From positions 1 to 32,162 of IMG/VR virus record IMGVR_UViG_3300017992_000059: a stretch of DNA of 32,162 nucleotides, one strand, 5' to 3'. Position numbers and translations under genes: made by a program. The notes under the pieces were generated by a model. It made no database searches and was not told the origin of the DNA. It saw nothing but the letters and a program-made list of their open reading frames with translations. Numbering within the stretch: the stretch's first letter is position 1; every line of letters begins with the position of its first letter. The stretch comes from a virus. Of the stretch, positions 1 through 32,162 are shown in pieces.

Positions 1-3000
1 ATTTCTTAATAAGCGAGCTGATCTGTGTGTACCTTTATCGTCTATTAAATCTGAGTAAACACCAAACTGTGAAACGTCATTTATGTTTAATGCTTCCATG
101 TAATTACGTGAACGGAATGCTGTAATACCTAATCCAAGTTGATCTGCATCTGTTTCTAAATTAATTTGTGAACTATCATAGTATTTTGTAATAGCATCTG
201 CTTTAGTGTTTAAGTTAGGTAATAAACCTTTAGCAATTTGATCATAATCAACTTGTATCCATTCGTCGAAGTTTAAGTCTGCTTGTGGTTGTACTCTTGT
301 TGCTGCAACCCAATAACTATTCTTGAAGAATACTAAATCGCCTTTGTTATATGCTTTGTATGCTTCCCACTCGTCGACATTGTCTTGGTTAAGAATAAAG
401 CCTGGTGCATCTAATTGTCCGTTCCATTCAAACGTTGTAAAGCCATCTACTTTAACACGTTGTTGACGTAAGCCAGTGACTGGTTGGTATATTAAATCAC
501 TAAAGATAGATTGATTGTCAAGAACAATTAAGTGTTCATATGCAGTAGCTCTAAGTCTTAGATAACTTAATGCACTATCTTCATTGATGCTGTTAAACTT
601 AAAGTTATTATCTAAGCGTATAACACAATAATCTTTTTCTGTTAACGGACTTCTATTTTGATCTAGCGGCATTTCGTTTAATGCTAAGTTTCTAAGATCT
701 TCAATGATAGCTTGTTCACGTTCATATTCTAATGTAGTTGAACATGGGTTAATGTTAATAATACTACCAACAGTCCAACCTTGGTTAGCCCAGTATGCAA
801 ATTCTTCACACATTCTGCGCCAGTTCATTTCGTATGCATTTTCAACAGAGTTGAATAGTAAACCTTGTTGTAATAAGAATTCACCGTGACTTGCTAAGAA
901 GTCAACTACACCATTCTCACTTGTAAACGTTTGTCCATACGGAACACGATATACTTGATCAGCATAGAAATCTTTAGGTATACGAATTGTTTGATTCTTG
1001 CCGCCTGGTGCACCAACTAAGAAACTATCATAGTGTCCATTTGGTATAGACTTCATGACATTAAAGTATGGATCATTATTACTGTTACCATATACAGCAT
1101 AACCATCATCTGTTTTTTGAATCATAACAGATGAATACTGTAAATCACCAAATGCTTGGTTCTTATGTAATAACAATGAGTATGACTCGTCTGGTATTAA
1201 TAGGCTATTGTTTACAGAGTTAGGACTTGAATTGTCAATGAATATTTTTAAGTATTTCTTATCTGTAAAGCCAGCCATTCTATACATTAATCTAGAATCT
1301 AAATTAGTTAATGTATCTGTTAAATGTTGTGTAGCATTAATACCGTAATTGTTATTGTATTCAACTATCCAATTAATATAAGAGTGCTTAGGTACATTAG
1401 GACCTGCAACTTCTAAAGATCTTACATCTAATCTAAACTTACCATCGTAAGTATATTGTCCTAACAAATCGTTAAACATCCAACGATCTCTATCAGCCAT
1501 TAAGCTGAAGTATTGCGCTGGTTTTGTTAATGCTAATAATTTTTGTACTACGAATGGCCAGTTACTCGAACGTCTCCATGCTCCTTCAACTGGACCAACG
1601 TCACCTGCGTTCCATTGTTTCTTAAAGTCTGTTGCTGTATAGTTCTTAACAATCGCTTCAAATGGTGTGCGTAAGTTACCAGAACTATCGACAGGAATAA
1701 CGTCTAATAGATCTGGACGTACAAAACGTTCGTCTATAATGTCGCCTGCTGGATCTTTAATGATACCATCACGTAAGTCTTTCCATAATACTAAGTTACC
1801 ATCAGTATAAGGAGCAGGACCGTAACGATCTTCCCACCATGAAGGTTGTTCTGATAATCCTAACATTTCCCATGGATGAGTATGTGGAGAATCTGTATCA
1901 TATAAATCTTTAAAGATACCTCTCCAGTTACCGCGCAATGGCTTGCCATCTAATTTATTAGATGCTGTACTATAGTTCCAAGTCCATTCATCCTGTGCGA
2001 TATAATGTTGTTGTTTATATGGGAGCTTATGCCATCCTGACCACTGTAATAAATTAGTAGTTAAGATATCATCAATCTCTTGTGCGCTGTACTCTGTTGT
2101 TCTAAACTGACCAGGTACAACGTCTGCATAAGTCAATGGTAATGGGCTTGCATCTTTTGAACGTAAGTTATTGTAGATACGTTTTTCAAATTCTAACATA
2201 ACAGCATCACGAACGTCTAGCTCACTATCTGCTATATCACTAAAGCCAATTGTACGAGAACCATCGTGTCCTTTTAATACAATCTGATCAGTTTGGAATG
2301 TATTGTCTACATACACTTCTGGTTTGAACGCTGGGTATAAACCTAGTTTAGTTGGTGTAGGTGGAACGAAGTTACCATATGTTGTAGCAAATTCACGAAT
2401 AACTAATTTGTCACCGTAATCAACATCAGTTAATAATCTAATACGTGGACCGTTTGTTGCTACTTCATAGTCTGTGTCACGTATTAATTGTTCACCGTTT
2501 AAGTAAACAAGAATACCAGTGTTATTTGCAGTATCAAAATCATATACATTAACTGTATTGAATGTGTCTGTACTAATAACAGAGATTTCATAATCTGTTT
2601 CAGTATAATCTCCACCAAACGGTACCATGTCGCTCCAGTAAAATGCAGAGTCTTGTGTCTTACCGTAGTTAAGTTCTTTTAATGCTATGTCTAATACTTC
2701 AGCTGATGTTTTGCCATACGTGTCATAGTTACTAACCCATTCAATTAATTGATTTTTGAACTTCTCGTACTGTCTTGCAACAAAGTCTGTTGCAGCAAAG
2801 AAGTCGTATTCTGGGTTTCTTAATAATGTTGCTGCTATTGCAACTGGTGCAGAATGTTGTACAATAACGTCACCGTAAGATGCCACGTTACCATAGTCAC
2901 GTAAGTTATTCGCACCGTTAATTTGTCCTTGGAATCCGTTAACGTTTTCTACTAAGTTGTTATAATGGTTACGGATTGTGCCCAATGATAATTCTGTTAC

Positions 3001-5718
3001 ATGTTCATTGAATGTATTTGATTCTAAGTTATTAGGTATTTCGTAGTACGCAACATCACTTGTGTCAACACTGATTACTTTTACTACAATTCTTGTGTCT
3101 ACTGGGATATCAAACGTAAAATCAATATATGTTTGTTTTTCTTCTTCGTCTGTTGTTATGTTATAAAGTTCTGGATAAACAAATTCATTGTCGACATAAA
3201 TCTTAATAGCTGTTTCATCTACGTTTAAATCTGTACGTGGTAACACATCGAGAATTAAACTTGACCCATCATAATCAAACTCAAATACTTGACGTTGCCA
3301 ATTAATTTCAACGCTTTTAGTCCAGCCAATTTTTAAATCAAAATCAGTTAAGTTTTCGTATTGTCTAACATAACCGTTATTAACAGATTCTGTTATAGAT
3401 GTTGAGCCTGTAATATAAATGAACTCATCCGAGAACATATGATTCTGGAATACAATGTCGCCTAAGTTATCGATGTTCATGTAACTTAACGAAAATCCTA
3501 AAATAGGATCTTTGTTTAATGCTGTACTTTCTTTATATGAGAATAATTTAGAGCCAGTGAATGTTGTTGCTTTATAAACATCTTCATTGCTATAACTGTT
3601 ACTATTGACATCAAAGATATCAAACATTGGAGATTGGTTAACACCAAGTTTCTCTTGTGATAATACCCATTCTGTGCCAGTCCAGTTAAATTGTTGTCCT
3701 GCTATCTCTAAACCCGACGAACAAATTACCATTTGGTCAGGTTGTGCTGCTAATCCTGTATCGACTAAGTTGATAATATTTTCATACTCTGTATCATCAC
3801 CGTCTGGGTCAACAATTTGTACTTCGAATATTTTATTTCTAACTTCGGCATCTGTGTCTGCTGCAAATACAACACGGCTACCTGCAATTAATTGATGTCC
3901 AGCAACAGAGTATCCTGTGCTACCATGAATATTTGATAATGCATCTTCTTCTGTAAAATCAATGACATTAATTGTATCAAGTATTTGTGTACCGTAATTA
4001 AATAAACGTAAATTAGGGTAAAACTCAACAATAGGACGTTTGGCTCTAAAGTCATTGTCAACATTAACTAACGTTTCGTTATATTTTGCTGTTGCTTCAA
4101 TTACTTCTATATGGAACCAACGGTTAGAACGTGTCCAAGAGTTTAAATCCTGACTTGCTCTATTAATTGTTAAGTAGTCTGGTGTTCTTGGTGCATTAGC
4201 ACTTTCTTCAAATGCAATACTATCCCACGGGCTTGTATCCCACGGTGCTGATACACCTTCTACATATGATTCAGGAGTGATTAAGTCTGTAACTTTAACT
4301 AATACAATAGAAGAGCCAACACCCTCTACATAGTATTCTTCTTCTCTGTATTCTTCCGGAGTTACGTTGCCGCGAAACTTAACTTTTAATCCGTTTGTAA
4401 ATACTACACCGTTAGGTGAAACATAATTTGTTTTGCCAAGTATTTCACTAATATCAATACCTGAGTCGGTTGCTTGTTCAACTATTTTAATAACACCAAA
4501 GCTATTTGGATTAGTTTCATCTTGATAATATAATATATCGTTTGCGGCTGTTAATAAAGGTAATTCTTCAAATATACCTGATAAACTTCTGTAAAAACTG
4601 CGAGTTGCATATTCATTACCAAAGCTAACAGTAAAACGTTCTTCTAATTCAATGTCATCAATGGCTGTCAATGTGATGTAACAACCTTCATCTGTTCCTG
4701 CATTAGGATAAACATAGTTAATTCTAAATAACTGTGTTCTTTCATCTAATGTGTCAAAGTATTCTGCTGGTGCATAAACACCGTTGTCATAAACACCATC
4801 GTATGGACCGTTTTTAACCCATCCGATGTCTTCTGAATTACCATAAAAGTGATCTAAGAAAACTATAGTACGACCATCTAAGTCTGACACACCATCAATC
4901 TCGCCGACTTCGTCGACTAACTTACCGTGTATTTCATTGAACATTAATGTAGTTGCAAAGTCGACGTCTGTTCTAATAGGTAAGTTTTGATAGTATGATT
5001 GTGCATTTGCATTAGGTACGTTAAATGTAACGGTACCAATGTCATCACCGTTATTTGTTACACCTAATACATCACGACTACTAATGTTAGGTGAATGATT
5101 TAATGTACCATCTGTGCCTGGTTCTGTTTGAATCCAAAACTTAGAAGCTTGATCCACATTAAATGTATAACTGCCACCACGTGCTAATACTAACGTTGGG
5201 TTGTCGCCTGCAATGTCTGAGAAGTTATAGTAATCACCGTTTAATGTAACATCAAAATCATTGATTAATAATACGTCTGACGCTGATACGTCAACAGAGT
5301 CTGGACCATTTGGCAACCATACATACTGTCCATAGTTAACTAACTTATCAAAGTCAATTAACGGTTCCCATGAATATGTTTCACTTGCAAATAAACGGTC
5401 ATGGCGCTCTGTATGTGCTCCTTTGACATCAAGTGCATCTACAATTTCTGGATATGTAATAGCATCTGTTACTTTACCGTTATTATCTAAAAACGATATG
5501 CCTGGCTCAAGTTGATAGTTAGCACGAGTAGCATTTTGCTCTAATAAGTAACCATCAGTGTGATCCGTACCTGGACCATAACGTCTACCAATATAACCCT
5601 GTGTGCGTTTTAACTTAGGTTGTTGAACTAACTGGTCTAATGTTGCACCAAGGAACTGCTTATTGGCTTCAGTTTGAAAAATTTCTGGTAAAAAGTCTAC
5701 CGAACGAATGCGAGCCAT
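1..5718 (-). CDS. Giant baseplate/tail structural protein in the gp7 position (partial, C-terminus beyond window)
   Basis: An open frame runs from an ATG at 5718 to the left edge, 1,906 codons without a stop, so the protein is longer than 1,906 residues. It begins MARIRSVDFLPEIFQT. It starts 3 nt after the gp6 stop, in the place where T4 has gene 7 (wedge protein, about 1,030 aa). The sequence is rich in Tyr, Asn and Asp with many short beta-prone segments, and has no signal peptide or membrane segment, as expected for a virion structural protein. Near codons 1780-1820 (positions about 252-380) a W-x-x-x-x-Y-x-x-GD-x-V pattern resembles a CBM5/12 carbohydrate-binding module. I infer a baseplate-wedge or tail-periphery protein. 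Homology to T4 gp7 is suggested only by gene order. It could instead be a fibre-like protein that replaced it. Confidence 0.7.
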   Translation of the reverse strand, partial: MARIRSVDFLPEIFQTEANKQFLGATLDQLVQQPKLKRTQGYIGRRYGPGTDHTDGYLLEQNATRANYQLEPGISFLDNNGKVTDAITYPEIVDALDVKGAHTERHDRLFASETYSWEPLIDFDKLVNYGQYVWLPNGPDSVDVSASDVLLINDFDVTLNGDYYNFSDIAGDNPTLVLARGGSYTFNVDQASKFWIQTEPGTDGTLNHSPNISSRDVLGVTNNGDDIGTVTFNVPNANAQSYYQNLPIRTDVDFATTLMFNEIHGKLVDEVGEIDGVSDLDGRTIVFLDHFYGNSEDIGWVKNGPYDGVYDNGVYAPAEYFDTLDERTQLFRINYVYPNAGTDEGCYITLTAIDDIELEERFTVSFGNEYATRSFYRSLSGIFEELPLLTAANDILYYQDETNPNSFGVIKIVEQATDSGIDISEILGKTNYVSPNGVVFTNGLKVKFRGNVTPEEYREEEYYVEGVGSSIVLVKVTDLITPESYVEGVSAPWDTSPWDSIAFEESANAPRTPDYLTINRASQDLNSWTRSNRWFHIEVIEATAKYNETLVNVDNDFRAKRPIVEFYPNLRLFNYGTQILDTINVIDFTEEDALSNIHGSTGYSVAGHQLIAGSRVVFAADTDAEVRNKIFEVQIVDPDGDDTEYENIINLVDTGLAAQPDQMVICSSGLEIAGQQFNWTGTEWVLSQEKLGVNQSPMFDIFDVNSNSYSNEDVYKATTFTGSKLFSYKESTALNKDPILGFSLSYMNIDNLGDIVFQNHMFSDEFIYITGSTSITESVNNGYVRQYENLTDFDLKIGWTKSVEINWQRQVFEFDYDGSSLILDVLPRTDLNVDETAIKIYVDNEFVYPELYNITTDEEEKQTYIDFTFDIPVDTRIVVKVISVDTSDVAYYEIPNNLESNTFNEHVTELSLGTIRNHYNNLVENVNGFQGQINGANNLRDYGNVASYGDVIVQHSAPVAIAATLLRNPEYDFFAATDFVARQYEKFKNQLIEWVSNYDTYGKTSAEVLDIALKELNYGKTQDSAFYWSDMVPFGGDYTETDYEISVISTDTFNTVNVYDFDTANNTGILVYLNGEQLIRDTDYEVATNGPRIRLLTDVDYGDKLVIREFATTYGNFVPPTPTKLGLYPAFKPEVYVDNTFQTDQIVLKGHDGSRTIGFSDIADSELDVRDAVMLEFEKRIYNNLRSKDASPLPLTYADVVPGQFRTTEYSAQEIDDILTTNLLQWSGWHKLPYKQQHYIAQDEWTWNYSTASNKLDGKPLRGNWRGIFKDLYDTDSPHTHPWEMLGLSEQPSWWEDRYGPAPYTDGNLVLWKDLRDGIIKDPAGDIIDERFVRPDLLDVIPVDSSGNLRTPFEAIVKNYTATDFKKQWNAGDVGPVEGAWRRSSNWPFVVQKLLALTKPAQYFSLMADRDRWMFNDLLGQYTYDGKFRLDVRSLEVAGPNVPKHSYINWIVEYNNNYGINATQHLTDTLTNLDSRLMYRMAGFTDKKYLKIFIDNSSPNSVNNSLLIPDESYSLLLHKNQAFGDLQYSSVMIQKTDDGYAVYGNSNNDPYFNVMKSIPNGHYDSFLVGAPGGKNQTIRIPKDFYADQVYRVPYGQTFTSENGVVDFLASHGEFLLQQGLLFNSVENAYEMNWRRMCEEFAYWANQGWTVGSIININPCSTTLEYEREQAIIEDLRNLALNEMPLDQNRSPLTEKDYCVIRLDNNFKFNSINEDSALSYLRLRATAYEHLIVLDNQSIFSDLIYQPVTGLRQQRVKVDGFTTFEWNGQLDAPGFILNQDNVDEWEAYKAYNKGDLVFFKNSYWVAATRVQPQADLNFDEWIQVDYDQIAKGLLPNLNTKADAITKYYDSSQINLETDADQLGLGITAFRSRNYMEALNINDVSQFGVYSDLIDDKGTHRSARLLRN
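252..380 (-). other. CBM5/12-like carbohydrate-binding module inside the giant protein
   Basis: Read on the minus strand, the translation contains WEAYKAYNKGDLVFFKNSYW followed about 20 residues later by a DEW-I motif. Chitin-binding CBM5/12 domains have the same layout: an aromatic start, Y-x-x-GD-x-V-x-(Y/F), an exposed Y/W, an Ala-rich strand and a terminal W. The match rests on pattern alone. It would give the baseplate periphery a polysaccharide-binding patch. Confidence 0.45.
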
Positions 5719-5721
5719 TTA

Positions 5722-8700
5722 TTATACTTCTCCGTTTAGTCTTAATTCGCTTGCTGTTAAGCTATCTACAATCTCTACATCATTTACTGTTGCAGCCGAA
5801 ACAAAAATCTCGTTTGCTGCTGATTTAATTTCGTATAAGTCACCAAATTGTTTTGATGGGTCTTTAGGTAATATAACAACACTACCTATAATACTTCCTA
5901 ATTGTTCGTGAACGTATGCTGATAATTCTGAGAAATAAAATGTATCACCAAAGTCCCAGTTATCAATATCAAAGTATGCATTAATAGTTTCAATTACACG
6001 TGATTTAATTTCACTTTCTGCAACAACTGTATTTGATAGTTTAACAACTTTAATAATTGCCTGTAATGTTGAATCAGCACGTTCACCAAATAATGGTTTA
6101 AACTCGACACTGTTTAAAATAATGTTATCTGACATCATCTTATAATCATTTAAATCTTCGTATGCCACTGACAATTCATCAATGGTTGGTTGTGCTGGCT
6201 TTTCAATTGTATTTGTTGTGTCTTGTATATAACGTCTAAAGTCTTGATAGTAACTATTTGTTACTACAAAGATATCAATGATGTTAGATACACCTGGATT
6301 AATTCTGCGGCTTTCGCTGGCGTTATGTTTGTATTGGAATTGTAAATCGCCACGGCCTACTTCTGCTACATAACTATCATCTGCTTCTAAGAAACGGTCC
6401 GTGCTAGTTACTGTTAATACATAAAATGTATCTTCTGCATAAGCATAAAATACTTGTCCGTTACTGTATTCGTATTTGTTAACTTCAATCTCATCTAATA
6501 TAGAAAAGTCTGTAACAACTGAATAAGTGTTTAACGGAAGATATCTTTCTAAATTATCAAAATCAACAGTACGTTGGAAGAATACTTTCTTAACACTTGG
6601 GTTAACTTCTGTTGCAACCAATGTTTCGAAAACATCTGGATCATCTGGTACACCATCGTAATCAGTGTCACTGAATGATACTTCAACGTTGAAGTCGTTA
6701 ACAAAACCATCTGATTCAACTGTTTGATCAATGATATCTAATTGTACTTCGTTAATTAACGGAGCATTTGTATCTGGTTGACTATTTGTTTTTAATATCT
6801 TAACAAAGTCGTTAACAATCTTACCTGTTTTATTATCGTAAATGCTAAAGTTATTATCAAAGAAGAAACGTGTTTCTGCTACACTAGCAAAATAATAGTT
6901 TAGACTTCTTGTTGTAACTGTATAACTCGAACCTGATGATTCAAACTTAATTAACCATGACGCATCAAGATTTTGATTAGTTACGTCTTGTGCATATAGT
7001 TGGTCGAATGTACCATCTGCATCTAAGTTATTAGCAGTAATTAAATACCACTCACCGTTATTGTTATCATATCCTAAACCAAAGTTACGATATAATTCAA
7101 TCTGGTCTGCCATTAACTGTTCAAATTCTGTTGTTAAGTTTGTAGTAAACACAGGAATAACTTCTTCAACAATAGCATCAGTTGGTACATAGTCTGAAAT
7201 AGTAACAGCACCAGTGCCGTCTACTGTTAAGCCAAAGTTAGATCCTAATCCACCTGACTCAATTGATTTAATAGTTGACCATATGTGATACTTTTGTCCT
7301 GCGCTTGTTGCAATACCTGGTTGTAATCTATTATTTTTATCAAAGTAATAACCTGTAGGTGCAACAAACTTAACCAATGATTTAACTGTTAAGTAACGTC
7401 TGTTATTGTTTTCAAATCCGCCAATGCTCACTGGGTATGGACCATTGTCTTGATCCACTGGCCCTGTGCCACTCTTAAAGAAACCTGTTGTTTCGTTTAC
7501 TAAGCTGGTACTACGTTCCCAGTATGTTGGTAATCCTGTTAAGTCTTTACGTTCATATTGATCATAGTAAAAATGTTGTGTTGGTTGACTTGCTAATACT
7601 GGTTCAACCTGATTACGAATAATGTTTTCAACATCGTTTTGATCGTCGAATGTAAATCCAAATGCTTGTTCTTTGTATTGTTTATATAATGATCCGTCAC
7701 TGCCAAAAGCATTAATACTTGAGTATTTGCCTGTAGGATCTACTAGGTCTAAGTATCGTGACGCACCTATGTTTGTTCTGTTTACAGCTTTTGATTTAAT
7801 AATCGTGCTATATTTTGTATAAGGGAAGTTATTGTAATCTTCACCGTTAACCATTCTGTTTTGTGTGTAAAAACGTGCTGGTGCTCTACGTTTAATGTCT
7901 GCTAAGTTTTCTTTTTGTCTTGAGTTAGAAATGTTTTCTTGTAAGCCTAATGTAAATGTAACAGTTTCAAAACGTCCTTTACGACTTGTGTATGTTAAAC
8001 TAACATCAATGGCTTGCATCTCACTTGGATTAATAACATACTCTAAACCATTTGAACTTCTAAAGAATGAACGGAAGTCACCTACTGGAATGTTTGAGAA
8101 TACACCATCGCCAAATTGTAAACTAACCTGGTCGCCCGAGCGTGAGTTAATAGAGTATAAGTTTCTGTTATCTACATCGCGTTGGCTTTGGCCTTCACCA
8201 TAGACGTTTTCAACTTGTGTCCATAATGTAGGTTCTGCTTCGTTGTCGCTGAGTTTATATAACCAAACATCATTTTCGTTAATACCGTCAATTGAGATGT
8301 CAACGATTCTATTAGCAATACGTTCAGTTAAATTAAAGTCACGTGATTCTAATTTACCTTGCTTAAAGTGGAAGAAGTATCCTGTATTAGGTGCTGCAAA
8401 TCCTAATCCATCATTGCGGTATAATACATTAAATGCTCCGCCTGACCTAGGAGCATTTTCGTAAACATAATCTTTGTCAACTGATGTGCCTGAACATATT
8501 TCAAAGTCCATTAATAAACCATCAACTGTTGCATTAAACGGAACAACCGGTAACAAGTTAGGTGCTAAGTTAATAGCATATTCATCTGTTCTAGTACCTA
8601 AAATATCAGCACTATTACCTGGCTTACCAATTGATTGACTATCAACTAATACAGCATTCATAATAGTTCTAAATTGTTCTTGCCAGTCTGGATTAGTTCT

Positions 8701-9138
8701 GTCGTTCCATTTAACTGTTACATTTGCTAAACTATTTTGATTGTAATCTAATAGAGATTCAGTTGTTTGAATAGCAGTAACTTTTAAATAACCTTTTGCT
8801 GCTTGGTTACGTTTAGGTGTGTAACCAACTAACTTTGCTAAGTTAACAACACTATCACGTCTTTCTGCTGTGTCTAAAAAGTTTTCACGACTGTTTAAGT
8901 CAACACGGAATGACATTGATTGACCCATAAAGGCAATCAAATCCATTAGTGCTACAAACTCTGATGACTCAGTATAATCGTTAAAACTTTCTGGATAGTT
9001 CTGACGAATATAATCTATAAACGTTTTTCTTAATGTTTCAAAGTTATAACTTTGGAAGTCTGCATCTGAGTATGTTTCGTAGATCTTTTTCCAATCTTCG
9101 ATACCAAATATTGTTGTTTGACGTGATGTTTGTGCCAT
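5722..9138 (-). CDS. gp6: Baseplate wedge subunit gp6-like, enlarged (1138 aa)
   Basis: This is a component of the baseplate wedge ring around the hub. The N-terminal 120 residues carry the gp6/J-like pattern: a helical start with a YNFETLRKTFIDYIRQ segment, then a SEFVALMDLIAFMGQ helix and an NLAKLVGYTPKRNQAAKG segment. T4 gp6 has the matching order of a short helical lead, 'D-L-L-A-Y' helix, and 'V-V-Q-A-A-x-x-x-G-Y-x-P'. It follows gp25, as in T4-like phages. At 1,138 aa it is far longer than T4 gp6 (about 660 aa), with extra beta-rich material in the middle and C-terminal half, including an Asp-rich calcium-loop motif at residues 824-835. A late promoter and a GGAAT ribosome site precede the ATG. 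The next gene starts 3 nt after the stop. The family call is confident; the function of the added segments is unknown. Confidence 0.85.
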   Translation of the reverse strand: MAQTSRQTTIFGIEDWKKIYETYSDADFQSYNFETLRKTFIDYIRQNYPESFNDYTESSEFVALMDLIAFMGQSMSFRVDLNSRENFLDTAERRDSVVNLAKLVGYTPKRNQAAKGYLKVTAIQTTESLLDYNQNSLANVTVKWNDRTNPDWQEQFRTIMNAVLVDSQSIGKPGNSADILGTRTDEYAINLAPNLLPVVPFNATVDGLLMDFEICSGTSVDKDYVYENAPRSGGAFNVLYRNDGLGFAAPNTGYFFHFKQGKLESRDFNLTERIANRIVDISIDGINENDVWLYKLSDNEAEPTLWTQVENVYGEGQSQRDVDNRNLYSINSRSGDQVSLQFGDGVFSNIPVGDFRSFFRSSNGLEYVINPSEMQAIDVSLTYTSRKGRFETVTFTLGLQENISNSRQKENLADIKRRAPARFYTQNRMVNGEDYNNFPYTKYSTIIKSKAVNRTNIGASRYLDLVDPTGKYSSINAFGSDGSLYKQYKEQAFGFTFDDQNDVENIIRNQVEPVLASQPTQHFYYDQYERKDLTGLPTYWERSTSLVNETTGFFKSGTGPVDQDNGPYPVSIGGFENNNRRYLTVKSLVKFVAPTGYYFDKNNRLQPGIATSAGQKYHIWSTIKSIESGGLGSNFGLTVDGTGAVTISDYVPTDAIVEEVIPVFTTNLTTEFEQLMADQIELYRNFGLGYDNNNGEWYLITANNLDADGTFDQLYAQDVTNQNLDASWLIKFESSGSSYTVTTRSLNYYFASVAETRFFFDNNFSIYDNKTGKIVNDFVKILKTNSQPDTNAPLINEVQLDIIDQTVESDGFVNDFNVEVSFSDTDYDGVPDDPDVFETLVATEVNPSVKKVFFQRTVDFDNLERYLPLNTYSVVTDFSILDEIEVNKYEYSNGQVFYAYAEDTFYVLTVTSTDRFLEADDSYVAEVGRGDLQFQYKHNASESRRINPGVSNIIDIFVVTNSYYQDFRRYIQDTTNTIEKPAQPTIDELSVAYEDLNDYKMMSDNIILNSVEFKPLFGERADSTLQAIIKVVKLSNTVVAESEIKSRVIETINAYFDIDNWDFGDTFYFSELSAYVHEQLGSIIGSVVILPKDPSKQFGDLYEIKSAANEIFVSAATVNDVEIVDSLTASELRLNGEV
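6634..6669 (-). other. EF-hand/TSP3-like calcium-binding loop in gp6
   Basis: Codons 824-835 of gp6 read DTDYDGVPDDPD, with acidic residues at positions 1, 3, 5, 9 and 12 and Gly at 6, as in thrombospondin type 3 and EF-hand loops. Calcium binding is inferred from the pattern. Confidence 0.5.
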
Positions 9139-9164
9139 GTATAATATTCCGTTTTGTATTCATA

Positions 9165-9172
9165 TATTTATG
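9165..9172 (-). promoter_or_regulatory. T4-type late promoter for gp6
   Basis: The minus strand reads CATAAATA, one mismatch from the T4 late consensus TATAAATA. With the usual placement (octamer at about -13 to -6) transcription would start near 9159, giving a 21-nt leader before the ATG at 9138. A GGAAT sequence in that leader can act as ribosome site. Confidence 0.65.
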
Positions 9173-9192
9173 CTATGAATTAACGGCGTATA

Positions 9193-9567
9193 TTATCCAA
9201 AGTCTACAGTTTGTGTTTGTTCGTCGAATTGTAAAATAAGTGTTTCTGGAGAAGTGTCCGGACGTATAACTAAGTTAACTTCTAGTTGCACACCATTGTC
9301 TGACTGTGTTGCACTAACGTCAATTACTTCTAAGCGTGGGTCATAACTAGCAACACGATTTACTTCAGCAGTGATTTGTCTTAATAGATTTTGTGTACTT
9401 GGTTCGAATATAAAGTTCCAGATACGAGTGCCAAATTCCGGTATACCTGGTAACTGGCCTTCTTTAATCATAAAGTGATTTAACAGGTCGCGTTTAACTA
9501 ATTCACGATCAGTTAATGTGAACTTTTTACATCTACCTATTGTTGTAAAACCATTGAATGTTGCCAT
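9193..9567 (-). CDS. gp25: Baseplate wedge subunit gp25
   Basis: This 124-residue protein matches the gp25-like/W family (T4 gp25 is 132 aa). It has the conserved LLNHFMIKEGQLPGIPEFGTRIW region: short helix, then the 'G-x-R-P-x-x-P-x-F-G-(T/S)-x-(I/L)' type turn, then a 'PSTQNLLRQITAEVNRV' helix and terminal beta strands. gp25 forms the inner baseplate ring and is the most conserved wedge protein of contractile systems. It lies between the 312-aa structural gene and gp6. The ATG at 9567 is 13 nt downstream of the first base of a CATAAATA late promoter, with no Shine-Dalgarno sequence, so the late transcript may be leaderless. The preceding gene's stop lies inside the promoter octamer. Confidence 0.9.
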   Translation of the reverse strand: MATFNGFTTIGRCKKFTLTDRELVKRDLLNHFMIKEGQLPGIPEFGTRIWNFIFEPSTQNLLRQITAEVNRVASYDPRLEVIDVSATQSDNGVQLEVNLVIRPDTSPETLILQFDEQTQTVDFG

Positions 9568-9572
9568 AGTTA

Positions 9573-9580
9573 TATTTATG
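9573..9580 (-). promoter_or_regulatory. T4-type late promoter abutting gp25
   Basis: The minus strand reads CATAAATA followed by TAACT and then ATG. The T4 spacing rule places the transcription start on the A of the ATG. The octamer contains the stop codon of the upstream 312-aa gene. Confidence 0.65.
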
Positions 9581-10514
9581 TAAGCGTAGTACCACTGATA
9601 TCAGAACAAATCCAAGTTCCACCAGCTGCCTCGCATTCCTGTTGTGTTGGGTTAATTAATGTAGGATCACTGCATCTACATTTTTGTGTTAAGTCTACTT
9701 TAAACTCATTTAATATAGGTGAAGGAATATTAGGAATTTCACCAGTGAAGTCTGGCAATTGTACTCTTTGATCTCCTACTAACGTTTTTAATGTGCTATC
9801 AATGGATTCTCTTGATATTGTTTTAGTAACTGCTGGTGGTACAATTGTTTTAGCTGTTCCCTCAAGTCCGTCAAATAAACTACTAACTCCACCTGCAATA
9901 TCATCTACGCTATCACCTATGTTTGATACCAATGATGTTGCTTTAGTATCTATAAAGTTTACAGCATAGTCGGCACCCTCTGCGAGTTTATCCATTTCTA
10001 ATAACTCACTTGCATCTGATATTTTACCATTGGCCCAATCTAATGCTTTACTTGGATCAAACTCACTTGCTATACTTGTTATCTGAGCTAATGCTGCTGA
10101 TGTTTCATTACCTACAATACCACCAATTGATTTTAAACCCGAGAATGCATTCTCCATTGAATCAAACATAATATCTGTTTGCAATGATTCACTGTCAAGA
10201 ATTTGTGTTATACTCGAAATACTATTTTTGCCTGTCCATATACTAGGACTCTTTAAAATACTAAACGGATCTTTGCCCTGACTTACAAATCTATCAACCA
10301 TGCCCGGCTTTAAAAAACCACCATTCTCTAGTTGTTTAAATGACATACCAAACTTGCCTATGCCCTTGTCTGAGAACTCGTTAAATGCTTGTCCAACTGA
10401 TTTAGCTTTTTCAGCTAATACACCAGACAACTGATCTGCATTGATTTTATCTAATCCTGCTGATAAACGTTTTTGGTTTGTTAAATCACTTATATCAAGT
10501 TTAGGTATTGCCAT
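9576..10514 (-). CDS. Virion structural protein with a degenerate lysozyme-like/anchor segment (312 aa)
   Basis: I do not recognise this as a T4-numbered protein. Its place between gp5 and gp25 suggests a baseplate or hub component. Residues 53-132 resemble residues 36-110 of the hub protein encoded at 11940-14918: both have G-K-(F/Y), L-E-x-x-G-(F/Y)-LKPG, WTGKN, (F/I)LDS and Q-x-x-x-M in the same order. The Glu-containing catalytic start (RESSNNY in the hub) is missing, so this copy should be non-catalytic. The middle is low-complexity and Ser/Asp/Ala-rich, probably helical. The C-terminus has a four-cysteine cluster (C-R-C ... ECEAAGGTWIC) that could bind metal or form a small knot. Translation starts at an ATG preceded by a perfect AGGAGGT (10519-10525) placed over the gp5 stop codon, so this gene is probably strongly translated. 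Confidence 0.75.
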   Translation of the reverse strand: MAIPKLDISDLTNQKRLSAGLDKINADQLSGVLAEKAKSVGQAFNEFSDKGIGKFGMSFKQLENGGFLKPGMVDRFVSQGKDPFSILKSPSIWTGKNSISSITQILDSESLQTDIMFDSMENAFSGLKSIGGIVGNETSAALAQITSIASEFDPSKALDWANGKISDASELLEMDKLAEGADYAVNFIDTKATSLVSNIGDSVDDIAGGVSSLFDGLEGTAKTIVPPAVTKTISRESIDSTLKTLVGDQRVQLPDFTGEIPNIPSPILNEFKVDLTQKCRCSDPTLINPTQQECEAAGGTWICSDISGTTLT

Positions 10515-10515
10515 A

Positions 10516-11940
10516 TTAACCTCCTAAATTAATATTAGTAGGAACACCTTTGTTATGTTCTGGCCACGGTTCGTGGTGTGGTGCTCTACTACAAATACTA
10601 TCAAGTTTTGCTGGTTCGCTTTTCCAACCTGTCATTGCATTAAACTTTTGTTCTGGTAACTTAGTTCTTACTGTAAACTTAGGTTTAGGTGCAGCAAGTG
10701 GACCCATTGTGTTCATGAATACATTAGGGCCACCGTTAATAATCATATTTACACCAGCTTTATAACTTGAGTCTAAGCCACTTAATGCTGATATAGTTCC
10801 ATCACTTTTAACAACAAGCGTTTTCTTGGTAAATGCTGTTAATTCTTTTTCGCCGATTAAGTTTAATACTTTTTCGCTTTCTAAGTTAGTTTGTTCAACA
10901 CTATGCAAGTTCATTTTCTTACCGGCATACATGTTAATATCTTCGTCGGCATGGAAGTTCATACTACCTTGTGTTCTAATGTTTACACTGTTTGCAGCAT
11001 AAACATCTAATGTTCCTTCGTTGCCTAACTCAACCCAACTTTGACCATTGGCATGCATAATGTGTATTGTGTTGCCATCGTCAGACATTGTAATTTGATG
11101 TCCTTTAGAAGTACGAAAACGTACTAAGTTATCGTTGCCTTCTAAATCACCATCATCCATTACAATAGAGTGGCCGCCACGTCTACCAATTACTCTGAAG
11201 TCGTCTGGTGATCCAGCATCTAAACTTTCTTTAATATTGCTATCATATACGCCAGACTTATATATTGGTCTACCTGGTGTGCTTATACCAAATGCATTAC
11301 TAGGTGATTCTCGTTGTGCATTGGAACTAATAGGGCCACGCACTTTATCTGTTATAACTCCTTGTTGAAACATGTTAGATGCTTGCAATGAATGAACTGG
11401 TTTATCCTGATCGTAATACTGTTTATTCTGTGTAAATGATTCATCTAATGTGTTAATATTCGTTACAGGTACTCGTGGTGCTGAACTATAACGTTCGTCT
11501 TCAGCACTGTTATTGCCCTTCCAGTTTTCACTAGCACCAATGCCTGGTACCATATGCAATGAATCTGGTTCTGGCACTGTGCCAAAATAAAAGCCTCTGT
11601 TCTGATCACCGTTAACAAACATAATCATAACATCAACACCAACGTCTGGTACAGGAAACCACATGCCATATGATTGTGGGTTGCCTACATACTTGCCTTC
11701 GCCTTCGCCTGGGCCGTAATGTGGGGTCCATCCTAGAAAAGGAGACATATAAGATACAGTAATCCAACTGTCTGGATTCTCTGTTAGTTCTTCAATCCAT
11801 ACTTGGACACGACCTATACGGGCAGGATCATAGTTGTCCATTACCTTACCTATGTACGGTCCTGGTCTATTAGGCCATCCACCTTTATCGGGATTAAATG
11901 CTCTGCCTGTCTTTCTTGTGTGATTAATATTTTGTGCCAT
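10516..11940 (-). CDS. gp5: Baseplate hub/central spike gp5-like, without lysozyme domain (474 aa)
   Basis: This is the trimeric central spike below the tail tube. Residues about 27-125 form an OB-fold of the gp5/VgrG type (GPYIGKVMDNYDPARIGRVQV, later WFPVPDVGVDVMIMFVNGD and FYFGTVP). Residues about 225-400 are short repeats of the intertwined beta-helix type (GHSIVMDDGD, GHQITMSDDGNTIHIMHANG, then runs such as NIRTQGSMNFHADEDINMYAGKKMNLHS). T4 gp5 (575 aa) has a lysozyme domain between these parts. Here the intervening 100 residues contain no lysozyme-like motif. A hydrolase-like domain is instead at the N-terminus of the preceding hub gene. The ATG overlaps the stop of that gene by one base (TAATG), which suggests coupled translation. 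Confidence in gp5-like identity is high. Confidence 0.88.
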   Translation of the reverse strand: MAQNINHTRKTGRAFNPDKGGWPNRPGPYIGKVMDNYDPARIGRVQVWIEELTENPDSWITVSYMSPFLGWTPHYGPGEGEGKYVGNPQSYGMWFPVPDVGVDVMIMFVNGDQNRGFYFGTVPEPDSLHMVPGIGASENWKGNNSAEDERYSSAPRVPVTNINTLDESFTQNKQYYDQDKPVHSLQASNMFQQGVITDKVRGPISSNAQRESPSNAFGISTPGRPIYKSGVYDSNIKESLDAGSPDDFRVIGRRGGHSIVMDDGDLEGNDNLVRFRTSKGHQITMSDDGNTIHIMHANGQSWVELGNEGTLDVYAANSVNIRTQGSMNFHADEDINMYAGKKMNLHSVEQTNLESEKVLNLIGEKELTAFTKKTLVVKSDGTISALSGLDSSYKAGVNMIINGGPNVFMNTMGPLAAPKPKFTVRTKLPEQKFNAMTGWKSEPAKLDSICSRAPHHEPWPEHNKGVPTNINLGG

Positions 11941-14918
11941 TATCTTTTTCTACTACTTTTGTTAGGATTGTAAAAACTTGCGTCTCGCTCAATTAAAATA
12001 GTTGTACTTTTTAAATTGTGTCCATCATCTGTTGCATCATCATTGTGTGATGTTGCTGGGGTTATACCACCTTTAAATGTTTCTAGTATGTCCACTGGTT
12101 TAGCTGTTTTGTGCTTTAACTTATCTAAATTTATTTTTGCAACCTCATTGAGATTAGCTGGTGCTTTAGTAGCAAAGTTTCTATTAGAGTTATGCGGATC
12201 ACCTTTAACTCCGCCCCATTCTCCTTCAGCAGTATAAGCAGTACCATCAACTTTCTTTTTCTGTTTGTTATCTTCTTTCTTTAATGTTTCTGCTGGATCT
12301 CGATACATCATTAACGTACCTTGCAATCGTTGTTTGAACGATCCACCTCGTAAGTATGTAGTCACCATATTAGCACGGTAAGTTAATTTCATCATGTTAT
12401 TAGCTTCGCCATCTTGCTTATATGGATCATTCTTACCTATCTCTATTAGTCCATCTACACCATAATCTTCTGGTGTATTATATTCAACACTAAAGTAAAC
12501 ACTCGACGCGTCAAAGTTAACTGACCCATCTGGCATATACGGTTTATACCCTACTTCTTTTAAACTAACATCACCAGAGTAAAATATCTCGCTTTGTGCA
12601 ATCCAATCAGGATCACCTATAATCTCAATGTCTACTGTTGCTTGGTCAGCCGGTGAATATAATACTGAAGCTGCTGATGCTGCTATTTCCGCTGATTTAG
12701 CATCACCCATAATACCCGACTCTGTAGACTTAGGTTGATAGTATGCACGTTCAACTTCATTGGTATTAGTCATTGGCAATTTAGAATTACCTGGGAATGA
12801 GCCAGTCATTACTTGGAAATACAAGTAGTTGTAATCTGCTGTTAAACTTAATACTTCTGTGTTCTCGCCTGTAAACCAGTAAGGATAGCGTTTATGTACA
12901 CCTCTGTATATTGCGCCTGGGAACACCGGAGACTTAATATCACCGACATCATACTGGCTCACAATAAATTTTATTTGGTATGCATAGTCTCTTTGTTTTT
13001 TATCAAATTCTAGTTGCTTAACTTGTGTGCGAACTTTAAACCATTTAAAATGTTTTTCTGTTGCTGTTTCTTTTGCTTTTGGAATAGGCAAGTTATTCTT
13101 GTCTACTGCAATGTTTTGTTGATCAGTAACGAATGCAGAGTTACGAACAACTTCTTCAATAATTTTAATAATACTTGTACCTTGTGGTATTGTATGCTGA
13201 CGTTCTTCTTTCTTCATACCGCCGGCTTCTTTTGTTTTGCGTTGGTTTGCGGTCGTTGTTTTATTTGCATTACCTGACAGGCGTTTATTAACCTCGCCTA
13301 GTCGTGTAACTGTTTTATCGTGTATTCCACTATTCTGTTCAAATTCTATAATGTATTCGTTGGCTACTAATTTCTTTTGTTCTTTAACTAATCTATCCTG
13401 GAATGCATTTAGGTATTGCATTAAACTTTCTGCACCATTGTCTGTTGCTGATAAAATATCTTCTACTGTGTTGCCTTGTAATGTAAACGCTTCCGGCACT
13501 GCGGTATGTGTCATTGCTGTGCCAAAATGTGATTGTGGACATACCGCTTCACATTTATATGTTACCATACTGTTATCAATTGAGAATGTTATTCCTCTAA
13601 ACATAAACGGGATAAATTTCTCTGAGAATGCATTCTCGTCTGACGTTCCGTCACGTTTTTTAAGTGTTCCATCTACTGCTTCTGTTCCGTCAACAATGTT
13701 ACCATCTATATCGTAACCATAAAAACGTATTACCATTAAGTATAACTGTGATGCATAAGGTATTTCACGATCATCAACTGGTGTTTCACCGGACGCTTTA
13801 TATGTTGCTGCAACTTGTTTTTTAAGATTGTCTAATAACGTTAAACCATTTGGCTCTGTAATTGTAAACGACATGCTAAATTGGTTGTGTACAGATTGCG
13901 TTGATGTACCGGATACTAATCCTTGTAGTTCTATATCATCTATATAATAATCTCGCGGAAAGTGTTCAGCGCGATAAGCACCAAATGAAGAATCTGTTGC
14001 ATTGTTAATACCGCCTGACTGTATTATAAGTGGTAAGCCAGTTACATCTTTTTGCCCTAGCTCAACAATTTTGTTGTACTTTTCTCTAGGTAAAACATAA
14101 AGACTAACACTATAAGTCATTGTTGCAAACTTCTTAAATGGGTTTTCTTTAGTTTCAATTGGTTGTAAAAACTCTTCAGCAATAACAGTTCCGTCAGCTT
14201 CTTTAACAATGTTAATAGCGCCAGACTCTGTTTTCTTAATAGTTACATTCTCACCAACGTCTTTATTAGAAATTGCACCTTGATTGAATGCAAGATCATC
14301 ACCACCTATAGTATCTGTAGGAGCAACTGGCGCTGTTGTAGCATTACTAAATCTTCCGTTGTCTCCTGGTATTGCTTGTCCACTTAAGGCTGCTTGTTGC
14401 GTCTTAACAGGATTATTTGGCTTTCCAAATATAGCAGAACGTCCTATCTGGTCGTACTCACTGATTTGTGTTCCGTTACCATCAGCAAAGCCCTCTCCAT
14501 ACTTAAAGTATTTTGTTGCTGATCCTGCGCCACCTAAATGTGCTGCTGATAAGAAGCCACCTACATCATCAGGTGTTGATGTACTTTTTAATGCGCCAAG
14601 ACGCAAACCTGTGTTATAGTTGCGCTGTAATAATCCATCCATTGCATTTTCTTGAGCTGTTTTAGAATCTAAGAATGCAGATGAGTTTGATGCTCCATTT
14701 TTACCAGTCCAGTTTTCGTCAAACTTTAATGCTGATTGTCCATACTTTTTATATGAGCCAGGCTTTAAGTAACCTGTATCTTCTAAGGCGGCTGCACCAA
14801 ATTGATACTTGCCCAAGTATCCAAATTGATTAACAGCTTGATAGTTATTACTTGACTCTCGTTCAGCTAACGCACTTTTAACAGATTGGAGTTGTTCTTG
14901 CGATAACGATATTGCCAT
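11940..14918 (-). CDS. Baseplate hub protein with N-terminal lytic-transglycosylase-like domain (992 aa)
   Basis: Two parts are visible. Residues 1-165 look like a lysozyme-superfamily (SLT/GH23-like) domain: ALAERESSNNY supplies a Glu (E19 or E21) in the usual catalytic setting, followed by GYLGKYQFG, LEDTGYLKPG, WTGKNG and AAHLGGAG, the last resembling the A-A-x-x-x-G motif of transglycosylases. Residues about 250-900 resemble large T4-like hub proteins, with segments such as SMSFTITEPNGLTLLDNLKK and beta-rich blocks. They probably form the gp27-type ring joining the tail tube to the spike. The gene sits between gp53 and gp5. I infer that this protein carries the cell-wall-cutting activity that T4 places in gp5. 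The hub role is inferred from gene order and pattern; the enzyme call is moderately supported. Confidence 0.75.
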   Translation of the reverse strand: MAISLSQEQLQSVKSALAERESSNNYQAVNQFGYLGKYQFGAAALEDTGYLKPGSYKKYGQSALKFDENWTGKNGASNSSAFLDSKTAQENAMDGLLQRNYNTGLRLGALKSTSTPDDVGGFLSAAHLGGAGSATKYFKYGEGFADGNGTQISEYDQIGRSAIFGKPNNPVKTQQAALSGQAIPGDNGRFSNATTAPVAPTDTIGGDDLAFNQGAISNKDVGENVTIKKTESGAINIVKEADGTVIAEEFLQPIETKENPFKKFATMTYSVSLYVLPREKYNKIVELGQKDVTGLPLIIQSGGINNATDSSFGAYRAEHFPRDYYIDDIELQGLVSGTSTQSVHNQFSMSFTITEPNGLTLLDNLKKQVAATYKASGETPVDDREIPYASQLYLMVIRFYGYDIDGNIVDGTEAVDGTLKKRDGTSDENAFSEKFIPFMFRGITFSIDNSMVTYKCEAVCPQSHFGTAMTHTAVPEAFTLQGNTVEDILSATDNGAESLMQYLNAFQDRLVKEQKKLVANEYIIEFEQNSGIHDKTVTRLGEVNKRLSGNANKTTTANQRKTKEAGGMKKEERQHTIPQGTSIIKIIEEVVRNSAFVTDQQNIAVDKNNLPIPKAKETATEKHFKWFKVRTQVKQLEFDKKQRDYAYQIKFIVSQYDVGDIKSPVFPGAIYRGVHKRYPYWFTGENTEVLSLTADYNYLYFQVMTGSFPGNSKLPMTNTNEVERAYYQPKSTESGIMGDAKSAEIAASAASVLYSPADQATVDIEIIGDPDWIAQSEIFYSGDVSLKEVGYKPYMPDGSVNFDASSVYFSVEYNTPEDYGVDGLIEIGKNDPYKQDGEANNMMKLTYRANMVTTYLRGGSFKQRLQGTLMMYRDPAETLKKEDNKQKKKVDGTAYTAEGEWGGVKGDPHNSNRNFATKAPANLNEVAKINLDKLKHKTAKPVDILETFKGGITPATSHNDDATDDGHNLKSTTILIERDASFYNPNKSSRKR

Positions 14919-14919
14919 A

Positions 14920-15225
14920 TTAGAATCCTAATTCGTTTTTAAGTGTTTCTAATTGTGGTAAGAATATTTCTGTTCCTATTGTAAAGTCAAACAAAGGATC
15001 TTTTAATGTGTTAGGATTACGTTGTGCAAACACCCACCACAGTCTTGAATCTTCGTACAAGTCATAAGCTAACAAATCAGGACGTAAATGATACACTTGA
15101 TTTATTTGGAACATAGGGTCTGACGCTTTTTTAGATATAGGTCTATTAACCATTAAGTCTAAATAGTTACCTTCATTCTTTGTGTTGTAATATGGTGTTG
15201 TAGGTTTATAATCTGGCATTACCAA
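14920..15225 (-). CDS. gp53: Baseplate wedge subunit gp53
   Basis: This 101-residue protein has the conserved gp53 core: a short Tyr/Asn-rich lead (PTTPYYNTKNEGNYLDLMVN), then a LysM-like block RPDLLAYDLYEDSRLWWVFA, QRNPNTLKDPLFDF and a terminal IGTEIFLP. In T4, gp53 (196 aa) completes the wedge and lets wedges join around the hub, and it lies immediately before gene 5, as here. The ORF can start at 15225 (MVMPDYK) or at the second Met at 15219 (MPDYK). The first start overlaps the upstream stop. It is about half the length of T4 gp53 and seems to keep only the core. Confidence 0.82.
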   Translation of the reverse strand: MVMPDYKPTTPYYNTKNEGNYLDLMVNRPISKKASDPMFQINQVYHLRPDLLAYDLYEDSRLWWVFAQRNPNTLKDPLFDFTIGTEIFLPQLETLKNELGF

Positions 15226-16448
15226 TATCCTTTTCTAATTAACTTGCCCGAAGCATAATCTTCTAAGCTAAATTCGTTACTAACTTGATCACGTGTTTGT
15301 ACAGGCATGAATGTTAACTGAAATTGTATTTCAGATGGAACATACGTTTCTTTTTCTGTAAAGTTATTTGATCCTGAACTGCCTGAACTACCTGGTGATA
15401 AATCTAATTCTGGAATACCAAATGTTCCAGCAAATGCACCAGCAAAATCAAAGCCTTGTCCGCTAAGTCCCGAACTTACTAAACGTGATATGCGGCCGCT
15501 CCATGACTGGCCACCTGACCCTGATTGCATACGTCCTGTGTATGAGTTATTTGTCGACGGGCCAACATAAGCTCTAACATAGTCAACATTGTCTGGTAAT
15601 GTATATGTAAAGTTAGATAATACGCAAGGGTGTTCATTAAATTGAAACTCACCAAACCCACGCATGTATAATAATGGTGGTGGTGTACCTCTACGTTTAT
15701 CCTGACCATAAAACATTTTAGTAGCTGCCTTAAAGAAAGTCATTGCTGCTAACATATATTCTGCTTCGGCGGTGTCTTGAGCTGTAAACACACCATTAAC
15801 AATAACATCACCTGTTTGTGATCCTTGATAAAAGTAACCACGGTGATTGCTATGTGTTAAACTATATGATTCGTAATTTGCTTGATTTGATATAAACACG
15901 TTAGGCGTGTATGGAAATAATACGCCGTCTGTTTCTATCAATGGTTTTAATAGACCGGTACTAGCATTTGGGTGATTATACAAATAATCTGATGTCGGTG
16001 ACAAACTTACTCTAAAGCGCCAATCTGTTTTTTCTACTGTTCTTGTACCTTGATTTCTAAACGTTTCATTTTTTGAATCATTTATTAATAAGTCATCTAC
16101 ATCAGCTCTTGTTAAAGAGTTTTCACCTAATGTAAACGCATCATTGATAACAACTGGATCAAAGTCTCCTTGCTGAGCCGTTAACGAATTTAATCCTTGT
16201 CCTAGTGCTAATGCATCGTTTAATTGTGCTGTATCTTGATCAGCTAAGGTCAATGAATTAACACCGCCAAACGCATCGTTTAACACAGCCGGATCTTGAT
16301 CTGCAAAAGTTAATGAATTAACACCTTGCCCTCTAACGGAAACAACACTGTCACCCTCGATAACAAAGTCACCTGTACCTATTAGGTTTTGTGCTTGTTC
16401 TTGTGTTACTGTACCACCGTTAAATTTAAGTAAATTAGTTTGAGGCAT
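15219..16448 (-). CDS. Tail-tube-associated baseplate protein (gp48/gp54 position) with N-terminal repeats (409 aa)
   Basis: This is the first gene of the minus-strand baseplate operon. From residue about 140 it has a beta-rich fold with WRFRVSLSP, FPYTPNVFI, the HSNHRGYFYQGSQTGDVIVN segment, AQDTAEAEYMLAAMTFFKAA, TKMFYGQ and LPDNVDYVRA. This pattern recurs in tail-tube/baseplate cap proteins of marine T4-like phages, so a gp48 or gp54 role at the tube-baseplate junction is likely but not proven. Residues 42-125 are four imperfect copies of an approximately 20-residue unit (NSLT-x-AD-x-D ... (L/I)NDA). A Ser/Gly linker (SPGSSGSSGSNN) lies near residue 355. A late promoter precedes it with a 21-nt leader containing AGGA. 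Confidence 0.7.
   Translation of the reverse strand: MPQTNLLKFNGGTVTQEQAQNLIGTGDFVIEGDSVVSVRGQGVNSLTFADQDPAVLNDAFGGVNSLTLADQDTAQLNDALALGQGLNSLTAQQGDFDPVVINDAFTLGENSLTRADVDDLLINDSKNETFRNQGTRTVEKTDWRFRVSLSPTSDYLYNHPNASTGLLKPLIETDGVLFPYTPNVFISNQANYESYSLTHSNHRGYFYQGSQTGDVIVNGVFTAQDTAEAEYMLAAMTFFKAATKMFYGQDKRRGTPPPLLYMRGFGEFQFNEHPCVLSNFTYTLPDNVDYVRAYVGPSTNNSYTGRMQSGSGGQSWSGRISRLVSSGLSGQGFDFAGAFAGTFGIPELDLSPGSSGSSGSNNFTEKETYVPSEIQFQLTFMPVQTRDQVSNEFSLEDYASGKLIRKGYW
16074..16325 (-). repeat. Four tandem ~60-bp coding repeats at the N-terminus of the 409-aa protein
   Basis: Units begin at GVNSLTFADQD, GVNSLTLADQD, GLNSLTAQQGD and ENSLTRADVDD, each followed by a (L/I)NDA/S segment. The first two are also close at the DNA level (shared gcatcgtttaa, cttgatc and aatgaattaacacc on the plus strand), with a 60-bp period. 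The later units have drifted. Confidence 0.8.
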
Positions 16449-16474
16449 GTTTAGAAATCCTATAATGTATTGCA

Positions 16475-16482
16475 GTATTTAT
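16475..16482 (-). promoter_or_regulatory. T4-type late promoter for the baseplate operon
   Basis: The minus strand reads AATAAATA. The predicted start at 16469 gives a 21-nt leader to the ATG at 16448, the same leader length as for gp6. An AGGA lies about 9 nt before the ATG. Confidence 0.6.
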
Positions 16483-16516
16483 TCAGTTTATTATAACCCA
16501 ATATAATGATTTATGG

Positions 16517-16544
16517 TTGACAATTTTGTAAAAGAGTATATACT
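16517..16544 (+). promoter_or_regulatory. Sigma70-like early promoter for the gp55-gp47-gp46 operon
   Basis: A perfect TTGACA (16517-16522) is followed after 16 bp by TATACT (16539-16544). The expected start is near 16551, just upstream of the gp55 start. This matches host-polymerase transcription of an early or middle operon, back to back with the late baseplate promoter. Confidence 0.75.
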
Positions 16545-16563
16545 ATAGTCATTATCAACGAGA

Positions 16564-17571
16564 ATGGAGATTATGGCAACAAAACCCAAAAAACAAAAAA
16601 GAGTAAATTACTTAAACAACCGTGACATTCTAAAAGAAATTCATAAATCAAAAATGTCATTTAACTCGTACTTAGATCAAGTAGAAGACAATCAACAAGA
16701 TTTCATTGTCGAAAGAAAAGAAGAGATTTTCGGAACGCAAACTGTTGAACGCAAAAACGAAAACGGTGAATTAGTAGAAGTAGATATACCTGTTATTCAA
16801 CTTGCTAAAGAAGCTAGAGCTGCAAGACTAAACAAAGAATTAGAAGATGCTAATTACAAGCCCGAAGATTTTACAGACCAGGACATTGTATTCCGTGTAA
16901 TGACCGACGAACATATTCCGTTAGGTCCAAAGAAACGTACTAAAAACACAATAAAACCAAAAAAGAAAAAAGCATCTGACCTCATGGATGACTTAGATCT
17001 AGATGATTCCAATCTAGATGACGATCCAAACGTTATGATAGTAAACGGAGACACTACTAGCATGACACAAGAAGAATTAACAGCTTGGGCAAAATTAAAT
17101 GACGTAGAATTAATGCCAATTCGCTGTAACTTCCCCCCATTTAAGCACTATCGGTTAGATGAAAACGGGCATCTTTATGTCGTTGGAATTAGTCACTGGA
17201 AAGGTGGAATTGAAGATGGCCACTTTAGTAAAACCCATGGTAGTGTTACAGATAAACTAGCCAAAATGTATATGAAATTATGTGAGCGTTACGGCACACG
17301 TTCCAACTGGCGTGGTTATACCTATAATGACGAAATGCGCTCACAAGCATTATTACAGTTATGCCAAATTGGATTACAGTTTAACGAAGCAAAATCACAG
17401 AACCCATTTGCATATTATACCGCAGCAATTACTAATAGCTTTACGAGAGTTTTGAATATCGAAAAGAAAATGCAAGCTATACGCGACGACATTTTAGAAG
17501 AAAACGGATTAAACCCAAGCTGGACAAGACAGTTTGAAAATGACAATGTTGACAAAAAATATCAAGAGTGA
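16564..17571 (+). CDS. gp55: Late-transcription sigma factor gp55-like with a large insertion (335 aa)
   Basis: gp55 directs host RNA polymerase to late promoters of the TATAAATA type, which occur throughout this window. The N-terminus has VNYLNNRDILKEI (T4: YNYVNNKELLQAI). The C-terminal third has a block at residues 230-305 with RYGTRSNWRGYTYNDEMRSQ, then GLQFNEAKSQNPFAYYTAAI and TNSFTRVLNIEKK, matching T4 gp55 'L-S-K-R-F-N-F-S-G-Y-T', 'N-F-D-E-T-K-Y-K-N-P-H-A-Y-I-T-Q-A' and following. T4 gp55 is 185 aa; about 190 residues are inserted here between these blocks, including a Lys-rich and an Asp-rich stretch (KPKKKKASDLMDDLDLDD). T4's C-terminal clamp-binding SLDFLYE motif is not seen. The start may be 16564 or 16573 (MATKPKK); both have poorly spaced ribosome sites. 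Confidence 0.85.
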   Translation: MEIMATKPKKQKRVNYLNNRDILKEIHKSKMSFNSYLDQVEDNQQDFIVERKEEIFGTQTVERKNENGELVEVDIPVIQLAKEARAARLNKELEDANYKPEDFTDQDIVFRVMTDEHIPLGPKKRTKNTIKPKKKKASDLMDDLDLDDSNLDDDPNVMIVNGDTTSMTQEELTAWAKLNDVELMPIRCNFPPFKHYRLDENGHLYVVGISHWKGGIEDGHFSKTHGSVTDKLAKMYMKLCERYGTRSNWRGYTYNDEMRSQALLQLCQIGLQFNEAKSQNPFAYYTAAITNSFTRVLNIEKKMQAIRDDILEENGLNPSWTRQFENDNVDKKYQE

Positions 17572-17764
17572 TACAATAACAAAAACTTATGTTTTCGAAG
17601 TAAAAGGGAAGAATACTGGCAATTCATATTGCTGGTATTTCTCCTGCGAAAACGATGAACAATTTTATTCAATGCTACTAGACAGTGGATTAGAACAAGA
17701 TACGTCTGGTAAACTGATTAAAGTTATAGATTTGGATCTGTTCAATAATATCAATGACTCATAA
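17534..17764 (+). CDS. Small protein of unknown function (up to 76 aa)
   Basis: I do not recognise this family. The frame overlaps the gp55 end by 38 nt and the next gene's start by 11 nt, so it is packed into the operon. The start could be the Met at 17534, 17540 or 17546; no clear ribosome site favours one. The protein has a likely beta-alpha layout (TKTYVFEVKGKNTGNSYCWY, then ENDEQFYSMLLDSG), with two Cys and no membrane segment. Its operon position between gp55 and gp47 suggests early expression. Confidence 0.55.
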   Translation: MKMTMLTKNIKSDTITKTYVFEVKGKNTGNSYCWYFSCENDEQFYSMLLDSGLEQDTSGKLIKVIDLDLFNNINDS

Positions 17765-18680
17765 TTTTTTAAAAAATAACAAAACTGCTATTCCTTATCA
17801 AGGCGGAGCATATGGAAGCTATGTTAAATGGGTATTATATTATCTATTAATCAATGATGAAATAATTCCACCATTTGCTTCGCATGGAACCAGTCATAAT
17901 TGGGATTATTTAAAAGATAAACATGTAGCAAAAAAACATGTTTATGTGTCGATGATTAAGAATAATCATCCTGATTATAACTGTAATTTATTTACATTGC
18001 ACCCAGTATTAGATTTTGGTGATGAATTTATTTCTAATTTAGATTTTTTATACAATGCTGTAGATTATTGCATTGTGCCTTACGCAGATAAAAATACATA
18101 TCTATTAAATGTTCATAATTATATCTATAAAGTACACAGCGAATTAAGTCTCGACGAAGGAACATTAGCTTATATAAATCGCGACGATTTATTAAACGGC
18201 TGGGGAATTTCCCACGACATTCCTATATTAGAAATTCCACCTAATATACAACGAGAATACTTTAGTTATAATATATTTGATAGCTGGGAGGCACAGTGCA
18301 ATTGGTTTGCGCCCGACCATTACAATAAACCAAACTTGAAATGGCTTTATACTTCTGATTTATTATATAATTTCGAACAAACATTTAACGACCTAGCTAA
18401 CTTTTTGAATATATCATGGGTTAGAGATATTAAGGAATTAGTACCATATCATAATATGAATCTTTCAAATCAAAGATTTTTATCACAAGATAAAATAGCA
18501 CAAAGTATATTAGATTCGATCGATAATGACACTAATATAAGTTGGGATCAAAAAGATTTAACTATATTTACAGAAGCATTTATTCAAAAATCTTTACGAG
18601 ATAAAGGAATACTGTTAAAATGCAATAACTTAGATGTTTTTCCTACATCAACAAAAGAATTAATAAAGGAATTTGAATGA
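17754..18680 (+). CDS. Sulfotransferase-like P-loop protein, probably degenerate (308 aa)
   Basis: The layout recalls small sulfotransferases. A glycine-rich loop lies near the N-terminus (YQGGAYGSYVKWVLYYLL, residues 15-32). A beta strand followed by a helix comes at residues 105-127 (YCIVPYADKNTYLLNVHNYI), where the family has its 3'-phosphate-binding R-D-P-R-D motif. The C-terminal block at 198-222 (LYTSDLLYNFEQTFNDLANF, then LNISW) resembles the family's 'Y-E-D-L ... L-x-x-F-L-G-L-x-W'. The Lys/Arg normally in the first loop and the R-D-P motif are absent, so sulfate transfer may be lost or the similarity may be only in fold. It overlaps gp47 by 4 nt (ATGA). No T4 counterpart is known to me; a host-modification role is speculative. 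Confidence 0.5.
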   Translation: MTHNFLKNNKTAIPYQGGAYGSYVKWVLYYLLINDEIIPPFASHGTSHNWDYLKDKHVAKKHVYVSMIKNNHPDYNCNLFTLHPVLDFGDEFISNLDFLYNAVDYCIVPYADKNTYLLNVHNYIYKVHSELSLDEGTLAYINRDDLLNGWGISHDIPILEIPPNIQREYFSYNIFDSWEAQCNWFAPDHYNKPNLKWLYTSDLLYNFEQTFNDLANFLNISWVRDIKELVPYHNMNLSNQRFLSQDKIAQSILDSIDNDTNISWDQKDLTIFTEAFIQKSLRDKGILLKCNNLDVFPTSTKELIKEFE

Positions 18681-19693
18681 GTAACTTATTTGAAAAAGCT
18701 GCAATGTTTACGGACATTCACTTTGGACTTAAAAATAATAGCACACAGCACTTAACCGATTGTGAGAATTTTGTGGATTGGTTTATCCAGCTTAGTAAAG
18801 ATCATGGCTGTGAAACGTGTCTTTTTTTAGGTGATTGGCATCATCACAGAGCATCAATTAATCTCCAAACTTTAAACTATTCAATAAGAAGTTTGGAGAA
18901 ATTAAATGATGCCTTTAAAAAAGTCTATTTCATACCAGGAAACCACGATCTTTACTATCGTGACAAACGTGACGTACACGGGATCGAGTGGGCGAAACAC
19001 TTACCGAATATCCATCTCGTTAACGACTGGTTTACCCAAGACCATGTTACAATCGTTCCTTGGATGGTTGGAGACGATCATAAAAAATTAAAGAAAATTA
19101 AATCAAAATATGTGTTTGGTCACTTTGAGTTACCACACTTTAAAATGAATCAAATGGTAGAGATGCCAGACCACGGTGACATCGACACAAACGATTTACA
19201 AGTCGCAGACGGTGTGTTTAGTGGTCATTTTCATATGAGACAGAGTAGAGGAAACATACATTATATCGGTAATGCCTTTCCTCATAACTTTGCCGATAAT
19301 GGAGATTCTGCTCGCGGTGCCTGTATTTTAGAATGGGGAGAACAACCAGAATTTTATGACTGGGATGAATGTCCTACTTATAAGGTAGTAAAGTTAAGTG
19401 AATTATTAGACCGAGCAGATGATATTTTACGTCCTAATATGTATGTCCGTGTTAATTTAGATATTAATATCAGTTACGAAGAGGCGAACTTTATCAAAGA
19501 AACATTTATCGAATCTCATAAACTTAGAGAAATTAGTTTATTACCAGATTCAGAAAATAAGAATTTAGATGGCGATGTAGTAGAGGCTCCTGTATTTCAT
19601 TCAGTGGATCAAATTATCACCGAACAATTGACAAACATCGAAAGTCAATCGTATAATAAACAATTACTATTAAAAATATACCAAGATTTATGA
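18677..19693 (+). CDS. gp47: Recombination nuclease subunit gp47 (SbcD/Mre11-type phosphoesterase)
   Basis: This is the nuclease partner of gp46 in DNA-end resection for recombination-dependent replication and host DNA breakdown. All calcineurin-like metallophosphoesterase motifs are present in order: FTDIHFG (D13, H15), FLGDWHHH (D53), IPGNHDLYY (N89, H90), VFGHFELPHF (H149) and FSGHFHMRQ (H184, H186). The length of 338 aa equals that of T4 gp47 (339 aa). The start overlaps the preceding stop and its own stop overlaps the gp46 start, both as ATGA, so the two subunits are probably translationally coupled in a fixed ratio. Confidence 0.95.
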   Translation: MSNLFEKAAMFTDIHFGLKNNSTQHLTDCENFVDWFIQLSKDHGCETCLFLGDWHHHRASINLQTLNYSIRSLEKLNDAFKKVYFIPGNHDLYYRDKRDVHGIEWAKHLPNIHLVNDWFTQDHVTIVPWMVGDDHKKLKKIKSKYVFGHFELPHFKMNQMVEMPDHGDIDTNDLQVADGVFSGHFHMRQSRGNIHYIGNAFPHNFADNGDSARGACILEWGEQPEFYDWDECPTYKVVKLSELLDRADDILRPNMYVRVNLDINISYEEANFIKETFIESHKLREISLLPDSENKNLDGDVVEAPVFHSVDQIITEQLTNIESQSYNKQLLLKIYQDL

Positions 19694-21537
19694 TCAATAT
19701 AAAAACACTAACGGTGAAAAATTTTATGAGTGTAGGTAATGCTACACAAGCAGTATCATTTGATAGACACGATTTAACACTTGTTCTAGGTGAAAACTTA
19801 GACTTAGGTGGTAATGGATCGCGCAATGGTACTGGTAAAACTACAATAATCAATGCCCTTTCTTATGCATTTTTTGGTATAGCACTTACTAACATTAAAC
19901 GTGATAATCTAATTAATAAAACAAACACTAAGGGTATGTTAGTGTCTGTTGAATTTGAATTAAATGGCATTGAGTATAGAATCGAACGCGGTCGCAAGCC
20001 TAATGTGTTGAAACTATTTAAGGGCGGCGAAGAAGAATTTACAGACGATGCACAAGGTGACAATCGCGAAACCCAAAAGTATATAGAAAATATTTTGGGC
20101 ATTAGTCACGATATGTTCAAACACATTATTGCATTAAACACTTACTCTGAACCATTCTTAAGCATGAGAACAAAAGATCAGCAAGCAATTATTGAACAAT
20201 TGCTCGGTATCACTATGCTTACAGAAAAAGCAGAAAAACTTAAAGAAAATTCAAAAGAAATTAAAACACGGTTACAAGAAGAAGAATTTCGCATTAAAGG
20301 TGTGCTCGAAGCTAACATGCGTGTCGAAGAGCAAATTGATAGTCTAAGGCGCAGACAAAAACTTTGGCTTAATAAACACGAAGAAAAACAAAACGAGTTA
20401 ACTTCAGCAATAGAAGCATTAATGGAAGTCGATATTGATGCAGAAATTAGGCATCACAAAGACAATGCTGATGCACGAGTGTTCTTCGACAAAACTATCA
20501 CAGAATATCTACATCAAAAGTCTATGGTGGATCAGCAGATTGCTGAACATAAATCTAAAGTAGACGAACGTAACAAATGGATTGCTGCGATTGAAAGGGA
20601 TAATAAATCTATAGAACGTCAACAACAAGGTTTAGAAAAAGACATTGAGCTTATCAAAGAACACAAGTGTCATGCTTGCGGTCAAGATCTGCATGATGAA
20701 AAGCAAGAAGAAAATAAGAAAGTAAAAGAAGAAAAACTTAAAGAGCTTGCAATGCAGTACATATCTAATACTTCGCAATTGCAGGAACATCTAGATGCAT
20801 TAAACGATCTAGGACCACCGCCTGAGTGGATTGATATTGATCATCCTAAACCTGATTATATCGAAACATTTTACGAAACCATTGATGAAGCACACGAACA
20901 TAAGAATACACTGAATACATTATCGTCTCAACTTGAAACTTTATTAAAAGAAGAAGATCCTTATGCAGAACAGATCGTTGAAATGGAACAATCTGCTATT
21001 CAAGAAGTTAATTACGATACTATTAACGAATTAAACACTATGCTAGAGCACCAGGAATTCTTGCATAAACTGTTAGTAAACAAAGATTCATTTATCCGTA
21101 AACAAATTATCGAACAGAATTTAGCGTATCTTAACAGTAGATTAACACACTATTTAGATAAGATTGGGTTACGTCATACTGTACAATTTCTTAACGATTT
21201 ATCTGTAGAAATCACAGACTTAGGTCGTGACTTAGACTTCGATAACTTATCACGTGGCGAACGTAATAGACTTATTTTAAGTTTATCATGGGCTTTCCGT
21301 GACGTGTGGGAATCATTATACACACCAATTAACTTACTATTCATTGATGAATTAATTGATAGTGGCATGGATACATTAGGTGTTGAAAATAGCATCAGTG
21401 TACTAAAACACATGAGTCGTGAACGTAGTAAAAGCGTATGGCTAGTATCTCATAAAGAGGAGCTAGTTGGGCGTGTTCACAACACAATGACCGTATATAA
21501 AGAGAACGGTTTTACAACATATAATGGTGATAACTAA
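19690..21537 (+). CDS. gp46: Recombination nuclease subunit gp46 (SbcC/Rad50-type ATPase)
   Basis: This is the ATPase of the Mre11-Rad50-like complex. Visible elements are the Walker A loop GSRNGTGKT (43-51), a long coiled coil from about 180 to 470 interrupted by the zinc hook CHAC (C327, C330), the ABC signature LSRGER (520-525), Walker B INLLFIDE (547-554) and the switch His in WLVSHKE (H588). At 615 aa it is slightly longer than T4 gp46 (560 aa). All catalytic motifs are intact, so the protein should be functional. It forms an operon with gp47, to which it is coupled by an ATGA overlap. Confidence 0.95.
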   Translation: MINIKTLTVKNFMSVGNATQAVSFDRHDLTLVLGENLDLGGNGSRNGTGKTTIINALSYAFFGIALTNIKRDNLINKTNTKGMLVSVEFELNGIEYRIERGRKPNVLKLFKGGEEEFTDDAQGDNRETQKYIENILGISHDMFKHIIALNTYSEPFLSMRTKDQQAIIEQLLGITMLTEKAEKLKENSKEIKTRLQEEEFRIKGVLEANMRVEEQIDSLRRRQKLWLNKHEEKQNELTSAIEALMEVDIDAEIRHHKDNADARVFFDKTITEYLHQKSMVDQQIAEHKSKVDERNKWIAAIERDNKSIERQQQGLEKDIELIKEHKCHACGQDLHDEKQEENKKVKEEKLKELAMQYISNTSQLQEHLDALNDLGPPPEWIDIDHPKPDYIETFYETIDEAHEHKNTLNTLSSQLETLLKEEDPYAEQIVEMEQSAIQEVNYDTINELNTMLEHQEFLHKLLVNKDSFIRKQIIEQNLAYLNSRLTHYLDKIGLRHTVQFLNDLSVEITDLGRDLDFDNLSRGERNRLILSLSWAFRDVWESLYTPINLLFIDELIDSGMDTLGVENSISVLKHMSRERSKSVWLVSHKEELVGRVHNTMTVYKENGFTTYNGDN

Positions 21538-21574
21538 AATATTACAATTATTGTAACAATGCATAAGTATAGGA

Positions 21575-22009
21575 ATGCAATGGACGTACCAAGGTAAATT
21601 AGTAGAATCAATACCAAACGAGTACATTGGATTTGTATATCTTATCACTAACTTAACAACCGATCAAAAATATGTCGGTAAAAAGTTAGCAAAATTTACG
21701 CGAACAAAGCCTCCGTTAAAAGGAAAGAAGCGTAAGCGTAAAACATTAGTTGAAAGTGACTGGCAAACGTATTGGGGTAGCAGCGATCGTTTAAATGCAG
21801 ATGTATTAGCATTAGGCGAAAAAAACTTCAAACGTGAAATACTTTATTACTGCACCTCAAAAGCAGAGATGAGTTATATTGAGGCTAGAGAACAATTCGA
21901 CAGACGAGTTTTAGAAACAGACGAATACTATAACGGCATTATTAATGTTAGAGTAGGCGGTTCAGAAAAACTCAGAAAGGCACTTTTAGAACATAATATT
22001 AAGGCATAA
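21575..22009 (+). CDS. GIY-YIG-like nuclease-family protein (144 aa)
   Basis: The N-terminal core GFVYLITNLTTDQKYVGKK (residues 19-37) matches the GIY-(10-11 aa)-YIG pattern with variant residues. It is followed by a Lys/Arg-rich loop (LKGKKRKRKT), WQTYWGSS, a candidate catalytic Glu in YIEAREQF (E103) and a terminal Asn-containing YYNGIINVR. Such short stand-alone proteins are common in T4-like genomes and are often called homing endonucleases (Seg-like). It has no separate DNA-recognition domain, so mobility is uncertain. It lies 37 nt after gp46, as the last gene of the plus-strand operon. Confidence 0.72.
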   Translation: MQWTYQGKLVESIPNEYIGFVYLITNLTTDQKYVGKKLAKFTRTKPPLKGKKRKRKTLVESDWQTYWGSSDRLNADVLALGEKNFKREILYYCTSKAEMSYIEAREQFDRRVLETDEYYNGIINVRVGGSEKLRKALLEHNIKA

Positions 22010-22011
22010 TT

Positions 22012-22038
22012 TAGGCACAGTATAGGCACAGTATAGGC
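22012..22038. repeat. 11-bp tandem repeat after the GIY-YIG-like gene
   Basis: TAGGCACAGTA occurs twice in direct succession (22012-22022 and 22023-22033), with a partial third copy TAGGC (22034-22038). It starts 2 nt after the stop codon. Its function is unknown. Confidence 0.75.
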
Positions 22039-22041
22039 GTT

Positions 22042-22061
22042 GGATTTTAATAAATCCTTTT
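22042..22061 (+). terminator. Weak intrinsic terminator of the gp55-gp46 operon
   Basis: GGATTT and AAATCC form a perfect 6-bp stem around a 4-nt TAAT loop, followed by TTTT. The stem is AT-rich, so termination may be partial and some transcripts could read into the non-coding region that follows. Confidence 0.45.
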
Positions 22062-22205
22062 AAAAAATAAAACTATCGAATTTGAAACACTAAGTGGATG
22101 CGGCGTGAAACCTGGAGAAGTAGCTAGTGTAACCTTAACATGGGGGTTTTAATACATGTGGTAGAACTTGCTACATATCAGTAGACAAGAAGACCAAGCT
22201 CGTGC

Positions 22206-22238
22206 GATAGCGGGGACTGTAATCACTATCCTTTACAG
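22206..22238 (+). other. Interleaved stems: candidate H-type pseudoknot
   Basis: GATAG (22206-22210) pairs with CTATC (22226-22230), while CTGTAA (22217-22222) pairs with TTACAG (22233-22238). The two helices interleave. The last strand also overlaps ACAGG (22235-22239), which can pair with CCTGT (22256-22260), so alternative folds are possible. Confidence 0.45.
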
Positions 22239-22474
22239 GACGATGATACGATATGCCTGTGAACTTTCAATGTCTTTTGTAGTTCACTAACGTGTTTGAT
22301 TACTTTTAAGTGGCAATAAAAAAGGCTAAATGATGTGGCTCTGTTAATCACAATTGCAACCACAAGTTTATAAATGCTGTATGATTAGGTGTTTATAAGC
22401 TCCCGTTAGTTTACTAAAATAATAGTATAAATTATTGAAACCATGCTAATTTACTACTATTCTAGTACAAAGTC

Positions 22475-22525
22475 TTAAGTAGGGGGTATCGGCTAACCGC
22501 CTCCGCTAAGTGAAACAATACTTAA
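22475..22525 (+). other. Long two-tier hairpin in the non-coding region
   Basis: An outer TTAAGTA/TACTTAA stem encloses GGGGG/CCUCC (one G-U pair) stacked on CGG/CCG with a CTAA loop. This is the most GC-rich structure in the region and depends on a G-U pair that works only on the plus strand. Confidence 0.6.
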
Positions 22526-22568
22526 ATCTTATATAATCATTGACTATACGAACTCGTCGAAAGTTCTT

Positions 22569-22600
22569 CATTACTTTGTCCCATTTGCGGGCAAAGTATG
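22569..22600 (+). other. 12-bp hairpin in the non-coding region
   Basis: CA, TACTTTG and CCC on the left pair with GGG, CAAAGTA and TG on the right around an ATTTGC loop, with single-base bulges at 22571 and 22579. Confidence 0.65.
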
Positions 22601-22830
22601 ACCATTAAATCTGTCGAAAGAATACTCTCTTAGTACAATTAAATATAATAAAATCAATTCTTACTTCGTTTGTTTCTATGCTTTAGGTATAGGGTTTTTA
22701 AAAATAAGATAGAGCGTAAGCGAATATCTTTGATGTCGTAGACATCACAAACACTTAGACTTTATTCATTGTTTACGATTTCGATAATAATGACTTTATC
22801 ACCTAGGAATTTTTATGAGTTAATAGTCAA

Positions 22831-22868
22831 TAAAAAACCCTAACAAGGCACTTAGTTAGGGTTCTTTA
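22831..22868. terminator. Strong bidirectional terminator between convergent units
   Basis: AACCCTAAC (22836-22844) and GTTAGGGTT (22855-22863) form a perfect 9-bp stem with a 10-nt loop. On the minus strand it is followed by TTTTTT, ending the gp26 unit; on the plus strand by CTTT, which could end the candidate RNA. Confidence 0.85.
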
Positions 22869-22924
22869 AATAGGCATTATACTTTACATGGATAAGGTAG
22901 GAGTAAAGTACAAAATTATTTATC

Positions 22925-23152
22925 TTAAAAGAATGGCAAATGTGTTTTTTTCGTTGTTTCTAAATTCTCATCGATTATCTTGTTAATAGTATCGCGTTCG
23001 TTTTTGTCTAATTGCATTGCTTGATTGTAGTTTAGTCCACCACGCATAAACCAACACATCTTTAATATATTTTCTTTTAGACTCTTAACTTCTTGTTCGT
23101 AGCTATCAACTAATTTCTCAATTTCGGAAACTTCTAACGTTAATAGCTTCAT
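22925..23152 (-). CDS. 75-aa tail-assembly protein, probably expressed as a -1 frameshift extension of gp26
   Basis: The ORF begins at the ATG overlapping the gp26 stop (ATGA). No Shine-Dalgarno sequence precedes it. The protein is helical (LEVSEIEKLVDSYEQEVKSL) with CWFMRGGLNYNQAMQLDKNE and a Lys-rich end TTKKTHLPFF. The 'W-x-x-R-G-G-x-x-(Y/F)-x-x-A-x-x-L' pattern resembles the second (T-like) part of tail-assembly chaperones, which sits beside the tape-measure gene in most long-tailed phages. Here the tape measure lies just across the divergent promoter. With the slippery site at the end of gp26, a gp26-75aa fusion is likely. Without frameshifting it could be translated by stop-start coupling. 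Confidence 0.7.
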   Translation of the reverse strand: MKLLTLEVSEIEKLVDSYEQEVKSLKENILKMCWFMRGGLNYNQAMQLDKNERDTINKIIDENLETTKKTHLPFF

Positions 23153-23161
23153 CCGAAAAAA
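23122..23161 (-). promoter_or_regulatory. Putative programmed -1 ribosomal frameshift site
   Basis: Minus-strand gp26 ends GAT TTT TTC GGA TGA. The heptamer U UUU UUC (23161 to 23155) is in the correct X-XXY-YYZ register. A -1 slip reads CGG ATG AAG, entering the 75-aa frame and avoiding the stop at 23149-23151. TTTCGGA (23158-23152) can pair perfectly with TCCGAAA (23128-23122), a 7-bp stem that overlaps the slippery site and closes around a 23-nt loop. Confidence 0.65.
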
Positions 23162-23976
23162 TCAGTCATGTTTATAGTAAATGGTTGCTCATATTTGTGA
23201 CCACATTCTTTACATTCGATCTGTAAAGGCTTGAGTTCAGCTTTTCTGCGAATACCTGTTACTTCTTCTTTTAACTTATTGAACACATTTTTATCGCAAT
23301 TAAAGATAAATTCTGCAATATGTTCTTTATCGTGTACAGTTGTGTCTGGTGTTTCGATGTATTCGATTGTGTTAATAATTGCATTTAATGTGAGTTTACT
23401 AATTTTCTTAAATGCTTCACCTATTAATTTTATTTTTTCTTCTTCAGATAAATCAGCACTTACAGTATAAGCATACATTTTTTGTTCTTCGAACTGTGAT
23501 AAATTATTCTCATTGATTTCTTTGAAGTTCAATGGTTTGAACTTAAATTGTAAATCACCAATTGAAATAACTTTATTATAATCTGGAGTCTTCAACCCTT
23601 CGAGTATCAATCTTAGATCCACACCGTATCTATCAGCATTTTCACATTCTGGGCATGTAGTATCAATATCCATTTGATGCCCGGATGTTGCTAATCTAAT
23701 TGATATTAATACAGTATCCAAATCCACTGATTTTAATTCCCAGGCATTTTTTATATTTGGTACACAACTTTGTATAACATCTACAATTGATTGCCCATTG
23801 AATAAAGCGTCGGGCGTTTTATATGATATTTCATCAGACGCTGTCATTGGGAAAACTGGAAATTCAAAGTTCTCTGGTATTTCTAAGGATCCTACTGGAT
23901 AACCTTGTCCTTTAGACGGTAATGTAATATAAATTGATGGGCGTCTAAAATAATTTGATAATGGATTTGTACTCAT
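23149..23976 (-). CDS. gp26: Baseplate hub assembly protein gp26-like (T4_baseplate family)
   Basis: This 275-residue protein has the family pattern: an N-terminal YFRRPSIYITLPSKGQGYP, then EFPVFPMTASDEISYKTPDA and SCVPNIKNAWELKSVDLDTV, as in T4 gp26-type hub assembly proteins (T4 gp26 is 208 aa). Two CxxC pairs, CPEC (near residue 109) and CKEC (near 256), look like zinc ribbons. In T4, gp26 is needed for hub assembly. Here it lies head to head with the tape measure and ends in a slippery heptamer leading into the 75-aa ORF, so it may correspond to the G part of a G/GT tail-assembly chaperone. The ATG at 23976 has a GAGG ribosome site and a late promoter 25 nt upstream of it. Confidence 0.82.
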   Translation of the reverse strand: MSTNPLSNYFRRPSIYITLPSKGQGYPVGSLEIPENFEFPVFPMTASDEISYKTPDALFNGQSIVDVIQSCVPNIKNAWELKSVDLDTVLISIRLATSGHQMDIDTTCPECENADRYGVDLRLILEGLKTPDYNKVISIGDLQFKFKPLNFKEINENNLSQFEEQKMYAYTVSADLSEEEKIKLIGEAFKKISKLTLNAIINTIEYIETPDTTVHDKEHIAEFIFNCDKNVFNKLKEEVTGIRRKAELKPLQIECKECGHKYEQPFTINMTDFFG

Positions 23977-23986
23977 GATTTCCTCG

Positions 23987-23994
23987 TATAAATA
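23987..23994 (+). promoter_or_regulatory. T4-type late promoter for the tape measure gene
   Basis: This is a perfect TATAAATA on the plus strand. The predicted start is near 24000, 28 nt before the GTG at 24028. It faces the minus-strand promoter at 24007-24014. Confidence 0.8.
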
Positions 23995-24006
23995 GTATAA
24001 TAAACC

Positions 24007-24014
24007 TATTTATG
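24007..24014 (-). promoter_or_regulatory. T4-type late promoter for gp26
   Basis: The minus strand reads CATAAATA. The predicted start is near 24001, one base from the start of the opposing promoter, with a 25-nt leader to the gp26 ATG. Confidence 0.75.
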
Positions 24015-24027
24015 AGGCATAAAAAAC

Positions 24028-25977
24028 GTGGCAGAATATACACCAGAAGACATACAAAGAATGTCCGACGATGCACTTAACGCAATTCGAAATCTTGAAA
24101 TTACAGCAGACGCATCAGAAAGAGCACAGCGAAAATTAAACGCAGTTAAAGCTAAAGGCACTGCAACGACCGAAGAATTAAATTCTGCAATGTCTAAAGC
24201 CGAATTAGCTCAGCGTAGACATGCCGAAGCTGAACGAGAAGCAGAACTTACAACTAGAAGATTCTCTAAGCAAATAGCCACTACTAAACAAGGTCTTAAA
24301 AGTTTAGGCGGAGAGTTTCTGGGTGTTGGTAAACAATTTGCTACTGGTTCAACAGATATTACTATATTTTCGGACGTTATTAAAACAGCTACAAACGTGG
24401 TATCTGAGTTAGCTGGATCAATTCCTGTTGTTGGATCTTATTTAGAATCGTTTGGTAAAGGTGTCGGCGAAGCTGGTGCATTCCTTGTTGAGCGATTAGG
24501 TGTAACTTATGATTCGTTTCAAAAATTAAGTTCAGTTGGTGCAACCGCCGGTGATGGAATGGAAAACATCGTTGCAGGGTTTGAACGTTTACAATTACCA
24601 CTAGCAGAATATACTGCCCTAATAGGTGATAATGCAGAATTACTTGCATCACTAGGAGTCACAACACACGATTCCATTGAGGCAATTACAGGTGCTTCAG
24701 CATCATTTAAAACTTCAGAAATAGGTAAACAATTTCGTATGCTAGGTTATTCTGCTGAAGATTTTACTGAATCAATGATTGAATATTCAGACATGCAGCG
24801 TAAAATGGGTCAGGCTGATATGATGGATCAGTACAATCTAACACAGTCGACACAAAAGTATCTACTTGAACTTGATGCTATTGCTAAAATAACTGGTATG
24901 AGTCGTAAAGAAGCTGAAAACGACATGAAGTCAAGAATGGGCGATGATAGATTCCGTGCTATGACTGCTAAAATGGTTGCTAACGGACAAGAAGATTTAG
25001 CACGTCAAATGAATGCTACATTAACAGTATTAGGCAAACATGACAAAGACTTAGCAACAGGTTTAGGGCATTTAATGACAGGTTTTGCTAGTTCTGAAGA
25101 AGCAACAAAAGTATTAGTTACATTAGGCTCAGAAGCACAAACTGCCGCAGTAGCTTTTAAAGAAGGACGTATTAGTCAGGAAGAATTTACAAATACCATT
25201 CAAAAACAAGCCGGCGCATATACATCGTCAATGGGAGACTTAACAGAAGCAGTAGGTACACCTCAAGGCTTCTTAGACTTCTCTAAAATGATGGATTTAT
25301 CAACTGAAAAGTACGGAAAGCTAGGAGAAGCAATTGATAAGGTTATGGTTAAACAGCAAGAACAAATGACAGCTCTTGGTGGAGTAACCGATTCGTTAAA
25401 CGAATCAAAATTAAATATAGAAAAATCAGCAACTGCTTTATCGTCGTTGACTGCTGATAGTAAATTAATGGCTGATGCTGTTAAAATAATGACAGAGGCA
25501 ATGGAAAAAGCAACAACATGGATTAAAGAAAATGTTGACGCTGATACCAAACAAGAAAAATATCGTAAAAGTTTAGGCAATAGACGCAAATACAGAGGTA
25601 GTCAAAGAAAACGAGCTAACACACAAAATATTAATAACAATATAGCTAACACTCAAAACATTACTACAGAAGAAATTGTTAATGAAAATCCGGATGTAAT
25701 GAAGGTTACTCCTAATCTTCAAGCACCTGTTGAAACTAAAACAACTACAACTCCAACATTAAAACCAGACAAAAAACAACCAAGTAATGTTACAGAGCCA
25801 ACTAAACCTGCAGATAAAACAATAGATAATAAACAAGCACGTTATGAAACTGAATCAATGAATAGACAATTAACTGCATCATTGAATACAATGACTAACT
25901 ATTTAAGAGTGCAAAATAGCAAAATGGATGAGTTAATACGCCATAATAAAAACATTGCTAACAATACAACAGTCTGA
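24028..25977 (+). CDS. Tail tape measure protein (gp29-like, 649 aa)
   Basis: This protein sets tail length and is expelled during infection. It is predicted to be mostly helical: an Ala/Glu/Arg-rich coiled coil at residues 15-90 (ASERAQRKLNAVKAK, then AEAEREAELTTRRFS), a hydrophobic central segment near 115-165 (VVSELAGSIPVVGSYLESFG, then AGAFLVERLG), further helices to 500, a basic linker near 515-530 and a Thr/Pro/Asn-rich stretch before a final coiled coil. At about 1.5 angstrom per residue, 649 aa would give a tail near 100 nm, close to T4 (gp29, 590 aa). The start is GTG at 24028, with GAGG at 24014-24017. Its neighbours, gp26 and the 75-aa chaperone-like ORF, support the call. Sequence homology to T4 gp29 itself is not obvious. 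Confidence 0.8.
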   Translation: MAEYTPEDIQRMSDDALNAIRNLEITADASERAQRKLNAVKAKGTATTEELNSAMSKAELAQRRHAEAEREAELTTRRFSKQIATTKQGLKSLGGEFLGVGKQFATGSTDITIFSDVIKTATNVVSELAGSIPVVGSYLESFGKGVGEAGAFLVERLGVTYDSFQKLSSVGATAGDGMENIVAGFERLQLPLAEYTALIGDNAELLASLGVTTHDSIEAITGASASFKTSEIGKQFRMLGYSAEDFTESMIEYSDMQRKMGQADMMDQYNLTQSTQKYLLELDAIAKITGMSRKEAENDMKSRMGDDRFRAMTAKMVANGQEDLARQMNATLTVLGKHDKDLATGLGHLMTGFASSEEATKVLVTLGSEAQTAAVAFKEGRISQEEFTNTIQKQAGAYTSSMGDLTEAVGTPQGFLDFSKMMDLSTEKYGKLGEAIDKVMVKQQEQMTALGGVTDSLNESKLNIEKSATALSSLTADSKLMADAVKIMTEAMEKATTWIKENVDADTKQEKYRKSLGNRRKYRGSQRKRANTQNINNNIANTQNITTEEIVNENPDVMKVTPNLQAPVETKTTTTPTLKPDKKQPSNVTEPTKPADKTIDNKQARYETESMNRQLTASLNTMTNYLRVQNSKMDELIRHNKNIANNTTV

Positions 25978-25983
25978 TAAATA
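25976..25983 (+). promoter_or_regulatory. T4-type late promoter abutting gp20
   Basis: GATAAATA begins inside the tape measure stop codon (TGA 25975-25977) and is followed by CTCCT and ATG. The predicted transcription start coincides with the A of the gp20 ATG. No Shine-Dalgarno sequence is present. Confidence 0.65.
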
Positions 25984-25988
25984 CTCCT

Positions 25989-27740
25989 ATGCCGCATAAG
26001 AAACGTTTTAGAAATTTATCAAATACAGATGGTCAATTCTCGCCTATTTCAGGTGCAAGAGGTAGTGGTAGCACAGAATCAATGAATGCAACCGCAGCCT
26101 TTCGTAACTACGAAGCAGGATTACCCGAAGTGTACACTGGTCATCCAAATCGTGTTGAGCGATATACTCAGTACGAAGCAATGGATATGGACAGTGAAAT
26201 TAATGCATGTTTGGATATTATTGCAGAGTTTAGTACACAAGAAAATGATCAAAACGGCACTTCATTTGAAATTAAGTTTAACGAAGATCCTACAGAAAAC
26301 GAAGTTAACTTAATTAAACAGCAGTTACAGCAATGGAATAAACTTAATAAGTTTGATCAACGTATCTTTAAATTATTTAGAAACACATTAAAGTATGGTG
26401 ATCAAGTATTCATACGTGATCCAGAAACATTTGAGTTATATTGGGTAGAACCAGAGAAAGTATCACGAGTTATTGTTAACGAAAGCGAAGGTAAAGAGCC
26501 AGAGCAGTATATTGTTCTAGACATTAACCCTAACTTTGAGAATTTAACAGTAGCACAAAAGTCAACAAACGACTTTAAAAAGACACCGCAAACTGGTAGT
26601 CAAGGTGCTCCGTATAACTTTAATGCACCAGGCGGTGGAGCACAAGGTGCCCAAGGACGTTTTGCAGAAGCAATGAACGAAAGTGCTGTGGATGCTAAAC
26701 ACATTGTACACTTATCATTAACAGAAGGTCTAGATTACTACTGGCCATTTGGACAAAGTGTTTTAGAAAACATTTTTAAAGTTTACAAACAAAAAGAATT
26801 ATTAGAAGATGCTATTCTTATCTATCGCATACAACGTGCGCCAGAAAGACGTATCTTTAAGATTGACGTAGGTAATATGCCATCGCATATGGCTATGCAA
26901 TTTGTTGAGCGTATTAAAAATGAAATACATCAACGCAGAATCCCAACACATAACGGTGGTGGACAGTCTGTAATGGATGCAACATACAATCCGTTATCGA
27001 TTAACGAAGATTACTTCTTCCCAACAACAGCAGAAGGTCGTGGATCATCAGTAGATACTTTACCAGGAGGTGATAACTTAGGTGAGATTGACGACTTAAA
27101 ATACTTTAATAACAAACTAGCACGTGGTTTGCGTGTACCTAGTTCATATTTGCCTACAGGACCAGAAGATAATCAAACACCGTTAAGTGATGGGCGTGTT
27201 GGTACAGCAATGATACAAGAATTCCGCTTTAACCAATACTGCGAGCGTTTACAGCGTACAATTTGTGACAAATTAGACGATGAGTTTAAGATGTTTTTAC
27301 GTTGGAGAGGCTTTAACATTGATTCTAGCTTATTTAATTTAAAGTTCAATGCTCCTCAAAACTTTGCAAGTTATAGACAAGCAGAAATGGATGGTGCTAG
27401 AGCTGGAACATTTGGACAAATGGAAGCATTGCCGTATATTTCGAAACGTTTTGCAATGGAACGTTTCTTAGGATTAACCGAAGAAGAAATCCAACGTAAC
27501 AGTGATCTATGGAACGAAGAACAAGGTACAGACAATGACATAGGTGCTGAAGGTTCGGATTTACGAAGTGTTGGTGTAATGCCAGGCGGCATGGAAGCAG
27601 ACTTGGGCAACCTAGAAGATATGGATATGGATGGCGATATTGATGCAACTGATGCTGAATTATCAACTGGTGAAGTACCAGATGCAGCAGGCGCAGTAGG
27701 TTCTCCACCAGGTGGCGGCATGCCTCCAGAAGGAATGTAA
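25989..27740 (+). CDS. gp20: Portal vertex protein gp20
   Basis: The dodecameric portal acts as head-assembly initiator, DNA channel and neck attachment. Family segments are clear: RVERYTQYEAMDMDSEINAC, LDIIAEFSTQEND, FKLFRNTLKYGDQVFIRDPE, then HLSLTEGLDYYWPFGQSVLE, YRIQRAPERRIFKIDVGNMP, a central DATYNPLSINEDYFFPTTAE, and DDLKYFNNKLARGLRVPSSY. The length of 583 aa compares with 524 aa in T4; the extra residues are mostly the C-terminal acidic/Gly-Pro tail, which holds a perfect EF-hand-like loop at residues 544-555. The start codon follows a late promoter by 5 nt with no ribosome site, so leaderless initiation is predicted. This gene is a standard phylogenetic marker for T4-like phages. Confidence 0.95.
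   Translation: MPHKKRFRNLSNTDGQFSPISGARGSGSTESMNATAAFRNYEAGLPEVYTGHPNRVERYTQYEAMDMDSEINACLDIIAEFSTQENDQNGTSFEIKFNEDPTENEVNLIKQQLQQWNKLNKFDQRIFKLFRNTLKYGDQVFIRDPETFELYWVEPEKVSRVIVNESEGKEPEQYIVLDINPNFENLTVAQKSTNDFKKTPQTGSQGAPYNFNAPGGGAQGAQGRFAEAMNESAVDAKHIVHLSLTEGLDYYWPFGQSVLENIFKVYKQKELLEDAILIYRIQRAPERRIFKIDVGNMPSHMAMQFVERIKNEIHQRRIPTHNGGGQSVMDATYNPLSINEDYFFPTTAEGRGSSVDTLPGGDNLGEIDDLKYFNNKLARGLRVPSSYLPTGPEDNQTPLSDGRVGTAMIQEFRFNQYCERLQRTICDKLDDEFKMFLRWRGFNIDSSLFNLKFNAPQNFASYRQAEMDGARAGTFGQMEALPYISKRFAMERFLGLTEEEIQRNSDLWNEEQGTDNDIGAEGSDLRSVGVMPGGMEADLGNLEDMDMDGDIDATDAELSTGEVPDAAGAVGSPPGGGMPPEGM
27618..27653 (+). other. EF-hand/dockerin-like calcium loop in the portal C-terminal tail
   Basis: Residues 544-555 of gp20 read DMDMDGDIDATD: Asp at 1, 3, 5, 9 and 12, Gly at 6, Ile at 8. 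This fits the EF-hand loop rule and also looks like a dockerin repeat. Confidence 0.6.
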
Positions 27741-27748
27741 GGTAAATA
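27741..27748 (+). promoter_or_regulatory. Late-promoter-like octamer abutting the 78-aa gene
   Basis: GGTAAATA directly follows the gp20 stop and is followed by CTAAT and ATG, the same 13-nt spacing as at gp25 and gp20. It has two mismatches from TATAAATA. Confidence 0.5.
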
Positions 27749-27753
27749 CTAAT

Positions 27754-27990
27754 ATGATATTAAACGAATTATATGATATGGGTTTAGAAAAGTATCAAGA
27801 TGTTGAAGATGACAACAGCCAACCTGATGATTACTCAACACGAAAAACTCGTTTAACATTAAAACAAATCAACAAACTTAGACAAATGCTTGACTTAAGA
27901 AACGTTGAATATAAAGAAAAGTTAAGCAAAATTCAAAAACAATATGCAACTCCAGCACCAGAAGCCGGCGGCGGCGACATGGGCTTTTAA
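27754..27990 (+). CDS. Small prohead protein (gp67/gp68 position, 78 aa)
   Basis: The gene lies between portal and core protein genes, where T4 has the small prohead genes 67 and 68. The frame opens at 27712, but the Met at 27754 (MILNELYDMGLEKYQDVEDD) is preferred because it avoids a 29-nt overlap with gp20 and follows the late-promoter octamer at the same spacing as its neighbours. The protein is charged and helical (LTLKQINKLRQMLDLRNVEY), with a Pro/Ala/Gly-rich end (PAPEAGGGDMGF). I do not recognise a specific family; a prohead-core or portal-linked role is inferred from position. Confidence 0.65.
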   Translation: MILNELYDMGLEKYQDVEDDNSQPDDYSTRKTRLTLKQINKLRQMLDLRNVEYKEKLSKIQKQYATPAPEAGGGDMGF

Positions 27991-28046
27991 GTCTTAAATT
28001 TCAAAAGATCAACCTTTTCACACCTTTTTGAACCGTTATATACTAC

Positions 28047-28070
28047 TATTTACATAAGTCATTGTAAATA
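28047..28070. repeat. Inverted repeat with late-promoter-like arms
   Basis: TATTTAC (28047-28053) and GTAAATA (28064-28070) are perfect inverted repeats around a 10-nt spacer. Each arm read outward contains the TAAATA core of a late promoter. It lies in the 124-nt gap before the core protein gene. Confidence 0.5.
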
Positions 28071-28078
28071 CGTTTATA

Positions 28079-28086
28079 TATAAATT
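28079..28086 (+). promoter_or_regulatory. Late-promoter-like octamer for the prohead core gene
   Basis: TATAAATT has one mismatch from TATAAATA. The predicted start near 28092 gives a 23-nt leader with a good GGAGAA ribosome site (28101-28106) before the ATG at 28115. Confidence 0.55.
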
Positions 28087-28114
28087 AGCCATACTTTACT
28101 GGAGAAGAATTCAC

Positions 28115-28951
28115 ATGAACAAATTTGAACAATTAATTGAGTACGTTATCAATAATGAAGATAACAAAGCGGCAGACTTATTCCACGAAATCGTAGTTGA
28201 GAAAAGCCGTGAAATTTACGAAGGCTTAATGAACGATGAAGATCCATCAAACGACTTCATTGACGACGTTGAAGCTGACGAAGAAGGCAGAGCCTTTGAA
28301 GCTGAAGAAGATGAAATCGAAGCTGGCGACGAAATGATCGGCGGTGAAGAAGAATTCGGCGGCGAAGAAGAGTTCGCAATGGGCGACGAAGAAGAAGGCG
28401 AAGAATTAGAAGATCGTGTTGTTGATTTAGAAAATCAATTAGACGAGTTAATGGCAGAGTTTGAAGACTTAATGTCAGACGAAGAACACGAAGAAGAACA
28501 TGGCATGGACTTTGACGCTGATGGCGAAATTGGCGGTGAAGAAGAAGTTGACATGGGCGACGAAGAAGAATTATCTTTTGAGTCTGAAGAAACAGACGAA
28601 GAAGCAGTTACCGAAGAAGAAGAAGTTGACGAGTCAGAAGAAGCAGAAGACTTAGAAGAAGCATTAACTTTAGACAAAGTAACTAAAGGTATTGCTAACA
28701 GCACAGAAGAAGGTACTGTTAACAAGAAAACAATCAACAATGATAACTCAGGCGCTAAAGGCTTAGGTTCAGAAGCATCACCAATTAAAACAGGCGGTGA
28801 CGCAGAAGAAAAAGGCCGTACTGCACCTGACGCAAAAGACATGGGTTACACACCAACTCAAGAAGCTGGCAAAAAAGCATTTAAATCAAGTGCTCCTAAA
28901 GCCAAAACTGGTGAAGAATCAGGTGTAAACGACAAGAGCTTAGTAAGCTAA
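28115..28951 (+). CDS. Acidic prohead core protein (gp67-like position, 278 aa)
   Basis: This protein probably belongs to the inner scaffold that fills the prohead and is cut up by gp21. The first 40 residues are helical (FEQLIEYVINNEDNKAADLF). Residues 42-190 are extremely Glu/Asp/Gly-rich, with runs such as GGEEEFGGEEEFAMGDEEEG. The C-terminus is Lys/Ala/Gly-rich. T4 gp67 is likewise very acidic but only about 80 aa, so this is a much enlarged analogue or a different core protein. It carries IYE-GLMN near residue 36, identical at the DNA level over 20 nt to a site in gp21, a likely protease cleavage site. Residues 132-143 (DFDADGEIGGEE) fit an EF-hand loop. Confidence 0.75.
   Translation: MNKFEQLIEYVINNEDNKAADLFHEIVVEKSREIYEGLMNDEDPSNDFIDDVEADEEGRAFEAEEDEIEAGDEMIGGEEEFGGEEEFAMGDEEEGEELEDRVVDLENQLDELMAEFEDLMSDEEHEEEHGMDFDADGEIGGEEEVDMGDEEELSFESEETDEEAVTEEEEVDESEEAEDLEEALTLDKVTKGIANSTEEGTVNKKTINNDNSGAKGLGSEASPIKTGGDAEEKGRTAPDAKDMGYTPTQEAGKKAFKSSAPKAKTGEESGVNDKSLVS
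28508..28543 (+). other. EF-hand-like loop in the acidic core protein
   Basis: Residues 132-143 read DFDADGEIGGEE: Asp at 1, 3 and 5, Gly at 6, Ile at 8, Glu at 12. This satisfies the EF-hand loop rule, though in so acidic a protein a chance match is more likely than in gp20. Confidence 0.4.
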
Positions 28952-28966
28952 AAGGTTCTATAAAGT

Positions 28967-29599
28967 ATGGCATATCTTAAGGAAAATTTAACCTTCGATG
29001 CCGCTAAGATTATAGTAGAATCTGACGGTGAAGGGGACAATAAGAACCTTTACATGAAAGGTATATGTATCCAAGGCGGCGTTAAAAACGCTAACCAACG
29101 TGTATATCCGGTAAACGAAATTCAAAATGCTGTTAGCACATTGAATGAACAGATTACAGGTGGATACAGTGTACTAGGCGAAGTCGATCACCCAGATGAC
29201 TTAAAAATTAATTTAGACCGCGTCAGCCACATGATTACTGAAATGTGGATGGACGGTCCGAATGGTTATGGTAAATTAAAAATACTTCCAACACCAATGG
29301 GTAAACTAGTTGAAACTATGTTACAAAGCGGTGTTAAACTAGGTGTTAGTTCACGTGGCTCAGGCAACGTTAGCGAAGCAAGCGGTGATGTAAGTGATTT
29401 TGAAATCGTAACCGTTGACGTTGTTGCTCAACCATCAGCACCAAATGCATATCCAACAGCTATTTACGAAGGCTTAATGAATATGCGTGGAGGCCAGCAG
29501 TTATTAAACATGTCTGGTGATGCTACAGTTGATAACAAAGTAAACAAGTATTTAAAAACCGAGATCGTTAAGTTAATTAAAGATCTCAAAATTCGTTAG
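28967..29599 (+). CDS. gp21: Prohead maturation protease gp21
   Basis: This serine protease (T4-type, herpes assemblin-like fold) removes the scaffold and trims the capsid protein. Key motifs are present: GEVDHPDD with the catalytic His75, and KLGVSSRGSG with Ser128 or Ser129 as nucleophile, followed by DFEIVTVDVVAQPSAP. The length of 210 aa is near that of T4 gp21 (212 aa). The C-terminal 40 residues start at IYE-GLMN (166-172), which fits the T4 cleavage rule (L/I)-x-E and probably marks self-processing. The gene lies between the core protein and gp22, as in T4. The ribosome site is weak (AAAGG, rather far from the ATG). Confidence 0.93.
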   Translation: MAYLKENLTFDAAKIIVESDGEGDNKNLYMKGICIQGGVKNANQRVYPVNEIQNAVSTLNEQITGGYSVLGEVDHPDDLKINLDRVSHMITEMWMDGPNGYGKLKILPTPMGKLVETMLQSGVKLGVSSRGSGNVSEASGDVSDFEIVTVDVVAQPSAPNAYPTAIYEGLMNMRGGQQLLNMSGDATVDNKVNKYLKTEIVKLIKDLKIR

Positions 29600-29610
29600 G
29601 AGACTAAAAA

Positions 29611-30708
29611 ATGCTAGACGCACTAAAACAACTGCTCGAAAGCGACATTATTAACGAAGACACACAAACTGCTATTCAAGAAGCATGGGATGGTCAGTTA
29701 ACAGAAGCAAAGGAAACTATCCGCGCTGAACTTCGTGAAGAATTCGCACAACGCTATGAGCATGATAAAAGCGTTATGGTTGAAGCATTAGATAAAATGG
29801 TCACTGAAGGTTTAGCTACGGAAATCAAAGAGTTTGCAGAAGAAAAAGCAAACTTAGCTGAAGACCGTGTTAAATTCCAAGGCAAGATGAATGAAAGTGC
29901 TACTAAGTTTAACGACTTCATGGTACAAAAACTTGCTGAAGAAATTACAGAATTACGCAAAGATCGCACTACTCAAACTGAAGGTTTCATTAAGTTAGAG
30001 AACTTTGTGATGGAAGCATTAGCAAAAGAGATTAAAGAATTTGCTATTGATAAGCGTGATTTAGTTGAATCTAAAGTTAAACTTGTTGCAGAAGCAAAAG
30101 ACAAATTGGACGCTTTACAGAAGAGATTTGTTGCTGAAAATGCTGCAAAAGTTAAACAAACGGTGTCTAAACAATTATCAAACGAATTGTCTACATTACA
30201 CGAAGATATCAAAGTTGCTCGTGAGAACAACTTCGGTCGTCGTATATTTGAAGCATTTGCATCAGAATTTACATCAACGCATTTAAATGAGAATGCTGAG
30301 ATCCGTAAATTACAAGGTGAAATTGCCGAGAAAGACAATAAGTTAGCCGAAGCCAAAGCCTTTGCTGTTAAAGCTAAAACATTAGTTGAGAGCAAAGAGA
30401 AAGAAATCAACATCATTAAAGAATCAAACGAACGCACATCAATCATGAGTGACTTATTAAGCCCACTTAATGATGAGAAAGCGGACGTTATGCGTTCATT
30501 ATTAGAGAACGTACAAACAGGCAGATTAAAATCTGCTTATGAAAAGTATTTGCCAGCAGTTCTTAAAGAAGGTAAAAAAGCAGTTAAAGCTGAAAAAGCA
30601 GTTATAACTGAATCTTCGAAAGAAGTTACTGGTAATAAAACCGTTACTACTAAGGGTAAAGATAGCGAGAGCAACATTATCGACCTTAAGAAGTTAGCGG
30701 GGCTTTAA
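29611..30708 (+). CDS. gp22: Prohead core scaffold gp22
   Basis: This is the main scaffolding protein of the prohead, degraded by gp21 during maturation. It is 365 aa (T4 gp22 is 269 aa). Most of it is charged coiled coil with repeating EFAEEKANLAEDRVKFQ-like units and FMVQKLAEEITELRKD, QTEGFIKLENFVMEALAKEI. The N-terminus MLDALKQLLESDIINED and the C-terminal SIMSDLLSPLNDEKADVMRS block are typical of gp22. Several (L/I)-x-E sites (LLE, IQE, LTE) are possible cleavage points. A strong ribosome site (AGGAG) lies 8 nt upstream. Position between gp21 and gp23 confirms the call. Confidence 0.9.
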   Translation: MLDALKQLLESDIINEDTQTAIQEAWDGQLTEAKETIRAELREEFAQRYEHDKSVMVEALDKMVTEGLATEIKEFAEEKANLAEDRVKFQGKMNESATKFNDFMVQKLAEEITELRKDRTTQTEGFIKLENFVMEALAKEIKEFAIDKRDLVESKVKLVAEAKDKLDALQKRFVAENAAKVKQTVSKQLSNELSTLHEDIKVARENNFGRRIFEAFASEFTSTHLNENAEIRKLQGEIAEKDNKLAEAKAFAVKAKTLVESKEKEINIIKESNERTSIMSDLLSPLNDEKADVMRSLLENVQTGRLKSAYEKYLPAVLKEGKKAVKAEKAVITESSKEVTGNKTVTTKGKDSESNIIDLKKLAGL

Positions 30709-30740
30709 TCTAAAATTTGCAAATTGGAGAAAATTTAAAA

Positions 30741-31931
30741 ATGTCACAAGAACTTTTAGAAAGCCGCTGGAGCGAGACTAAAGAAGCCCTTCTTGAAGGT
30801 CTCAATGGCGCAAAACGCAGCACAATGTCAGCTGTATTAGAAAACACACGCGGTCACTTAGTTGAATCTGCAACAGCTGGTGCTACACAAGCAGGTAACG
30901 TTGCTACTTTAAACCGTGTTATTTTACCAGTAATTCGACGTGTAATGCCTACGGTTATTGCCAACGAAATCGTTGGTGTTCAACCAATGACTGGTCCTGT
31001 TGGTCAAATCCATACACTTCGCGTTCGTTATGGTACTACAATGAATGATACTTCAGCAGCAGCTACAAGCACAACAGCTGGTGAAGAAGCATTATCACCT
31101 TTCAAAATTGCTCAAGCATACTCTGCAGGCAATGGCGCAGCTCAAGCAGACTACAAAGGTTCTGCTACAGCAGCAATGGAAGGCACAGGTGGTCGTAACA
31201 TTAGCGTTCAAATCTTAAAACAAGTTGTTGAAGCTCGCACTCGTAAGCTACAAGCTCGTTGGACTTTTGAAGCAGCTCAAGACGCACAGTCTATGCACGG
31301 TATCGACGTTGAAGCAGAAATTATGGCAGCATTAGCTCAAGAAATTACTGCTGAGATTGACCAAGAGATTTTATTATCTTTACGTTCATTAGCAAACACT
31401 GAATTCACATACGACCAAGCAGCAGTATCTGGTACAGCTACTTTCGTTGGTGACGAACACGCAGCATTATCTGTTTTAATTAACCGTACTGCTAACTTAA
31501 TCGCACAACGTACACGTCGTGGCGCAGGTAACTGGGCTGTTGTTTCACCAGCAGCATTAACAGTTTTACAATCTGCTACAACTTCAGCGTTCGCTCGTAC
31601 TACAGAAGGTACATTCGAAGCACCAACTAACACTAAAATGGTTGGTACATTAAACTCAGCTATGAAAGTTTACGTTGATTCTTATGCAGAAGACACTAAA
31701 CCAGTATTAGTTGGTTACAAAGGTTCATCAGAAACTGATGCAGCAGCGTTCTACTGCCCATACATTCCATTAATGAGCTCAGGCGTTGTATTAGATCCAT
31801 CTACTTTCGAACCAGTAGTTAGCTTTATGACTCGTTATGGATACGTCGAACTCACTAATACTGCATCATCATTAGGTAATGCTGGCGACTACCTCGGGGA
31901 GATAGCCGTTTCGAATTTAACATTTAGCTAA
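30741..31931 (+). CDS. gp23: Major capsid protein gp23
   Basis: This is a HK97-fold shell protein of 396 aa, shorter than T4 gp23 (521 aa). Typical gp23 segments are present: VATLNRVILPVIRRVMPTVI, ANEIVGVQPMTGPVGQIHTL, RVRYG, LQARWTFEAAQDAQSMHGID, AEIMAALAQEITAEIDQEIL and, near the end, MTRYGYVELTNTASSLG. The frame is open from 30717, but the ATG at 30741 is chosen because GGAG at 30726-30729 precedes it at good spacing and MSQELLESRW is a typical gp23 start. A gp21 cleavage site is likely after Glu in GHLVE-SATAG, near residue 44, as in T4 where an N-terminal piece is removed. A strong terminator follows, as expected for the most abundant virion protein. Confidence 0.95.
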   Translation: MSQELLESRWSETKEALLEGLNGAKRSTMSAVLENTRGHLVESATAGATQAGNVATLNRVILPVIRRVMPTVIANEIVGVQPMTGPVGQIHTLRVRYGTTMNDTSAAATSTTAGEEALSPFKIAQAYSAGNGAAQADYKGSATAAMEGTGGRNISVQILKQVVEARTRKLQARWTFEAAQDAQSMHGIDVEAEIMAALAQEITAEIDQEILLSLRSLANTEFTYDQAAVSGTATFVGDEHAALSVLINRTANLIAQRTRRGAGNWAVVSPAALTVLQSATTSAFARTTEGTFEAPTNTKMVGTLNSAMKVYVDSYAEDTKPVLVGYKGSSETDAAAFYCPYIPLMSSGVVLDPSTFEPVVSFMTRYGYVELTNTASSLGNAGDYLGEIAVSNLTFS

Positions 31932-31976
31932 TATACGAAAGTATAATACTAAAGTTTAGTTCAAAATGATCTAAAG

Positions 31977-32003
31977 AAAAGCCCTATTTCGGTAGGGCTT
32001 TTT
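31977..32003 (+). terminator. Strong intrinsic terminator after gp23
   Basis: AAAAGCCCTA and TAGGGCTTTT form a perfect 10-bp stem around a TTTCGG loop, with a run of T overlapping the descending arm. Confidence 0.93.
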
Positions 32004-32004
32004 C

Positions 32005-32033
32005 TTGACTTTTATTTCTGCGTATGCTATAAA
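32005..32033 (+). promoter_or_regulatory. Sigma70-like promoter after gp23
   Basis: TTGACT (32005-32010) and TATAAA (32028-32033) are separated by 17 bp. The expected start, 7 nt beyond the -10 box, falls on the ATG at 32040. The TATAAATT string could also serve as a late promoter. Confidence 0.6.
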
Positions 32034-32039
32034 TTAAAG

Positions 32040-32162
32040 ATGAAGTGGTGTAATAAAAACAAAACAGATAGACTGAATAACTGGACAGTCATCCCGCCAC
32101 CAAAGAAAGAAGTATGGGATGAAGCAAAACAATGGTGTCGAGAAAATGAATCACCATATCGA
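32040..32162 (+). CDS. Unknown protein, N-terminal part only (41 codons in window)
   Basis: A frame opens at ATG 32040 and runs off the right edge: MKWCNKNKTDRLNNWTVIPP, then PKKEVWDEAKQWCRENES. It is polar, with two CxxxxxxW-like Trp/Cys pairs. I do not recognise it. No Shine-Dalgarno sequence precedes the ATG and the promoter places the mRNA start at or next to it, so either the message is leaderless or the true start lies further downstream. Confidence 0.5.
   Translation, partial: MKWCNKNKTDRLNNWTVIPPPKKEVWDEAKQWCRENESPYR

Follow-up and report, generated by a model that had tools for sequence, protein, structure and literature searches.

What occupies the gene-free stretch at 22010-22924 of a T4-related phage genome? 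The window analysed here, the 32,162 nucleotides at positions 1 to 32,162 of IMG/VR virus record IMGVR_UViG_3300017992_000059, is part of such a genome and carries genes for a late sigma factor, SbcD/SbcC (gp47/gp46), and baseplate, portal and capsid proteins. The stretch exactly fills the space between ORF 21575-22009 on the plus strand and ORF 22925-23152 on the minus strand and is indeed, as the initial annotation had stated, the only long one without genes; its longest stop-free run in any frame is 52 codons. That annotation, made from the sequence alone, had proposed a large ornate RNA expressed from the plus strand, a proposal now supported by an Rfam match, RNA models and covariation. 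We consider it nearly certain that 22010-22924 holds an RNA gene.

A structured plus-strand RNA downstream of SbcC

The ORF directly upstream encodes a GIY-YIG protein that matches Pfam PF19835 (SegE_GIY-YIG; 5.5e-34, 117.5 bits against a cut-off of 25). PHROG 447 labels this protein 'NAD synthetase', a name carried by many records, whereas Pfam identifies a SegE-like endonuclease. A short tandem repeat, TAGGCACAGTA twice by eye, follows its stop codon directly (22012-22033). Further upstream, between the late sigma factor and SbcD, a 308-aa ORF (17754-18680) gives a sub-threshold match to the HEPN-like AbiA C-terminal domain.

The density of hairpins reported initially is partly borne out. 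The stretch contains 10 perfect Watson-Crick stems of at least 7 pairs (loop up to 60), but this is barely above chance: dinucleotide shuffles of 22010-22924 average 5.1 such stems, so that the initial estimate of about one was too low, and 4 of 100 shuffles reach 10. With G-U pairs allowed there is no excess (46 stems against 46.3 in shuffled sequence), and the fold of the whole region scores z = -2.83, matched by 1 of 20 shuffles. Stem counts and the z-score are suggestive only; the structure is firm because its pairs covary among relatives, which goes beyond stem counting.

The initial annotation could not match the RNA to any class. Its 5' part, however, is an Rfam RF01718 (Polynucleobacter-1) RNA, the sole Rfam match at cut-off within the window, scoring 39.6 bits over the full model against a gathering cut-off of 37. 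All 20 relatives run against Rfam, 19 viral loci and the bacterially binned contig L213, match the same model at 59.5-121.1 bits. The RF01718 model represents the 5' domain alone and ends at helix P4, whereas the 3' domain, comprising PK2, PK3, P7-P12 and the twin words discussed below, lies outside it; the alignment of relatives starts near the upstream stop codon and extends to a 3' hairpin located 278-424 nt beyond P4. A 2010 table gives Burkholderiales and fresh water/estuary as sources of the Polynucleobacter-1 motif (PMC2864571), and searches of the open-licence PMC literature found the RF01718 name only in that table and gave no pointer to the longer RNA, its jumbo-phage copies or the twin words.

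Window positions 22104-22760 were aligned with 46 relatives. The resulting 47 sequences, made up of 45 from a non-redundant set of 47 (the divergent L139 and L140 were left out) plus the window and L213, served to test a structure drawn from locus L066 that has 97 pairs arranged in 21 helix segments. The aligned P1-P12 region spans 411-605 nt, with a median of 438. Partners can pair in 86.5% of cells, a value that none of 500 shuffles of the 3' letters reaches (72.4%, sd 0.4), and in 38.5-43.0% when the partners are slid. Covariation among homologues is extensive: 79 of the 97 pairs change on both sides, and the covariation score is 0.418 versus 0.176 (47 sequences). The three pseudoknots PK1-PK3 pair in 97.0, 90.0 and 98.3% of cells, respectively. 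P4 varies on both sides among relatives (helices 5-6), all seven pairs of PK2 (helix 11) change on both sides, and so do all seven of P12, which pairs in 97.7% of cells. Hairpin P5 (58.9%), outer P10b (39.8%) and P11 (56.9%, misaligned for the window in alignment A2) are poorly supported as drawn. RNA model R1 matches the window at 22420-22567 with an E-value of 9e-4. The stretch thus encodes a plus-strand RNA of about 20 helices and three pseudoknots that is under selection for base pairing.

A decayed gene was also considered and is very unlikely given the compensatory pair changes and the indel lengths in the 47 sequences. Only 740 of 5,248 gap runs, from 300 random sequence pairs, are multiples of three, which speaks against coding. 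Stop-free runs in the relatives are longer than in the window, reaching 127 codons in one of six frames (median 68).

The strong terminator assigned to the right end of the stretch fared less well. A 9-bp stem is present (22836-22844/22855-22863), but the T-run is longer on the minus strand, and a terminator scan with a loop limit of 8 listed no site. It fits a terminator of the convergent minus-strand genes at least as well, and the RNA itself seems to end near 22747, before the stem. Coordinates are collected in Table 1.

Table 1. Features of the RNA locus and its flanks (window coordinates).
Feature	Position	Strand	Basis or remark
SbcD-/SbcC-like genes (T4 gp47/gp46), upstream context	18677..21537	+	
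SegE-like GIY-YIG endonuclease, upstream neighbour in most loci but not all	21575..22009	+	PF19835
Structured RNA, proposed extent P1 to P12	22104..22747	+	alignment, covariation; both ends inferred
5' domain, RF01718 Polynucleobacter-1	22133..22277	+	Rfam model 1-141
P4 three-way junction, GTAATCA 22219-22225 / TGATTAC 22297-22303 around TATCC..GGACGA hairpin	22219..22303	+	read from sequence
Pseudoknot PK2, TGATTA 22382-22387 / TAATCA 22534-22539	22382..22539	+	read from sequence
Pseudoknot PK3, GTTAG 22405-22409 / CTAAC 22493-22497	22405..22497	+	98.3% of cells paired (helix 12)
Part of PK3/P7/P8 domain, common to jumbo-phage RNA	22458..22536	+	model R2: 17.9 bits, E 1
Twin word copy 1, GTCGAAA after ACTC	22556..22562	+	
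Hairpin P10 between twin words (TACTTTG / CAAAGTA)	22572..22598	+	stem search, covariation
Twin word copy 2, GTCGAAA after ATCT	22613..22619	+	
P11 with GAG..CGAA motif (AAGATA / TATCTT)	22706..22730	+	read by eye
3' hairpin P12 (TGATGTC / GACATCA)	22731..22747	+	stem search
Terminator-like stem between convergent genes	22836..22863	.	stem search; longer minus-strand T-run
75-aa ORF and baseplate-hub gene, convergent context	22925..23976	-	hub gene is phrog_150

Distribution and genomic position

In a large clade of T4-related phages, the RNA keeps to one place, downstream of SbcC. A pattern for the RF01718 core occurs in at least 120 viral loci. Among the matches listed, besides the window and its own copy L121, 52 have the strict core, and 51 of these are the same RNA by nhmmer (the exception being L071). 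The sequences of the nhmmer profile include the window, which is therefore a hit by construction, while 64 loci fetched by their baseplate-hub protein without reference to the RNA lie outside the profile. The RNA is found in 44 of these 64 (E < 1e-5), or in 44 of the 51 that reach the site, a set that includes some near-duplicates such as L188-L191. Of the 20 remaining loci, 13 lie on contigs that stop short of the site, and three (L155, L157 and L161) have DNA in common with the RNA region of L174/L195; in the last four, which have both flanks, the RNA was not found (L151, L176, L194 and L197).

The gene order is SbcD, SbcC, usually the GIY-YIG gene, and the RNA, followed by the 75-aa ORF and the hub gene on the opposite strand. 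A GIY-YIG ORF lies on the same strand within 1.5 kb upstream in 86 of 97 RNA hits, a total that includes the window, L121 and L134 (99.8% identical in the gap). Four loci carry the RNA and SbcC with no GIY-YIG ORF in the locus (L019, L051, L139 and L140); in the same tally five are cut by the contig end (L087, L136, L156, L168 and L192) and two are ambiguous (L112 and L164). An extra ORF of about 257-272 aa lies between the GIY-YIG gene and the RNA in L016, L023, L062, L077 and L095. Three long records (G002, G004 and G005; 345, 157 and 127 kb) each hold a single copy of the RNA. A mobile element was entertained, as the layout resembles nuclease-plus-RNA units, but the locus is syntenic and nothing suggests mobility; one syntenic site, with the RNA in 44 of 51 hub loci, makes a mobile element or a guide of the GIY-YIG nuclease unlikely. 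The GIY-YIG gene would be a separate neighbour of the RNA, probably a selfish one.

Against 50,697 phage records, blastn returned no relatives for the window or L009, and for L066 short matches covering at most 6% of the query in the best 10 of 18 records. Model R1, run under stricter filters on 11 named phage records, found nothing in 10, and in Atu_ph07 gave two short matches away from the site (best E 0.08). Bacterial genomes yielded four pattern hits, one of which, L213, is this RNA by nhmmer; there, the RNA lies at L213:3100-3700, on a contig of 152,914 bases that was assigned to a Methylococcaceae genome bin but is probably a mis-binned phage. A conserved promoter before window-type RNAs, late promoter included, showed no excess (8 of 44, compared with 5.8 in mononucleotide shuffles).

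Twin words and probable jumbo-phage relatives

In window-type RNAs, hairpin P10 is flanked by two copies of a 7-nt word, the first preceded by ACTC and the second by ATCT or a near variant. The word differs between phages, and its two copies are identical in 44 of 45 sequences, the exception being L103. On a tree built without the words, parsimony requires 24 changes for each copy alone and the same number when the pair is scored together; since the pair needs no more changes than either copy, the copies change as one. Shuffled labels need a mean of 30.4 and at the lowest 26 changes, so the tree fits the words only slightly better and tree error may inflate the value of 24. Of the 47 rows, 45 entered this analysis; L213 was omitted for its misalignment at word 1 and L021 for a gap there, and their words agree by pattern and by eye, respectively. 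Mutual information between the copies is 0.97, 0.72, 0.99 and 0.93 bits at the four most variable positions, against a background mean of 0.11 and a 99.9th percentile of 0.62; the next best column reaches 0.23-0.47 for those positions, and no other column of the RNA covaries with the words as closely as their twin. Word pairs picked by pattern are biased toward agreement; the identity, information and parsimony figures use fixed alignment columns.

The words are not palindromes, and they do not complement one another. No consistent base-pairing partner was found inside the RNA, and complements of the words are not enriched near gene starts or neighbouring genes, a second scan of two long records included. 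Ordinary base pairing within the RNA hardly accounts for word changes that recur in pairs and have no complementary partner.

Homologues of the hub protein occur in 62 records of the phage collection, mostly jumbo phages. An unannotated gap of 768-836 nt adjoins the hub gene and its small neighbour ORF in 121Q, GAP32, CBB, SNUABM_19 and XbC2, and the corresponding gap measures 683 nt in Munch and 364 nt in RaK2, where copies of the RNA lie elsewhere and none at the gap. Between the gap and SbcC lies an endonuclease VII-like or other gene, an arrangement that differs from the window's clade. The jumbo gap contains strongly conserved sequence on the strand of SbcC, which recurs at 160 places in 40 records, usually four or five per record and fewer in RaK2-like phages. 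In 121Q, a conserved ncRNA of about 480 nt lies at L202:6241-6726 (-), and it is also seen in L204, L205, L206, L200 and L209. An extended -10 promoter, T[AG]nTATAAT, a pattern picked after the alignment was seen, stands just upstream of 26 of 28 scorable jumbo copies versus 6 of 256 background windows. A distant homologue of the RNA in cultured jumbo phages, in several copies and mostly behind its own promoter, is well supported, if not proven. Further long unannotated gaps near the hub of other jumbo phages, at L198:7233-8246 (Phosso) and L203:6529-7191 (PA5oct), contain no match to model R1 or R2.

The jumbo RNA and the window-type RNA are probably distant homologues. No Rfam model reaches its cut-off at the jumbo loci, and the profile of the window's RNA family does not detect the jumbo sequence. 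By eye, both RNAs share the order PK3, P7, P8, word, hairpin, word and GAG..CGAA stem. We ran model R2, a covariance model of one domain built exclusively from jumbo copies (14 of 16 extracted), over 47 sources, 34 of which hold window-type RNA. Of the nine hits that R2 gave at E <= 10, six lie on the corresponding domain and strand of window-type RNA (L139 0.09, L140 0.1, L117 0.12, window 1, L188 1.2 and L049 6), where L139 and L140 are sisters and the model was built after the likeness had been noticed. Off the domain lie L034 (4.9), L201 (5.3) and the top-scoring hit, L203 (0.049), which falls within the hub gene. Taken one by one, the scores behind the jumbo homology are weak. The matching domain makes up about 0.3% of the searched sequence, so this agreement is hardly due to chance. 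In the reverse direction, model R1 did not find the jumbo copies.

The jumbo copies repeat the rule of twin identity. Letters 1, 2 and 6 of the word, the only ones that test agreement because the pattern demanded [CT][TG]TCA at both places, agree in all of 30 rows but L256; two of these rows, L244 and L251, are one copy. Copies in 121Q share CGTCAA, those in GAP32, CBB, SNUABM_19 and XbC2 have CGTCAG, RaK2 has CTTCAAG, and Munch is mixed. The same word is found in a Xanthomonas phage and an Erwinia phage, yet it differs among phages infecting related enterobacteria; this argues against a host RNA as partner, with the qualification that these phages are themselves related.

Possible roles and known systems

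Taken together, the comparisons lead us to lean towards a conserved, trans-acting structured phage RNA gene whose words would be twin docking sites. The RNA would be made during infection, in the window's clade by read-through from the SbcC/SegE operon and in jumbo phages from its own promoter. Action in trans is probable. That the words are docking sites, presumably equivalent ones for a single partner, is an evenly balanced proposition. Words differ among phages of related hosts and agree among distant hosts, so the probable partner is either encoded by the phage or a further copy of the RNA itself. By analogy, a homo-oligomeric RNA is possible rather than probable, and self-assembly like that of GOLLD, ROOL or OLE would be the most likely physical form. 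One bolder extension appears quite unlikely: a single superfamily, from T4-related metagenomic phages to jumbo coliphages, would be joined by an identity rule instead of complementarity, under which two strands of one molecule or of neighbouring ones have to match in sequence, whether because they touch in parallel, self against self, or because each seats the same symmetric partner. We know of no ornate RNA that uses identity-based recognition.

Several other roles would account for parts of the data. The direct repeats could be protein-binding sites on DNA, within an origin, a packaging site or a homing-endonuclease target, and homing endonuclease genes, such as the neighbouring one, often sit beside a conserved target sequence. 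The changes on both sides of 79 of 97 pairs imply RNA, jumbo phages hold several copies with promoters, and no evidence was seen for the replication origin or packaging locus considered initially; a DNA-level element is extremely unlikely. The tight pairing with the GIY-YIG ORF in most hits suggested an OMEGA-like pair in which the RNA is guide or cofactor of the nuclease. This is very unlikely in view of the single syntenic place, the single copy in each long record and the loci with the RNA and no such gene; in 12 named phage records, nhmmer likewise found no RNA of this type next to the GIY-YIG relatives, and the words are not enriched at neighbouring genes.

A cis-acting 3' UTR of the GIY-YIG message, serving stability, termination or control of the endonuclease, would explain why, in most loci, only a short distance separates the RNA from the preceding GIY-YIG stop codon, and the lack of a conserved promoter before window-type RNA means that it could be only a 3' UTR there. 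Such a role is unlikely overall, as the RNA follows SbcC with no GIY-YIG gene in four loci, another ORF intervenes in the five loci named above, and the jumbo relative stands behind promoters. A homo-oligomeric assembly like GOLLD, ROOL or OLE, with the words as subunit contacts, is compatible with the docking-site reading and itself doubtful. The size of the RNA, its phage origin and its several pseudoknots favour it, as does the finding that Munch copies with differing words still agree within each copy, except L256. Inter-chain symmetric contacts are described for OLE (a symmetric A-A helix between chains) and for OLE and GOLLD (symmetric kissing loops) (PMC12286853). The words, by contrast, are neither self-complementary palindromes nor complements of one another.

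Whatever the contact, the orphan 141-nt motif RF01718 becomes the 5' domain of a 411-605-nt phage RNA beside recombination genes, and is tied to unannotated multi-copy RNAs of cultured jumbo phages as probable distant homologues. It has long been asked what large phage RNAs do, a question that a laboratory phage, a structure and mutable twin words make testable here; one jumbo phage carrying the RNA copies, Sharanji, is listed with E. coli K-12 MG1655 as its host.

Among known systems, OMEGA/HEARO RNAs also have a nuclease ORF beside a structured RNA. Here, the nuclease is GIY-YIG and not HNH/RuvC, the RNA keeps one fixed locus instead of the varied sites of a mobile nuclease-plus-RNA unit, and it can be present where the nuclease is absent. 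GOLLD and ROOL are phage-borne RNAs of unknown function, and the initial annotation had likened the RNA to them. Comparable size and setting hold, and the RNA is large and heavily structured like GOLLD, ROOL and OLE; membership is unsupported, as neither these models nor those of HEARO and group I/II introns match at cut-off in the window, GOLLD, ROOL and OLE give no match in 21900-23200 even at E <= 1, and no tRNA gene was found in the window. GOLLD, ROOL and OLE are reported to assemble into RNA-only multimers (PMC12286853); for the way the window RNA might act, they offer the closest models. For the lytic phage ICP1, model R1 found nothing in the record and model R2 nothing in the stretch searched, and the gene neighbourhood is different. 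The ICP1 noncoding RNA of about 800 nt, described as that phage's most abundant transcript, nevertheless resembles the window RNA in arising from an ORF-less space of about 1 kb in a phage genome (PMC7567579).

Follow-up and report, generated by a model that had tools for sequence, protein, structure and literature searches.

Does the gp26-like gene of a bacterial virus stand next to a small independent gene, or are the two reading frames one gene that is joined by a programmed -1 frameshift? We addressed this question for a 32,162-base IMG/VR virus record (the window), which belongs to a virus of bacteria. In this window a gp26-like ORF of 275 aa is followed by an ORF of 75 aa, and a preliminary description had taken both for a short and long chaperone pair of the adjacent tape measure.

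The gp26-like short form, which we call TAC-N, is encoded at positions 23149-23976 (minus strand), and its gene ends on that strand as ...ACT GAT TTT TTC GGA TGA AGC.... Direct reading of these letters bore out that the heptamer U_UUU_UUC (T_TTT_TTC, 23155-23161, minus strand) lies in the gp26 register, upstream of the zero-frame TGA that ends the short form (23149-23151, minus strand). TTTTTTC occurs in register only this once among the 8184 codon positions of the 21 ORFs in the window, close to the gp26 stop. A -1 slip on this site would give FF-R-MKLL and enter the 75-aa frame one codon before its ATG, as had been described. The extension opened by the slip, TAC-C, comprises 76 codons (CGG...TTT) and a stop (22925-23155, minus strand), so that the fusion TAC-NC would measure 350 aa. 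The 75-aa ORF as separately called (22925-23152) starts at the ATG that overlaps the gp26 stop as ATGA. While the start of gp26 is preceded by the Shine-Dalgarno-like ACGAGGAAATCATG, no such motif was found upstream of the ATG of the 75-aa ORF in the window. Thereby the overlap and the lack of a ribosome site at the second start, both claimed previously, were confirmed.

If the heptamer is used, it should be kept across relatives despite synonymous drift, as the preliminary description had proposed to check. A scan of viral contigs yielded 64 loci, and with phage records added the gp26 3' end was available for 72 loci (a DNA-level search of phage records found nothing); homologues of the clade reach down to about 30% protein identity. 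We used 49 representatives for counts of starts and pairing and 47 for the tree. T_TTT_TTC was present in register near the gp26 stop at 72 of 72 homologous loci. Over the tree, both slip codons showed zero synonymous changes, in comparison to 6-13 changes in each of the other conserved two-fold-degenerate columns. The codon ahead of TTT TTC varied (AAT, GAT, AGT, CAT, GCT, ACT, TCT, CGT) with a final T in all cases, and the heptamer is followed by G in 46/47, so that the -1 frame continues with Arg. The zero-frame stop is mobile, usually lying 1-4 and up to 11 codons past the slip. A naive chance estimate for the conservation of the heptamer gives log10 P = -44, a value that takes the representatives as independent and is overstated given their relatedness; the contrast over the tree is the safer statement. 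Within the clade, no locus had lost the heptamer while keeping both ORFs and a good ribosome site for the second. The distant Pseudomonas phage Cygsa01 (L074, 2072-2982) has gp26- and gp51-type ORFs without a heptamer, joined as TAATG and with no visible ribosome site, and its lineage may express the C domain in another way.

The -1 frame is conserved in the 47 representatives from the first codon after the slip (Arg in 46/47) and stays open for 70-78 codons in relatives. Changes in the extension fell on codon positions 1/2/3 in numbers of 816/482/1215 over the tree. Directly after the gp26 gene, tblastn found counterparts of the 75-aa ORF in Atu_ph07 and Phosso, and AlphaFold2 predicted TAC-C confidently as all helical (pLDDT 89.9); the ORF had no significant match among Pfam and PHROG families. 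By sequence comparison, the -1 frame is thus under selection at the protein level and joined to the short form, and we infer that it is translated as a fusion to the gp26-like protein. The frames could instead be two genes, the second of them translated by termination and reinitiation at the overlap with TTTTTTC being incidental. The overlap itself would suit such a mechanism, as ATGA is present in the window and 4 other representatives, TTGA in 13 and TAATG in 121Q, and so would the arrangement in Cygsa01. Nevertheless, no ATG, GTG or TTG lies within 30 nt of the stop in 11 of the 49 representatives, and only one of those having a start shows a Shine-Dalgarno-like motif before it. Additionally, the residues between the slip and any downstream start are conserved in the -1 frame and the slip codons are frozen. 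We therefore regard reinitiation as improbable as the main route, although translational coupling at the overlap could supply some additional free C domain.

A further element was found in the RNA past the slip site. The segment 3-73 nt past the heptamer folds better than its shuffles (mean z -2.67), and most representatives contain perfect stems of 7-16 bp that start 4-7 nt past the heptamer, with lineage-specific offsets of the 3' arm. Shuffling of synonymous codons keeps the -1 frame protein and is independent of any grouping by offset; the summed stem score was 1038, in comparison to 574.5 +/- 18.6 in 400 such shuffles (largest 634). The stem reached p < 0.05 by these shuffles in 36 of 47 representatives, including the window (p 0.035; z -2.2), and was not significant in RaK2, 121Q, GAP32, Munch, SCTP-2 and several others. 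In the window, the 5' arm AGCTATTAAC (23139-23148, minus strand) begins 6 nt after the heptamer and pairs with the 3' arm GTTGATAGCT (23101-23110, minus strand).

When 41 gapless sequences were folded together in a single global RNAalifold run, no structure emerged, a result that probably reflects the lineage-dependent position of the 3' arm; grouping by arm offset resolved the stems. In the offset-93 group, compensatory changes were observed at 7 of 16 pairs, with a covariation of 0.248 in comparison to at most 0.070 when slid. In the group of the window, which holds 5 sequences, two of them close, 7 of 11 pairs had changed on both sides (covariation 0.709 vs. at most 0.136) and 98.2% of cells were paired, a percentage that leans towards structure, as do those of the other groups, since groups were picked by their best-stem offset. 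The stem of the offset-86 group (alignment A3) is backed by the pairing percentage and not clearly by pair types. Hairpins at a similar spacing are also present in P-SSM5 and XacN1. A different pairing, TTTCGGA with TCCGAAA, had been proposed before; it can be found in the window, yet just 1 of the 49 representatives has it, and we attribute it to chance and regard the covarying arms as the relevant structure.

The same fusion could arise from transcriptional slippage at the T6 run, which would produce mRNAs with an extra U. A homopolymer run is present, and fusions of this type are known to arise by slippage (PMC5009743). Yet within the clade the run is never longer, even though slippage should become easier with length; the codon phase and the seventh base are fixed, and the covarying stem stands at a ribosomal spacing. 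We consider this origin highly improbable. The reading of a -1 ribosomal frameshift is favored because the heptamer is invariant under synonymous drift, the -1 frame is conserved, starts are absent in many relatives and the stem covaries.

In order to place the product among known families, we compared the 275-aa protein with profiles and folds. It is a member of PF12322 T4_baseplate (E 2.1e-15; 57.4 bits with a gathering cut-off of 24.5) and matched the baseplate hub family PHROG_150 (E 2.1e-16). The AlphaFold2 model of TAC-N (pLDDT 87.9) retrieved T4-like baseplate hub assembly proteins by Foldseek; sequence and fold searches of the PDB gave no relatives among solved structures. Two BFVD models with consecutive accessions, A0A343LED6 and A0A343LED7, both of Leptospira phage LE4, gave a match to the fold of TAC-N (E 2.1e-4) and a weak one to that of TAC-C (E 1.5). 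These predicted folds suggest that the same cassette may exist in this distant phage. The nearest named relatives of the 275-aa protein are all jumbo phages (Phosso, Atu_ph07, RaK2, 121Q, GAP32, PA5oct). The previous assignment to a T4-like phage is corrected accordingly: the closest phages (Phosso, Atu_ph07, RaK2/121Q) are jumbo phages and not T4 itself.

T4 gp26 and gp51 both belong to PF12322, as does TAC-N of the window. In T4 they are two divergent genes, unlike the single, putatively frameshifted locus described here, and T4 gp26 ends TTC TTT GAG TTA CTA TAA, without a heptamer, followed by gene 25. The fusion family aligned with gp51 across the junction and including the C domain (E 5.7e-7 in a single comparison). 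Intermediates matched gp51 with 3.4e-23 and their C domains with 9.8e-15, and the C domain of the clade alone matched it weakly (83.8% probability over 34 columns). Since gp51 aligns through the junction and the intermediates match it, T4 gp51 looks like a permanently fused long form, with gp26 as the short form. Further, the heptamer or a variant of it (TTTTTTG, TTTTTTT) with an open -1 frame was found beyond the clade in P-SSM5, RL38J1, LG08, VmeM-32, S13, phiAS5, XacN1 and RAS14; the genes of the cyanophage P-SSM5 are annotated as gp26 and gp51.

On the other side of TAC-N lies a divergent gene for a 649-aa protein (24028-25977, plus strand). A large divergent ORF was found beside TAC in 44 of 45 representatives with upstream sequence, Atu_ph07 being the one exception; it encodes 568-1261 aa where complete and is homologous in many. 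The RaK2 counterpart is annotated as tape-measure-like, and in the PA5oct record the counterpart is marked as detected by mass spectrometry while the gp26-like protein is not so marked. A profile comparison of the 649-aa protein with T4 gp29 gave no match, for which reason we designate the neighbor only as a presumed tape measure protein. Possible T4-type late promoters stand back to back between the two genes, CATAAATA (24007-24014, minus strand) for TAC and TATAAATA (23987-23994, plus strand) for the tape-measure-like gene; they are proposed from position only, and matches to the motif in the whole window are fewer than expected by chance. A late-promoter-like ATAAATA also lies right after the stop codon of TAC-C (22917-22923, minus strand), with no evident gene downstream. 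The TAC mRNA probably ends at an intrinsic terminator (22831-22868, minus strand) with a long stem and a U run (-17.4 kcal/mol, z -3.8).

Other features of the window include a match to the Rfam family RF01718, Polynucleobacter-1 RNA (22133-22277, plus strand; 39.6 bits, above the gathering score, E 6.3e-7 in a local search), in the non-coding gap between an ORF ending at 22009 and TAC-C. A 409-aa ORF (15219-16448, minus strand) has at its start several imperfect copies of a motif that includes NSLT...D and ND, and a 1906-aa ORF (1-5718, minus strand) runs past the end of the window.

Taken together, the comparisons establish that slip site, -1 frame and stem are conserved and that a family relation to gp26/gp51 exists, and from homology, architecture and neighborhood we infer the chaperone role. 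We conclude that, very probably, the gp26-like gene and the following ORF form one frameshifted chaperone gene with a short (TAC-N, 275 aa) and a long product (TAC-NC, 350 aa) that would serve the adjacent presumed tape measure, in support of the pairing proposed in the preliminary description. Most ribosomes would end at the TGA and release TAC-N. A minority, with Phe-tRNA in the P and A sites on U_UUU_UUC and delayed by the stem 6 nt downstream, would slip back one base and make TAC-NC with its 76-residue helical C domain. Like lambda gpG/gpGT, both forms could then chaperone the tape measure protein during assembly: many short copies would coat it, and the C domain of the long form would recruit either the tail tube or the initiator of the tube. 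T4 would obtain these products from two genes, the short one from gp26 and the fused long one from gp51. The frameshift could also be real with the pair serving baseplate hub assembly (e.g., gp27/gp5-type proteins) in place of the tape measure, in line with the listing of T4 gp26 and gp51 as hub assembly chaperones, gp51 being called "of unknown function" (PMC3004832, a 2010 review). We hold this role to be unlikely, as the cassette resembles G/GT in its layout and nearly always has a tape-measure-like gene of variable length beside it. The two readings do overlap, since the listed hub components of T4 include gp29.

What is newest about the locus is its covarying stem, which relocates between lineages. 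We rather favor a history in which the 5' arm of a stimulatory stem stayed fixed 4-7 nt past the slip and the 3' arm was re-invented at several distances inside the coding region of the C domain, with T4 representing a later step in which duplication and fusion (gp26/gp51) replaced the frameshift.

The earlier statement that T4 is not usually listed with such a cassette agrees with a 2016 review that describes wide conservation of G-T frameshifting among long-tailed phages, "except T4" (PMC5009743), and is outdated by the identification of T4-like tail assembly chaperones in 2022 (Vladimirov, Gautam and Davidson, Virology 566:9), as cited in the available parts of PMC10885494 and PMC12846349. 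According to these parts, instead of frameshifting, some T4-like phages use a short gene plus a longer, fused one (PMC10885494, from the 2022 work), and TAC-N genes of T4-like phages are known to contain poly-T signals (PMC12846349), matching the predicted short and long forms of the window. PMC12846349 describes the tail assembly chaperone of Vandenendeviridae/Andersonviridae, which resembles the locus of the window in its poly-T signal, its open -1 frame and the conservation of the -1 frameshift; the signal is reported as GTTTTT, and these are other phage families than the window clade. Since such chaperones with poly-T signals and with short and fused genes are on record, the kind is already known, and by its sequence the locus would be a strongly supported member. 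Neither jumbo-phage members nor a covarying stem are mentioned in the accessible portions of this literature, although either may have been described elsewhere. In comparison to lambda gpG/gpGT, to which no sequence relation is shown, the window uses the slip site U_UUU_UUC and not that of lambda, the downstream stem is conserved in its clade, and its TAC gene is divergent from the tape-measure-like gene.

With this reading, two jumbo-phage ORFs that were annotated apart, as a baseplate hub protein and a hypothetical protein, would become one frameshifted chaperone gene. The locus backs the view that the tail-assembly chaperones of T4 comprise a short form, gp26, and a long form, gp51. Additionally, the action and relocation of a bacterial -1 frameshift stem could be studied in cultivable systems (121Q, RaK2, Atu_ph07) and over a deep natural alignment.
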